DNA of 56,469 nucleotides, taken from Oligoflexia bacterium (lineage in GTDB: Bacteria > Bdellovibrionota > Bacteriovoracia > Bacteriovoracales > Bacteriovoracaceae). Numbering within the stretch: the first letter of the stretch is position 1; every line of letters starts with the position of its first letter. The DNA lies in the NCBI GenBank assembly GCA_015231955.1, contig JADGAN010000037.1, positions 1 through 56,469 on the forward strand. Direction: 5' to 3'. A model generated the notes under the pieces. That model saw only the letters and a list, made by a program, of their open reading frames with translations. It ran no database searches and had not been told where the DNA came from. A program made the translations under genes and the position numbers. Shown here piece after piece: positions 1-56,469 of the stretch.

Positions 1-69
1 TTCTCCGTCAAGTAAACGGGAAATAAATCTAATTTTCTCCTGCATAGGTGAGTACTCCTTCCATGGCAT
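1..69 (-). CDS. IS481-family transposase, N-terminal fragment (runs off window)
   Basis: The minus strand has a strong ribosome binding site (AAGGAGG, six bases before the ATG) and then encodes MPWKEYSPMQEKIRFISRLL, which matches the typical opening of IS481-family DDE transposases (MPWKE..M.E+..F+..LL.GE). Only 23 residues lie inside the window, so neither the helix-turn-helix nor the catalytic DDE core can be inspected. The family call rests on this N-terminal signature and on the adjacent IS481-like terminus. Confidence 0.65.
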   Translation of the reverse strand, partial: MPWKEYSPMQEKIRFISRLLDGE

Positions 70-127
70 AATCAACCTCCTTTTCTTAAGATTAATTATG
101 CATGAATAAAGTGTTACCTATGTCCCC
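1..127 (-). mobile_element. End of an IS481-type insertion sequence (cut by window edge)
   Basis: The minus strand reads from a terminal sequence at about 112-127 (TGTTACCTATGTCCCC on the plus strand, a form I recognise from IS481-family ends) through a short leader into a transposase start at 69. Only the 5' end of the element is in view, so its length, second inverted repeat and target duplication cannot be judged. The outer boundary near 127 is an estimate. Confidence 0.6.
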
Positions 128-824
128 CAAATGCACCGTCCCCGCTAACTTCACACTGGAACTGCTAACAAATACTGCTACCAGCCACCCTGCTACCTGC
201 TTGCTGGATTTGTAAAACTGTTTTACTGGAATCCAGTTTAAACTTACAAAATTTCAAATCTTGTTATGATGCTTATTATTCTCTTGGAGGTAGGAAGAGA
301 AGTGGTGGATTAGAACTTGAAAAGTTCACTGATTGCATCAATAGAAAAAGTGGTCAAATGTACTTTTCTATAAAAAAAGAAGATGAAGCGAAATAAAATT
401 CTTTCTTTTTTCCTCGGGATGATAACAGTATGAACTCACTATCAACAATAGCTCTTAAGGACATTTACTCATAGGTATGAAAAATCTATTGGCATTTTTA
501 TAAATGCTTGATTTATCATTGATGAAACATTATTTTGGCAATACATTTCACCACAAACCTGTGAGATAATAATGAGCACCGGGGCAAGCCTGAACATACA
601 TGTTCAGTTTCATGGAGTAAGGAACGTATACAAACGGTTACTTGGATGAAACGAAAGCCAGAAGATCCAAGCGAGTACGCTACAAAGCCAAGATAAGTGT
701 GTCTCTATAAGAGAGATACCAAAGTGAGTCCTTAGCACCACAGGTTGGAAGAGAAAAATAATTTCTCTCTGTTTTTTTTGATGAAATTTAATTGGCAAAA
801 ATTAACATGAGTAAATGTCCTTTT
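128..824. other. Non-coding or decayed stretch beside the IS
   Basis: No convincing gene. An open frame ending at 396 on the plus strand reads protein-like over its last 50 codons (residues such as CYDAYYSLGGRKRSGG) but has no start codon with a ribosome binding site and no family I recognise; it may be the decayed tail of a gene. From 457 to 822 lies an inverted-repeat-bounded element listed separately. A short perfect dyad (TGAACAT-AC-ATGTTCA) sits near 591-606. Confidence 0.4.
457..822. repeat. 366-bp element bounded by 16-bp perfect inverted repeats
   Basis: The sequence AAGGACATTTACTCAT at 457-472 recurs as its exact reverse complement at 807-822. The interior carries no convincing coding frame. 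This resembles a small non-autonomous element, but no clear target duplication flanks it and no second copy is present in this window. It could also be the ends of a decayed IS. Confidence 0.45.
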
Positions 825-1607
825 TTAGTGGAAGAAGTGCCTATCACTTGCATTAAAGTAGGCAAGCACTAAATCGGTCATCAGCGTGACTTGTTTTTCT
901 AGCGACTGGACTTTGGGGTATTCAAAAGTGTAGCAATAAGGAATCCCGCATTTGGCAAAAAAACTTTTCAGTGTTCCCTGGTTACGCGAGATGGCCTCTC
1001 CTGGTGACAGCATGGTGTAGCCACCGCACTTTCCTGGGTAGGTGTCATTGTTACTTTTTTGCAAATCAGAGTGATCAATCTTTGCCAGCGCAGAGAAGGC
1101 CAGCCCATCATCATCTTTTTGATTTTTGATAATGAAGATTCCTTGTTTACCTGAACCGTGCAGGTCTAAACCAAAACTAAATTGGCGCTCCTCTTGGATC
1201 GACTTACTTAAAATGCGTGAGATTGCTGTCCATTCACCATCTTGAAAAGAGCGATTCAAATCTTTGCAATCTCGAGTTCGCCGTATTCCTTGTTTTAATC
1301 CATAAAGATTGACTAGTGGGTAGGTAACAAACTCAAATTTCTCTAAGAGGTCATCGCGCTTAATAACCGCTTCAATGACATTTGCCAAGGCCACATTGCT
1401 TATCGGTTCATTACCATGCACACCACTTGCAATTACTGCCCGCATCCGTGGAGTACGGCCGTTTTGTTGCCGCTGTCGCTGCCACTTGGATATTACAATT
1501 TTAAATAATCCCTCACCTTCTGCATTACCAATGCTTTCCATGGAAACTTTATTGGAATGCTTATCGGCAATACTCTGAAAATGATTGACACTTGTTGCTA
1601 CTTCCAA
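825..1607 (-). CDS. M14-type zinc carboxypeptidase / succinylglutamate desuccinylase-like hydrolase
   Basis: A 260-aa single-domain enzyme. Zinc-site residues of the M14 AstE/AspA superfamily are all visible: HGNE at residues 64-67 (HxxE), the arginine in DLNRS at 116-120, the third zinc histidine in DLHGS near 150, and the catalytic glutamate in FEYP at 229. It probably hydrolyses a C-terminal or side-chain amide bond, but the substrate cannot be read from the sequence. There is no signal peptide, so it is likely cytoplasmic. The start chosen is TTG at 1605-1607, preceded by AAGGTGAG six bases upstream. It lies alone on the minus strand, downstream of a lipoprotein gene with a 165-base gap. 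Confidence 0.75.
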   Translation of the reverse strand: MEVATSVNHFQSIADKHSNKVSMESIGNAEGEGLFKIVISKWQRQRQQNGRTPRMRAVIASGVHGNEPISNVALANVIEAVIKRDDLLEKFEFVTYPLVNLYGLKQGIRRTRDCKDLNRSFQDGEWTAISRILSKSIQEERQFSFGLDLHGSGKQGIFIIKNQKDDDGLAFSALAKIDHSDLQKSNNDTYPGKCGGYTMLSPGEAISRNQGTLKSFFAKCGIPYCYTFEYPKVQSLEKQVTLMTDLVLAYFNASDRHFFH

Positions 1608-1772
1608 AAATTACTCACCTTCCTCGTAATAACGCAGAAAAGGACACATCTTAATAGCTCCCATGATAAAAGAATAGACAATTCTAGCAAATGCAAATCT
1701 TCCTTAGAATACTCTCAACAATCAACGACTATGATGCTGATTATTGGACTAAGTCCAAGCTTACACGCTTAG

Positions 1773-2735
1773 CTAGCCTTCAAAACCTAAGTCATCGTCC
1801 TCTTCATTAGAGGTGGCCTGCTCACCATCACCACCATCACCATCCTTCTCGGCCTTGCTGCTCTTGCTGTAATCTTCACGCTCTTGACCAACACCTCTTG
1901 CCACCCAGAGCTTCTTAATAAGATCGTTATCTTTGTTGAAGTGAAAAAAAATACTTTGCTCTCTTTCAGTCTTTAGTTCATAGCGAATAGTTCCATCATC
2001 GGCAATGCCATCGTAATTGAAGGAGGCCATGGAGTAAGCGTCTTCATTAAAGTTTTCATAGAGGTGCTGGTAGTGAGGATAACCATCCCAAATAAGGTAG
2101 AAGGACATGTTACCAGCACGCTTCTCTTTGGCCATATTTAAAAATCCGGTAACTTTAATACACTCGGGCACTTGAGAAAAAAAGCAATAGATACCATTAC
2201 CCTTGGGAAGATGTAATGTCTGTTTTTGCCCTTTTTTATTTTCAGGAGTGATGGAGAAAATTTCCATTATCTGCTTTTGAGCATCGACTTTAAATTGGGA
2301 AAAATATTTTTTTCCCTCCAGCCATACCGTGTATTGGGAAACAAGCGGACGCAAGATAGAGACGCTCTCTTGCGCTCCCCCTTTACTCGCTAACTTCTGC
2401 TTTTGGCGACGATTAAGCTTCGACTTACTGGCAATAGTTAGACTCTTTTCTAACAGTGCCTCTTCGCTCTCTCCACTCTCCTCGGAGAGTATGCGTGACT
2501 TCACATAATACAAATTCTTACTCTTAACCTTACCACTCTCCTTAATCAGTCGATAATCGCCACTGCCATCGTGGTATTGATAGGTGATTTTCTCCTGTTT
2601 GATGTCAACACTACCGCCCTTCCCACTACCATTGCTATTATCCCTCTTAAAAAGCGATAACATTCCACAACTGGTAACAAAAAAAGAGAGCAGATAAAGA
2701 GAAGAGAGTATGAGGATTTTTTTTTTTCTTTCCAT
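1773..2735 (-). CDS. Hypothetical lipoprotein downstream of mreB
   Basis: A 320-aa protein that opens with a lysine-rich start, a hydrophobic stretch and a lipobox (FVTSC, cysteine 23), so it should be exported and lipidated. The mature part is hydrophilic, with charged and serine-rich segments and a low-complexity acidic, glycine-rich C-terminus (GDGGDGEQ... ending EEDDDLGFEG). I recognise no domain. It starts 49 bases after mreB on the same strand and is probably cotranscribed with it, which hints at an envelope role, but that is inference from position only. Confidence 0.6.
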   Translation of the reverse strand: MERKKKILILSSLYLLSFFVTSCGMLSLFKRDNSNGSGKGGSVDIKQEKITYQYHDGSGDYRLIKESGKVKSKNLYYVKSRILSEESGESEEALLEKSLTIASKSKLNRRQKQKLASKGGAQESVSILRPLVSQYTVWLEGKKYFSQFKVDAQKQIMEIFSITPENKKGQKQTLHLPKGNGIYCFFSQVPECIKVTGFLNMAKEKRAGNMSFYLIWDGYPHYQHLYENFNEDAYSMASFNYDGIADDGTIRYELKTEREQSIFFHFNKDNDLIKKLWVARGVGQEREDYSKSSKAEKDGDGGDGEQATSNEEDDDLGFEG

Positions 2736-2784
2736 TAAAAAATTGTATAAAAAGAAAAAGTGGAGATCAAGCAGGAGATCAAGA

Positions 2785-3837
<1,053 letters not shown>

Positions 3838-4063
3838 TCATGAAACCAAAAGGATTCTCTTCCATTAAATGATTACTATAAACATATATAAAATATATAG
3901 AATAAGTAATACACTAAATTGTTGCATTTTTACATGAATTATTCACCACTTTCTAACATTGCTAGCAAATACTAATTTGCCTTATTTGTTCTTTCTGTGT
4001 TAATAATTTTTTCAGCTTTTTTATTTTCAAGTTTTACAATTTTAAATTGAAGTGAGGTTATTT

Positions 4064-4174
4064 ATGGGCCGAGGAAGAAAGAGTCAGGTTTTCAAAATGA
4101 AGCGCAAACAAGGACAAGCAAAAAAGAAAGAGCGCATCAAAAGAAAAATCGCAAAATCAACGCAGGCCCAGTAG
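4064..4174 (+). CDS. 36-residue strongly basic protein (small ORF)
   Basis: ATG at 4064 follows AGTGAGG with suitable spacing and opens a 36-codon frame beginning MGRGRKSQVFKMKRKQGQ. About half of the residues are Lys, Arg or Gln, with no hydrophobic core. Such composition suits a nucleic-acid or ribosome-associated peptide. It sits alone between the mreB promoter region and the end of the LpoA-like gene, which converges on it. I vaguely recognise comparable tiny GRGRKS-starting proteins in other proteobacteria but cannot name a family. A chance frame is possible, though the ribosome binding site and strong composition bias argue against it. Confidence 0.5.
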   Translation: MGRGRKSQVFKMKRKQGQAKKKERIKRKIAKSTQAQ

Positions 4175-4182
4175 AACTCCCA

Positions 4183-6273
4183 TTAAATAGGGCCACCCAC
4201 TGCGGTAGTATTACTTTCTAGTAGTGCGTTTTCAATTTTTCCTTGCTTTAATCGCAGGAGCGTGAGTTCTTTTTTCCAGTGGTTATCAATAAGTGACCAA
4301 TCTCCTCCAATGGCCTCGACTCTTCCCAGGCGATGAAGGTAATCATGAAATTCTGCCCGTGCCGAAAAGTTTCCGCTCCCAAGCACCTTAAGTAAAACCC
4401 TTAAGGAGTTATAGGACATGATTTCAATCAACTTTGGATCGCGCCCATACCTTGAATTAAAATAGGCAACAAATCCCCTTTCTTCGTCCCTATAATCATC
4501 CCCAACAAAGTAGAGAGTCTGTCGGTCACTAAATTTGGCCAGCCCCTGGCTCCTCCAACTAGGACCACCACAAAAACGTACCCGTGGAGTATCAAAATAT
4601 TTAAAGGTAGGAATCACTCTTTGCGCTTCATCTGGATAGGCGGTGGTAAAGATCCAATCAAAATCGATCACCGGTGGCAACGACTGAGTTCGTAGTTGCC
4701 CCATCTTGCTTGTAAGCGAGACAATGCCCGAAAAAATATCGACCTCCTCCTGGCGTTCACGCTCAAAATCCAGCCCTAAAATCTTCTTAATAGGCCCACG
4801 ATAGTCGTTTTGATTCTTCTCGTAGGCTTGAGCAGAGGTGATCACAACTCCCTTATCCTTGTCCTGGGAGAGGTTCCAAATGGCATCCACATAATTTTCC
4901 CCACGCTCATCTCCTGAGTAAAAAAGCGCCAGCCTCCGTCCAAATTTGTCCAAGACCTCCTTGGACAGGAGTGTACTGACTTGGGACTCCACTGATCCCG
5001 GAACCTCTAACAGCAAAAAATCTTTCTCTGCTGTTGGTAAATAGACTGGTGAAAGCGAAATGAAAAAGACGCCAAAGCGCTTTGCCATCAAATACTCCTG
5101 CGTTGCCTCCTCTGGAAATAGCCCCCCAATCACTGCAGAGACTTGATACTTGCTCACCAGTTCATCGATCATGCCACCACCAATGGCACCACTGCCCTGA
5201 CTATCTCGAACATGAAATTTGGTTGCCTGTAAAGCACCGCCTCCCCCTGGAGTTTTCGTAATAAACTCCTGAAAAGCACTATCGATTCCCGCCATCGCTT
5301 GCTCTGCAAATCGTGCCTTCTCTCCAGAAAAGGGAAAAACCACTCCCACATTTAGTGGTGAAATTTGTGACAGCTTCTCCAAGCGATTTTCATATTCGTT
5401 AATATAGCTCATGATCTCTTTGCTCTCTTGAAAGCGGCCACTTAAGTGGGCCAATAAATCCCGGGCCTCCTCTTTTTGCCCTCTATAAATAAGTCGTTCT
5501 GCCGTCGGTACTCCTAAATAGGCAAGTATGGCCGCCGCAGCAGCATCTTCATTACTATTGCGGTTAATAAAATAGTTCAGAGCAGTCATCCGCTCCTGAT
5601 CTTCAGCGCGATTAAAAACCTCCATTAATGTTGAGAAAAGCCCATCACTCTTGAGTGCACCCATATCGCGATATTTTTTTAAGTAATCAATCAAGAGCTG
5701 CATCTTCTCTGTTAGAGCGCCACTGCTACCATGCTGCTCCTCTAGTAAAAGAAATTTCAAGCGATAAACTTTTGTAAGCTCTACCTCTTTTAAAATCTCC
5801 ATCTTTACTTGCGAAAGTGCATGTTGAAACTCAGCAATCTGTCTTTGTTTGTAAGCTGTACTTGCAAGATTAATATAGACTTGAGAGGAGAGTGAATCAT
5901 CTTCAATGGCAAGAGGGGCCGCCTCGACAAAACTCTCGCGCGCCTCAACCATCCTTCCTTCACTAAAAAAGATCACACCCCGAAGGTTTAATCTCATGGC
6001 CTTTTCTGTTGGCAGAAGTTTGGCATCTTTAATCGCCATTAACCTCTTTAAGGCCAAGGCCTGTTTTCCAGACTCATAGATGGACTTGATCTCCTGAATC
6101 TTCTTTAAAAATTGTTCGCTATAAAGTGCGGAAGAAGAGGAGGAGGATGCCGCCTCTCTTACAGTCTCTTTCTCTTTTTTACTCACCGTAGAGACTTGGG
6201 AACAACCAGCAGCAACAAAAATCAAAATTAAAACGAAAACTAAAGATAACGACAATGCTGAAAATTTTTTCAT
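4183..6273 (-). CDS. LpoA-like penicillin-binding protein activator lipoprotein (TPR plus type 1 periplasmic-binding fold)
   Basis: A 696-aa lipoprotein with signal sequence and lipobox VAAGC (cysteine 24). Residues about 45-290 are alpha-helical with TPR-like spacing (for example NLRGVIFFSEGRMVEARESF). From about residue 305 (LNVGVVFPFSG) to near the end it resembles the type 1 periplasmic-binding fold used by LpoA/YraM and branched-chain amino-acid receptors. In LpoA this architecture reaches through the outer membrane and activates PBP1A, so a peptidoglycan-synthesis cofactor is the likely role. A ligand-binding receptor is the alternative, but no transporter genes are nearby. It is transcribed alone; dnaJ lies 96 bases upstream. 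Confidence 0.75.
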   Translation of the reverse strand: MKKFSALSLSLVFVLILIFVAAGCSQVSTVSKKEKETVREAASSSSSSALYSEQFLKKIQEIKSIYESGKQALALKRLMAIKDAKLLPTEKAMRLNLRGVIFFSEGRMVEARESFVEAAPLAIEDDSLSSQVYINLASTAYKQRQIAEFQHALSQVKMEILKEVELTKVYRLKFLLLEEQHGSSGALTEKMQLLIDYLKKYRDMGALKSDGLFSTLMEVFNRAEDQERMTALNYFINRNSNEDAAAAAILAYLGVPTAERLIYRGQKEEARDLLAHLSGRFQESKEIMSYINEYENRLEKLSQISPLNVGVVFPFSGEKARFAEQAMAGIDSAFQEFITKTPGGGGALQATKFHVRDSQGSGAIGGGMIDELVSKYQVSAVIGGLFPEEATQEYLMAKRFGVFFISLSPVYLPTAEKDFLLLEVPGSVESQVSTLLSKEVLDKFGRRLALFYSGDERGENYVDAIWNLSQDKDKGVVITSAQAYEKNQNDYRGPIKKILGLDFERERQEEVDIFSGIVSLTSKMGQLRTQSLPPVIDFDWIFTTAYPDEAQRVIPTFKYFDTPRVRFCGGPSWRSQGLAKFSDRQTLYFVGDDYRDEERGFVAYFNSRYGRDPKLIEIMSYNSLRVLLKVLGSGNFSARAEFHDYLHRLGRVEAIGGDWSLIDNHWKKELTLLRLKQGKIENALLESNTTAVGGPI

Positions 6274-6369
6274 GCGGTGCTAACCTCAAACAAAAATGGC
6301 AGACTACCTTTTATTGCAGAATTGCAGATTCTAGTTAGTATAGTGCCGAGCAAATGAGAAAGAAATAGC

Positions 6370-7536
6370 TTAGGAAAAGAGTTCCTTCACTTTTTCAAAA
6401 AAGTTTGAAGAGATCGGATGGGAGTTACCTTTACGTTCAAGCACTGCTAGCTTTTCAAAAAGGTCGCGCTGCTCACCTGTCAGTTTGGATGGGGTCTCCA
6501 CTTGAATATTAATAATCTGATCACCAAAGGCCTGCCCCCCTAACTGCTGAATCCCTTTTGCCTTAAGACGCATCTTCTTTCCCGATTGCGTTCCCGAAGG
6601 GATCTTTACGGCAACTTTCCCCCGCAGCGTGGGAACTTCGATCTCTGCGCCCAATGCCGCCTGTGAAAAGCTGATCGGTATACTGCAAAACACATCCATG
6701 CCGTCACGCTCAAAGATATCGTGTCGCAAAATATTAACCCCAATATAGAGGTCTCCACTAGGCCCTCCATAAAGTCCAGCGTCGCCTTCACCACTAAGTT
6801 TTAAGCGCTGACCACTATTAATTCCGGCAGGAACCTTCACTTGCAAATCGGACTTATGTTTTTTACGTCCCTGCCCACCACAATCGCGGCAAGGATCGGT
6901 GACAATGTGGCCACTACCATAACACTTTGGACAAGTTGTTGCGATTGCAAAAAATCCTTGCTGCCGCCTTACTTCACCATATCCATTACATTGATCACAA
7001 ACGGAAGGACCTGTTCCAGGTTTAGAGCCTTGCCCTGCGCACGTTTTACACTCAAAATTTTTCAGGACTGAAATATTTTTTTCAGCACCAAACGCCGCCT
7101 CTTCAAACGTGATGTCGACCATCATCTCTAAGTCTTGACCTCCACGGGCGCGTGAACCGCGGCCACCTCCACCTCGACGGCGACGACCACCACCGGCCCC
7201 GCCACCCATGAAATCAAAATCACCAAAGATGTCACCGAAAATATTACCAAGATTAGAGAAGATATCCTCCGTATTAAAACCTTCACCACCACCATAAAAG
7301 CCACTCATCCCCGAGTGGCCAAATTGATCGTAGCGAGCACGCTTCTCGTCGTCCAACAACACCTCAGCGGCCTCCGAGGCCTCTTTAAATTTTGCCTCGG
7401 CCTCTTTATTGTTAGGATTGCGGTCAGGATGAAATTGTAAAGCAAGCTTGCGGTACGCTTTCTTAATATCATCCTTTCCCGCACCCTTTTGGACGCCAAG
7501 AATTTCGTAGTAATCTCTCTTATTAGTCGTGCTCAT
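6370..7536 (-). CDS. dnaJ: Chaperone protein DnaJ (Hsp40)
   Basis: A 388-aa class I J-protein. The J domain has HPD at residues 36-38, followed by a Gly/Phe-rich linker with a basic glycine patch (about 110-132). The zinc region has all four CxxCxGxG repeats ([32 protein letters not shown]), then the substrate-binding C-terminal domains. It stimulates the DnaK ATPase and hands over unfolded clients in the cytoplasm. It is the last gene of a grpE-dnaK-dnaJ operon, 62 bases after dnaK. Confidence 0.97.
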
Positions 7537-7598
7537 TTCGTTTTAAATTTCCTTCCTTCAATGCCAATGGTTCATGTTGTCGCTATTATAATTATAGA

Positions 7599-9542
7599 CT
7601 ACACCTCTTTGAAATCTGCATCCACAACATCTTCTTTTTTCTTAGCACCCTCTGCTCCTGCTGCTGAAGCTTCAGCACCTGCACCGAAACCTGCACCACC
7701 TGCACCTGTTTCTGCTCCTGCAGCACCAGCGGCCCCTGCTGCCTTATAAATCTCTTCCGAAACTTTATGAGAAGCATTTTGCAATTTTTCAGTTGCGGCC
7801 TTGATCTCTTCTGGAGATTCACTGTTAAGTTTAGCTTTTGCCTCGGTAACTGCACTCTCTAAGTCAGCTTTTAAGTGTGCTGGAATTTTATCTCCATTAT
7901 CTTTTAACAAACGCTCACAAGTAAAGAGCATGCTATCCAAATGGTTTTTAGCATCGATGACTTCCCGACGTTTTTTATCGGAATCACGATTGACATCCGC
8001 CTCTCTCACCATTCGCTGGATCTCCTCTTCACTTAGACCGGAGCTACTGGTGATCCGAATATCTTGAGTACGACCCGTGGCCGTATCTTTTGCTGTCACA
8101 TGCACAATTCCGTTGGCATCGATATCAAAGATCACCTCAATTTGCGGCACCCCTCTTGGAGCTGGAGGAATTCCAGTGAGTTCAAAACGGCCAAGCGTTT
8201 TATTGTCATTAGCAAACTCACGCTCTCCTTGAAGGACATGAATACTCACCGCTGGTTGATTATCTTGAGCAGTGGAGAAGACTTGCGATTTTTTCGTAGG
8301 AATGGTGGTGTTTTTCTCAATAATTTTTGTAAAGACTCCACCTAAAGTCTCAATCCCAAGTGAGAGTGGCGTAACGTCAAGAAGCAGCACATCTTTTACC
8401 TCTCCTGCAAGCACACCCCCTTGAATCGCAGCACCAGCGGCCACCACCTCGTCAGGGTTCACACTCTTATTGGGCTCTTTACCAAAAATTTTACGAACTT
8501 TTTCCACAACGATCGGCGTACGGGTAGCACCACCAACTAAGATGACCTCTTGAATTTCATTGGTTGAAAGGCCAGAATCTTTGATCGCAGTTTTACAAGG
8601 GCCATCCAAAGCATCGATAAGATCGGCAATTAAGCTTTCAAATTTTGCTCTTGTAAGATTGAGAGTCAAATGTTTTGGACCACTGGCATCAGCAGTGATA
8701 AAAGGAAGGTTTACCTCGGTAGTCGTTACAGAGGAGAGTTCATGCTTTGCTTTTTCTGCTGCTTCTTTTAAGCGTTGAAGCGCCATGGTGTCTTTGCGCA
8801 GATCGATCCCCGTTTCCTTCCTAAATTCATCAGCAAGATAGTTGATGATTCTATAGTCAAAATCTTCACCTCCAAGGAAGGTGTTACCATTGGTGGCCTT
8901 CACTTCAAAAACACCATCGCTGGTAATTTCCAAAATGGAGATATCGAAAGTACCACCGCCAAGGTCAAAAATTGCAATATTTTTATCTTTTTTAGAATCG
9001 AGTCCATAGGCAAGTGCTGCAGCAGTCGGCTCATTGATAATTCTTTTCACATCAAGACCAGCAATACGGCCAGCATCTTTTGTTGCTTGTCTTTGAGAGT
9101 CGTTAAAATAGGCCGGTACTGTAATCACCGCTTCCGTCACCTTCTCCCCTAAGTAATCTTCTGCTGCTTGTTTTAATTTCTCTAGCACTAGCGCAGAAAT
9201 CTCTTGAGGGGCAACATCGCTGCCATCCACTTTGATCCAAGCATCACCATTTTTGTTGGCCATAATTTCAAAGGGGGCAACCGACTTAAATTTAGAAACC
9301 TCGGCATCACCATGCTTACGACCGATCAGACGCTTAATTCCAAAGAAAGTTTTAGTGGGATTTGTAACCGACTGCCGTTTGGCAATTTGCCCTACCAATT
9401 TTTCACCATTTTTTGTATATGCAACCACTGATGGTGTGGTGTTGGCACCCTCAGCGTTGGGGATAATTTTATAAGTTTTCCCCTCGAGCACGCCAACGCA
9501 TGAGTTTGTAGTTCCTAGATCTATTCCAATAATCTTTCCCAT
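7599..9542 (-). CDS. dnaK: Chaperone protein DnaK (Hsp70)
   Basis: A 647-aa Hsp70 with the nucleotide-binding signatures [10 protein letters not shown] at the N-terminus and [11 protein letters not shown] in the middle of the ATPase domain. The interdomain linker reads [19 protein letters not shown], followed by the substrate-binding domain, the lid, a Gly/Ala-rich stretch and an acidic tail ending DADFKEV. Length is normal for the family. It works with DnaJ and GrpE encoded on either side. The Gly/Ala tail makes long open frames on the opposite strand, which are shadows. Confidence 0.98.
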
Positions 9543-9582
9543 AAATACTCCTATTAAAAAACGCTACCTTAAAATTGCTTTA

Positions 9583-10149
9583 TTATTTTGCGACAACTAC
9601 TTTTGCTGCCCTAATGACTCTCCCATTTAATAAATACCCTCTTTGGTACTCTTCAACGATCTCCATCTCTTTTCTTCCGTCTACCTCACGCTCTGCAACC
9701 GCCTCATGATAGTTAGGATCAAACATCTCTCCCTGCGACTTTACAGGAGAAAGACCGTAGCGTGCAAGTAAACTAGCAAACTGATTCTTTACCATCTCTA
9801 CGCCAACCAAAATGTTCTTAACCTTAGAATCATCTTCCTTACTAATCGCGCTGATTGTTCTATCAAAATTATCAAACACCTCTAACAAATCAGTGATCAA
9901 TCGCTCATTGCTATATTTTACAATTCCCTCTTTTTCCCTCTGAAAACGCTTGCACATATTATCCATCTCTGCGGCAAGGTAATAGTATTTACTCTTAAAA
10001 TCCTCTTCTACTTTTTCCGGTTCTATTTTCTCCAACTTCTCTTCGAGAGTTTCGGCCATCACTTCTTCAGCTTCAACCTCGGCCTCTACCTCTGCCTCTG
10101 TCTTTGCAACTTTTTCTTCCTGTTTACTATTATCGACTTCAGTTTCCAT
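9583..10149 (-). CDS. grpE: Nucleotide exchange factor GrpE
   Basis: A 188-aa protein. The first 45 residues are almost entirely Glu, Ala, Lys and Val (repeated EAEVEAE), then comes the long coiled-coil helix (KYYYLAAEMDNMCKRFQRE) and the C-terminal beta domain with FDPNYHEAV and GYLLNGRVIRAAKV, both diagnostic of GrpE. It releases ADP from DnaK. It is first in the grpE-dnaK-dnaJ operon, 40 bases before dnaK. No hrcA lies upstream and I see no CIRCE repeat in the 190-base leader, so control is more likely by a heat-shock sigma factor or by the housekeeping one. Confidence 0.93.
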   Translation of the reverse strand: METEVDNSKQEEKVAKTEAEVEAEVEAEEVMAETLEEKLEKIEPEKVEEDFKSKYYYLAAEMDNMCKRFQREKEGIVKYSNERLITDLLEVFDNFDRTISAISKEDDSKVKNILVGVEMVKNQFASLLARYGLSPVKSQGEMFDPNYHEAVAEREVDGRKEMEIVEEYQRGYLLNGRVIRAAKVVVAK

Positions 10150-10341
10150 GCTTCACACTTCTCCATATTTTTAAAACAAAAAGCAGCTGGGCAATTTTTA
10201 TTATAAATCACCGTTTGCTTCCATCATTTATTTCACAATAAAGAATATTGAACTAGCAATAATGACCGGATAAGTCAACACGCACATCTAAATGCAAGAT
10301 GGGCACCACCCAAAAGGCCGTCAATGGGGCGGCAAAATAAT

Positions 10342-11445
10342 TTATCTCAAGACTCGCACAAACAGCTCATCCATCAGTGAATCCAGCATCAAATATCCTA
10401 AAGGACTTAAACAAAGCAGGGGTGAGCTCGCCTTTAAATAACGCCGTTTTTCCCACTCAAGTAGCAGCTCCTGCATCTTTTCCTGCTGAACCTTTCCTCT
10501 AAAAAATTCTTCTAGCGATAGGCCAAGGTTGGTTCTAAGGCGAAGGTATAAGCGTTCTAAATAGATCTCCTCCTCTCCTAATTTCTCCAATTTAAACTGC
10601 TTTTGTGACCATTTATAGCGGTGATTTCCCACCATCCCCGATGCCGAATGTCCTAGTGCTGCAACACAATTATGGCGCCAATACTGCAAATTGTGTTGGG
10701 ACTCTTTCCCCTTCTTGGCAAAATTGGAAACCTCATAGTGAACAAACCCCTGCTGAGTCAGCAGCAACGAGAGGTGTAGGTACTCCTTGCGAATCTCCTC
10801 TTCGGGGGGCAAGGGATATTTATAGCAAGTACCTTTTGGTGTCAAGATGTAAGCACTAAGGTGAGAAGGATTGTAGGAGAGAAGCTGCTCTATCTCTAAA
10901 TCCAAATTCCTGTCCTTCGTATTCACACCCAATAACAGATCGATAGAAAAATTAATTCCACTTGCTTGCAACGCTACCAGCGCACGCTCCACCGCTTGAA
11001 AGTCTTGTTTTCGCCCCAACTGATTCATGACCCCTTGATTCAAACTTTGCACGCCCATAGAGATGCGATTGACCCCGATGCTTTGCCAGTAGGGAAGAAT
11101 CTCTTCAAAATGCCGAGGGTTCACTTCTAAAGTAAACTCACAAGCTTCATCTAATAGGATCTGATTCCCTTCTAAAAATTTTTTTAGAAAAACAGCACCT
11201 CGCTTACCCCATAAACTGGGAGAACCGCCACCAATATACAGCGTTTTTAGTGGAGCAATTTGCTGTTGATGACTATGGTGAAGTGCTGTTAATTTTTGCC
11301 ACATTTGCTCTAGCTCTTCTTCATAACTTGAGAGCATTGCTGTAGCATCGGTGCTACTCCACTTACGCTTATAAAAATCACAATAACTACAAAAGCTATC
11401 GCAAAAAGGAAAATGAATGTACAAAGACTCTATTAAATCATTCAA
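10342..11445 (-). CDS. hemW: HemW-type radical SAM protein (coproporphyrinogen III oxidase-like)
   Basis: A 367-aa radical SAM enzyme. The iron-sulfur motif CxxxCxxC is at residues 15-22 (HFPFCDSFCSYCDF), with the GGGSPSLW motif for SAM contacts further on and the HemN-like C-terminal segment. HemW homologues are heme chaperones for respiratory enzymes rather than true HemN oxidases; the N-terminus starts directly at the radical SAM motif and lacks the longer HemN leader, which supports HemW. It is divergent from the M16 peptidase gene across a 99-base promoter region and lies upstream of grpE by 192 bases. Confidence 0.85.
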   Translation of the reverse strand: MNDLIESLYIHFPFCDSFCSYCDFYKRKWSSTDATAMLSSYEEELEQMWQKLTALHHSHQQQIAPLKTLYIGGGSPSLWGKRGAVFLKKFLEGNQILLDEACEFTLEVNPRHFEEILPYWQSIGVNRISMGVQSLNQGVMNQLGRKQDFQAVERALVALQASGINFSIDLLLGVNTKDRNLDLEIEQLLSYNPSHLSAYILTPKGTCYKYPLPPEEEIRKEYLHLSLLLTQQGFVHYEVSNFAKKGKESQHNLQYWRHNCVAALGHSASGMVGNHRYKWSQKQFKLEKLGEEEIYLERLYLRLRTNLGLSLEEFFRGKVQQEKMQELLLEWEKRRYLKASSPLLCLSPLGYLMLDSLMDELFVRVLR

Positions 11446-11544
11446 AAGAGATTTTCCTGTGAAACTTGCACCGCTTAGTTTATTAATTAAATTATCCTAT
11501 ACTCACTAGATCTAAATCTAAACGATGCTAAGGAAGAGAATTTC

Positions 11545-14130
11545 ATGAAGATTACTGAACATTTATTCAAAAATCAATTACCCTCTGTTTTTATTAACGC
11601 TCCTGGAACAAATCTTAGTTGTGTTCAACTCTGGTTTAAAGCGGGAAGCGCCCTTGAAACCCCACGCGAATATGGAATTGCACACTTCCTTGAGCATATG
11701 TTTTTCAAGAGCAAAACTGACTCCGGAAAAAATATTGTACGAGAAGTGGAGTCCTACGGTGGGGATATCAACGCCTTTACCTCCTTTGATTATACCTGTT
11801 ATTATATCAACGCTCCCAAGGATCACTTGCCCACCTCCATTGATCTACTCTTGCGAATGGTGGCAAAACCGCTTCTGCATAACAAAGATATCTTGCCCGA
11901 AAGCGAAGTAGTTTATGAAGAGTTCTTGCGCTCCATTGATCACCCAGGGCAATTTGCTTTCCAGCGACTCCAACAACTCTGCTTTAATCCTCCTTATGAC
12001 CATCAGATCCTCGGCACCGAAAGAAATATTAAAAATTTTAGTGCCACTCTGCTTAAGAATTTTAAAAATAAATTTTATAATGGCCACAACGCTTTCTTAG
12101 TGGTGGCCGGTGATATCCCTGATGCAAAAAAGCTCTTTCCCATTGTCGAAAAATATTCCTTTAAGGGGGGCCAAGAATCCAGCTTCGCAGCGTTTATACC
12201 TAAAGAAAAAGGTGGCATCGACATTCACCAAAAAGATGTCAACATGGCCAATCTTACTTTGGCGGTAAAGGGCCTACCCTATGATCACCCCATGATTGGA
12301 GGGGATGAGTTGTCTCTCAACTGCTTTGGATTTGGTGAGACCTCCAGGCTTTACAGTGAACTTGTCCATAAAACCTCACTGGCCAACAACGCCTACACCT
12401 CTACTATGTATCTGAAGAGTGGCGGCATCATCATTGTTAAAGTATCAGCACCTGCCGATCACCTGCCAAAAATCTATGACCTCCTCTTGCAAATCGTTTC
12501 TGGCACTATCTCCGATCGCCCCTTTAGTAAAGAGGAGGTCAATAAAATTAAAAACCAATATATTGCCTCTAAGGTTTACGAAAAAGAGTCCCTCGAGGCC
12601 TTTGCATTTGCTCTTGGTAACAGCTATGTGCAATTAGGAGATATTCACGGGGAGCAAATCTTCCTCGATAAAATCAAAAATTGTTCTGTGATACAAGTGA
12701 ATGAATGTTTCAAGCAAATCTTTACCAGGCCACTCTTTGCAGTTTTACAAATCCCCAAATCTGCAAATTTAGTGGAACACAAAAAGCATCTTACCGCTTT
12801 TTATAATCAATTTTGCAAGGATATCCCTGCTACCATCAAACGTAAAAATGAAGTGGCAAAGATCCAGAAAAAGCAGTTAAAGCGTTCCAAGTTTGATTCA
12901 TCGCTGACGGTGGCATCACTCATTCCTGGTATTAAGCTCATCCACAAGCAAAATAAACTCACCCCCACCTTCGTTATGCACACTTACTTTAAAGGAGGCC
13001 TCGCTTATGAAGATGACCGCAATAACGGCCACCACCACTTAATTAGCGAACTTATCTGTAAAGGCCACAGCAACATCTCGTACCACCAATTCCAAAAAGA
13101 GTTAGAAGAACGATCAGCATCTTTAGGTGGTGTCTGTGGAAAAAATGCTTATGGGCTGACCCTTCACGGTCAAACTAAAGATCTAGACGACCTCTGCAAA
13201 CACTACTTTGGTGCTCTTCTCAATTCCAATTTTCATGCACGCGAACTCGCTCATGAAAAGCAGATGATCTTTCGTCTCTTCGAATCGCAAAAAAAAGATC
13301 CAGTAAGGCAATGCTTTAAACTTGTAAACGCCTCGCTTTTTCAAAACCACCCCTATATCCGAGAAATTGAAGGCACAGTTAAAACAGTCAAGAACACCTC
13401 TCGCGAAATGCTGATCAATCTCCATCAGCACAATTTAAAAAAACAAGAGATGTTGATCACCTACTGTGGCGATCAAGATTTTGAGAGCATCGTTAAATTC
13501 ATCCTTCCCGAAATTAAATCGCTTCCCGCAAGAAAGCACGAGCACCTCACTTTCCCCATGCAAGCAGCTTTCGGCGCCAAACAATATTTAGAATTTGATC
13601 GCGAGCAATCACAAATTTTTCTTGGCCTTCCCACCTTTCCTATGACCAATAAAGGGGATCTTTATCTCAAAATCTTAACTGCCTTTCTCTCTGGCCAATC
13701 CTCCGATCTCTTTACCAGGATGAGGGATGATTTGGGGCTCTGTTACTCGGTAAGCCCTATCCATTTTTCGGCGCTTAGTGGTGGCTACTTCGGTATCTAT
13801 ATGGCATCCAGCACGGACAAAGGGGAAACCGCCATTAAAGAGTTACGCGGCCTCATCAACAAACTTCGGGACAAAGGGCTTACCGCCGCTAACTTTAAGC
13901 GCACCCTAGAAATCTTAAATGGCCAACTTAAAGTGGCGATGCAAACCAACGACGACTACGCCACCGTCTACTCCATTCCAGAACTACACGATCTTGGTGT
14001 CGACTTTGTTTATAACAACAACAAAAGGATCAATGAGATCTCTGTCAGCGAGTTTAATCGTTTCCTAAAAACTTTTTTTGAAAAAGAACTCAACAGCTTT
14101 GTGGTAGGAAGGAAAAATTTCTTAGACTAG
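11545..14130 (+). CDS. Double-domain M16 family zinc metallopeptidase
   Basis: An 861-aa protein made of two M16 halves. The first half has the inverted zinc motif HFLEH at residues 47-51 and the downstream glutamate in VVYEEF near 126, so it should be catalytic. The second half (from about 450) keeps the fold but has no HxxEH, as usual for the partner half in pitrilysin-like or fused processing-peptidase-type enzymes. It probably degrades peptides or processes proteins in a clamshell chamber. No signal peptide is visible, so it is likely cytoplasmic. It converges on the biotin carrier gene with only six bases between stops. Confidence 0.88.
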   Translation: MKITEHLFKNQLPSVFINAPGTNLSCVQLWFKAGSALETPREYGIAHFLEHMFFKSKTDSGKNIVREVESYGGDINAFTSFDYTCYYINAPKDHLPTSIDLLLRMVAKPLLHNKDILPESEVVYEEFLRSIDHPGQFAFQRLQQLCFNPPYDHQILGTERNIKNFSATLLKNFKNKFYNGHNAFLVVAGDIPDAKKLFPIVEKYSFKGGQESSFAAFIPKEKGGIDIHQKDVNMANLTLAVKGLPYDHPMIGGDELSLNCFGFGETSRLYSELVHKTSLANNAYTSTMYLKSGGIIIVKVSAPADHLPKIYDLLLQIVSGTISDRPFSKEEVNKIKNQYIASKVYEKESLEAFAFALGNSYVQLGDIHGEQIFLDKIKNCSVIQVNECFKQIFTRPLFAVLQIPKSANLVEHKKHLTAFYNQFCKDIPATIKRKNEVAKIQKKQLKRSKFDSSLTVASLIPGIKLIHKQNKLTPTFVMHTYFKGGLAYEDDRNNGHHHLISELICKGHSNISYHQFQKELEERSASLGGVCGKNAYGLTLHGQTKDLDDLCKHYFGALLNSNFHARELAHEKQMIFRLFESQKKDPVRQCFKLVNASLFQNHPYIREIEGTVKTVKNTSREMLINLHQHNLKKQEMLITYCGDQDFESIVKFILPEIKSLPARKHEHLTFPMQAAFGAKQYLEFDREQSQIFLGLPTFPMTNKGDLYLKILTAFLSGQSSDLFTRMRDDLGLCYSVSPIHFSALSGGYFGIYMASSTDKGETAIKELRGLINKLRDKGLTAANFKRTLEILNGQLKVAMQTNDDYATVYSIPELHDLGVDFVYNNNKRINEISVSEFNRFLKTFFEKELNSFVVGRKNFLD

Positions 14131-14136
14131 GAGGCG

Positions 14137-14406
14137 TCAATCAAACTCTAGCATCAGCACGCCTTGATCAAGGGTTTCACCCTCTTTCACATGGATCGCC
14201 TTGATGGTGCCATCACAGTGAGCTTTGATCTCATTTTCCATCTTCATGCTTTCAAAAACCAGGAGGATTTGCCCCTCTTTCACTTCGTTACCCACACCCA
14301 CTAAAATTTGAATGACCTTGCCGGGGATAAGCGTTTTATAGTTGCTGCTGATGGATCTTTTGCGTTTTACCGGTACACTTCTCGTTTTAGAGGGGGATGT
14401 TGCCAT
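14137..14406 (-). CDS. Biotin carboxyl carrier (biotinyl domain) protein
   Basis: An 89-aa protein consisting of a basic N-terminal tail and one biotinyl domain. The biotin-accepting lysine is in ESMKMEN (lysine 55), in the usual hairpin position between glycine-rich strands. It carries carboxyl-biotin to the carboxyltransferase encoded just upstream. Its start overlaps the end of that gene by 20 bases, so the two are translationally coupled. No biotin carboxylase subunit lies in this window; it must be supplied from elsewhere for the complex to carboxylate, or the pair belongs to a decarboxylase. Confidence 0.88.
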   Translation of the reverse strand: MATSPSKTRSVPVKRKRSISSNYKTLIPGKVIQILVGVGNEVKEGQILLVFESMKMENEIKAHCDGTIKAIHVKEGETLDQGVLMLEFD

Positions 14407-15952
14407 GTTTTCTCCTTGGTCGCTCTACGATTTTATTTTGTAAGACCACTAAATAGTTATAGATTTTTTTCCGGGTCTCCTCAGGAAGAATCACCTCATC
14501 CACATACCCGAGTTCAGAGGCGCGATAAGGATTGGCAAACTCCTTTTCATAGTTTGCGACCAGCTCTTGCCTTTTGGATAGCAGATCGTTCTCTTTAAGA
14601 TTTTTTAATTCATTCCTGAAAATAACGTTTACCGCCCCTTCAGCACCCATCACGGCAATCTCCGCCGTGGGATAGGCCATATTGACATCGGCACGCAGGT
14701 GTTTGGGGGCCATTACACAGTAAGCACCACCATACGATTTACGAGTGATGAGGGTGATGAGAGGCACTGTGGCCTCAGCATAGGCGTAAAGTAATTTGGC
14801 CCCATGACGAATAATCCCACCATACTCTTGGACTGTGCCTGGTAAAAATCCAGGAACATCTTCTAGCGTAAGAATAGGAATATTAAAAGCATCACAAAAG
14901 CGAATAAAACGCGCCGCCTTGTCGGAGGCATTGATGTCGAGCACACCGGCCAAGCTAGATGGTCTGTTGGCAACAATTCCAATGGAAATTCCACCAATAG
15001 AAGCAAAAGCACAGATCACATTGGTAGCGTAATCTTGAGACACCTCCAAGACGATACCATCATCAACGATCTCTGCAATCAAATCATCCATCTCATAGGG
15101 ACGACGAGGATTATTGGGAATGAAATCTTTTAATTTGTGATTTATTCGTGCTGTAGGATCTTCCGTGGGAATCGCTGCTGGCCTTGATAAATTTCCAGAG
15201 GGCAAGAACTCTAAGAGGGCGCGCACTTGTTGAAAACACTCCTCTTCGTTTTTGCTTCTAAAGTGAGAGACGCCGGAGCGCTCACAGTGTGCACGTGCTC
15301 CTCCTAGATCCTCTTTGGTCACACTTTCATGAGTTACCGCCTTGATTACATCGGGACCGGTAACAAACATATAGGAGACATCATCCACCATGAAAATAAA
15401 ATCGGTCACTGCGGGTGAATAGACAGCACCTCCAGCACAAGGTCCAAGGATAAGGGAGATTTGCGGAATCACACCTGAGGCGCGAACGTTACGATAAAAA
15501 ATCTCGGAGTAACCTGCCAGCGACTCTACCCCTTCTTGAATACGGGCGCCGCCGGAATCGTTCATACCGATAATTGGAATCTGATTATTGTAAGCAAAAT
15601 CCATGACCTTGCAGATCTTTTGCGCATGATGAACGCCCAGTGATCCTCCCCAGCAGGTGAAATCTTGAGAGTAGATGGCCACTGGCTTACCATTGATTTT
15701 TCCAATGCCGGTGACCACACCGTCACCAAGATAGTGTGTCTTATCAATACCGAAGTAGGAAGAGCGGTGAGTGACAAATTTATCAAACTCATTAAAGCTG
15801 CCCTCATCCAAAAGCTTGGTAATTCTCTCTCGTGCAGTTAATTTTCCCTGCCTGTGCTGAGTCTCCATCTTGTCTTTACCGCCACCAAGTTCAGACAAGG
15901 CCCTCGCCTCTAAAAAACGCTCTCTTTTAGGATCTGATTCTATCTTATGCAC
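14387..15952 (-). CDS. Acyl-CoA carboxylase carboxyltransferase (propionyl-CoA/methylmalonyl-CoA type, PccB-like)
   Basis: A 521-aa enzyme with the two crotonase-like halves of the PccB/MmdA family. The acyl-CoA oxyanion motif GGARIQEGVESLAGY and the GGAVYSPAV motif lie in the first half, and the biotin-side motif around GGIIRHGAKLLYAY in the second. It transfers a carboxyl group between biotin and propionyl- or acetyl-CoA. Start is GTG at 15950-15952 with GGAGAGG five bases upstream. The small biotin carrier follows with overlap. With no carboxylase partner nearby, a sodium-pump methylmalonyl-CoA decarboxylase role is possible, but no membrane beta subunit is seen either. Confidence 0.88.
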   Translation of the reverse strand: MHKIESDPKRERFLEARALSELGGGKDKMETQHRQGKLTARERITKLLDEGSFNEFDKFVTHRSSYFGIDKTHYLGDGVVTGIGKINGKPVAIYSQDFTCWGGSLGVHHAQKICKVMDFAYNNQIPIIGMNDSGGARIQEGVESLAGYSEIFYRNVRASGVIPQISLILGPCAGGAVYSPAVTDFIFMVDDVSYMFVTGPDVIKAVTHESVTKEDLGGARAHCERSGVSHFRSKNEEECFQQVRALLEFLPSGNLSRPAAIPTEDPTARINHKLKDFIPNNPRRPYEMDDLIAEIVDDGIVLEVSQDYATNVICAFASIGGISIGIVANRPSSLAGVLDINASDKAARFIRFCDAFNIPILTLEDVPGFLPGTVQEYGGIIRHGAKLLYAYAEATVPLITLITRKSYGGAYCVMAPKHLRADVNMAYPTAEIAVMGAEGAVNVIFRNELKNLKENDLLSKRQELVANYEKEFANPYRASELGYVDEVILPEETRKKIYNYLVVLQNKIVERPRRKHGNIPL

Positions 15953-16107
15953 AAAAACCTCTCCCCTTAGCTTACCGTTTACCGTAGTTAAACAAATTTT
16001 AATTGTAGATAATTTATTAAAATATTTTTTATTTGGCCTCTCTTTTTTTTACCTCAAGAAATCGTGGCATCACCCGAAATGTTAGCAGTAACGCAAGGAG
16101 ATTTTAT

Positions 16108-17643
16108 ATGAGTAAATGGCCAAAGCAAGAAGATAGTGTTGATGACAATAGCTTTATGAGCGAAGAAGAGAGGCAGATTGAAAAAGTTCATGCACCCATT
16201 ATTCCTGAGCCGATCTACGATGAGCGTCCCTTTAGGGCCAAGCTTATTGTTGAAGTCAAAAGTGAAATTGAAAAAAAAGAAGAAGAGAAGACCATAGCAC
16301 TTGAACTTCCCGTATGGAGAATTAGTCCGCTAGGTATTGAACTTGCCCTAGATGCTAAATCCCTCCCTTATAGGAAATTTTTAACAAAAGGTGCTCTGGT
16401 CAACCTGATCGTCTATCCTCAAGAAGATGAGTGCTCCTTTCAAGGAGTCATCATCAGTAGCAGCGTAAAAGTTCATGACAAAGAGATCATTGGTATTCGT
16501 TGGCACGCCCCGAGTAATCAAGAGCAAAAGAGCAGCATGTATCTGGAGAAGCGCCACCACCACCGCTGGATTTGCCCTAGTGAATTTTTACCCACAGGTA
16601 TCGCTCACAATCCGCTCAAATTTAACGACTACATTCGTTTTCAGGTACGCGACCTTTCTCTGCAAGGGATGCAACTCACTACAAGCCTTAGAAACCGCTC
16701 GCTCATTCCTGGTATGAAGTTAGAGGCCATGTTTAGTTTTCCACTGGTCGGTGATTTAACCATTGCTTTCCATATCAATAACGTTCGCATCACGAAACTC
16801 AATAATCGCAACTACCTTACTCTTGGGGTAGAGGTACTGAATCCAGACACGGCCTATAAAGAGACCATCGGCCAATATGTGTTTCAATTTGGATCTGGCC
16901 GCACTATTGAAGATCTAAAAAAGCATGGGCTGATTATTAATTCCACTAGTAAATCACTCGACTTTTCCTATGTTCGTAGCAAAGAGGATTATCTTGATGT
17001 ATTGAAACTTCGACGCATCTCTTATGGTGCCAGCGACTCTATTCCTCCAGAATTACCGATTGAAGATACTAGTGATCTCTACGATTCTCGTGCCAGAATC
17101 ATCATGGGAAAATTGCACAACGAACTAGTGGCAACTGCACGCATACTTTTTCATAATGAAAATGACGAACTAGAACATGAAAAATTCATCACCCTCCCAG
17201 AAAATTTTCCAAGAAAAGATGAGATTGTAGAGGCAACCAGGGTTTGCATCCATCCCGAATACAACAACAACAACGATCTTTTTTACCTGCTCATTCGGCA
17301 AATTCTCATGATCGCGTTGCAAAGCAAACGCAAATATATCATTAGCAGCACGATACCTTCACTAGCAAAGCTCTATGAAAAAATCGGAGCACAGATGCTG
17401 GGAGTACGCTTCCTCCACGGCGATTTAGGAGACATCCCTCACGAATTAATTCTCCTCGACGTTCAAGAACTCATCTCTGGGGAAAATATCAGTCCTATGC
17501 TTTGGAACAAATTGTTCAATGAATTTAGTGACTATCTCCTTAAAAAAAATTTACTGGCACTGACCCTTAAACAAAAAATACGCATTCACGCCTATAAAAC
17601 CTTAACCCCCATTCTTAAAATTTTCAAAAAAGAGATCAAGTAA
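16108..17643 (+). CDS. PilZ-domain protein fused to an N-acyltransferase (FeeM/GNAT-like) domain
   Basis: A 511-aa cytoplasmic protein. ATG at 16108 is chosen because AAGGAG sits seven bases upstream; an earlier in-frame ATG at 16033 lacks one. An N-terminal PilZ-N-like segment (about 45-140) precedes a PilZ domain with both cyclic-di-GMP motifs, RHHHR at 149-153 and DLSLQG at 182-187. The C-terminal half (about 305-475) resembles FeeM-type N-acyl amino-acid synthases or autoinducer-synthase-like acetyltransferases (VATARILF, VEATRVCIHP). The likely behaviour is cyclic-di-GMP control of an acyl-transfer reaction. The substrate is unknown. It has its own upstream region and precedes msrBA. Confidence 0.75.
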   Translation: MSKWPKQEDSVDDNSFMSEEERQIEKVHAPIIPEPIYDERPFRAKLIVEVKSEIEKKEEEKTIALELPVWRISPLGIELALDAKSLPYRKFLTKGALVNLIVYPQEDECSFQGVIISSSVKVHDKEIIGIRWHAPSNQEQKSSMYLEKRHHHRWICPSEFLPTGIAHNPLKFNDYIRFQVRDLSLQGMQLTTSLRNRSLIPGMKLEAMFSFPLVGDLTIAFHINNVRITKLNNRNYLTLGVEVLNPDTAYKETIGQYVFQFGSGRTIEDLKKHGLIINSTSKSLDFSYVRSKEDYLDVLKLRRISYGASDSIPPELPIEDTSDLYDSRARIIMGKLHNELVATARILFHNENDELEHEKFITLPENFPRKDEIVEATRVCIHPEYNNNNDLFYLLIRQILMIALQSKRKYIISSTIPSLAKLYEKIGAQMLGVRFLHGDLGDIPHELILLDVQELISGENISPMLWNKLFNEFSDYLLKKNLLALTLKQKIRIHAYKTLTPILKIFKKEIK

Positions 17644-17718
17644 GGGATCCCTAACCACTAATAACAAAATCATTTTAATCTATGGGCCACTGGCAAGAGC
17701 TTTAGTTATTCTATAACT

Positions 17719-18750
17719 ATGAATAAGAAGCTCTATTTTATTTTTTTTGCCTCAATCATTTTTATTGTCACGATTACTCTTGTCAGTATCAAAGGGAGAA
17801 CTATGAGCTCAAAGTATGACCAGCAAGAACTACAGAAAAAGTTGACTCCGTTACAATACTCTGTGATGTGCAATGAAGCGACAGAGCCACCCTTTCAAAA
17901 TGAGTATTGGAACCACAAAGAGGAGGGGATCTATGTGGATCGCATCTCAGGAAAAGCGCTCTTCTCCTCCCTGGATAAGTTTGACTCGGGAACCGGCTGG
18001 CCCTCCTTTACCAAACCAATAGAAGATGAAAGCTTGGCTTATAAGAGTGATAATAAGCTCAACACCTCCCGCACTGAGGTGCGCTCCAAAAGTTCTGATA
18101 CCCACCTTGGACACGTTTTTGATGATGGCCCTGTCGATAAAGGGGGACAACGTTACTGCATTAATTCAGCATCCCTTAACTTCATTCCCAAAAGCAAACT
18201 GGCCACGGAAGGTTACGGCGAGTATGAAAAACTCTTTGCGACTACTCACAAGAAGAACACTACCAATTTGGAAGAGGCGATGTTTGGAGGTGGATGTTTT
18301 TGGGGAGTCGAAGAGCTGATTCGCAAACTTCCAGGGATTGTGGCCACTGAAGTAGGTTATGCTGGTGGCAAGCTGGACCATCCCAGCTATAACGATGTTA
18401 AGAAAGGAAATAGTGGTCATGCTGAAGTGATTCATCTGAAATTCGACCCCTCCAAAATCAGCTATAAAGAGATCATGAACTACTTTTTCCGCATTCACGA
18501 TCCCACCACCAAAGATCAACAAGGAAATGATCGTGGCACTCAATACCGTTCAGTCATTTTTGCAAAAGATGACCAGCAAGCTCAGATCGCTAAAGAGGCC
18601 ATTGCCAATGCTGCAAAATCTGGACGCTGGAAAAATCCCATCGTCACGGAGATTGTCTCCTGGAGGGCCTTCTATCGCGCAGAAGAGTACCATCAACGCT
18701 ACCTCGAACAAAACCCCGGTGGCTACACCTGCCATTTCCTCCGCAAATAA
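17719..18750 (+). CDS. Exported bifunctional methionine sulfoxide reductase MsrB-MsrA
   Basis: A 343-aa fusion in the order MsrB then MsrA. Residues 1-27 form an N-terminal membrane anchor or signal, so the enzyme acts in the periplasm. The MsrB half (about 40-165) has its catalytic cysteine at 147 in RYCINS but lacks both CxxC zinc pairs (SGTGWPSF where zinc forms have a cysteine). The MsrA half has GGCFWGVE with catalytic cysteine 193, and a resolving cysteine near the end (YTCHF). Together they repair both R and S isomers of methionine sulfoxide. The electron donor, normally a DsbD-like or thioredoxin domain as in PilB, is not fused here. Confidence 0.92.
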
Positions 18751-18844
18751 GCAGATGTGCAAAGTGACACCACTTTAAAAACTTTTCAGGTTCCCCAAAC
18801 AGGCATTTCTCTTGCATACCTTAAATCTAAAATGGAGGTTATTT

Positions 18845-19549
18845 ATGTTTGCTAAAAAAACAGTATGGATCACCGGAGTTGTGGGTATCATTTTTCAAAT
18901 CGCCTTTGCTTTCGCAGACGATCCGCTAACACCACCACTACCGATCACCTTAAATGCTCCCTCCTATCGCGGAAATGGTTGCCCCCAGGGAACGCTTAGT
19001 GCGATCTTAAGTCCCGATCAAACTAGCTTAAGTTTACTCTTTGACAATTATGTTACCGTGGCCGGTGGAACTAGCGGCAACAAGATCGATGCTAAATCTT
19101 GCAATATCATGATCCCTATTAATGTACCCAGTGGGTATAGCATTGCTATTATCAAATCCGATTATAGAGGGTTTCTAAACGTTCCTGATGGTGCCGATTG
19201 CGATATGCAGGTCAACTTTTTTTTCCATGGCCATGCAGGAAATTTTAAACATGAGAGGCGTTGGGATGATAGAGATCAACGCGCAAGCAGGCACAATCAA
19301 GACTTTTTTCTTTCTCATGAAATCAGGGAGAACCTGCGTTCATGGTCCAAGTGTGAAAACAAGCAAATCAATTTACAGGTAGACAGTAATTTAAGAGTGA
19401 GAACCAATAGGCAAAATGAAGAGGTCTACGCCTCCCTCGATACGATTGATATGACGGCATCAGGCATCGTCTATAAGATCGCCATGAAAAAATGCCCTCT
19501 CCCACAAAGACCTCCTCACCGACCACCTCTAGGTAGAGAAAGAAGGTAA
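18845..19549 (+). CDS. Secreted DUF4360 protein
   Basis: A 234-aa exported protein. ATG at 18845 is preferred over an upstream ATG because GGAGGTT precedes it. The signal peptide ends near the alanine-rich AFAFAD. The mature protein shows the DUF4360 pattern: YRGNGCPQGTLSAILS, then a middle FDNY segment, a CNIMIPINVP strand and DYRGF. This family is secreted and of unknown function in bacteria and fungi. The C-terminus is proline- and arginine-rich (PQRPPHRPPLGRERR) and so may bind polyanions. It lies just upstream of the FNR-type box but ends before it, so it is probably a separate unit. Confidence 0.75.
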   Translation: MFAKKTVWITGVVGIIFQIAFAFADDPLTPPLPITLNAPSYRGNGCPQGTLSAILSPDQTSLSLLFDNYVTVAGGTSGNKIDAKSCNIMIPINVPSGYSIAIIKSDYRGFLNVPDGADCDMQVNFFFHGHAGNFKHERRWDDRDQRASRHNQDFFLSHEIRENLRSWSKCENKQINLQVDSNLRVRTNRQNEEVYASLDTIDMTASGIVYKIAMKKCPLPQRPPHRPPLGRERR

Positions 19550-19560
19550 AGCAAGATGTA

Positions 19561-19574
19561 TTGACTTAAGTCAA
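19561..19574. promoter_or_regulatory. FNR/CRP-family operator palindrome before the CODH operon
   Basis: TTGACTTAAGTCAA is a perfect 14-base palindrome that matches the general TTGAN6TCAA/TTGAC-N4-GTCAA site of FNR, Dnr and other CRP-family regulators. It is 65 bases before the hemerythrin start codon, and a TATAAA sequence at 19607-19612 could serve as the -10 box, placing the palindrome about 50 bases before the likely transcript start. The regulator itself is not in this window. Confidence 0.65.
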
Positions 19575-19638
19575 TCAGTTTAAGATGAAAAGATGGAAGA
19601 ATAGAGTATAAATTCATTGGAAAACGAAGGAGAAGATA

Positions 19639-20187
19639 ATGAACGTTACTCAAAGACTTAAAGATGAACATCAATTAATTTTAAAATATGTGGCGCTGTT
19701 AGACCGCTACCTGCGGGCCATGAGAAGTAATGCTGCAAAGAGAACATCACTAGCACCCAAACTTTACCAATTTATTTCATTCATCCAAGAGTTCGCGGAC
19801 AAGTACCATCACGCCAAGGAGGAGAATATTCTCTTCCAATATATGGAACGCCCCCATGTGCTTGCCCATTGTAATCCACTACCCCAAATGCTATATGAGC
19901 ATGACAATGGACGGACGTATGTTCAAGAAATGATCGCGGCGCTCGAGAAAAATGAAATTGAAAGCGCTATCACGAGTGCTTATGGATGGCTACATTTGTT
20001 AAGCGATCATATCCATAAAGAAGATAATATTCTCTACCCCATGGGTGAAGAGGGCCTAAACGAAGAGGATAAGCAAGAAATTTTAAAAGATTACGCGCAA
20101 GCAGAAGAGAAGCATCGTGGGGCCGAACTTGAGGCCAAGTACCGCGCTCTCTTAAGTGATTTGGAACGTGAATTAGAGCATGACTAA
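19639..20187 (+). CDS. Hemerythrin-like HHE-domain protein
   Basis: A 182-aa all-helical cytoplasmic protein. The di-iron ligand set is present: H11 in DEHQ, H58 and E62 in HHAKEE, H88 in EHDN, and H124 with E128 in HIHKEDNILYP. Such proteins bind oxygen, nitric oxide or reactive species at a non-heme di-iron site, or store iron. The stop codon overlaps the start of cooC by eight bases, so it is firmly part of the CODH operon; an oxygen-scavenging or sensing role that shields the oxygen-sensitive CO dehydrogenase is an attractive inference. Start ATG follows AAGGAG at good spacing. Confidence 0.88.
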   Translation: MNVTQRLKDEHQLILKYVALLDRYLRAMRSNAAKRTSLAPKLYQFISFIQEFADKYHHAKEENILFQYMERPHVLAHCNPLPQMLYEHDNGRTYVQEMIAALEKNEIESAITSAYGWLHLLSDHIHKEDNILYPMGEEGLNEEDKQEILKDYAQAEEKHRGAELEAKYRALLSDLERELEHD

Positions 20188-20953
20188 TCGAGGAATAAAG
20201 ATAGCAGTGGCCGGCAAAGGTGGTGTAGGGAAAACCATATTCTCTACACTCCTTGCGCACTATTTTTCCCGTCAAAACCACCAAGTGTATGCGATTGATG
20301 CCGATCCCGATGGTAGTTTACTCTTTGCTCTTGGAGCAACAGAGGAGGAGAGGAGTGCGCTTGTTCCTCTGATTGAGATGAAAGCACTGATCGAAGAGCG
20401 CATGGGTGTTGGTGGGTATTACCCCTTAAATCCTCCCGTAGAAGACTTAATCGAAAAGGTTGCAATTAGCATCGGAAAAATTAAAGTTTTGCAAATGGGA
20501 GGCAGCAAGCGAGGAGGAGAGTCCTGCTACTGTCGAGAAAACACTTTTTTACAAGCGATGGTAAACTCACTCCTTTGGAAAACGAGTGATGTGGTGATTT
20601 TGGATATGGGTGCTGGAATTGAACATCTAACCAGAGGAACCGCAAAAGGCGTCGATGCCCTCGTGATTGTAGTAGAACCCACCCTCAATAGCTGTGCCAT
20701 GGGAAAAACCATCAAACAGCTAGCGGCCGATTTAGAGATCAAGAGTATCGTTTATCTCGCCAACAAAATAAGAGGCCATCAAGAGCGAGCATTTGTTTTG
20801 GAACAACTTCAAGGGGAGCAAATCCTTGGTACGCTTCCTTATGAGGAAAAGATCAACACTCTTTATAGGGTCGCTGGAAAACGCACTGATTTTGAATTTG
20901 CTAGCGATTTTGATTATTCGCTACAAAACATTGCAAAATTAATTTTAAAATAA
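20180..20953 (+). CDS. cooC: CO dehydrogenase maturation ATPase CooC
   Basis: A 257-aa MinD/ParA-type ATPase. The P-loop reads GKGGVGKT (residues 12-19, with the signature lysine 13), the Walker B-like stretch is VVILDMGAG, and the CooC-specific CxC pair is at 116-118 (SCYC). In CooC the CxC pair at the dimer interface binds nickel or zinc and ATP hydrolysis drives nickel insertion into the C-cluster of CODH. It is nested between the hemerythrin gene (8-base overlap) and cooS (9-base gap). Confidence 0.93.
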   Translation: MTNRGIKIAVAGKGGVGKTIFSTLLAHYFSRQNHQVYAIDADPDGSLLFALGATEEERSALVPLIEMKALIEERMGVGGYYPLNPPVEDLIEKVAISIGKIKVLQMGGSKRGGESCYCRENTFLQAMVNSLLWKTSDVVILDMGAGIEHLTRGTAKGVDALVIVVEPTLNSCAMGKTIKQLAADLEIKSIVYLANKIRGHQERAFVLEQLQGEQILGTLPYEEKINTLYRVAGKRTDFEFASDFDYSLQNIAKLILK

Positions 20954-20962
20954 AGAGTAAAT

Positions 20963-22870
20963 ATGAGTAGTAGTAGTAGTAATAGTAGTAATAATAATGA
21001 TGATCAAATGCTAAAGAGGGCGCGTGAGCTTGGAATCGTGACGGCCGCAGATCGCTACCGGGCGCAAACTCCCAAGTGCCAATTTGGAGAGACAGGTATT
21101 TGCTGTACCGTTTGTTTGCAAGGCCCTTGCCGGATTACTAAAAAACCAGGAATGGACAGAGGAGTTTGCGGTGCTAATGCCGACACCATCGTTGCAAGAA
21201 ATTTGGTGAGGCACCTCGTATTTGGTGCCGCTGGACACTCCGATCATGCACGCGAAATGGTGCTGGCACTAAAGGGTGTCGGAGAAGGAAGCGTCAAAGA
21301 TTATAAAATTTCCGATCCTAAAAAGCTTCAGCATCTAGCAGAAAAACTAGGTCTAACAGATGCACAAACACAAGATGAAAAAGCATTAGCACTCTTCGTG
21401 GCCAATAAGTGTTTGCAAGATTTTTGGAAATATGATGCCTCTCCTTGTCTATGGTCACAAGCAAACCTCGATGCCAAAGCACTGGCTAAATTGCAAGAGA
21501 TTGCTATTCTTCCCTCGGCCATTGATCGTGAGATTGTACATATTTTACACCAACTCAACATGGGCACCGATGCTGATCCCTTCAATATTTTGCTCTCGGG
21601 ACTACGAGCGGGCATGATCGATTTTACAGGAATGTCGATGGCCACTGCAGTAACCGATATTTTATTTGGAGTCCCTTATCCCGTAGTCACAGAAGCAAAT
21701 TTGGGTGTGCTGAAAAAAACGCAAATCAACATTGCCGTTCATGGGCACAACCCCCTTTTAAGTCAAGTCATCGTCTATGCTGCCAAAGAGTTACATAAGG
21801 AGGCCTTAGAGGCCGGTGCCTCCGAAGGCATCAATATTGTCGGGATTTGTTGCACGGGCAATGAACTGCTGATGAGAGAGGGAATCACCAGTGTGGCCAA
21901 CTATGGAACACAAGAGTTGGCCGTGATCACAGGGGTACTCGATGCCATGGTTGTCGATGTTCAATGTATTAATCCTGCACTCAAAGAGATTTGCCAAGCT
22001 TTTCACACCACCTTAATCACCACCTCCCCACGCGCGAAAATGAGTGGAGTTATGCATGTGGAGTTTGAGACCACAAGCGCACTAGAAAGCGCTTTACGCA
22101 TTACCAGAGAGGCCATTGCAAGTTTTAAAAGACGAGACGATACACTCATTCACATTCCAGATTATAAAGCAGAGGTGATCGGTGGTTTTAGTGTCGAGGC
22201 GATGCTGGCACTCTTTGCAAAAATAGAGTGCGATCATCCCATGCGAGTGCTCGCCAATGCGATCAGCAACAAAACCATCAAAGGCATCTGTGCCTTTATC
22301 GGTTGCAACAACCACCGTGTAGAACAAGACCAAAATATTACCACCATGGCCCGAGAGTTAGCACAAAAAGATGTCTTCATCCTCTCTACAGGATGCGCCT
22401 CCGGGGCCTTAGCAAAAGCAGGCCTTATGTCCTCTTTGGCGGTAGAAAAATATGCAGGTCCTGGGCTCAAACATTTTCTAAAACAGCTAGAGGCCAAATC
22501 CACACTAGCGTGTGGACTCCCTTTGGTCTTTAATATGGGCGCCTGTGTGGACAACAGTCGTGTAGCTTTGCTATGGAAACTCCTTGCCGAAGAGATGAAC
22601 CTTCCCCTTTCTTGCTTACCGGTTGTCGCCAGCTCCCCTGAAATCATGTCAGAAAAAGCGCTCGCCATCGGTTGCTGGATGGTTGCCATTGGGGTTCCGG
22701 TAGTGGTCAGCATTCCTCTTCCCGTTACTGGCAGTGCTTATGTAACGGAGTTACTAACCACAAAATTAAAAGATATTGTTGGTGGATATTTTTCCATAGA
22801 ACCAGATCCCCTGGCCGCTACCAAAATCATCGATGGCATTTTACAAGAACGCATTTTAAAAACTTGCTGA
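20963..22870 (+). CDS. cooS: Anaerobic nickel carbon-monoxide dehydrogenase catalytic subunit CooS
   Basis: A 635-aa CODH that oxidises CO to CO2 (or the reverse). The D-cluster cysteines are C39 and C47 and the B-cluster cysteines C48, C51, C56 and C69, all in the N-terminal CQFGETGICCTVC...CRI region. C-cluster ligands are present in order: H260, a cysteine in GICCTGNE (296/297), C335, C448, C478 and C528. The catalytic lysine is in EIMSEKALAIG (565). The protein is therefore expected to be active. The N-terminus carries a Ser/Asn run encoded by AGT/AAT triplets. No CooF ferredoxin, Ech or Coo hydrogenase, or acetyl-CoA synthase is encoded nearby, so its electron acceptor is unknown. Confidence 0.96.
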   Translation: MSSSSSNSSNNNDDQMLKRARELGIVTAADRYRAQTPKCQFGETGICCTVCLQGPCRITKKPGMDRGVCGANADTIVARNLVRHLVFGAAGHSDHAREMVLALKGVGEGSVKDYKISDPKKLQHLAEKLGLTDAQTQDEKALALFVANKCLQDFWKYDASPCLWSQANLDAKALAKLQEIAILPSAIDREIVHILHQLNMGTDADPFNILLSGLRAGMIDFTGMSMATAVTDILFGVPYPVVTEANLGVLKKTQINIAVHGHNPLLSQVIVYAAKELHKEALEAGASEGINIVGICCTGNELLMREGITSVANYGTQELAVITGVLDAMVVDVQCINPALKEICQAFHTTLITTSPRAKMSGVMHVEFETTSALESALRITREAIASFKRRDDTLIHIPDYKAEVIGGFSVEAMLALFAKIECDHPMRVLANAISNKTIKGICAFIGCNNHRVEQDQNITTMARELAQKDVFILSTGCASGALAKAGLMSSLAVEKYAGPGLKHFLKQLEAKSTLACGLPLVFNMGACVDNSRVALLWKLLAEEMNLPLSCLPVVASSPEIMSEKALAIGCWMVAIGVPVVVSIPLPVTGSAYVTELLTTKLKDIVGGYFSIEPDPLAATKIIDGILQERILKTC

Positions 22871-23010
22871 CGTTTCCCTGGTTTACCCCGAAAATAAGAC
22901 TTCACATGCCCTGATTTAGGTATAAAATAGAGCGTATGGAGAAAATAACCGGAGTAAACACTTGAAAAGGTAAGCTTTCGACTATTTAAAACGATGGATA
23001 GAAAGAAAAA

Positions 23011-24282
23011 ATGCGAAACCCCCTCATCATAAGAGGCGCACGACAGGTTGGCAAATCAACTTTAGTCCATCTTTTCTGCAAACAAGAGAACATCACATTG
23101 CTCGAGATGAATCTCGAGATCGAGTCTCTCAAGTCCATTCATCATGAAAACTTTAAATTGCAATCACTCTTAGATGAGATACAACTCAAAAAACGATGTA
23201 AAATCGACAAGAATACGCTTATCTTTTTTGATGAAATCCAGGAATCACCACGACTCCTTAAACTTCTTCGATATTTTTATGAAGAGGCCCCCCATCTAAA
23301 AATAATGGCCGCGGGTTCTCTTTTAGAGATTACTTTAAAGTCAGAAAATTTCTCTTTTCCTGTAGGCCGGGTTGAGTTTTATCATTTAGGACCGCTCTCC
23401 TTTCGAGAGTTTTTATTAGCAACCAGTCGTGAATTTTTAGATGAAAAACTTTTAAACTTTGATTTTTCTGAAGAGGTTCACCAAGAGGGAATCAATGCTT
23501 TACGAGAATACTTCTATGTAGGTGGGATGCCTCAGGCGGTAAAAGAGTTTAGTGAGAGTCAGGGCCTTCTCGAAATGAGAAGAATCCAATCACAAATTAT
23601 TCAAACCTACCAGATGGATTTTCCAAAGTATAACCGGCGGATTAATCTTGATAGGATCTCTCGCATCTTTTCTTCAATGGCACTTCATATTGGCAAAAAA
23701 GTGATTTATTCAAAAATAGATGCAGAGTCAAGTTCTCGCGATACCAAAAGAGTTTTAGAGATCTTGATGGATGCCAGAGTTCTTCTCCCTTGCATCCACT
23801 CTTGTGGAAATAATTCACCTTTGGCGGGTGAATCTGATCCTGCAATTTTAAAGACATACTTTATAGATATTGGTCTTTTAGGTGCAATGCTGAATTTAGA
23901 TTTAGAAACTATCGATTATGAATTTAAAAATTTATTCAATTTAAGAGGGTGTTTGGCAGAACAATTTGTAGCACAACACCTCTTCTTTGCTAACTCCGAA
24001 TACTCACTTCCCTCTCTCTTTTATCATTTAAGAGATAAGGGGACACAAAAAGCAGAGATCGACTTTCTTTTTGAAAAAAAATCCAAAATTTATCCAATGG
24101 AGATAAAATCGTCTGCAAAAGGACATTTAAAATCTTTGAAATATTTTTGTGATTCGAAAAAATCTCCAGCAGGCATCAAAATATCGTTAGCACCATACTC
24201 TGTTGAAGAGATGGCCTTTGGTGCTTCTCCTCTCATAAATATCCCTCTTTATGCAATAGAATACTGGATCTCGCGTCAATGA
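23011..24282 (+). CDS. DUF4143 AAA-type ATPase with damaged 5' end
   Basis: A 423-aa open frame starting ATG at 23011. The P-loop GARQVGKST comes at residues 9-17, the Walker B-like FFDEIQES near 75, and a C-terminal DUF4143 domain with a nuclease-like core AEIDFLF...PMEIKSS (D then ExK). The family is common, mobile and of uncertain function; some are suggested antitoxin-like or defence ATPases. It starts too close to the P-loop. The missing N-terminus is encoded just upstream in another frame, from a TTG at 22962 with GGAG before it, interrupted by a TAA at 22971-22973 and put out of frame by a run of five Cs at 23019-23023. The gene is therefore likely a pseudogene or expressed in truncated form. 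Confidence 0.8.
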   Translation: MRNPLIIRGARQVGKSTLVHLFCKQENITLLEMNLEIESLKSIHHENFKLQSLLDEIQLKKRCKIDKNTLIFFDEIQESPRLLKLLRYFYEEAPHLKIMAAGSLLEITLKSENFSFPVGRVEFYHLGPLSFREFLLATSREFLDEKLLNFDFSEEVHQEGINALREYFYVGGMPQAVKEFSESQGLLEMRRIQSQIIQTYQMDFPKYNRRINLDRISRIFSSMALHIGKKVIYSKIDAESSSRDTKRVLEILMDARVLLPCIHSCGNNSPLAGESDPAILKTYFIDIGLLGAMLNLDLETIDYEFKNLFNLRGCLAEQFVAQHLFFANSEYSLPSLFYHLRDKGTQKAEIDFLFEKKSKIYPMEIKSSAKGHLKSLKYFCDSKKSPAGIKISLAPYSVEEMAFGASPLINIPLYAIEYWISRQ

Positions 24283-24403
24283 CCTCTCCTACTCGTCCGC
24301 TGGAATAATTCATGAAAAAATATTTTGAGATCGTAAGACAACTAAACGGCCTTATATGGATAATTAAATCTCACTTTCCCCAAGGCAACTGGCACCACCC
24401 ATT

Positions 24404-25243
24404 TTATATTTTGATGAATTGAATATTTCTAAAATATGTAGACCAAGTAAATATGGTGGAGCAAGTGGCATCACCAGGATATGTTGATTCTGATTCTGTG
24501 GTGATATTGATGGCCACTTCATTTCCCCAGTCTGTGTGCTCTACAAGACATAAATCAATATTAGTAAGATCAATTGTTTGTCCATCAATAGTTATTGAGA
24601 CATATTTTCTTGTTTCGAAATTTGCAATGAGTTCGAACGTGTGCCATTGGTTATCGGGAGTAATAGTTATTCCGGTATTGTATAGTTGTAAGTTGGTTGT
24701 ATAAATAAAGAGTTTGCCATAAGTTGATTCCCATGGATTGAGCGACCAGTAAATTGCGGCCTCTGCAGTCCATTTATTTGCATTCCATAATGCATTCCTT
24801 CCGTCCCACAGCTGAATCATAAGATGAACTGCTTGTGGATTGCTTCTTTGGGTAATGTCTGCCAAAGGTGTGTTTGGCAGTTTAACTTGATAACTATATT
24901 TGTATGTACCCAAAGAGATGTTCGTACCATTTGGAAAGCTTTCAAGAAATTGTTTGGTTCCGATTGCATTGACCCACGTATTCGTCTCATTAGAATTGGC
25001 GGTCACAATACCATAATCAGCATTACTACTAAGGGCCACATCACTTGCTGTGCATTCACAACTGGTGGTTCCTCCTGGATTGCACTCGGGGTTTACTGTA
25101 TGCCCAATGAGGTTGCTAGAAGAATAGAGCGTTATTGCGGATGCTGGAGCTATGTACTTTGGAGCATTAGCATCCGAACAAGTGGTCAAATAGATCAAGA
25201 AAATGAGAGGTATTGCAACAGTAGAGAGCTTATTTAATAGCAT
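24404..25243 (-). CDS. Hypothetical lipoprotein, possibly concanavalin-like fold
   Basis: A 279-aa exported protein with a hydrophobic signal and lipobox YLTTC (cysteine 22). Its ATG follows GGAG by eight bases. The mature part is rich in Thr, Asn, Trp and Tyr and looks all-beta. The pattern of a strand-rich body with QWHTFELIANFETRKYVSITIDG recalls LamG/concanavalin-like lectin or polysaccharide-lyase folds, but no catalytic motif can be pointed to. A Cys cluster (NPECNPGGTTSCECT) lies just after the signal. It is on the same strand as the giant repeat lipoprotein upstream, separated by 235 bases with nothing recognisable in them. Confidence 0.55.
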   Translation of the reverse strand: MLLNKLSTVAIPLIFLIYLTTCSDANAPKYIAPASAITLYSSSNLIGHTVNPECNPGGTTSCECTASDVALSSNADYGIVTANSNETNTWVNAIGTKQFLESFPNGTNISLGTYKYSYQVKLPNTPLADITQRSNPQAVHLMIQLWDGRNALWNANKWTAEAAIYWSLNPWESTYGKLFIYTTNLQLYNTGITITPDNQWHTFELIANFETRKYVSITIDGQTIDLTNIDLCLVEHTDWGNEVAINITTESESTYPGDATCSTIFTWSTYFRNIQFIKI

Positions 25244-25478
25244 TATTCATTCTCCAAATGATGAATTTTTAACTTTCTTTTGTGGGAATATTTTCTTCTA
25301 TCTTGCAGTATTGCACAAGATGCTTTCGGGGAATTCTATTAATATTTTTGATCTTGATATAAAAAAATGAGGCCAATCTCCTCGAGGTAGCGAGGAACAC
25401 CTCCAGAAGCAGTACCCTGACGCAAACCTTGTAACTTTGCGATAAAGAGAACCTACTCTGGATTATTTTCCCTTTTAA

Positions 25479-28400
25479 CTAAAAGTAGTTGTAGCTGATG
25501 ACCACTGTCGATCCCTTCGCTGGCACGGGGGTTAATGTTAAAGATTTACCATCCCCCGACAATGTCCAGCCGCTGGTCTCTACACCATTCACACGCACGT
25601 GCACACTTTCTCGAACTAGTGTCCCTGGACAATTAAGTGAAAAGGAGTCCAAAATTTTGGTAATGCTTGCGCTCAAATTTGTGAGCAAGGTCTGTGCAGT
25701 GTCTGTAGTTTTGATAAGATCATTAATGTTTAAATAGAGTCCGCCAATTTTCGCAACTGTCTCTTGATATTTGCTTGCAAGATCTTTACTAGGATTAATC
25801 ACTGCAAACATCTTTAAAAGTGATGGCCGGCCACTTTTCACAGATTGAAAATCGCTAACCCAATAATCGACAGTAGATGCAGATTGCTCATTCTCATCAC
25901 TAAAAATAATAAAAACTAAAGCACGGGAAGAGTCATTCCAAGAAATTGAGGGATTATTGACATAAGCGGACTGAATGGATTTAAACGGCTGCTCCATGGA
26001 AGATCCACGAGTTCCAACATTAACAATATTTTTAAAATTATTGATAAACGTTGTCTTATTTTGGGCCAAAGTGGTGTGATTAAACTGATAGTTTACATCG
26101 CTTGCTACCTTTAAGAATTGTCCTTTATAGTTGTCCGTATCACTGGTGATGAAATACATATTAAATTTATAAGTCACACTCTTGGTGAAATCGTTAATGA
26201 AAGCATCAAAATTATTGGCCAATGCCTGTTGCTCATTACCCATGGAGCTAGAGTTGTCGATAACCCAAAGGATATCCACTCCATTTAGCACACTATCTTC
26301 TGTAATCGTAAAGGTTTCACTCTTGGAATAGTAGTTATCAAGCTTAAAGATTACAGTTGCCACAGCGGATTCTAAATCAGTGTCATCAACAACTTTGTAA
26401 GTAAAAGAGTCCTCTCCACCCACCTCTCCTAAATTAGGATGATACTCACAACTACGAATTCCTTTCGTAATCGCCCCATTGACGAAACAATTTTTCAGCG
26501 CTCCCCGCTTGGGGTTGCTGACCACCACATATTTTAAATTCTCGGCAATAGTATCACCATCACTGGCCTGACTAACCATAAAAGATGCCGGGGTATTAAT
26601 TTTTACAGAAATCGGTGGGGTCTCCTTTGTGGTTGGAGCATAAATGAATTGTTCAATGGTAATAGAAACAGTTGCCAGCGTTTGCGACTCATTTCCCAGC
26701 ACATCTTTTACTTTGTAAGTAAAGAAGTCACTTCCACCTTTGACAGACGGTGTATATTTGCATTCTCTACTGGTCGCTGGACTAAAACAACTTAAATTCC
26801 CGTGCTGTACATTTTCTACCAAAATATAATTTAATCCACTCCTATGCTCAGGGATAGAATCATTTGCTAAAGAGACGCTAAAGCTCTTAGCTTGTCCAAA
26901 TGTCACACTTATACTTTGATTACTCCCCACCGCTGGCGGAGGTAAAATCTTAATGGTGACTATTGCGGGAACTAGCGATTCATTGTTATGGCCATCAACC
27001 ACCACATATTCAAAAGAGTCTTCCCCTCCTGCTTTCATAGTCGTATTGGGTGTATAGAGACAGCTACGATTGGCCATACCTTGAAAGCAACTGCTTAAAG
27101 TACCATTGGTCGGTGGTCGTTTCACTTTGTAGCTAAGGGAGGCCTCTGCCGTCTCCATATCGAATCCTTTGTTAACCAGGAATGATGGGGAGTTTTTATA
27201 TTCTGCCACCACCTCTTGGTCTGCCCCGACTCTTGGTGGATAGGCAATCTTAAAGGTAACCTTTGCCGTCATGTTGGAAACGTTGCCTTTGCTATCGATA
27301 ATTTTATAAGTAAAAGAGTCCTCTGCTGCACTGATGTTGGCATTGGTCGTATAGCTACATGCAAGTGGTGTTGCTCCAGCAAAACAAGTAAGTGTTCCCT
27401 CGGTGACATTTTTTTCAATAACGTAGCTGAGGGACTCTTGAGCGTCATCATAGTCACTACCAGCATTGACATTAAAATTTTGTGTCTTTTGATGTAAAAC
27501 ATTGATGATCTGATTATTGCCAACATGAGGACGATGGAGCAGATTGATAAAAACCGTTGTGGGAAGAGACTCATTACCGAGAGTATCGTAAGCAGCATAA
27601 CTAAAACTATCTCCTAGCGTAGGGGTCGTGCTGGTGTAAAGGCAAGCAAGTCCCATGACATCCATGCAGCTGAGCGATCCGAATTGAGGTTGTTTAATAA
27701 TTTTATACCTCAAAACATGTAGAGGATTGCTATCCAATCCGGCGTTTAAAGAGATGTTACTAAGGCCTGGGTAGTTGTAATTTCCAATCAACAATCCTAC
27801 GCTATCTCCATAATAAAGAGTTATTGGGTCATTTTTTGCAATTGTGGGTGCAGCTAAAATTTTTATATTTACTGTGCTGGGATTAGAGTTGAGCAATCCA
27901 TCGCTTACCGTATATTGGAAGGAGTCACTTCCAGAAGTAATCGTAGGAGTATAAGTACACTCCCGAGCAAAGCAATATAAATTTCCATACTCTGGATATT
28001 TTATAACTGTGTACGTGAGCTTATCCTGTGTACTATCAAGATCAGTGGCGGCGATAATCTCAAAGGGGGGATTTTTATTGTACTCCACCACAACCTCTTG
28101 ACCACTGGCCGCTACCGGTGGGTGGAGCAAGGAAATATTGAAATTCACAGTGATGGGCAACGACTCTTTTTTGCTAAAGTTATCAATAATGGTGTACTTT
28201 AAAGTATCCTCTCCACCATTGGTCGTAGACGTATAGGTGCACCGTCTATTGCTGTTGATAAAACAATCTGTAAGTGTACCCTTTGTTGGCCCAGTATGCA
28301 GTTTATAACTAAAAGTCGGATAAGGATTATCATAGCGCTTGGTTTCTAACTTTCCTTCACTTACATCGAAAATATTGCTACTGCCGTATGCAACGGTAAG

Positions 28401-30014
28401 TTTCATGTCACTGGCAGTAGGCACAAAATCCACGGGACGAATATTTATTGTGACCGTAATCTGATCAGAAACGAGATTCGTGGCCGGATCGATAACTGTA
28501 TAAGTGATTGTTCCCTGGCCACCATTGGAAGTTGGTTTATAGGTACACTCCCGCCCGCCAGCAGCTACAAAACAGTTGCTGACTTCTCCAAGGGAGGAAG
28601 AGTTCAATCTATAGTTAAACTTTTTAGGTGCATCGCTTGGATAGGTGAAATCGCCAGCACTGACCGTAAAGGTAAGAGATGATCCGTAGGTCACCTCAAA
28701 ATTTTGAGCACCTCCTCCCACTGGAGGATTGGCAATGGCATTGATTTTAATATTTACAGTCACTATCTTCGATTCCATCATATCTGCATCCACAACTTTA
28801 TAAGTAAAAGAGTCACTTCCCCCATTGGCCACAGGAGTGTAGTCACAGCTGCGATCATTATAGGATTGTTTGTTGAAGCAGTTACTAAGCTTTCCTTTTG
28901 TAGGCATTTGCACCACCTGATATTTTAGAAAAAAAGCATCTGGAGGATAAGGGTAGCTTGCTTGTGGCACTTCAAAATTAAGTGTGGAGTTGTAGGTGGC
29001 CGTGAGGGATTGACCCTCAAAGGCCACTGGATTAAAAAGCTGCTTTTTAATCTTAATAGTGACGGTTGCGGTATTTTTTGATTCCATACCATCGGGGTCG
29101 ATGATCTTATAAGAAAAAACATCGCTTCCTCCATTGATGGAAGGGGTATATTCACAAGCACGCGAATTGTGGGTTGGAAAGCACGTAAGCGTTCCTTTTT
29201 CCGGAGCAGTGGCCACCACATACTTTAACTCTTCTATTGGTGAATCGAGATCGCTCCCCTGACTTACTTCAAACTGAATCGAGGATTGAAAGTCAACGAC
29301 GAGGGTTTGATCTGCGCCCACTACCGGAGGAGGATAATACTTTTTGATGGTAATCGTAACTTTAACTTCCTGAGAAGCTGCTCCCTCCTTATCCACAACT
29401 TTATAGGTTAATGTATCCACACCCCGATCGACAGTCGGAGTATAAATACAACTTCTAACTCCTAAACCTTGGAAACACTCTTTTAGTTTCCCTAGGGCCG
29501 GTTCCTGAACCACCAGATACCTGAGATCTTCTGCCGCCGTATCCACATCAGTGGCCGGATTGACTTCAAAATTTAAGACTTCATTCGAATAAACGGTAAA
29601 ATTTTGTTCTTTACTGTTATCGACCACTGGAGCATCCGCAACCGCTTCCACCATAAAAGTCACTGTAGTCGGTGAAGAGACTTGAAAGTCTCCATCATTT
29701 GAAACCACCTTAAAACTATCCTCCCCATTATAATCTTTATCGGGAGTATAGGTACATCTTAAGATGTTTTTATCCCCATTGCAGTTGGATAGTTTTCCAT
29801 GTTTGGGTTCACTAATGATATGAATTTGTGGATCGACCATTTGATCATCAACGTGGAGTGCAACAAACCCAAAAGAAAAGGCGGTATCTTCTTGGAGATT
29901 AAAAGTCACGTCTTCCCCTGGGGTAACTTGAATCATCTTGCCGTATTTTGGATCCGGAGGCATACAAGCAGCAAGCATAAACAAAAGCAACGACAAGATG
30001 ATAAATTTATTCAT
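25479..30014 (-). CDS. Giant surface lipoprotein: twelve Cys-paired Ig/cadherin-like repeats plus vWA domain
   Basis: A 1511-aa protein with signal peptide and lipobox LAAC (cysteine 17). Residues about 30-1240 are twelve repeats of roughly 90-105 residues, each of the type P-V-G-(A/G)-x-Q ... LxY(V/K)V ... G-x-L-(x)-C ... R-x-C-x-Y-T-P ... G-x-D-x-F-x-Y-K-V-x-D ... V-x-I-x-I, resembling bacterial Ig-like/cadherin-like tandem modules. All twelve keep one cysteine pair, so each is probably disulfide-pinned outside the cell. A vWA domain follows (DILWVIDNSSSMG, a MIDAS DxSxS motif, about residue 1250), then a short C-terminal beta module. The architecture suggests a metal-dependent adhesin or cell-cell contact protein. 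It has its own promoter region upstream of 30014. Confidence 0.8.
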   Translation of the reverse strand: MNKFIILSLLLFMLAACMPPDPKYGKMIQVTPGEDVTFNLQEDTAFSFGFVALHVDDQMVDPQIHIISEPKHGKLSNCNGDKNILRCTYTPDKDYNGEDSFKVVSNDGDFQVSSPTTVTFMVEAVADAPVVDNSKEQNFTVYSNEVLNFEVNPATDVDTAAEDLRYLVVQEPALGKLKECFQGLGVRSCIYTPTVDRGVDTLTYKVVDKEGAASQEVKVTITIKKYYPPPVVGADQTLVVDFQSSIQFEVSQGSDLDSPIEELKYVVATAPEKGTLTCFPTHNSRACEYTPSINGGSDVFSYKIIDPDGMESKNTATVTIKIKKQLFNPVAFEGQSLTATYNSTLNFEVPQASYPYPPDAFFLKYQVVQMPTKGKLSNCFNKQSYNDRSCDYTPVANGGSDSFTYKVVDADMMESKIVTVNIKINAIANPPVGGGAQNFEVTYGSSLTFTVSAGDFTYPSDAPKKFNYRLNSSSLGEVSNCFVAAGGRECTYKPTSNGGQGTITYTVIDPATNLVSDQITVTINIRPVDFVPTASDMKLTVAYGSSNIFDVSEGKLETKRYDNPYPTFSYKLHTGPTKGTLTDCFINSNRRCTYTSTTNGGEDTLKYTIIDNFSKKESLPITVNFNISLLHPPVAASGQEVVVEYNKNPPFEIIAATDLDSTQDKLTYTVIKYPEYGNLYCFARECTYTPTITSGSDSFQYTVSDGLLNSNPSTVNIKILAAPTIAKNDPITLYYGDSVGLLIGNYNYPGLSNISLNAGLDSNPLHVLRYKIIKQPQFGSLSCMDVMGLACLYTSTTPTLGDSFSYAAYDTLGNESLPTTVFINLLHRPHVGNNQIINVLHQKTQNFNVNAGSDYDDAQESLSYVIEKNVTEGTLTCFAGATPLACSYTTNANISAAEDSFTYKIIDSKGNVSNMTAKVTFKIAYPPRVGADQEVVAEYKNSPSFLVNKGFDMETAEASLSYKVKRPPTNGTLSSCFQGMANRSCLYTPNTTMKAGGEDSFEYVVVDGHNNESLVPAIVTIKILPPPAVGSNQSISVTFGQAKSFSVSLANDSIPEHRSGLNYILVENVQHGNLSCFSPATSRECKYTPSVKGGSDFFTYKVKDVLGNESQTLATVSITIEQFIYAPTTKETPPISVKINTPASFMVSQASDGDTIAENLKYVVVSNPKRGALKNCFVNGAITKGIRSCEYHPNLGEVGGEDSFTYKVVDDTDLESAVATVIFKLDNYYSKSETFTITEDSVLNGVDILWVIDNSSSMGNEQQALANNFDAFINDFTKSVTYKFNMYFITSDTDNYKGQFLKVASDVNYQFNHTTLAQNKTTFINNFKNIVNVGTRGSSMEQPFKSIQSAYVNNPSISWNDSSRALVFIIFSDENEQSASTVDYWVSDFQSVKSGRPSLLKMFAVINPSKDLASKYQETVAKIGGLYLNINDLIKTTDTAQTLLTNLSASITKILDSFSLNCPGTLVRESVHVRVNGVETSGWTLSGDGKSLTLTPVPAKGSTVVISYNYF

Positions 30015-30791
30015 GGCACTTCCCTTCTAGTTTTAAAATCCTATGAAATAATTTTTATTGAGGGAAATGAGTGGAAAGAAGAAAGTTATAAATGCTCTCT
30101 GGTGTTACCTCCCTGATAACCGTCACCGCCTCATAAAAATTTCTTAACAATTATACTGCACCTTTTTGTTTTCTCTTTTTTTTTTATCATTTCTTCCTAT
30201 TTATGCAGGAGTTAGAAGGGCGAGATACAATGTTTTTCCCAAGAAAGAAAGAGCATATGCCAACGGTTGTTGGCAACACATCCAACACATCCCTTATGAG
30301 CAATAAAATTGGTAGGAGGGAGCGCATGAATTGATACAAATCTCTATCGTGAATCTACTGGCCGACACCGGACAGGCACAAGTAATTAGTAGAGAGACCA
30401 AATCATGGCCCTCCCACCAGTGTAAAATTTAAACATAGAATTTTGATAAGCAGAAATTATAATTTCAGTGGCCTGTTTGTTCTTCGCTCGAGCCGCCGCT
30501 TCCTCTGCTAGTTTTTTGTATGGACACTACCTGTACTATTTTCGACAATAAAATTCCTTTAGTTATATTCTAGCATCTTTAGAAACGAGGAATTCATTTT
30601 TCAGGCATTTATCATTTTATCACTGATTACTTTGAGATAAAATGTAAAAGTGGATCCTGAAATAATGCGGGCCGAGCATTCACGGGAACTCGGTTCAAGC
30701 AAAATCCAGAAGCACCGAGGGAAACGCCACAAATTACAAGATGAGCGCCGTAACGATAGAGGAATCACTAAAGTTTCAGACCAACAAACGA
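30015..30791. other. Gene-free stretch upstream of the giant lipoprotein
   Basis: Both strands are broken by frequent stops and I see no start with a ribosome binding site leading into a protein-like frame. The promoter of the giant lipoprotein should lie in the first 100-200 bases. The distal part (about 30600-30791) abuts the group II intron reverse-transcriptase remnant and may be decayed intron sequence, but no domain V hairpin is recognisable. Confidence 0.45.
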
Positions 30792-31154
30792 TTACGTTGC
30801 GCTCACAGTCGATAGTGATTTTTTTCTTCGGCGAACCCATCCATCGAGATCTTTGAAAATCCCTTTGAACCCAGCAATTCTAAAGTAGCTTCTCCACCCG
30901 GTCATGTAAGTTTTCAGCTCGGACATTAATCTCACAAAAGTTACTCTACGAATACCTTTAGTAATTTCTCTGATCCGATCCTTAAATTTCTTAATCGCTT
31001 CTTTGGAGACTGTTATCCTGGGGATTTCTTCTTTGGTGAAGCTAAAACCTAGGAATTTTCTGTCACTTGGCCTTGCCACCGCACTTTTCCCTGCATTAAC
31101 CTTCAGCTTAAGTTTCTCTTCTATGAATTTAGAGATGCCTTCCGCGACTATTTG
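30792..31154 (-). pseudogene. Remnant of a group II intron reverse transcriptase/maturase
   Basis: The minus strand encodes the thumb and maturase part of a group II intron protein: EEKLKLKVNAGKSAVARP, then RKFLGFSF, a basic KDRIREITKG stretch, ELKTYMTGWRSYFRIAGF and LDGWVRRR. It is missing the catalytic YADD domain upstream (the frame is open only to about 31154) and stops at 30792 just after WVRRR, where family members continue with a nuclease or DNA-binding tail. It is therefore a truncated dead copy. The gap between this and the next gene (31155-31326) contains a short frame reading FTDELNQNQKTVLELLR that may be another decayed mobile fragment. Confidence 0.8.
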
Positions 31155-31326
31155 AGTACACAGGCAAACAGATCCTTTACGAGGGAAATACCATTATCAA
31201 GGTGTTTACAGATGAACTTAATCAGAACCAGAAGACCGTTCTAGAGCTGCTTAGAGTATCATCTAATTCTTGCAGTATTTATTTTTTTCTCTACCTAAAC
31301 TAAAATGGATATCTTTTTGTGAAAAG

Positions 31327-33003
31327 TCAAAGTGTGGAATGTAAGTTACTAATATAGTCTTCGATGATTTTCTTAACTGTGCTTATTTGCGCCGGACAAA
31401 TTATGTTTGAAGAATTATTATCAATACTCTTCACTACCTCCTCCGAAATATTTGTCATGGTCTTTTTTAATTTATTAATGGCCACGACACTCTCCCTCTC
31501 TGAACAGTAGAGTAAAGTTTCTTTTTCCAACTGAACACTTACTTGCTTATTATGATCTATGGAGACTTTGTAATAAAATTGATACGGGCCATCTATGCGC
31601 TTAAGAAAAATAGTCGTAGTACCATCCTTTTGAGAACATTTATCCAATTTCAATGAGACAATTGCGCTGATATCCCCATCATAAAGATCATGATAACTAT
31701 AATCAGCACTCCTACTTCCAAACTGATTCCAATGATCATCGCATTTAAATAACTCTGAACGCTTGTCAAAAAACGCTTCAAAGCTTTTTTCTGGTTCCAG
31801 ATTCCCATACACAATGTTCTTTTCACTAATATTTTTACTTAATTTTGCTTCCAATTCGTCATATTTTTCAGGTAGAAATTTTTCAACAAGAAATCTTGCT
31901 CGCTTCAAAATATCTGGTCTTAAAATCCTATTTTTCTGTCCCCAGGTAACAGGCACATTTAACCATGAATCACCCCACCCATTTTCAGGTCTATCTGAAA
32001 AATATACATATTGTTCTATTCCCAAATTAGCAAGATTCATATAATTTTCAAATAACTCCGCTATTTCCTCGATTTGATTTTTGTATCCATATAATGTTGG
32101 ACTTAGGCCATTTTCAAAAATACCGATAATATCCTTGGAGTACAATTTGCTAATATCTGATGGTGAATCTGTTATTGAATAATATTCTCGAGCAACACTG
32201 TTTATTCTAGATTTAGTATCCAATGGATCCAGTACGACAAAATCATCTTTATACATATCTATATAATGTTTTTTCTCTGGATCAACCTTGCTTATGTTAG
32301 CACTAGGCATCTTTGCATTTATGTGGGCCAATTCATGATACAAAACTGCAGTTAAGCTAAAACGTTGTTTTATCCAGTTGTATTCCCATTCAGAAAAATC
32401 TTCATGCAAGATATTATTACCGTCAAAAGCATTAGAACTATATTCAAAATTGAAAATATCATAATTATGCTTACTGTTGTTTTCAATTTTTAATGCATTT
32501 TTCTCTGATTCATCAGCATAGAGATAACGAGGGTAAATAAAAGCGCCACCTTCATAAGCAAAGCCGTTCAGATGGCTTGGTACGTCTTCTGAGATAACTA
32601 TAAATTGCACTGGCCTAAATAGTGTTAAAAGATAGTCATCACTCTGTGATTTTAAGAATATTTCAAATTTTTTACCCAACCATTTTTGAGAAACGATCAC
32701 CCTATCCATAATTGCTTCAATAGTGATTTCTGTCCCCAAATGCTCCATCCCAATCATAGGTACGTCTTTTAACGAAACACTTGGGTATTTGTACGATTTA
32801 AAACTTCGATTGGTTATTTTATCATTAAAAATACTTTTATATGGTGAAGTTTCCTTATATACAAACAAATCTATTCTTGCTTTATGTAAATCATGAATAG
32901 AATTATCCTGTGGATCTGCCTTTTCACTCTTTTTTCCACAGGCATTAGATAAAAGCATTACTATTGATAATAGCAACAATTGGAAAATAATATTTGTCTT
33001 CAT
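31327..33003 (-). CDS. Secreted lipoprotein with zinc-metallopeptidase motif
   Basis: A 558-aa exported protein with signal sequence and lipobox LSNAC (cysteine 22); ATG follows AAAGGA. Residues 223-227 read HELAH in the context AVLYHELAHINAK, the HExxH zinc motif, so a peptidase activity is likely; no obvious third ligand can be fixed. The C-terminal 90 residues contain two cysteines in the arrangement C-x(about 33)-CPAQI followed by a helix (TVKKIIEDYISN), which recurs in the small secreted protein encoded at 33481-34011. It is last of three consecutive exported-protein genes on the minus strand. I recognise no named peptidase family. Confidence 0.65.
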   Translation of the reverse strand: MKTNIIFQLLLLSIVMLLSNACGKKSEKADPQDNSIHDLHKARIDLFVYKETSPYKSIFNDKITNRSFKSYKYPSVSLKDVPMIGMEHLGTEITIEAIMDRVIVSQKWLGKKFEIFLKSQSDDYLLTLFRPVQFIVISEDVPSHLNGFAYEGGAFIYPRYLYADESEKNALKIENNSKHNYDIFNFEYSSNAFDGNNILHEDFSEWEYNWIKQRFSLTAVLYHELAHINAKMPSANISKVDPEKKHYIDMYKDDFVVLDPLDTKSRINSVAREYYSITDSPSDISKLYSKDIIGIFENGLSPTLYGYKNQIEEIAELFENYMNLANLGIEQYVYFSDRPENGWGDSWLNVPVTWGQKNRILRPDILKRARFLVEKFLPEKYDELEAKLSKNISEKNIVYGNLEPEKSFEAFFDKRSELFKCDDHWNQFGSRSADYSYHDLYDGDISAIVSLKLDKCSQKDGTTTIFLKRIDGPYQFYYKVSIDHNKQVSVQLEKETLLYCSERESVVAINKLKKTMTNISEEVVKSIDNNSSNIICPAQISTVKKIIEDYISNLHSTL

Positions 33004-33041
33004 TGAAAATCCTTTGATTTAGTTATGGTTCTTTATAATTA

Positions 33042-33455
33042 TTAAGGACGCACTGTTCTCCCCTTGAAGGGTTCATCTCCCAGCACTTTATTTATCGTAT
33101 CACACCAAGCACTAGACATTCTGTCACCCCATTGCACACCTTCAATGTATAGACCATCAAAATCCTCGGTGAAGGTAATAGTGTTTCCTTCTTCATCGAT
33201 ATGTTCCCACACTTTTAATGCACATCCAGGTGATACTTGTACAGAGGATACGAGATCATTCCAGCAACCTCTACCATCTGGACACATATGCTCAGTAAAT
33301 CTAATCCAATGATTTCCTTCTGTGATAACGGAAGATTGTCCTTGAAAATAGGGATGCTCATAAATAGTACAGGTACATTCTGCCATGGCAGATTTAGTTA
33401 AATAATTCGATAGGATTAAAGATAAAACAAAAATTACAGTTAATTTACTTTTCAT
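33042..33455 (-). CDS. Secreted beta/gamma-crystallin-like protein
   Basis: A 137-aa protein with signal peptide (cleavage near SAMAE) and ATG after AAGGAG. The mature part has crystallin-type Greek-key features: CTIYEHPYFQGQSSVI at the start of the first motif and LKVWEHIDEEGNTITF at the second, plus the calcium-clamp sequence NDLVSS (N/D-N/D-x-x-S-S) and a related GDRMSS. Bacterial members bind Ca2+ in the periplasm or outside and some resemble protease inhibitors. Six cysteines may form disulfides. Lying directly next to a putative metallopeptidase, an inhibitor or immunity-like role is conceivable but unproven. Confidence 0.72.
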   Translation of the reverse strand: MKSKLTVIFVLSLILSNYLTKSAMAECTCTIYEHPYFQGQSSVITEGNHWIRFTEHMCPDGRGCWNDLVSSVQVSPGCALKVWEHIDEEGNTITFTEDFDGLYIEGVQWGDRMSSAWCDTINKVLGDEPFKGRTVRP

Positions 33456-33480
33456 GTGTCTAACTCCTTATTGATAATAA

Positions 33481-34011
33481 TTATCTGATTTTATTTACTA
33501 AATCCCATACTGATTGCTTTAATGCTTTTATTTGATTGGGACATAATTCATTTGCAAAATTTGTTTTTACCCTCTCACGAACACTACCAGAGATTGCAAC
33601 ACCTGAATCCCCCAGTTTTTTAAGAGCGCTTTCACTAGATTTCTGAACACAATCAGACAGCGTATTGCTCTCATTTGCTAAAGAAACACTTTTCCCTTGC
33701 TCAATTATTAATGTGAAATCGAATTTGAATGAAGCATCTGTGCGTGTAAAAGATACCATTGCTGCAGTCCCATTAGTAACACACGATCTAGAATCATGGT
33801 ACAGAGGCGCAATAGTCATCTCTGTGCTAATTTTAGAACCATACATATTGGTATATGAGTAATTAATAGTTTGTATGCCGAAATTCTGTGTAAAATCTTT
33901 GCATAATTCCTCTAATTCGGTGGGCGTGAAAAGTGAATCTGCATACGCAACATTTAGGCATGCCGAGAGAACAATAAAATGTAGACCAAAAATAATGTTT
34001 CTAAACTTCAC
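33481..34011 (-). CDS. Small secreted protein sharing a C-terminal domain with the neighbouring metallopeptidase
   Basis: A 176-aa exported protein. The start is GTG at 34009-34011, chosen because AAGGAG lies six bases upstream; a longer reading frame from 34086 has no such site and a poorer N-terminus. The signal peptide ends near NVAYADS. The C-terminal 80 residues match the end of the HExxH lipoprotein in layout: a strand with VSL, then DCVQKSS, a helix, and LCPNQIKALKQSVWDL. It is the first gene of the run of three. No known family is recognised. Confidence 0.65.
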   Translation of the reverse strand: MKFRNIIFGLHFIVLSACLNVAYADSLFTPTELEELCKDFTQNFGIQTINYSYTNMYGSKISTEMTIAPLYHDSRSCVTNGTAAMVSFTRTDASFKFDFTLIIEQGKSVSLANESNTLSDCVQKSSESALKKLGDSGVAISGSVRERVKTNFANELCPNQIKALKQSVWDLVNKIR

Positions 34012-34242
34012 AAAAGACTCCTTGTTGAAAATGGTTTTTGATTTGATCTGTGCTGCAATCCCAATGCCAAAAAGAAAATATTGCAAACAACTGATTTTAC
34101 ATGATATGGATTTTTACAATGAGAGTGAACCATTCCCGGTTGGGAAATATTTGTTAGAATAGATTTTGTTACTATGAAACGAGTAATGGCCGTGGAGAGG
34201 AAAGGGAGACAAGCTCTTGTTTTAAAAAAATCTAAATTTATC

Positions 34243-34348
34243 GTAACTGCTCACACCCCTCAACCTTCACCTCTCAACCAAATGCTGTTAGCTAAGCAAC
34301 TTTCAGCATCCGGTAGAGGGTAGATGGCTGAAGTGTATGAGCAGTTAC
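34243..34348 (+). mobile_element. 106-bp palindromic MITE, copy 1 (with 8-bp target duplication)
   Basis: The ends are GTAACTGCTC and GAGCAGTTAC, and the two halves are imperfect reverse complements throughout, so the whole element could fold into one long hairpin. It is flanked by AATTTATC on both sides (34235-34242 and 34349-34356), a clean 8-base target duplication. A second copy in the opposite direction lies at 36865-36970, differing at 4 of 106 positions. It encodes no protein and must move by a transposase supplied elsewhere. Its end supplies the stop codon of the C39-like gene. Confidence 0.9.
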
Positions 34349-35100
34349 AATTTATCTTTTTTAACAACAGGGTCGTTTGGAATCGCAACAATATAAACAT
34401 TTCTTGTGAATTCACCGAGATAAAAGAGATCACACCACATCGATGTGAAGCGCTCTGTATTGATTTTAATAATTCCTTTCTTTTTCCCATAGAAGCATGA
34501 ACAAGGATCAGCTAGATAAAGTGTATCAAGAGTCCCTTTAGGACATTTCCCCTCTTCATAACCAGTGGCCAGGGCCCAGTGGCCTCCCCAATCGATCCAC
34601 TCGACCAAAACAGTTCTGCCACTTTGAATTTCGTTTTTTATATCGCGAAGGGATTCTTCTGTACCCCTTCCCGAATTGATTTTAACAGAGAACCCATTCA
34701 TGGAAAGCCAACTTCCCATTTCATCGGGTATGGTTCCCGGATACCGCTTAGATTTATCCCGACTGCCCATTTCAGAAGCAATTTTCATTGCATCCCCGTG
34801 GCGTTTGTAAAAATTCAACAACGTGACAATCGCTGCTGGACCACAGGTGTAGTCTGTTGTTTGTTGGTAGCTTTTACAGTTAAGAATTGTTTTTGATTGA
34901 GGGTAAGGCATCGTTTTTAAACTAGACCACTCCAGCGTTTGCGAAAACGAAGGTAATTGTAATGACTGCAGAGAGAAATAAGGCAATAATCTATTCACTT
35001 TAAAAGTACCTCCACTAGCATTGTGAGCAATCTTAAGGGGAAGCTGGAACAGGGCCGCCCTTGCTTTGCGAGATAAGAATAATAGTTCTAAAAAAGACAT
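34345..35100 (-). CDS. C39-like (papain-fold) cysteine protease
   Basis: A 251-aa protein with the C39/peptidase_C39_2 catalytic set: C86 in DYTCGPAA, H174 in GGHWALATGY and D198 in LADPCSC. The first 60 residues are weakly amphipathic and may be a membrane or export segment; there is no clear ribosome binding site at the ATG at 35100, and an internal ATG at M64 is an alternative start. C39 enzymes typically cleave double-glycine leaders, but this one has no ABC transporter attached. Its last codon and stop were created by insertion of the adjacent MITE; the pre-insertion frame reads five codons further to a TAA. Confidence 0.72.
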   Translation of the reverse strand: MSFLELLFLSRKARAALFQLPLKIAHNASGGTFKVNRLLPYFSLQSLQLPSFSQTLEWSSLKTMPYPQSKTILNCKSYQQTTDYTCGPAAIVTLLNFYKRHGDAMKIASEMGSRDKSKRYPGTIPDEMGSWLSMNGFSVKINSGRGTEESLRDIKNEIQSGRTVLVEWIDWGGHWALATGYEEGKCPKGTLDTLYLADPCSCFYGKKKGIIKINTERFTSMWCDLFYLGEFTRNVYIVAIPNDPVVKKDKL

Positions 35101-35128
35101 ATTTTATGCTATAATTAGAACTATTATT
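35078..35128. promoter_or_regulatory. Inverted repeat between divergent C39 and ATPase genes
   Basis: AATAATAGTTCTAA at 35078-35091 and its exact reverse complement at 35115-35128 are 23 bases apart. They span the start codon of the C39-like gene and lie just before the TTG start of the DUF4143 ATPase. This could be an operator shared by the divergent genes, or the hairpin or end of a small mobile element. Confidence 0.45.
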
Positions 35129-35149
35129 ATCACAACCAGGGGTAAGCCA

Positions 35150-36430
35150 TTGAAAAGACGAATTCTAAAATTACTGCACGAGTGGAGAGAATCCCCGACA
35201 AGAACTCCGATAATGATCAGAGGTGCAAGGCAAACAGGCAAAACATGGGTTTGCCGAGAATTTGGAAAGGGGTTTACGACATTCATTGAGATTAATTTAG
35301 AGGTGCAAACGCAACTGCATAGAGTTTTTGATCAGCACTTTGGCGATCCGGAAAAACTCATCAAGCAGCTAGCATTTGAGTTGAAAACAACCATTGTCAA
35401 AGGCGAGACGTTGCTTTTTTTGGATGAGATCCAGGAGTGCGAAAGCGCTATCAAAAGCTTGCGCTACTTTAAAGAGAAATTGCCAGAACTGCATGTAATC
35501 AGCACAGGATCATTGCTGGAATTTAAACTTAAGAGATTGGGCGTTCCCGTAGGGCGAGTCTCTTTTTGTTGGCTTTTTCCAATGAATTTTGAAGAATTTT
35601 TGTGGGCCCATCATGTAGAAAGCGCTTATGATAAAGAGTTGTCTGTAGATGCTATTTTTCAAGAACACCTTGCTCACTACTTGATGATTGGCGGTCTGCC
35701 AGAAGTGGTGGATACATGGATTAAGACGGAAAATCTTTTCGAATGTCAAAATGTTTTGCAACGACTGGCCGGAACTTATCGCACGGATTTCAATCGTTAT
35801 GGGAGCGACAAGGAGATCCGTGTGCTACAGACAATTTTTGATAAAATTCCAAGATATTGGGGACAGAAAACAAAATACTCGCTCTTAAGTGAAAACCATC
35901 GCGCAGTGGAGGTGAAAAATGCAATCGATCTCTTGCGGGATGCGGGACTGGTCTCCCCTTGTTATAAAGTCTCAGGCAATGGACTCCCTCTAAGAGCAGA
36001 GGCAAACTTTGATCACTTTAAATTATTTTCATTAGACTTAGGCCTTGGTCAGCGCCTACTGAATCTTGACTTGAAAAATTATTCCTGGAGCGATTACATT
36101 CACATTGGTGGTCTCATGGAGCAATTTATTGCTGGTGAAATCAGATCATATACAAGCTTAAACTTTGAATCAGAAATTTTCTATTGGCAAAGAGAGCAGA
36201 AGGGCGCTAAGGCAGAGTTGGATTTTATCATCAACAGGGGCACGGAGATCGTTCCCGTAGAGGTTAAAGCAGGAAAAAATCGCCACCACCCAAGCTTGTC
36301 TAAATTCATCGAAGAGAAGAAAAGCTCTTGTGCCATACACCTCTCCGCCCTAGATAATTTTGATTTCCCTTTCTCAAAAGAAAAAATCATCCACTTCATC
36401 CCTTTTTGGAGATTTTTTCAGACGCTCTAG
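35150..36430 (+). CDS. DUF4143 AAA-type ATPase (complete)
   Basis: A 426-aa protein; the start is TTG at 35150 (MKRRILKLLHEW), which gives the N-terminus usual for this family and matches the decayed TTG of the copy at 23 kb. The P-loop is GARQTGKT, Walker B LLFLDEIQE, and the C-terminal DUF4143 domain has the nuclease-like AELDFIINRG...PVEVKAG (D and ExK). Members are widespread single-gene ATPases with unclear role. It lies divergent to the C39-like protease and converges on the ssnA fragment, all between two MITEs. Confidence 0.83.
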   Translation: MKRRILKLLHEWRESPTRTPIMIRGARQTGKTWVCREFGKGFTTFIEINLEVQTQLHRVFDQHFGDPEKLIKQLAFELKTTIVKGETLLFLDEIQECESAIKSLRYFKEKLPELHVISTGSLLEFKLKRLGVPVGRVSFCWLFPMNFEEFLWAHHVESAYDKELSVDAIFQEHLAHYLMIGGLPEVVDTWIKTENLFECQNVLQRLAGTYRTDFNRYGSDKEIRVLQTIFDKIPRYWGQKTKYSLLSENHRAVEVKNAIDLLRDAGLVSPCYKVSGNGLPLRAEANFDHFKLFSLDLGLGQRLLNLDLKNYSWSDYIHIGGLMEQFIAGEIRSYTSLNFESEIFYWQREQKGAKAELDFIINRGTEIVPVEVKAGKNRHHPSLSKFIEEKKSSCAIHLSALDNFDFPFSKEKIIHFIPFWRFFQTL

Positions 36431-36460
36431 TGCGTTCATAAAAAAGTGCTAGCGCCTTTT

Positions 36461-36856
36461 TTAGAAGCGGTTCCAAAGTTTATTGGCAACTTCGCGAGAG
36501 TGGGCCATGATGCGTTCGCTATCGAGGCCTAGGAGCTCTTTGGATTTCATGACGATTTTTCCGTTAGCGATGGTGGTATCAACAGTAGATTCAGCAAGGC
36601 CAAAGATTAAATGGCCGGCAAAGTTGCTCTCGTCCATGGTTGTTGGAGGATCGTAATCGATTAAGACCACGTCAGCAGCTGCGCCTACTTTTAATTCGCC
36701 AAGGGGAGTGTTGATCCAAAAGCGATTGCCAATTTGGCGGTTGTTGTTTATCAGCAAGTTGTAGGATTCGATAAAGGCCACATTGAGGTATTTTTGAAAG
36801 AGGCGCTGAACCCATACGGCCGAGCGCAGCTCTTCTAGCATATCAGAGATTTCCAG
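36461..36856 (-). pseudogene. C-terminal fragment of SsnA-type amidohydrolase, cut by MITE
   Basis: The minus strand encodes the last 127-132 residues of an amidohydrolase closely resembling SsnA: LEELRSAVWVQRLFQK, ANRFW...TPLGELKVGAAADVVLID, HLIFGLAESTVDTTIANGK and a C-terminal SREVANKLWNRF. The N-terminal two thirds, with all metal-binding histidines, is absent. The frame ends at a TAA at the junction with the MITE copy at 36865. The fragment has no role as an enzyme. In SsnA the missing part would hold the catalytic barrel. Confidence 0.8.
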
Positions 36857-36864
36857 GTTTTAAC

Positions 36865-36970
36865 GTAACTGCTTGCACCCTTCAGCCATCTACCCTCTAC
36901 CGGATGCTGAAAGTTGCTTAGCTAACAGCATTTGGTTGAGAGGTGAAGGTTGAGGGGTGTGAGCAGTTAC
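36865..36970 (-). mobile_element. 106-bp palindromic MITE, copy 2
   Basis: Opposite-orientation copy of the element at 34243-34348, with 102 of 106 bases identical; the differences are in the last 20 bases of the copy-1 orientation. No matching target duplication flanks this copy. Its left end abuts the truncated ssnA reading frame, suggesting its arrival or a later deletion removed the rest of that gene. Confidence 0.88.
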
Positions 36971-36984
36971 ATTTTCTTTAAGAA

Positions 36985-37016
36985 ATTATGTGAAGTCTTA
37001 ACCTCCTTATATTGAA
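36985..37016 (+). mobile_element. 32-base remnant of an IS4-type element's 3' end
   Basis: These 32 bases match the reverse complement of 45380-45411 with two mismatches. In the other copy they are the end of the transposase frame (LCEVITSLC then stop); here the same frame reads LCEVLTSLY then stop. It is a tiny leftover of the same element. Confidence 0.5.
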
Positions 37017-37453
37017 TAATGCAAGCGTTAATCAAGAAATGAGTGCTGTCTTGTAAGTTTTTCCCCATTTAACTTTAGCGCCCGTTTTTATACGTTCCTC
37101 ATGCCATGACAGAGTAAATCCTGGATCCCCACTCTGCAAAAGCGTAAAGGGAAACGTTCTTTGGGGAAGTGACACTAAGGGAAATCAGTTGGGGTTTTGT
37201 AAGTTCAAAGATAACAGTCTCCTCTCGCTTGGAAGTGTGACTGCTCTATTAAAGTAGTATTGCATAGCTTGCTGAATCGAATAGAAATGGTGATTTTCAA
37301 TAAGGGCATTTCTTTTTCTTGAGATCAGCAAAATGGTCTGATATTCTTCGCCAGAAGTTGCGAGAGTTTAAATAGTAATTCATTGAATATAACTACAGAG
37401 GTAGAAAAATGCCCGCACCGATGCTGGCATCGGTTTTTAACAAGGAGAGTTTT
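37017..37453. other. Gene-free gap
   Basis: No credible coding frame or RNA. The last part must hold the promoter of the exported protein at 37454. A short frame (SDILRQKLREF then stop) near 37338 could be another decayed fragment. Confidence 0.4.
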
Positions 37454-38155
37454 ATGCGTACATCGACACTCACTCTGCTGCTGACCTTTTCTTGGTTTTT
37501 TTTGAACAATAACTCTGCGCTGGGAGAGGATGCTTTGAAGCAGCTTAAGCAGTATCAGAAACAGGAGATAGAGGCGGAAAAGAGCTTGGGAAAAGTTGAT
37601 CTGGCCGAACTACTTAGGCAATCGCGAGAAGTGGCCAAGCAGCTTCAACGTCAAATTCTTTGTGCAGGGAAATTGGGCATCCTCAAAAAGCGAGAGTACA
37701 AAGTTAAGACGCTTTCGTTTAAACCTGGTGCGGAGTGTGCACACTTTACTATAAATTATGCTTGGTTTAAGAAACTGGCCGAAAGAGAGGGAGATGGGGA
37801 GCAGAAGGAGTTCATCTTGCTTTACATTCAAACCTTCCCCGAATCAGAGCGGTATGCTTTCGAGACCTCTCGTGAAATTGTCAATTGTGTTCAGTACGGC
37901 AATGGAAAATTAACGGAGACGTATTTGAATTGGCGAGAGTATCAAAAAAAATTTCCATCTAAACATAAACAGATGGTCGATAAAATATTAGAGGAGATCA
38001 CCCAAAATCTGCTGACGCAGCAACAAGTAGTCGATAACCTGTGTGGATCGTGGGGGAAAAAAGAGTATCGCCAGGAGCTAAAACATTTTATTCAAAAGGT
38101 TCCGGCCGATGATCCCATTTACTCGCAAGTCAAAAAAGCAGAAGAGAGCGTATAA
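37454..38155 (+). CDS. Exported protein of unknown function
   Basis: A 233-aa protein. ATG at 37454 is chosen because AAGGAG lies six bases before it. A signal peptide ends near NSALGED, after which the mature part is helical and charged (KQYQKQEIEAEKS) and contains four cysteines. No domain is recognised; it could be a small periplasmic helical factor. It is convergent with jetD, separated by 76 bases, and sits between the MITE and the defence operon without an obvious functional link to either. Confidence 0.55.
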   Translation: MRTSTLTLLLTFSWFFLNNNSALGEDALKQLKQYQKQEIEAEKSLGKVDLAELLRQSREVAKQLQRQILCAGKLGILKKREYKVKTLSFKPGAECAHFTINYAWFKKLAEREGDGEQKEFILLYIQTFPESERYAFETSREIVNCVQYGNGKLTETYLNWREYQKKFPSKHKQMVDKILEEITQNLLTQQQVVDNLCGSWGKKEYRQELKHFIQKVPADDPIYSQVKKAEESV

Positions 38156-38231
38156 CAGAGATCAAGTTGTTTGTATACAAAAATTGTTCATAGGCGACAG
38201 TTGTGATTTTATACTCTTTAAAGAAAATAAG

Positions 38232-39434
38232 TTAACAAGTCTTATTGAGAGTAATTAGCATATATTGTTTATTTATTTTTTCTTGCTCTAAAAGTAAGCA
38301 GTGATCTTTAACCATTTGATAAACTACCTTCTCTTCCTCGGTCAAACCAACTGGTAAAACACTTAGACCTTTATAATTTGTAGCAATTGCTAGTGGTCTA
38401 AACTCCTCAAATGTTCTCTTGTCCATCATAAGGGAAGTGACCTGAGGATAGGAGCTTCGCAAAGAGGCCAAAATCTCAAATCCTTTAGCATCAATATCAC
38501 CCCAATAATAAATTTTGATTTGCTGAAGAATCGCCACCTCTTTTAGTCTAATAACCCCCAAACCTTCTCCAAAAATTGCAATCGTATTCTGAATCTTAGG
38601 TAACGCGAAGTAGTTCATCTTATTTTCTGTAATCAAGATTTGAACATTTCCGTTTTTGCTAATCGCCTTTAATAATAACCAAGAAAGATCCTCTTTTGAG
38701 AGGGCAAAATCATCGAAAGGAACATCCAAATTTTCTTTTAACTTGAAATCAAGAAAGCGCATTCTAATCAACACCGGATAACTTTTAAGACAAAACACCT
38801 CTTCAAAGCTCTCTTCGACCAATCTAATTTCCAAGTCAGGACGGATGATCAAAAGCAATTTTTTGATTATACCTTTATTTTGCTCTAAAAATTTACTTGG
38901 CCCCTCACTTAAAACCTCGCGCACATACTTTAACTCCAAATCATTTGCATGGAAAAGGGTATCCACAATTACCAGGATCTGCTCCCACTCCTTACAAGAA
39001 TATTGGTGGATATCTTTTACATCTCCTGGGGTTGCTGGCCAGTGAGCAAAGGAGGAGTGGTAAGCATGAACCATCGCCAACACTTGGGAAAAATGCAGAT
39101 ACTCTTCTTCTCTTTTATTAAAACGAGATAATTGCCCAATTGAGGAAAAAACCAGATAAAGTGGAATCGTCTGTTCTCCCCATCTTTTAGTTTTAATACA
39201 TTTACTCTCAATGGTCGCTTCCCCTCGTTTTAAGGGAGTATCCATCCATTGAAAAAAGTGTATCAGCTCTTGTCGCAACTGATGATAGTCGCTTCGATTA
39301 AAATCGAGCTTAATCTTTTGAGGAAACAAGATTGCTTCCTCCCCCATCGGTACTCTCAAATAAAATCGATCCTGTAGGCGCTGGCATTTTTTCAAGAGTT
39401 CTTGTCGGTCATTTAGTCGTTCATTTAGCGGCAT
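38232..39434 (-). CDS. jetD: Wadjet nuclease subunit JetD (DUF3322/DUF2220)
   Basis: A 400-aa protein whose C-terminal half is a Toprim-like nuclease core: YYWGDIDAKGFEIL supplies the DxD motif and EGLGVIRLKE an acidic residue of the fold. In Wadjet systems JetD is the topoisomerase-VI-like nuclease that cuts circular plasmid DNA after the JetABC SMC complex has extruded it. It is the last gene of jetA-jetB-jetC-jetD, ten bases after jetC. Its length is normal for the family. Confidence 0.88.
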   Translation of the reverse strand: MPLNERLNDRQELLKKCQRLQDRFYLRVPMGEEAILFPQKIKLDFNRSDYHQLRQELIHFFQWMDTPLKRGEATIESKCIKTKRWGEQTIPLYLVFSSIGQLSRFNKREEEYLHFSQVLAMVHAYHSSFAHWPATPGDVKDIHQYSCKEWEQILVIVDTLFHANDLELKYVREVLSEGPSKFLEQNKGIIKKLLLIIRPDLEIRLVEESFEEVFCLKSYPVLIRMRFLDFKLKENLDVPFDDFALSKEDLSWLLLKAISKNGNVQILITENKMNYFALPKIQNTIAIFGEGLGVIRLKEVAILQQIKIYYWGDIDAKGFEILASLRSSYPQVTSLMMDKRTFEEFRPLAIATNYKGLSVLPVGLTEEEKVVYQMVKDHCLLLEQEKINKQYMLITLNKTC

Positions 39435-39444
39435 AGTTTATTGT

Positions 39445-42400
39445 TTATTCTACGAGAGGAGACTTATATTTCATATACTCTAGCATCGATATATTATGAA
39501 CGGTAGAGTTATCCAACCGCTCATTGTTTTGCACCAAATGGATACTTTGCACCAAAGACTCCACAATATGAATTTTATCCTTGGGAGTGATCAGCATAAG
39601 CTGCAATCCTAAACTCGTAAACAGATCAATCGCATATTGTGAATTTTTATCGTCCGACTTACTAAAGGCCTCATCCACTATGACTAGCCTAAACGATTTG
39701 GCATCTTGAGAACCATGGCGAAAGAGTCCATATTGATAGGAGATCGCAGAGGCCAAAATCGTAAACGCAAGTTTTGCTTTCTGACCACCCGATAATCCCC
39801 CAGAATCGGAATAATAATTTTTAAGCGATCCATCTTCACGGTAGATCTCTTCAGCACTGTAATCGAGCCAGTTTCTTACATCAATGACTTTCTCTCGCCA
39901 ACGATCCTCTTCTTTCATCCGGGAAATAATCTTCTTTATCTTATGAAAACTCTCTTCATTTTGCAACTCTGTTGCCTTGACGCCTACATCTGGTAAACAG
40001 TCGCGGAGCATATATTGAAACTCCATAATTTCTTTATCTTTACCACGAATACAGTTGATTTTGATAAAAGTCGATGGCGTGTAGTTAATGTTCACCAAAG
40101 AGCTATTGAGATCTTTAATACTCGCTTCAATATCTTCCTCATGGCGTTCTAACGTAGATTTAAAAGTCGCCATATCTTTGATCACTCCATCGTTAAGAAG
40201 ATTCTTGAAACGCGTTTCAAAGGTAGGGAGGGCCTCTTGTTGAATTTTTTCCTTTAAAGCAATAAAGTCATCAAGATACTCTTTGCCAACCGAAATATTT
40301 TCCGATTCTCCTGGATATTTATTGATAAAATTACTCATTCGCGTGGACAGAGTAGAAATGAGTCGCTCGATGCTTTGTTTATTCTTATCCGCCTTTTCAG
40401 AAAAATAGTTATAAATTTTATCCCGATTTATATCGAGAGAATAAAGAGATGGTCTCTCTTCCCCTTGATACTTCTTTAGAAGCTTTTCTGGAGTCTCAAA
40501 ATATTTAACATAATCGACATGGTGATAACTCTCCTCGAGCAACCTTTGGTGGCGTGTAAGCTCAATTTGATCCCTTTCAATATCATTGGTAAGAGTAACC
40601 GTCTTTTGTTTAACTAAATCGCGCCTCTCTTCACACTCTTTAAGCAACTTCTTAATCAAAGATAACTCTTCTTTTAATTTTTGAATCTGCTGATTTTGAT
40701 CTTTAAGATCGTTAATCTTGACGGTCAGATTTTCACTGATGAGAGCATATTTTTTCCAATCCACATCATCATAGCTATTAAATCTTAATATCTGTTTTAC
40801 CGCATGCTCTTGCGCACGATTCTTCTCCTCAATCGCAATCAACTTCTCCATCTGCTTATCCAGGGTGACCACCTGGTTTTTTAAATCCCAGCAGAGCGCT
40901 TCTAACGTTGCAATTTTTTCTAAATTACTCCATCCTAAGATATAGTTTCTTCTATCAACAATGTCGTGGCGATCATCCTTTTCATGGAGAGAGAGATTTC
41001 GTTTGATTAATCCTTTATCGGTGATGGCACGAGCTTCCTTCTCCAATCTTTTTAAATTATCGGTACAAATAAAGTCAAACTGCTTACAAATCTCCTCTTG
41101 AACCCATCCAAAGTAGGGTGAATCCGCCTTGAATTCGAGCTTATGGTACAGATGATCTTCATCTTCTGGTAGTTCACTTCTCATGGTAGTGGCCTTGGCC
41201 CGCTGATAAACCAACTTTGCTCGCAAATGGTGAGAGTTCACATACTTATTAAATTGCGAATAGTAGTTTTCTGGCACAACAATTCTTAGTGCAAAATTCC
41301 TAAGCAATCGTTCACAGGCCCCTTCCCACTTCTTTTCACTCTCCTTAACTTTAATCAATTCACCAATAAAAGGAAAAGCTGCAACCTCTGCGCCTATCTC
41401 TTTAAGAATATGTCTTCTAAGTTCAATAAATTCTAGAGGAATTAAATCTTTTCTGCTCTTTAACGATTCTAGCTCTGATTGTTGTGCTGAAAGCTCCGAT
41501 TGCATCTTCTCTTTTTTTCGACGAACCTCGAAGAGCTGATTGTCATTTTGCCTTTTCCCCTTATCAATTGCCGTTTTCAATTGCTCCAAGGACAAGAGCA
41601 ACTGATAAAAGCACTCTTCGCTATCCACCACTTTTTTCTCTAAAGCAACAACCGCTTCACTAAACTGCAGATGATTTTTCTTGCGAAACTCCTTATCCTT
41701 TTCGGCCTCTTGAATATCGCGTTCAAGCCTCTTGATCTCTTGCCCTACTTGATCATTGGCAAGAGCACTCTCGATCCGCCTTTCTCGATCAAAGTAATCG
41801 TTTCTTACTCTTTCAATCTCCGCAATTTCTCCATAGAGCGCAGGCAACTGTACCTCTCGTTCCTTAATCATCCTCTGCAAAAGTTCAATTTTTTTATGCG
41901 CTATAAAAGCTGGAAGGATTTGCAAAGTCTCTGAAAGAAATTTTTCATACTGATAACACTCCCGTAGTTTTTGACCATCTTCTACCAGCGGACTAAGATG
42001 CTCTAACTGCTCGCGAGCAGCTTTAATCGCCTCAAAGGCCGTAGAAAGATTTAAATAGTTACTATAAAGATCTGCCAAGTAGGGAGTCATATCGATCGCT
42101 TCTAGCATATGCTGCCGAATAAATTGATTCAATCGATCGATATCTTTAATGGAGACCACTTGATTAAATAACTCTAAGGCCTTCTCTGAGCGTATTCCCA
42201 TCACTTGCCGAAAGTAAGTTTCATAGTCGATAAAAGCAGAAAAAGTGTACACTTGACTTTGCTTCTTTAGTCGACTCTTTAAATCGGCAATGCCTTGAAG
42301 ATTACAAAAATGGTCTTTAAAACTTAAAAAATCGTGAGCAATAATATAGAGTTTCTTTAACTGTCCCTGTTCAAACCAAAAGAATTGGCAAAGAGAGATA

Positions 42401-42810
42401 GTCTGTTGACTGCTGTTATTCTTAAAATTACCGATCAATACTGAATAGTTTTTTTTATCTCGCAAATAACAAGTGACACTCTTATTATACTCATCTTTAT
42501 TCTTTCCGAAAGCTCCTAAGCAATACGACTCTTCACTACGCTCACGCCTCATGGCCCCTGAAGATAAGTTATAATTTCTTTTTTTATTTCTTACTAGTAA
42601 AGTTAACAAAGCATCGAACAAGGTCGACTTTCCTGAACCGTTCTCCCCTGTGACCAGCGAGTTGCCTCCCTCTGGAGTAATGGTCCACACTCTTTTATCA
42701 AACGTCCCCCAGTTATAAACTTCCAATGCATACAAGCGAAAACCACTATCTAAGCTTACTTGATCAAAGATGGATAGCTGCCCATTACCTAAAAAATTAT
42801 TGTGCAACAT
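39445..42810 (-). CDS. jetC: Wadjet SMC-like ATPase JetC
   Basis: A roughly 1121-aa SMC/MukB-like ATPase. The P-loop GENGSGKS is at about residues 55-62, then two long coiled-coil arms with a hinge-like middle (GELIKVKESEKKWE), and the C-terminal head carries the signature SGGLSGGQ and Walker B LVIVDEAFSKSD. The ATG at 42810 is preferred because AAGGAG lies six bases upstream; a longer form starting at 42834 is possible. It forms the loop-extruding motor with JetA and JetB. Its start overlaps the end of jetB. Confidence 0.9.
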   Translation of the reverse strand: MLHNNFLGNGQLSIFDQVSLDSGFRLYALEVYNWGTFDKRVWTITPEGGNSLVTGENGSGKSTLFDALLTLLVRNKKRNYNLSSGAMRRERSEESYCLGAFGKNKDEYNKSVTCYLRDKKNYSVLIGNFKNNSSQQTISLCQFFWFEQGQLKKLYIIAHDFLSFKDHFCNLQGIADLKSRLKKQSQVYTFSAFIDYETYFRQVMGIRSEKALELFNQVVSIKDIDRLNQFIRQHMLEAIDMTPYLADLYSNYLNLSTAFEAIKAAREQLEHLSPLVEDGQKLRECYQYEKFLSETLQILPAFIAHKKIELLQRMIKEREVQLPALYGEIAEIERVRNDYFDRERRIESALANDQVGQEIKRLERDIQEAEKDKEFRKKNHLQFSEAVVALEKKVVDSEECFYQLLLSLEQLKTAIDKGKRQNDNQLFEVRRKKEKMQSELSAQQSELESLKSRKDLIPLEFIELRRHILKEIGAEVAAFPFIGELIKVKESEKKWEGACERLLRNFALRIVVPENYYSQFNKYVNSHHLRAKLVYQRAKATTMRSELPEDEDHLYHKLEFKADSPYFGWVQEEICKQFDFICTDNLKRLEKEARAITDKGLIKRNLSLHEKDDRHDIVDRRNYILGWSNLEKIATLEALCWDLKNQVVTLDKQMEKLIAIEEKNRAQEHAVKQILRFNSYDDVDWKKYALISENLTVKINDLKDQNQQIQKLKEELSLIKKLLKECEERRDLVKQKTVTLTNDIERDQIELTRHQRLLEESYHHVDYVKYFETPEKLLKKYQGEERPSLYSLDINRDKIYNYFSEKADKNKQSIERLISTLSTRMSNFINKYPGESENISVGKEYLDDFIALKEKIQQEALPTFETRFKNLLNDGVIKDMATFKSTLERHEEDIEASIKDLNSSLVNINYTPSTFIKINCIRGKDKEIMEFQYMLRDCLPDVGVKATELQNEESFHKIKKIISRMKEEDRWREKVIDVRNWLDYSAEEIYREDGSLKNYYSDSGGLSGGQKAKLAFTILASAISYQYGLFRHGSQDAKSFRLVIVDEAFSKSDDKNSQYAIDLFTSLGLQLMLITPKDKIHIVESLVQSIHLVQNNERLDNSTVHNISMLEYMKYKSPLVE

Positions 42811-43516
42811 AAGGTTCTCCTTCATCCGCCTCACTCTCTTGCTCTTTACTCATCAAATTTTCATTGCTCAGCTGGCCCTTAATCGCCAATAACATCCCTT
42901 CCACCACCCCAGCATCGATCATCGATTTAATCATTCTTCTCACTTCATAATGTCCAGGACGCCCCTTCAACTCCTTGATCATCCCCAAGTCCTTTATCTT
43001 GCCAATGACCACATCGATCTTTCTTTGTAATCTGGTTTGATCACTCATCTCTTCATAATAGGGAAATAGGAGTTGTCGGAGATCATTTTTAGACATGATC
43101 AAGCGGTGATCATCGATACTCTCTTTTTCAAATCGCCCCATCTCTTCTCGCAGCAGCAGTAACAAGAGAGAAACGTCAATCGAAAGAGGCATCCTACGCA
43201 CAAGTGTAGGCATTTTTTCCTCATCCACTTCACCATTATTAACCATCTCTCCACTGCAATCAGTATAATCATCCATTTCACTTTCTACTTTTCTCGTAGA
43301 AAGAAACGCATAACCATCAACCTCATCGAGACGAAGATTTAACCCGATCTCTTTAAAATAAGCTTCAACCTTACTTCTATGAACTAAAAGCGTATTCCAT
43401 AAAACATGCTCTTCACTTTGAATGCTACCTTGGAGCAAGCGAATCAATAACTGCTGATAAAGGCGCTCACTTAAATCGATCTTATTCTCTTTACTTAATT
43501 CACCCATTTTCTTCAC
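42797..43516 (-). CDS. jetB: Wadjet subunit JetB (DUF4194, MukE-like)
   Basis: A 239-aa acidic protein with the DUF4194 layout, mostly helical with winged-helix spacing (YFKEIGLNLRLDEVDGYAFL). In Wadjet JetB is the MukE-like subunit that links JetA to the JetC motor. It lies between jetA (seven-base gap) and jetC (overlap), so the stoichiometry is likely coupled by translation. Confidence 0.85.
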   Translation of the reverse strand: MKKMGELSKENKIDLSERLYQQLLIRLLQGSIQSEEHVLWNTLLVHRSKVEAYFKEIGLNLRLDEVDGYAFLSTRKVESEMDDYTDCSGEMVNNGEVDEEKMPTLVRRMPLSIDVSLLLLLLREEMGRFEKESIDDHRLIMSKNDLRQLLFPYYEEMSDQTRLQRKIDVVIGKIKDLGMIKELKGRPGHYEVRRMIKSMIDAGVVEGMLLAIKGQLSNENLMSKEQESEADEGEPYVAQ

Positions 43517-43523
43517 TTACTCC

Positions 43524-45005
43524 TTACTCTCTAGAAAAAATTAATTTAGGAGATCTGATCCTCAATTGATCCTGCTTATAATTTTTAATCAGCAACAACT
43601 CATACTCTCCCTCGATCACAAAGTGCGTCGGGCCCTCGTGTGCTATTTGCATATACCCGATCAACTCCCCAATCCCTTTTTCAACGTCAAAGCGTGCAAC
43701 AATATCCCCCAGTGTACACTGAGCAACCTCTTGTAAAAGAAGTGCCACCCGCCTCTTAAGTTCTCCTAAATCGATATGATAAAGTGGAATAAGATCGCGA
43801 ATCGCCTCCAAATCCACCACACTCTCTTGGTTAAGCAAAAGCTCCCCGCCATCGTCCACAAAAAGTGTCTTCTCTTGTTTTCTCCACAAAGGGCGCTCCA
43901 TGGGCAAATTGATCTCAGGGAAGCTATTTAAATCATAGACACTCTTTTTATTTTTCAAAAGCTGCTTATTATTCATAAGCAACTTCTTCACCTCATCAAT
44001 CATCTCCCGCATCTGATGATCACCACCACCCTTTTGCTGTTTAAGCAATCGCCTAAGTTGCTCCGAAATTTGATGGGTCGACTCCAACACCTTTTTTCCT
44101 GCATCTAAAAGATTATTTTTAATTTTAAACAGCGGTTCCCCATAGAAATCATCTGCCCGCTGCTCTTTATAGGTTTGAACTTCTGACAGCCTATCCACTC
44201 GAGCAAGCAAGCTCCTCAATTCATCTTGCTTGCTGGGTGATTGCAAAAATTCCCAAAAAGTCCGAAAACTCCTTCCTTGATCACTCTGATCAAGATCATC
44301 GTTACAGGAAAAAAGAAACTCCAACACCTCCGCTTTACTTTGTGACTGCCCATAGATGCGCTCTTTTAACTCCTTCCCAATGGCCTTAAAATTATCTTCC
44401 ACCTGATGGAAATCGGAGACAAGGCGCCTTGCCTCTCGAACCAAATTATTAAACCGCTCCTTGATCTGAGTCGGGTTAAGCCGCCTGGCCACTCCGGTGG
44501 TTTTAATCTCCAAAATCTCCAGATCGATACGCACAAGCTCACTCCTAAGCTGCTTAATCCTCACTTTAGGATCAAACTCCGTCTCATAAACCAAATTCTT
44601 AAGCCCACTAAAAATCGCAAGCAATCGCGATTCGGTACCCACAAAATCGTGTTGTTCCAAATCAGAAAACCACTCAAGCACTCGTTCCGTCCCACTACTT
44701 AACTCCACCACCGGAAGATCACTCTCATGAATATTATAAATCTTGATAAATCTCGCTCCCTCACTACTCCATAAAGCAAGCAACCGCTCAGCACTCACTC
44801 CTTCATACTTTTCCTCAACAGTTGAAACCTCTTCTAAAAACTGAGTGAGTAACCCACTAAGTTCATCCATCGGTACACTCACCCGATTTTTTTTCTTAAA
44901 CGCCTCTATAAAAAAATAGATGGCAAAAGGCCCATAATCACTACGAATAAGTCGAAGTGAATTGCTTTGTTCAAAGTGATTCTTGATTTCAAAAAAGTTC
45001 GTCAT
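43524..45005 (-). CDS. jetA: Wadjet subunit JetA (DUF3375, kleisin/MukF-like)
   Basis: A 493-aa protein with the DUF3375 features: an N-terminal winged-helix region opening with FEQSNSLRLIRSDYGPFAIYFF, a long middle helical region (LRSELVRIDLEILEIKT) and a C-terminal winged-helix part. JetA is the kleisin-like bridge of the JetABC SMC complex. It is the first gene of the operon; upstream lies 1.36 kb of IS remnants, from which the operon's promoter must come. Confidence 0.88.
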   Translation of the reverse strand: MTNFFEIKNHFEQSNSLRLIRSDYGPFAIYFFIEAFKKKNRVSVPMDELSGLLTQFLEEVSTVEEKYEGVSAERLLALWSSEGARFIKIYNIHESDLPVVELSSGTERVLEWFSDLEQHDFVGTESRLLAIFSGLKNLVYETEFDPKVRIKQLRSELVRIDLEILEIKTTGVARRLNPTQIKERFNNLVREARRLVSDFHQVEDNFKAIGKELKERIYGQSQSKAEVLEFLFSCNDDLDQSDQGRSFRTFWEFLQSPSKQDELRSLLARVDRLSEVQTYKEQRADDFYGEPLFKIKNNLLDAGKKVLESTHQISEQLRRLLKQQKGGGDHQMREMIDEVKKLLMNNKQLLKNKKSVYDLNSFPEINLPMERPLWRKQEKTLFVDDGGELLLNQESVVDLEAIRDLIPLYHIDLGELKRRVALLLQEVAQCTLGDIVARFDVEKGIGELIGYMQIAHEGPTHFVIEGEYELLLIKNYKQDQLRIRSPKLIFSRE

Positions 45006-45380
45006 AAATTTTTCATTTGTTTTACGTTATTGATGCTTTACAACAAAAGCAGATGATTGGCCAGGTGATCTTCAACCTTATTGATACATTGCTGCGTGCT
45101 GTTTTTTGCAATAATCCATACGGCGTGAACAATCCCCAGAACATAACCTAAACCGGACTTCGTCAGGTTTAGGGGAGAGTAGTTCACTGTTTTCTCGATC
45201 GATACGTTTTCCCAGAACATTAAATGCTTATGGCACTACTTGCAGCTACTATCCCTGTAACCACTAAAGCAGCAAGAGATGAGTGATATAAAAACTTCTG
45301 AGGCGATCAATTCTATGGGCAACAAGAGCTCCAAGAGCATAAACAAAAAATATTCAGTGACATCGATAAACTCTACTCTT
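45006..45380. other. Jet operon leader and decayed mobile sequence
   Basis: No real gene is visible. The jetA promoter is presumably in the first 100-200 bases. The remainder runs into the 3' end of the IS4-type remnant at 45381. Confidence 0.4.
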
Positions 45381-45815
45381 TCAACATAAGGAGGTTATGA
45401 CTTCACATAATTGAATAATATCTTCATTGCTAAACTCTTTTTCGCCAAAAAGATTTGTGACAAAAATGATCCTTTTTCCATCTTTATCCATTGGACCTCT
45501 AACTAATCTAACTCTTAAATAGTTACCTTTTCTTTTCTATCGGGATTTTAAATAAATATCTTGTGTAGCTATGCCACTTCGAATAAATATTCTCACTTCG
45601 GCCATGCAATTTTTAGCTGATTTCACTCTGGCGATAAAGTAACGACCTTTATCAGATAACAGTTTCATGTTTTCCGTGCTTAAAATGCCTCTATCAAGTA
45701 AGAAAACTGATTTTTTTTCAATTTCATCTACTATTCGTGGAAGCTGCACAAATTCAGTTACATCATAAGAATCAATATTTATAGCTGGTATAGGGCCTGT
45801 GAATACATTCTTTTC
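45381..45815 (-). pseudogene. IS4-type transposase remnant
   Basis: One minus-strand frame reads EIEKKSVFLLDRGILSTEN, then GRYFIARVKSAKN, an in-frame TAG after DIYLKSR, and beyond it LRVRLVRGPMDKDGKRI and FVTNLFGEKEFSNEDI. These match the second catalytic aspartate region (FDRGYLS-type) and the (V/L)TNL-E-F segment of IS4-family DDE transposases. The frame ends with LCEVITSLC where family members continue with the RWxIE helix, so the catalytic glutamate is missing, and the N-terminus is also gone. It is a dead fragment, with one internal stop. Confidence 0.72.
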
Positions 45816-46362
45816 TTAAGTTAACGGCATTATGCCAGAAGACTTACGGTAGAGGATCGCAATAATTGACATCATACTCTACTTTAGGTCTGCAGGCACA
45901 AAGTAGCAAGTTTTGATGAATTACGGGATGAACTTGTTCGAGTTGAATCAAGTATTCTCAGAGATAAAAGTTCGTCGCTATCACTGAGATAAAATTAAAC
46001 TTCAATCAGGAAATGGGTTCATGTAGTGGCCCCAGGTTTTCTTATATCATTATTTTTCAAGGGATCAACGCTTTGTGTCCTCCGAAGTCAGGAGGTCACC
46101 AAGCAATACAAGATGGATAAACGTTCAGCAATGCTTCTTAAAACAGAGGATTTTATCGAGCGTTACCTAACTATAGGAGTTGAGCTTTATAGATCAGGAA
46201 GAAGTATTAACATTGACAGCATCAGTGCACTATATAGGCAGAAGAATAGTTGTTGTTCAATAAAAAAGGATAGAGGAGAGGTGGGAAAATCTTTATTGAC
46301 TCACAGTGCTAGTGACTATAGAATTAAAATTATCTTTTTTATAGTAAACAAAGGCGGTTCAC
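45816..46362. other. Gap before the chemotaxis operon
   Basis: The stretch holds decayed sequence and presumably the operon's promoter. A frame at 46026-46376 (MDKRSAMLLKTEDFIE and following) has a protein-like beginning but loses character and overlaps the start of the HPt gene; I do not accept it as a gene. A short tail, ASFDELRDELVRVESSIL then stop, near 45908-45990 may be a gene remnant. Confidence 0.4.
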
Positions 46363-47313
46363 TTGGGCGAACTTGAAGATTTTCAAAACGAAGCTGCTGA
46401 ACTCTTAGATCAGGCCGAAAGATCGCTCTTGGCGGTGGATAGCGGTGAGGATTTTTCCAAACACTATGATATTATCTTTCGTGTCTTACATAACCTAAAA
46501 GGTTCAGCCGCCATGCTGACGTTAACTGAAGCTGAAAGGCATCTTCATCAAGTTGAAACTCTTTTTCAGCAGAGTAAAGGGACCAAGGCCATTGGGCGTG
46601 AGGTAATCAATTTCTTTCTTAATTCGATCGACGCTACCAGGATCTTACTCGCAGGAAAGACAGTCAATTTTTCCTATGATTTAAAAGATAACTCCATTAT
46701 GAACACCGCCATTAATCCCCTACCTGTCGAACAGAAGACTCTCCTCGGATTAAAGATCTGTATGGTTGCCAGAGAGTCCCATATGACATTTGTCGATGGA
46801 ATCCGCTCTCAAGGATGTAATGTCATTTGTCGGAATAATTTTGCTGATATCATTAAAGGTAATTATCTCACCGAAATGGATCTCTTTATACTTGTTAGTG
46901 ACTCGTTTGATGAACACGTCAAAATAATGGCCGATCATGTAAAAGGAAAAAATATCTTTATGCCCATGATTCTAGCAACAGCTTGCCAGGCAAAAGTGAC
47001 TGTAGAGCAAGGCCAGCAAGCTGGGTTTCACTTGGTGATAACTTTTGATTCTCGTTGCAGTAGGACCATCTCTCTCCTTGGTTTTGCTGCTAAATGTGGA
47101 AAATTATGGCGAATGATAAATAATGCACTTACTTTACTCCTTTATCGGCATGTAGATTTTGATGCTTTCCTCCTGGCCAATGAAAAGGCAGAAATTCATA
47201 AAACCTTAAATGCCAATTTGACCGAGATCCTGCAGACAATTGCCTCTACAGGTGTACCGATTGAGATGCAGGCGCTAGCAAGGCATAGTTCCAGTGGACA
47301 GCAAGGGAGTTAG
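46363..47313 (+). CDS. HPt-domain protein with degenerate receiver, first gene of che operon
   Basis: A 316-aa protein starting at TTG (46363) with AAGGCGG upstream. Residues about 1-110 form an HPt domain with the phosphorylatable H43 in VLHNLKGSA. A second domain (about 125-240) has the alternating pattern of a CheY-like receiver, but the acidic pocket reads MVARES in place of VVDDS and the phospho-Asp position has no Asp (LFILVSDSF), so it should not be phosphorylated. It may be a phosphotransfer shuttle for the CheA hybrid encoded five bases downstream. Divergence from neighbours is not obvious. Confidence 0.75.
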   Translation: MGELEDFQNEAAELLDQAERSLLAVDSGEDFSKHYDIIFRVLHNLKGSAAMLTLTEAERHLHQVETLFQQSKGTKAIGREVINFFLNSIDATRILLAGKTVNFSYDLKDNSIMNTAINPLPVEQKTLLGLKICMVARESHMTFVDGIRSQGCNVICRNNFADIIKGNYLTEMDLFILVSDSFDEHVKIMADHVKGKNIFMPMILATACQAKVTVEQGQQAGFHLVITFDSRCSRTISLLGFAAKCGKLWRMINNALTLLLYRHVDFDAFLLANEKAEIHKTLNANLTEILQTIASTGVPIEMQALARHSSSGQQGS

Positions 47314-47318
47314 TCAGC

Positions 47319-50048
47319 ATGAATCATGTAAAAGTTGAGCCAGCAATTGGTGAATTTATTGCTGAGTGCTTTGAAATCAATCAGCGTTTTTCCGAGAATT
47401 TAGCTCGCATCGAGCAAGGTCAAAAAGATCCGGAAATTGTCAATGCTCTTTATAGAGATATCCACACCTTAAAGGGGTCAGCTCAGCTTTTTGGCCTTGA
47501 GCAGATCACCCAGCTTTCTCATGCCATGGAAACAGGACTTGCTCATTACCGCAAATCAAAGGATCCCATTGGCCTTGATATGGTTCAAAAGCTTTATGAA
47601 TGCCTTGATCTTCTTAATGAGATTGTTGAAAAGGTAAAAGGTTTTGGATGTGAGCATAATGTCCAGGAAAAGCTGCTCTCTTTAATTTCAAGAATTTTAG
47701 ATGAAAACAATAAAAATGGCGAGTATTGCATCCTTAAAGATACCTCTCCGATACTGGAGGAAATAAAATTACAACGACAGGAAACAATCGGCCCACAAGT
47801 GAATCTTGCATCAAGTCCCCCTGCTAGCGTAAGTAATAGCACATCAATAGGAACACGTATGGAACAAGTGGAAAATCCAGTTGTAGAAGATAGTCAATCT
47901 CAAAATGATTCTACTAGTACAATTAGAGTCCAAGTCTCATTATTAGACAAACTCATGAATCTAGTGGGAGAAATCGTTCTGGTACGAAACCAGGTTCTTC
48001 AGTATTGCAATCACCAGGATTCCCTAGAACTGACTAAACTTAGTCAAAAGTTGGATTTAGTGACTGGTGAATTGCAAGGCGAAGTGATGCAAACCCGAAT
48101 GCAACCCATTGGAAGTATTCTCAATAAATTCCAACGGGTTACTCGAGATATTGCCAAGGATCTAGGAAAAAAAATTGAACTAAAATTTCAGGGAACGGAA
48201 ACTGAGCTCGATAAAACACTTCTGGAGGCCATCAAAGATCCTCTTACACATTTAATAAGGAACGCCTGTGATCATGGAATAGATTTGCCGGAAGTGAGGA
48301 AAGCCTTAGGTAAACATGAGATAGGCAAAATCCAAGTCAATGCCTATCATGAAGGAGGGCAAGTCATTATTGAAATTAGCGATGATGGACAGGGGCTCAA
48401 TCGAAAGCGGATTCTTGAAAAGGCACTAGAGCAAAATCTAGTTTCCATGGATAAAAGCGTTACCCTAACCGACAGAGAAATTTTTAATTTTATTTTCCTG
48501 CCTGGATTTTCCACCACTGACGCGGTAACCAAGGTTTCTGGTAGAGGTGTCGGAATGGATGTGGTCAGGACCAACCTCGATAAGATCGGTGGGGCCATCG
48601 AGCTTGATAGTGTGGAAAATAAGGGCACCCGTTTTCGTTTAAAAATCCCACTGACCCTTGCTATTGTTCCCGCACTAGTGGTTCGTGCTGGAAAAGAACA
48701 TTTTGCTATCCCCCAGGTAAAGTTAGTGGAGCTAGTTCAAGCCTCCAACAATATAGGAGGCAGTATTGGCGGAAAAAGCGATTCACGAAACCAGATAGAA
48801 TATTTAGAGGGAAAACCAGTTTTTCGCCTGCGGGGTAATCTTTTACCGCTAGTTGGTCTAAGGGAAGTTTTGAAACTCGATAGATCGAATGGTAACCAAG
48901 TGGAAGAAAAGGGTCAAAATGAGGAGCTTGATATAGTCATTCTTCAAGCCGATGGGCAGCAGTTTGGTCTGATTGTGGATGAAATTCAGGATACCACAGA
49001 CATTGTAGTAAAACCGCTGGGAAAATTTTTAAAGAAACTCGCTGTCTATTCTGGAGCAACTATCATGGGTAATGGCGCAGTAGCGCTTATTTTAGATGTT
49101 AAGGGTATTGCGGAAACGGCAGAACTTTTTGCTGAAAAATCCAAAAACAAAGAAGAAGGTGACACAACAACCATCGCTTCCTTCCAATCAGACATTCAGG
49201 AATACCTCTTATTCAAGATTGGAGATTGTGGAAAATATGCCATTCCACTGTGTCTAGTGAGCCGCCTTGAGGAGTTTCCTGTTAATTCGGTGGAATATAC
49301 TGGTGAACAGGCAGTTATTCGTTATCGAAAATTAATTCTACCTCTTCTTTCCTTAAAGACCTTTTTGAGGTTCAAGCAGGATGAAAATAAAAAAGATGAA
49401 AAGATTTCAGTCATTGTAGTTCAAAGGCAGGGAAGAAGTTTTGGCATCCAAGTGGATCAAATCCTAGACGTGGTTCAGGTGAAAGGAGATATAGACGACT
49501 CCTTGTTAGACCGCCCGGGTCTTTTAGGTAATTTCATTTTTAATGAAGAAGTGGTGGTTGCTATCGATGTCGAAGGAATTATTGCTGTTGAAACTAAACG
49601 ACTTAGCAAAAAACTTGATACTGGTGAGCTAGGGCCATCGGCAAAAGGCTGCGCTCCTCATTGTGCTACGAAGAGAATTCTATTTGTTGAAGATGCAAAA
49701 TTTTTTAGAAACCATATTTCCAAAACATTGGAAGCGGCGGGGATGAGCGTTTTTGCGGTAGAAAATGGCCAGGAGGCCATCGATGCCCTTAATGAAAATG
49801 GAGTGGAACAATTTTCTTTAGTTCTCTCCGATATTGAGATGCCCAAGATGAATGGTTATGAACTTGCACGTTCAATCAAAGGAAATAAAAAATATGAAAA
49901 ATTGCCTTTGATTGCCCTTACCACTCGCTACAAAAATAGCGATATCGAGGAAGGGAAAGCCGCAGGCTTTGATCTTTATTTAGAAAAACTTAATGAGGAT
50001 CATCTCATTACCGGAATTGAAAAATTATTAAACCATAGGAAAGCATAA
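47319..50048 (+). CDS. cheA: Chemotaxis hybrid histidine kinase CheA with two CheW domains and a receiver
   Basis: A 909-aa kinase. HPt is at the N-terminus (phospho-His H49 in DIHTLKGSA), then a linker of about 80 residues, the dimerisation helix pair (SLLDKLMNLVGEIVL), and the ATPase with NACDHGID (N box), SDDGQGL (G1) and GRGVGMDVV (G2). Two CheW-type domains follow (about 445-605 and 615-775), and a receiver closes the protein (phospho-Asp 838 in LVLSDIEMP). Signalling should run from the PAS receptor through CheW to HPt and receiver. The separate P2 response-regulator-binding domain of classic CheA is not evident. The stop codon overlaps the cheW start. Confidence 0.92.
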   Translation: MNHVKVEPAIGEFIAECFEINQRFSENLARIEQGQKDPEIVNALYRDIHTLKGSAQLFGLEQITQLSHAMETGLAHYRKSKDPIGLDMVQKLYECLDLLNEIVEKVKGFGCEHNVQEKLLSLISRILDENNKNGEYCILKDTSPILEEIKLQRQETIGPQVNLASSPPASVSNSTSIGTRMEQVENPVVEDSQSQNDSTSTIRVQVSLLDKLMNLVGEIVLVRNQVLQYCNHQDSLELTKLSQKLDLVTGELQGEVMQTRMQPIGSILNKFQRVTRDIAKDLGKKIELKFQGTETELDKTLLEAIKDPLTHLIRNACDHGIDLPEVRKALGKHEIGKIQVNAYHEGGQVIIEISDDGQGLNRKRILEKALEQNLVSMDKSVTLTDREIFNFIFLPGFSTTDAVTKVSGRGVGMDVVRTNLDKIGGAIELDSVENKGTRFRLKIPLTLAIVPALVVRAGKEHFAIPQVKLVELVQASNNIGGSIGGKSDSRNQIEYLEGKPVFRLRGNLLPLVGLREVLKLDRSNGNQVEEKGQNEELDIVILQADGQQFGLIVDEIQDTTDIVVKPLGKFLKKLAVYSGATIMGNGAVALILDVKGIAETAELFAEKSKNKEEGDTTTIASFQSDIQEYLLFKIGDCGKYAIPLCLVSRLEEFPVNSVEYTGEQAVIRYRKLILPLLSLKTFLRFKQDENKKDEKISVIVVQRQGRSFGIQVDQILDVVQVKGDIDDSLLDRPGLLGNFIFNEEVVVAIDVEGIIAVETKRLSKKLDTGELGPSAKGCAPHCATKRILFVEDAKFFRNHISKTLEAAGMSVFAVENGQEAIDALNENGVEQFSLVLSDIEMPKMNGYELARSIKGNKKYEKLPLIALTTRYKNSDIEEGKAAGFDLYLEKLNEDHLITGIEKLLNHRKA

Positions 50049-50527
50049 TGAATACTGTAGAAGATAGAAAACAGTGGGCCACCAGCGAAAAAAAAAGTGA
50101 GAACAATTTACAATATTCCACTTTTTTGATTGGAGATCGTCTCTATGGCATCGATGTCATGCGAGTTCAAGAGGTGACGAAGGCGATTACTGCCTCTTCT
50201 ATCCCGCTTGCTCCGGAGTTTGTTCATGGTCTTATCAATCTTCGTGGTCAAATTGCCACCGCTATAGACCTTAGACGCTTTTTTAGGCTTAAATCTCAGC
50301 GCTCAGACGACCAGCTAAACGTTGTCTGCAGTCTTGATGGGAACCTGCTGGCTTTTCTGGTCGATCAGATCGGCGATGTGATGGAGGTCTCCAGTTCCTG
50401 TTTTGAGACACCTCCTGAGACTATTGAAGAGGGCATACGAAAGTATATGAGTGGTGTTTATAAGTTACCAAATCAACTTTTAAGCATCTTGGATGTTAGT
50501 AAAATTGTTTCCGAATTGAACAAGTAA
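50048..50527 (+). CDS. cheW: CheW coupling protein
   Basis: A 159-aa SH3-like scaffold with the CheW pattern: STFLIGDRLYGIDVMRVQEV in the first barrel, PEFVHGLINLRGQIATAIDLR in the middle and an FLVDQIGDVMEVSSS stretch. It links the PAS receptor to the CheA kinase. Its ATG overlaps the cheA stop codon by one base (TAATG). Residues 1-17 form a short polar tail. It is one of three CheW-type domains in the operon. Confidence 0.92.
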   Translation: MNTVEDRKQWATSEKKSENNLQYSTFLIGDRLYGIDVMRVQEVTKAITASSIPLAPEFVHGLINLRGQIATAIDLRRFFRLKSQRSDDQLNVVCSLDGNLLAFLVDQIGDVMEVSSSCFETPPETIEEGIRKYMSGVYKLPNQLLSILDVSKIVSELNK

Positions 50528-50563
50528 TAATTTAAACGTTTTTATTAAAAGGTGGGGAAATCA

Positions 50564-52603
50564 ATGGAAAATCATGCATCCGCAAGAACAAATGAACGTC
50601 GCACAAATGCTCATGGAAATCATGAAAGGGTGAGCAAACAAAAAAATATCTTATTAGTAAAAGAAAAATCAAAAGCTAGTGATAAAAGTGATAGCAAAGA
50701 GTTAGCACTACAGATGTGGGAAGCGGTGAACGCCAACTTTGCAGTCATTGAGTTTAATCCCGATGGTTCCATTATCAATGCCAATCCTAAATTCCTTAAG
50801 GTTGTCGGCCATGATTTAGAAGATATTCAAGGGAAACATCACCGTATTTTTATCGATAGCACCTATAGAAATAGCGAAGCCTATAAAGCTTTTTGGACTG
50901 ACCTGGCCGCAGGTAAGGCGCAAAATGGCGAATTCAAACGGGTCACTAAAGATAATAATGTAGTTTACTTACAGGCATCTTATGCGCCTGTGTTTGATCA
51001 CGAGGGTAATGTGGTTAAAGTCACCAAAATTGCTATCGATATGACAGCAGAGCGCTTAAAGGCGGCCAATTACGAAGGGCAAATTACGGCCATCAATAAA
51101 ACGCAAGCAGTTATTGAATTTAATTTAGATGGAACAGTGATTGGGGCCAACGATAATTTTTTAAAGGTCCTTGGTTATAGCAATGAGGAGATCAAAGGGA
51201 AGCATCACAGCCTATTTTGCGATCCAAGCTATACCTGCAGCAATGATTATAAAATGTTTTGGGAGAAGCTTAATCGTGGTGATTATGATGCTGCCGAATA
51301 TAAGCGAATTGGAAAGGGGGGCAAAGAGGTGTGGATTCAAGCAAGCTACAATCCTATTTTCGATTTGAACGGTAAACCCTTTAAAGTTGTAAAATATGCC
51401 ACCGATATGACCAAGCAAAAAATGAAAAATGCTGACTATCAAGGTCAAATCTCGGCCATCAGTAAGGCACAGGCGGTTATTGAATTTAACATGGACGGAA
51501 CAGTGATCAACGCCAATGATAACTTTCTGAACACCATTGGCTACTCTTTAGATGAAATCAAAGGGAAGCATCATCGCATATTTTGTGAAAATTCTTACAC
51601 GAGTAGCAATGAGTATCGAGCATTTTGGGAAAAGCTCAACCGTGGTGAGTACGATGCTGCCGAATATAAGCGAATTGGAAAGGGTGGAAAAGAGGTGTGG
51701 ATTCAAGCAAGCTATAATCCTATTTTCGATTTGAACGGTAAACCCTTTAAAGTTGTAAAATATGCCACCGATCTCACTAAGATAAAAAATGAAAGGTTGG
51801 TGCTTATTAACTCCTTAACTGAACCCATTAATCAGTTGGCAGCTGCTGCTGGTGAACTTTCTGCCACCGCCACTCAAATGGCCAAAAATTCGGAAAAGAC
51901 CAATAAAGAGTCCACTTCTGCGTCTACTGCAGCAGAACAGGTATCTAGAGGGGTGAAAGCCGTGGCCACTAATACTGAAGAGATGGCAGCGTCGATCCGG
52001 GAGATTGCTAAATCTTCCAATGAGGCTGCTAGTATTTCCAAAGAGACGTTGGTAAGGGCGCAAGAGACCAATAAGACTATTGGACAACTGGGGGCGAGCA
52101 GCCAGGAGATCGGAAATGTGATCAAGGTGATTAGCTCAATTGCCCAGCAAACTAATCTTTTGGCCCTGAACGCCACCATCGAAGCAGCACGAGCAGGAGA
52201 TGCCGGTAAGGGCTTTGCCGTTGTCGCCAATGAGGTGAAGGAACTGGCCAAGCAAACGGCCAAGGCCACGGAGGATATTACTGGCAAGGTTGGAACCATT
52301 CAAAAAGACTCCCAAGGGGCCGTCGATGCTATTGGAGAAATTGGCAAGGTCATTGAGAGGCTTAATGGTATTTCTGGTACCATAGCGGCGGCAGTTGAAG
52401 AGCAGAGTGCCACCACCACGGAAGTCACCAAAGTCGTGCAGGATTCGAGTAAAGGAGTCGAGGCCATTACAGCAACCATCAAAGTAGTATCAAGTGCGGC
52501 CCAAGAGAGTTTATCAGGGGCCAATCAAACCCTCGATGCCGCCAAAAGCCTCTCCCAATTGGCCGAAAAGCTAAAGGAAATTATGAAAAAACTGTCTGCT
52601 TAA
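50564..52603 (+). CDS. Soluble methyl-accepting receptor with three PAS domains
   Basis: A 679-aa cytoplasmic chemoreceptor with no transmembrane segment. ATG at 50564 is favoured over GTG at 50552 by the AAGGTGG six or more bases upstream. Three PAS domains (about 50-165, 170-290, 290-410) are followed by an MCP signalling hairpin whose tip reads [24 protein letters not shown]2 and PAS3 share a 120-base stretch with only three differences (51287-51406 and 51653-51772, 366 bases apart), so they arose by a recent tandem duplication or gene conversion. Soluble PAS receptors usually sense redox or a bound cofactor; conserved GKHHR/S segments suggest heme or flavin is worth testing. Confidence 0.92.
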
Positions 52604-52640
52604 TGGTTGATTGTCGTTGATTAAAAAAGGAATCTGACCA

Positions 52641-53708
52641 GTGCGTGTTTTGATTGTCGATAACTCCATCGTTTTTCGCTCCCAGATTAAAGCTGCATTA
52701 ATGGATATTCCCTCTATAGAAGTGGTGGGATCAGTATCGAATGGAAAAATTGCTTTGGCAAAAATTGAGCAAGAGACTATTGATCTTATCACTTTGGATT
52801 TAGAAATGCCTGAGCTAGGAGGATTAGAAACCTTGCAAGAGCTTAGGCGGCGCGGTTATAAGACCAGGGTCATTGTATTTGCTTCTCCCAACAATCAAGA
52901 AGTCGATAGTGCTCTTCAGTCCATTCACCTTGGTGCGGACGATGTCGTGCTTAAACCATCGGGATCCACTCAGTCTCTTGAATCGGCCGCTGAATCAATA
53001 AAGGCCGTGCTCTTGCCCAAGATCTTGCAATTTGTTGCCAAAGAGGTAGTAGAAGAAAAAACAGTCCCTTTAAAGACAACAAAACAAAAGAGTGAGTGGC
53101 CGCTGGTGGATTTAGACAGATGGGGGCCGCCAGAAGTGGTGGTCATTGGCTCCTCAACTGGAGGACCAGTGGCCCTTGAACAGTTACTCCAGGGAGTACA
53201 GTCGCCCTTTCCCTGTCCGATCCTTATTGTCCAACATATGCCACCTGTCTTTACCACATCATTGGCCGAACGTTTATCAAAGACCACTGGCCTTAATGTC
53301 AGAGAAGCCACTCCCATGGAACCGCCTCTTGCTAATCACTGCTATGTGGCCCCAGGAGACTACCATATGTATTTAATCAAGAAGAATGAGGGACTAAAGC
53401 TCATGATTGAACAGGGGCCCAGAAGAAATTCGGTACGACCATCTGTCGACATACTCTTTGAGTCCGCAGCAGAGGTCTATGGGAATCGAGCGTTAGGAAT
53501 AATTCTTACTGGTATGGGAGAAGATGGTCTCCTAGGCGCCCAAAGTATAAAAAAGCTTGGTGGCGCTATCATGATTCAAAACAAGGAATCATCTATTGTT
53601 TTTGGAATGCCAGGGGCAGTTTTTGATTCGGGAGCTTACGACAAAATTGGCCATATCAAAGAGCTATCCTTTTGGCTTAAAAAAATAATTTCTCCCGTCC
53701 CTCAATGA
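52641..53708 (+). CDS. cheB: Chemotaxis response regulator CheB (protein-glutamate methylesterase)
   Basis: A 355-aa protein with an N-terminal receiver (phospho-Asp 53 in TLDLEMPELGG) and a C-terminal methylesterase with its catalytic set: serine in GSSTGGP, histidine in VQHMP and aspartate in GMGEDG. It removes methyl groups added by CheR to the receptor. The start is GTG at 52641, with AAAAAGGA before it. It follows the receptor by 37 bases and shares the operon. Confidence 0.94.
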   Translation: MRVLIVDNSIVFRSQIKAALMDIPSIEVVGSVSNGKIALAKIEQETIDLITLDLEMPELGGLETLQELRRRGYKTRVIVFASPNNQEVDSALQSIHLGADDVVLKPSGSTQSLESAAESIKAVLLPKILQFVAKEVVEEKTVPLKTTKQKSEWPLVDLDRWGPPEVVVIGSSTGGPVALEQLLQGVQSPFPCPILIVQHMPPVFTTSLAERLSKTTGLNVREATPMEPPLANHCYVAPGDYHMYLIKKNEGLKLMIEQGPRRNSVRPSVDILFESAAEVYGNRALGIILTGMGEDGLLGAQSIKKLGGAIMIQNKESSIVFGMPGAVFDSGAYDKIGHIKELSFWLKKIISPVPQ

Positions 53709-53733
53709 TGAGATGATTACTATGGGGTAAGCA

Positions 53734-54912
53734 ATGAAAAAACTATTTGGTGAATACCTTATCGAAAAAAAGATCGTGAGTGCGGAACAGCTACTTGCTG
53801 CACTGATAGAACAGATTCACTCCATGCCAACGTTGGTCGATATTGTTAATCAAAAAAAACTTTTGTCAGCAAATGAGCTGCTTTCAGTCATTAGGGTTCA
53901 GATGGAGCAGAGAGTGGAATTTCGATCTGCCTGTGAAACGCTAGGCCTATGGAACCCAATCCTTGAAGAATCAATCCAAAAAGAGTTAGATTGCCATAGA
54001 CGACCAATCGGTGAGCTCTTGGTGAAGAGAGGAAGTCTTTGTCTGGAAACACTAATTAGTGCCATGGATGACTATTTCTCTTCTTCTAATAGAACCCCTC
54101 AGCCACCAGCATCAGCAAAAGTTAACATCTATGGCCCGCTTATTCCTCTATTTGCTACACATCTCAATAAAGCAAGGATGGAAAAGCTCCACCACAGCGC
54201 TTGCAATGGTAAATTTGAAGAACTCTTTTTTGAGCTTCGTCTCTTGCAAGGATTTTCAAAACTTTTAAATGCCACCGAGAGCAGTGAACTTCTAGCGAAA
54301 ATGGAAATGGCCAGCTTAAAGATGATGAGTGAGGATCCAAACGCTAAGACTGATGTCGTGCTAGAGTTTTTAACCTTGTTTGAAAGAGCGTTGACCTTGG
54401 TCAGAGACCTTCGCCAATCCATTGTGGAATCACAAAGTGAAGCTATTGACTTTGGCACAATTAAAAAGGATCTTGATGATTTTAACATAAGAGATACTAC
54501 CCTCACAAAAAAAACAAAAAGGAACAGTGCCACCACTAAGCTCAGAATATTGCAGGTGGACGACTCTCGTAGCGTGCATGCCTATACGAAAGAGATTTTT
54601 AACGGAACTCAACATGAGGTCACCCATGCCATGAGTGCCAAGGAAGCCATGGATAAGCTAGCAGAGATGGGTACCGATTATTTCAAAATCATTTTACTTG
54701 ACTGGGAAATGCCATGCATTACCGGACCAGAGTTTTTGGCCCTTCTAAAAGAAAAAGAGATTTCTATTCCGGTGGTGATGCTTACTATAAAAAATAGTCC
54801 AATAGATATTGAAGTTATGCTAAATGCTGGGGCGAAAGAATACATCATGAAGCCGTTTAGCCGTGAACTACTGTTTGAAAAAATAGAGATGGCTATTGGA
54901 GTGAGTGTTTAA
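53734..54912 (+). CDS. MshEN-type N-domain fused to response-regulator receiver
   Basis: A 392-aa protein. Residues 4-27 (LFGEYLIEKKIVSAEQLLAA) and 91-114 (PIGELLVKRGSLCLETLISA) fit the two MshEN-like repeats of the type found in cyclic-di-GMP-binding GspE/MshE ATPases (xxGExL(I/V)xxGxxxxxxLxxAL). The middle is a helical region and the C-terminus (from about 270) is a receiver with phospho-Asp 323 in LLDWEMP. It lies between cheB and cheR, so it is probably an output or adaptation regulator of the system. Whether the divergent repeats still bind cyclic di-GMP is uncertain. Confidence 0.75.
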   Translation: MKKLFGEYLIEKKIVSAEQLLAALIEQIHSMPTLVDIVNQKKLLSANELLSVIRVQMEQRVEFRSACETLGLWNPILEESIQKELDCHRRPIGELLVKRGSLCLETLISAMDDYFSSSNRTPQPPASAKVNIYGPLIPLFATHLNKARMEKLHHSACNGKFEELFFELRLLQGFSKLLNATESSELLAKMEMASLKMMSEDPNAKTDVVLEFLTLFERALTLVRDLRQSIVESQSEAIDFGTIKKDLDDFNIRDTTLTKKTKRNSATTKLRILQVDDSRSVHAYTKEIFNGTQHEVTHAMSAKEAMDKLAEMGTDYFKIILLDWEMPCITGPEFLALLKEKEISIPVVMLTIKNSPIDIEVMLNAGAKEYIMKPFSRELLFEKIEMAIGVSV

Positions 54913-54913
54913 C

Positions 54914-55726
54914 ATGGAAGAGGAACAAATACAACTTAAGTTTTTTGCAGAGTTTATTGAAAAGGAAATTGGTATTATTTATCCAGAAGAGAACTATTAT
55001 CAACTAAAAAAACGGCTAGGAGAAATTAGCGAGGTTCTTGGTTTTCATGAAGTTGATAAGCTCTGGAATACCGTTCAACAAGGAGTCACTGAAGAGGTCA
55101 GAAGGGTCATCCTTGAGATTGCAACCAATAACGAAACCTCATTTTTTCGTGATAGTCGCCTTTTTTCTATATTAGGAAAATACATAATTCCTGAACTCTT
55201 AAGCCGTCAAGGCAGTGGATCCTTGAAGATATGGTCTGCGGCCTGTAGTACTGGGCAGGAGCCCTATAGTGTGGCCATTATTCTTAGGGATTTACAAAAA
55301 ATACCCTTCACTATTCTGGCCACCGACATTTGTGAAACAGTTCTGGAAAAGGCCAAACGAGGTGAATACACACAATTGGAAGTACAACGTGGGATGCCAG
55401 CAAGCACTCTCATTAAACATTTTGAAAAGTGTAGTGATGATCTTTGGCGGGTGAACTCTTATCTAAAAGAAGGAATCCGTTTTGAGGCTTGTAATCTGAT
55501 CAGGCCATGGAGAGCGCATGGTATGTTTGAAATCATCTTCTGTCGAAATGTTCTAATCTATCAAAATATAGAGAGAAAAAAGGAAATTATCACAAGGATT
55601 GCCGAACACATCGTTCCTGGTGGATTTTTGATCCTTGGCAGTGCAGAAAACATCTCTTCCCTTTCTAATTTGTTTGAACAAAAATTTTACGATGGTGCCC
55701 TAGTTTACGTTCGCTTGAATCGATAA
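54914..55726 (+). CDS. cheR: Chemotaxis protein methyltransferase CheR
   Basis: A 270-aa SAM-dependent glutamate methyltransferase. ATG at 54914 fits the GGAGTGAG site, in preference to a GTG nine bases earlier that overlaps the previous gene. The substrate-binding N-terminal helices end at NNETSFFRD; the SAM motif is WSAACSTGQEPYSVAI and the signature IIFCRNVLIY lies near the C-terminus. It methylates the receptor of this operon. It is the last gene; downstream DNA is mobile-element sequence. Confidence 0.94.
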   Translation: MEEEQIQLKFFAEFIEKEIGIIYPEENYYQLKKRLGEISEVLGFHEVDKLWNTVQQGVTEEVRRVILEIATNNETSFFRDSRLFSILGKYIIPELLSRQGSGSLKIWSAACSTGQEPYSVAIILRDLQKIPFTILATDICETVLEKAKRGEYTQLEVQRGMPASTLIKHFEKCSDDLWRVNSYLKEGIRFEACNLIRPWRAHGMFEIIFCRNVLIYQNIERKKEIITRIAEHIVPGGFLILGSAENISSLSNLFEQKFYDGALVYVRLNR

Positions 55727-55876
55727 AACCTACGTGGGATTCTAACAATACTGGAGAACAGCAGCACCCTGGGCATACTATTACCCACATCTTTTAAAGT
55801 GAACTAATAGACATTTACTTCCTCTTGATGAGGCGACGTCTTTAGCCGATTGATTATTCTGTATAACCATGGGTGA

Positions 55877-56146
55877 ATGAAAAAAAAGCAAAATGATCAT
55901 GATTGGGTGGATGAAGAATTTACATCAAATTCTTTTGGAGATATTCGTATCGGCAAAAGAATGATTAAACTTGCAAAAACTTTATCCAAGCAACCGAGTG
56001 CCTCGATTAACAATGCTTGTGCTGATTGGGCCGAGATGAAGGCTGCCTATCGATTCTTCGATAATGACAAAGTAACCTCTGAAAAAATTATTTCTGAGCA
56101 TTTTCTACATAAAGGGAGCTTCTGGCATGTAAAGTTGCATCAATAA
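55877..56146 (+). pseudogene. N-terminal fragment of a Tn5/IS50-like transposase
   Basis: An 89-codon frame reads WVDEEFTSNSFGDIRIGKRM, ASINNACADWAEMKAAYRFFDN and ends shortly after SEHFLHK. That is the N-terminal DNA-binding part of IS4-group Tn5-like transposases (WVxEEFxxxxFGDxRLxKR...CxxWAExKAAYRFFxN). The catalytic domain is missing because sequence changes at about residue 77 and a stop follows. ATG 55877 has no clear ribosome binding site. Confidence 0.75.
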
Positions 56147-56209
56147 TTAAAGCAATTGTCCATGGTGCATCTTTTGAAAATTTCTTCCTCTCTTTCATTA
56201 ATTTTGTCA

Positions 56210-56469
56210 ATGGATACAGTATCAAATTATGAATCAGTTGTAAAACCTAAGCTTGAACCGAAAAATATTTGGTGGGAGCGTTTTGAAAGGTCTAGTAGAC
56301 TTAAGCAATATAGAGTACATCGTGCTAACGGAATTTCACAGAGAGTAGCTGTTAAAATGGTAGATGTCCCGAGAAGCACGCTTCAGGAGTGGGCAAGATG
56401 GGGAGAGCATCTTGATGATGACCCTCTGGTGATTTCATTTTTTGACAGTCCTCAGAGGGTGGCATTCTT
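56210..56469 (+). CDS. Start of a DUF6399/transposase-like protein (runs off window)
   Basis: The frame from ATG 56210 stays open to the window end and reads ERFERSSRLKQYRVHRANG, then ISQRVAVKMVDVPRSTLQEW and ISFFDSPQRVAF. It resembles a helix-turn-helix N-terminus of DUF6399-type or related transposase-like proteins (SxRxxAxxxGVPRSTLQxW...FFxSPxGxAFLHRL). An upstream in-frame ATG at 56162 could be the start. The remaining protein is outside the window, so the assignment is provisional. Confidence 0.45.
   Translation, partial: MDTVSNYESVVKPKLEPKNIWWERFERSSRLKQYRVHRANGISQRVAVKMVDVPRSTLQEWARWGEHLDDDPLVISFFDSPQRVAF

Follow-up and report, generated by a model that had tools for sequence, protein, structure and literature searches.

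A Ni-CO dehydrogenase gene pair joined to a hemerythrin gene behind a predicted HcpR-type promoter box in a member of the Bacteriovoracaceae

Introduction

The HcpR motif of deltaproteobacteria other than Desulfovibrio is TTGACn4GTCAA and lies before hcp and frdX (PMC1274295). The part of that account drawn on here also describes hemerythrin-like genes as frequent members of HcpR regulons, and gives a recognition code for the motif consisting of Pro or Ser at position 180 and Glu at position 181. In Desulfovibrio vulgaris cooSC is under the control of CooA, and cooMKLXUHF carries both CooA sites and predicted HcpR sites (PMC545781). In Desulfovibrio desulfuricans the genes with the strongest induction by NO include a cupin-fold gene beside hcp (PMC5701242). 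Genes for CO dehydrogenase (CODH) and hybrid cluster protein (HCP) often share genomes, with proof of an effect of HCP on CODH activity or expression still missing (PMC13056359).

Here we describe a hemerythrin-cooC-cooS locus in a 56,469-nucleotide contig of an Oligoflexia bacterium, the whole of which is referred to as the window. The system resembles the deltaproteobacterial HcpR regulon in box sequence, in its hcp-frdX target, in having a hemerythrin member and in a regulator gene adjoining hcp whose product has matching recognition residues. It differs in the joining of cooC-cooS to the hemerythrin unit; the part of PMC1274295 drawn on here names no catalytic gene of CODH. The coo genes of D. 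vulgaris (PMC545781) are similar in that a CODH-linked operon carries an HcpR site and that cooS and cooC occur together with cooF not adjacent. However, in D. vulgaris it is the hydrogenase operon that has the HcpR site, which is of a CRP-like form; CooA is present and a hemerythrin is not involved.

Results

Three genes on the forward strand make up the locus: a hemerythrin gene (19639–20187) encoding 182 residues with a single HHE domain, cooC (20180–20953) encoding a 257-residue nickel-insertion ATPase of CODH, and cooS (20963–22870) encoding the 635-residue catalytic subunit of a Ni-CO dehydrogenase. The hemerythrin stop and cooC start overlap by 8 bases (20180–20187) and a gap of 9 bases (20954–20962) separates cooC from cooS, confirming the tight coupling originally described. 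A sigma-70 consensus scan found no promoter inside the hemerythrin gene or cooC, and none at the palindromic box described below; the absence of an internal match weakly supports a single transcript. The genome assembly has 114 contigs, with a completeness of 95% and contamination of 3%. Since the closest hemerythrin homologues come from genomes of the same family, the contig appears to be native to the present lineage. Directly 3' of cooS lies a gene for an AAA-type ATPase with AAA_14 and DUF4143 domains (23011–24282, forward strand), and a second AAA-type ATPase with a similar start is encoded at 35066–36430 (forward strand). Elsewhere in the window an open reading frame at 25479–30014 on the reverse strand encodes a lipoprotein-like protein of 1511 residues with many Ig/cadherin-like repeats and a VWA-like C-terminal part.

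The best solved-structure match of CooC was 3kje (E=3.6e-58), and both the aligned P-loop GKGGVGKT and a CXC motif (CYC, in CYCREN) are present, identifying the protein as a CooC. CooS scored 642 bits against TIGR01702 (curated cut-off 478) and was also assigned by its ligand columns and by tree placement. Every cysteine of the B-, C- and D-clusters is kept, together with H260 and K565, as had been claimed (C39, C47, C48, C51, C56, C69, H260, C296, C335, C448, C478, C528 and K565). Of the proton-relay histidines only H92 and H95, the first two, are retained, and Glu and Leu occupy the following two positions (E98 and L101); histidine is found at position 98 in 17 and at position 101 in 20 of 75 aligned CODHs. 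The nearest relatives of CooS belong to Nitrospirota and Bacillota, the highest identity being 46%, and its branch in the tree is very long (2.06 against a median of 0.16), which may possibly reflect altered activity. The N-terminus (20963–21007) contains a Ser/Asn run arising from AGT/AAT repeats (MSSSSSNSSNNNDDQ); similar runs occur in other proteins of the genome, for example near the N-terminus of an FNR-like protein (L027 8426–9268). Together, cooC and cooS probably encode a functional Ni-CO dehydrogenase pair. The enzyme itself is ordinary; its regulatory placement is unusual.

The hemerythrin protein scored 67 bits against PF01814 (cut-off 25.3), placing it in the HHE family, and its candidate di-iron ligands (H11, H57, E61, H88, H124 and E128) are kept in five homologues. 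It shares with the RIC/YtfE di-iron proteins of iron-sulfur repair the HHE four-helix domain, the pattern of four His and two Glu ligands and a weak sequence match. However, scores far below the equivalog cut-offs (29.6 against 254 and 24.7 against 204.7 bits) and a length of 182 residues compared with 220 for YtfE led to rejection of RIC/YtfE identity. A single-sequence fold prediction was of low confidence (pLDDT 68) and a structure search gave weak matches, the best being 3cax (E=0.068); these carry no weight in the interpretation.

Upstream of the hemerythrin gene lies a perfect palindrome, ATTGACTTAAGTCAAT (19560–19575), which at 16 bases is longer than the 14 first claimed, the first base of its 14-base core being 78 bp before the ATG. 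A possible –10 element, TATAAA (19607–19612, forward strand), is weak and was missed by the sigma-70 consensus scan; if it is used, the box would be centred near –51. Perfect copies of TTGACn4GTCAA are not over-represented in the genome (4 against 3 in a reversed control), and sites with up to one mismatch number 2 in the window against 2.3 expected. The significance of the box thus lies in its position and its conservation in relatives and not in rarity of the sequence. Membership of the FNR/CRP family of sites was upheld, but the more specific label of FNR box was not: FNR sites have the form TTGATn4ATCAA, whereas the half-sites here are TTGAC/GTCAA, the published deltaproteobacterial HcpR form and the form common to the genome's own hcp promoter. 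A strict FNR box was rejected on this basis, as was control by CooA, the box differing from the CooA consensus TGTCGGCn2GCCGACA. The match to the HcpR consensus TTGACn4GTCAA identifies the sequence as a predicted HcpR-type Crp/Fnr box.

Exactly two Prismane-family genes are present in the genome, cooS and a single hcp. The latter has a 4Fe-4S ferredoxin-like gene before it, an order of the FrdX type, and a Crp/Fnr gene facing it. Its promoter box, TTAACTTAGGTCAA, is identical to the cooS-operon box at 12 of 14 bases, with one half-site change (TTAAC). When the surroundings of all nine distinct TTRACn4GTCAA sites in the 5.6 Mb genome were inspected, only two occupied a plain promoter position, before hemerythrin-cooC-cooS and before frdX-hcp, the others lying within open reading frames or at their very start. 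The recognition helix of the hcp-adjacent Crp/Fnr protein, VPETLSR, is identical to that in the relative G127 and agrees with the Pro/Ser-180, Glu-181 code given for TTGACn4GTCAA (PMC1274295), so that a boxed hcp is accompanied by a linked regulator gene with the matching code. Boxes resembling TTGAYn4RTCAA also lie 65–90 bp upstream of the hcp gene or operon in four further genomes of the family (G061, G063, G109 and G127), in each of which a Crp/Fnr gene adjoins hcp, and an imperfect box is found in a fifth (G060). Counting against HcpR control of the cooS operon are the half-site change in the hcp box and the spacing of the putative –10 element, which exceeds that at hcp by approximately one helical turn.

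Full-length cooS was found in only two of 369 genomes of the phylum, that of the window and G060, a third match being a short weak fragment. The G060 gene, 40% identical, is part of an operon of the cooC-cooC-cooS-acsB type (L028 8300–18834), which is followed by other large genes. Acetyl-CoA synthase clusters such as this one are rare in the phylum sample. To look for recurrence of the hemerythrin neighbour, the 80 nearest cooS loci were taken from an alignment query, a contig scan with a single CooS query having returned nothing. No hemerythrin was found in the operon at any of the 80 by phmmer, regular-expression and HHE-profile searches, the scan taking in 77 locus sets in which the cooS open reading frame was re-found, own copies included. 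None stood beside the one other full-length cooS in the phylum. Hemerythrin next to cooS was thus seen in the window genome only, an outcome named beforehand as refuting the original prediction, and hemerythrin was rejected as a recurring CODH partner. In one locus (L047) an open reading frame of the different, bacteriohemerythrin type (5947–6504) lies 3.3 kb from cooS, past a reverse-strand open reading frame. The main text of two large surveys of CODH gene context makes no mention of hemerythrin.

The nearest orthologues of the hemerythrin, with 51–52% identity, are encoded in two genomes of the same family (G126 and G127), and in both a perfect TTGACn4GTCAA precedes the start codon by 72 bp; all further perfect boxes in these genomes lie within open reading frames. 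Behind the hemerythrin gene in both is a small cupin gene and not cooC or cooS. In G063 a homologue of this cupin comes first in a cupin-frdX-hcp operon that has a perfect box of its own. The cupin gene of the window genome (76% identical) is found on contig 49, where no box could be recognised. As the orthologues carry the box with a cupin gene and no cooS behind them, box and hemerythrin most likely represent an older nitrosative-stress unit to which cooC-cooS was added later. More distant hemerythrin genes in the phylum (L153, L155 and L156) adjoin a gene for an Rrf2-type regulator, that in L155 being identified as Rrf2; this regulator is possibly an NsrR-like NO sensor.

Motif scanning and the list of open reading frames revealed no hydrogenase-like, ferredoxin-motif or acs-like gene in the window, in agreement with the original prediction. 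The further description of cooS as lacking a known electron partner holds for the window, where cooF and hydrogenase genes are absent beside cooS, but not for the genome, which has three [NiFe]-hydrogenase loci, none of them linked to cooS. These comprise a TAT-exported type on contig 92, a sulfhydrogenase-like set on contig 52, and on contig 48 an Ech-type set of six genes, with NuoL-, NuoH-, NuoB-, NuoC- and NuoD-like subunits plus a ferredoxin subunit, in which the large subunit keeps both CxxC motifs. It is possible that these unlinked enzymes serve as electron acceptors for CooS. The Ni-CODHs of Nitrospirota and Bacillota (L037–L047, up to 46% identity) belong to the same CooS family and have the same cluster ligands. 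Their cooS genes have a CooF-like ferredoxin gene beside or near them and, in several Nitrospirota, an NAD(P)/FAD oxidoreductase gene as well, whereas the window locus has neither beside cooS and has a hemerythrin gene instead.

Discussion

On balance these data favour, with reasonable but far from complete confidence, a cooC-cooS pair that was acquired and captured behind a nitrosative-stress hemerythrin gene, and that now sits on an HcpR-type promoter in step with hcp. The pair would have been gained by horizontal acquisition, landing directly behind the older hemerythrin gene, and the CODH would then be transcribed with hemerythrin in coordination with hcp. An HcpR-like regulator (contig 37) would bind the box and respond to NO, turning the unit on in nitrosative and anaerobic conditions. 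The hemerythrin may bind NO or O2 and thereby shelter Fe-S enzymes, whilst CooC would load nickel into CooS. CooS in turn would oxidise CO, with a soluble ferredoxin carrying the electrons on to other redox enzymes, for instance the unlinked Ech-type hydrogenase; alternatively, electrons may pass from CooS through the FrdX-like ferredoxin to Hcp. Both the assignment of the box to HcpR and a role for the operon in NO stress are read from gene context and motif comparison and are put forward as predictions.

A rather unlikely alternative is that the box is read mainly by an FNR-like regulator and that the CODH serves anaerobic CO scavenging or is CO-dependent and hydrogenogenic, NO playing no special part. 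The genome does encode a second Crp/Fnr protein, Cys-rich and FNR-like (the L027 protein noted above, encoded on contig 19), which could also read the hemerythrin-cooC-cooS box. It also contains 53 TTGATn4ATCAA sites compared with 9 control sites, and an Ech-type hydrogenase able in principle to accept electrons through ferredoxin. However, the half-sites before hemerythrin are those common to hcp and not those of the TTGAT/ATCAA set, and the box is conserved at hemerythrin orthologues that have no adjacent cooS.

The latter observation bears equally on the original view of the hemerythrin as a built-in guard of the CODH, a dedicated accessory protecting it from, or sensing for it, O2 or NO. 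The 8-base overlap with cooC, the shared promoter and the intact di-iron ligand residues are what such an accessory would be expected to show, but G126 and G127 have the box-hemerythrin unit without a neighbouring cooS, so the hemerythrin did not arise for the benefit of CooS. As the 80 nearest cooS loci lack a hemerythrin in their operons and neither context survey mentions one in its main text, this role is considered very improbable. Least credible of all is a CooS that is no longer mainly CO-active and itself serves nitrosative stress by Hcp-like chemistry, since regulation shared with hcp, homology to Hcp, the long branch and the hydroxylamine reductase activity acquired by C-cluster variants (PMC6344411) are set against retention of every C-cluster ligand, H260, K565 and the nickel-insertion gene cooC.

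Capture of cooC-cooS by an HcpR-type promoter thus remains the preferred reading. A more speculative extension, which we regard as quite doubtful, is that the CODH works in nitrosative-stress defence, Hcp receiving low-potential electrons from CO oxidation by way of an FrdX-type ferredoxin and the co-transcribed hemerythrin serving as an NO trap. If true, this would tie CODH to the hybrid cluster protein both in regulation and in metabolism. The window genome offers a concrete and testable case in which CODH and hcp have a common promoter box, and one in which a CODH appears to have entered a lineage with few such enzymes and come under a pre-existing stress promoter.
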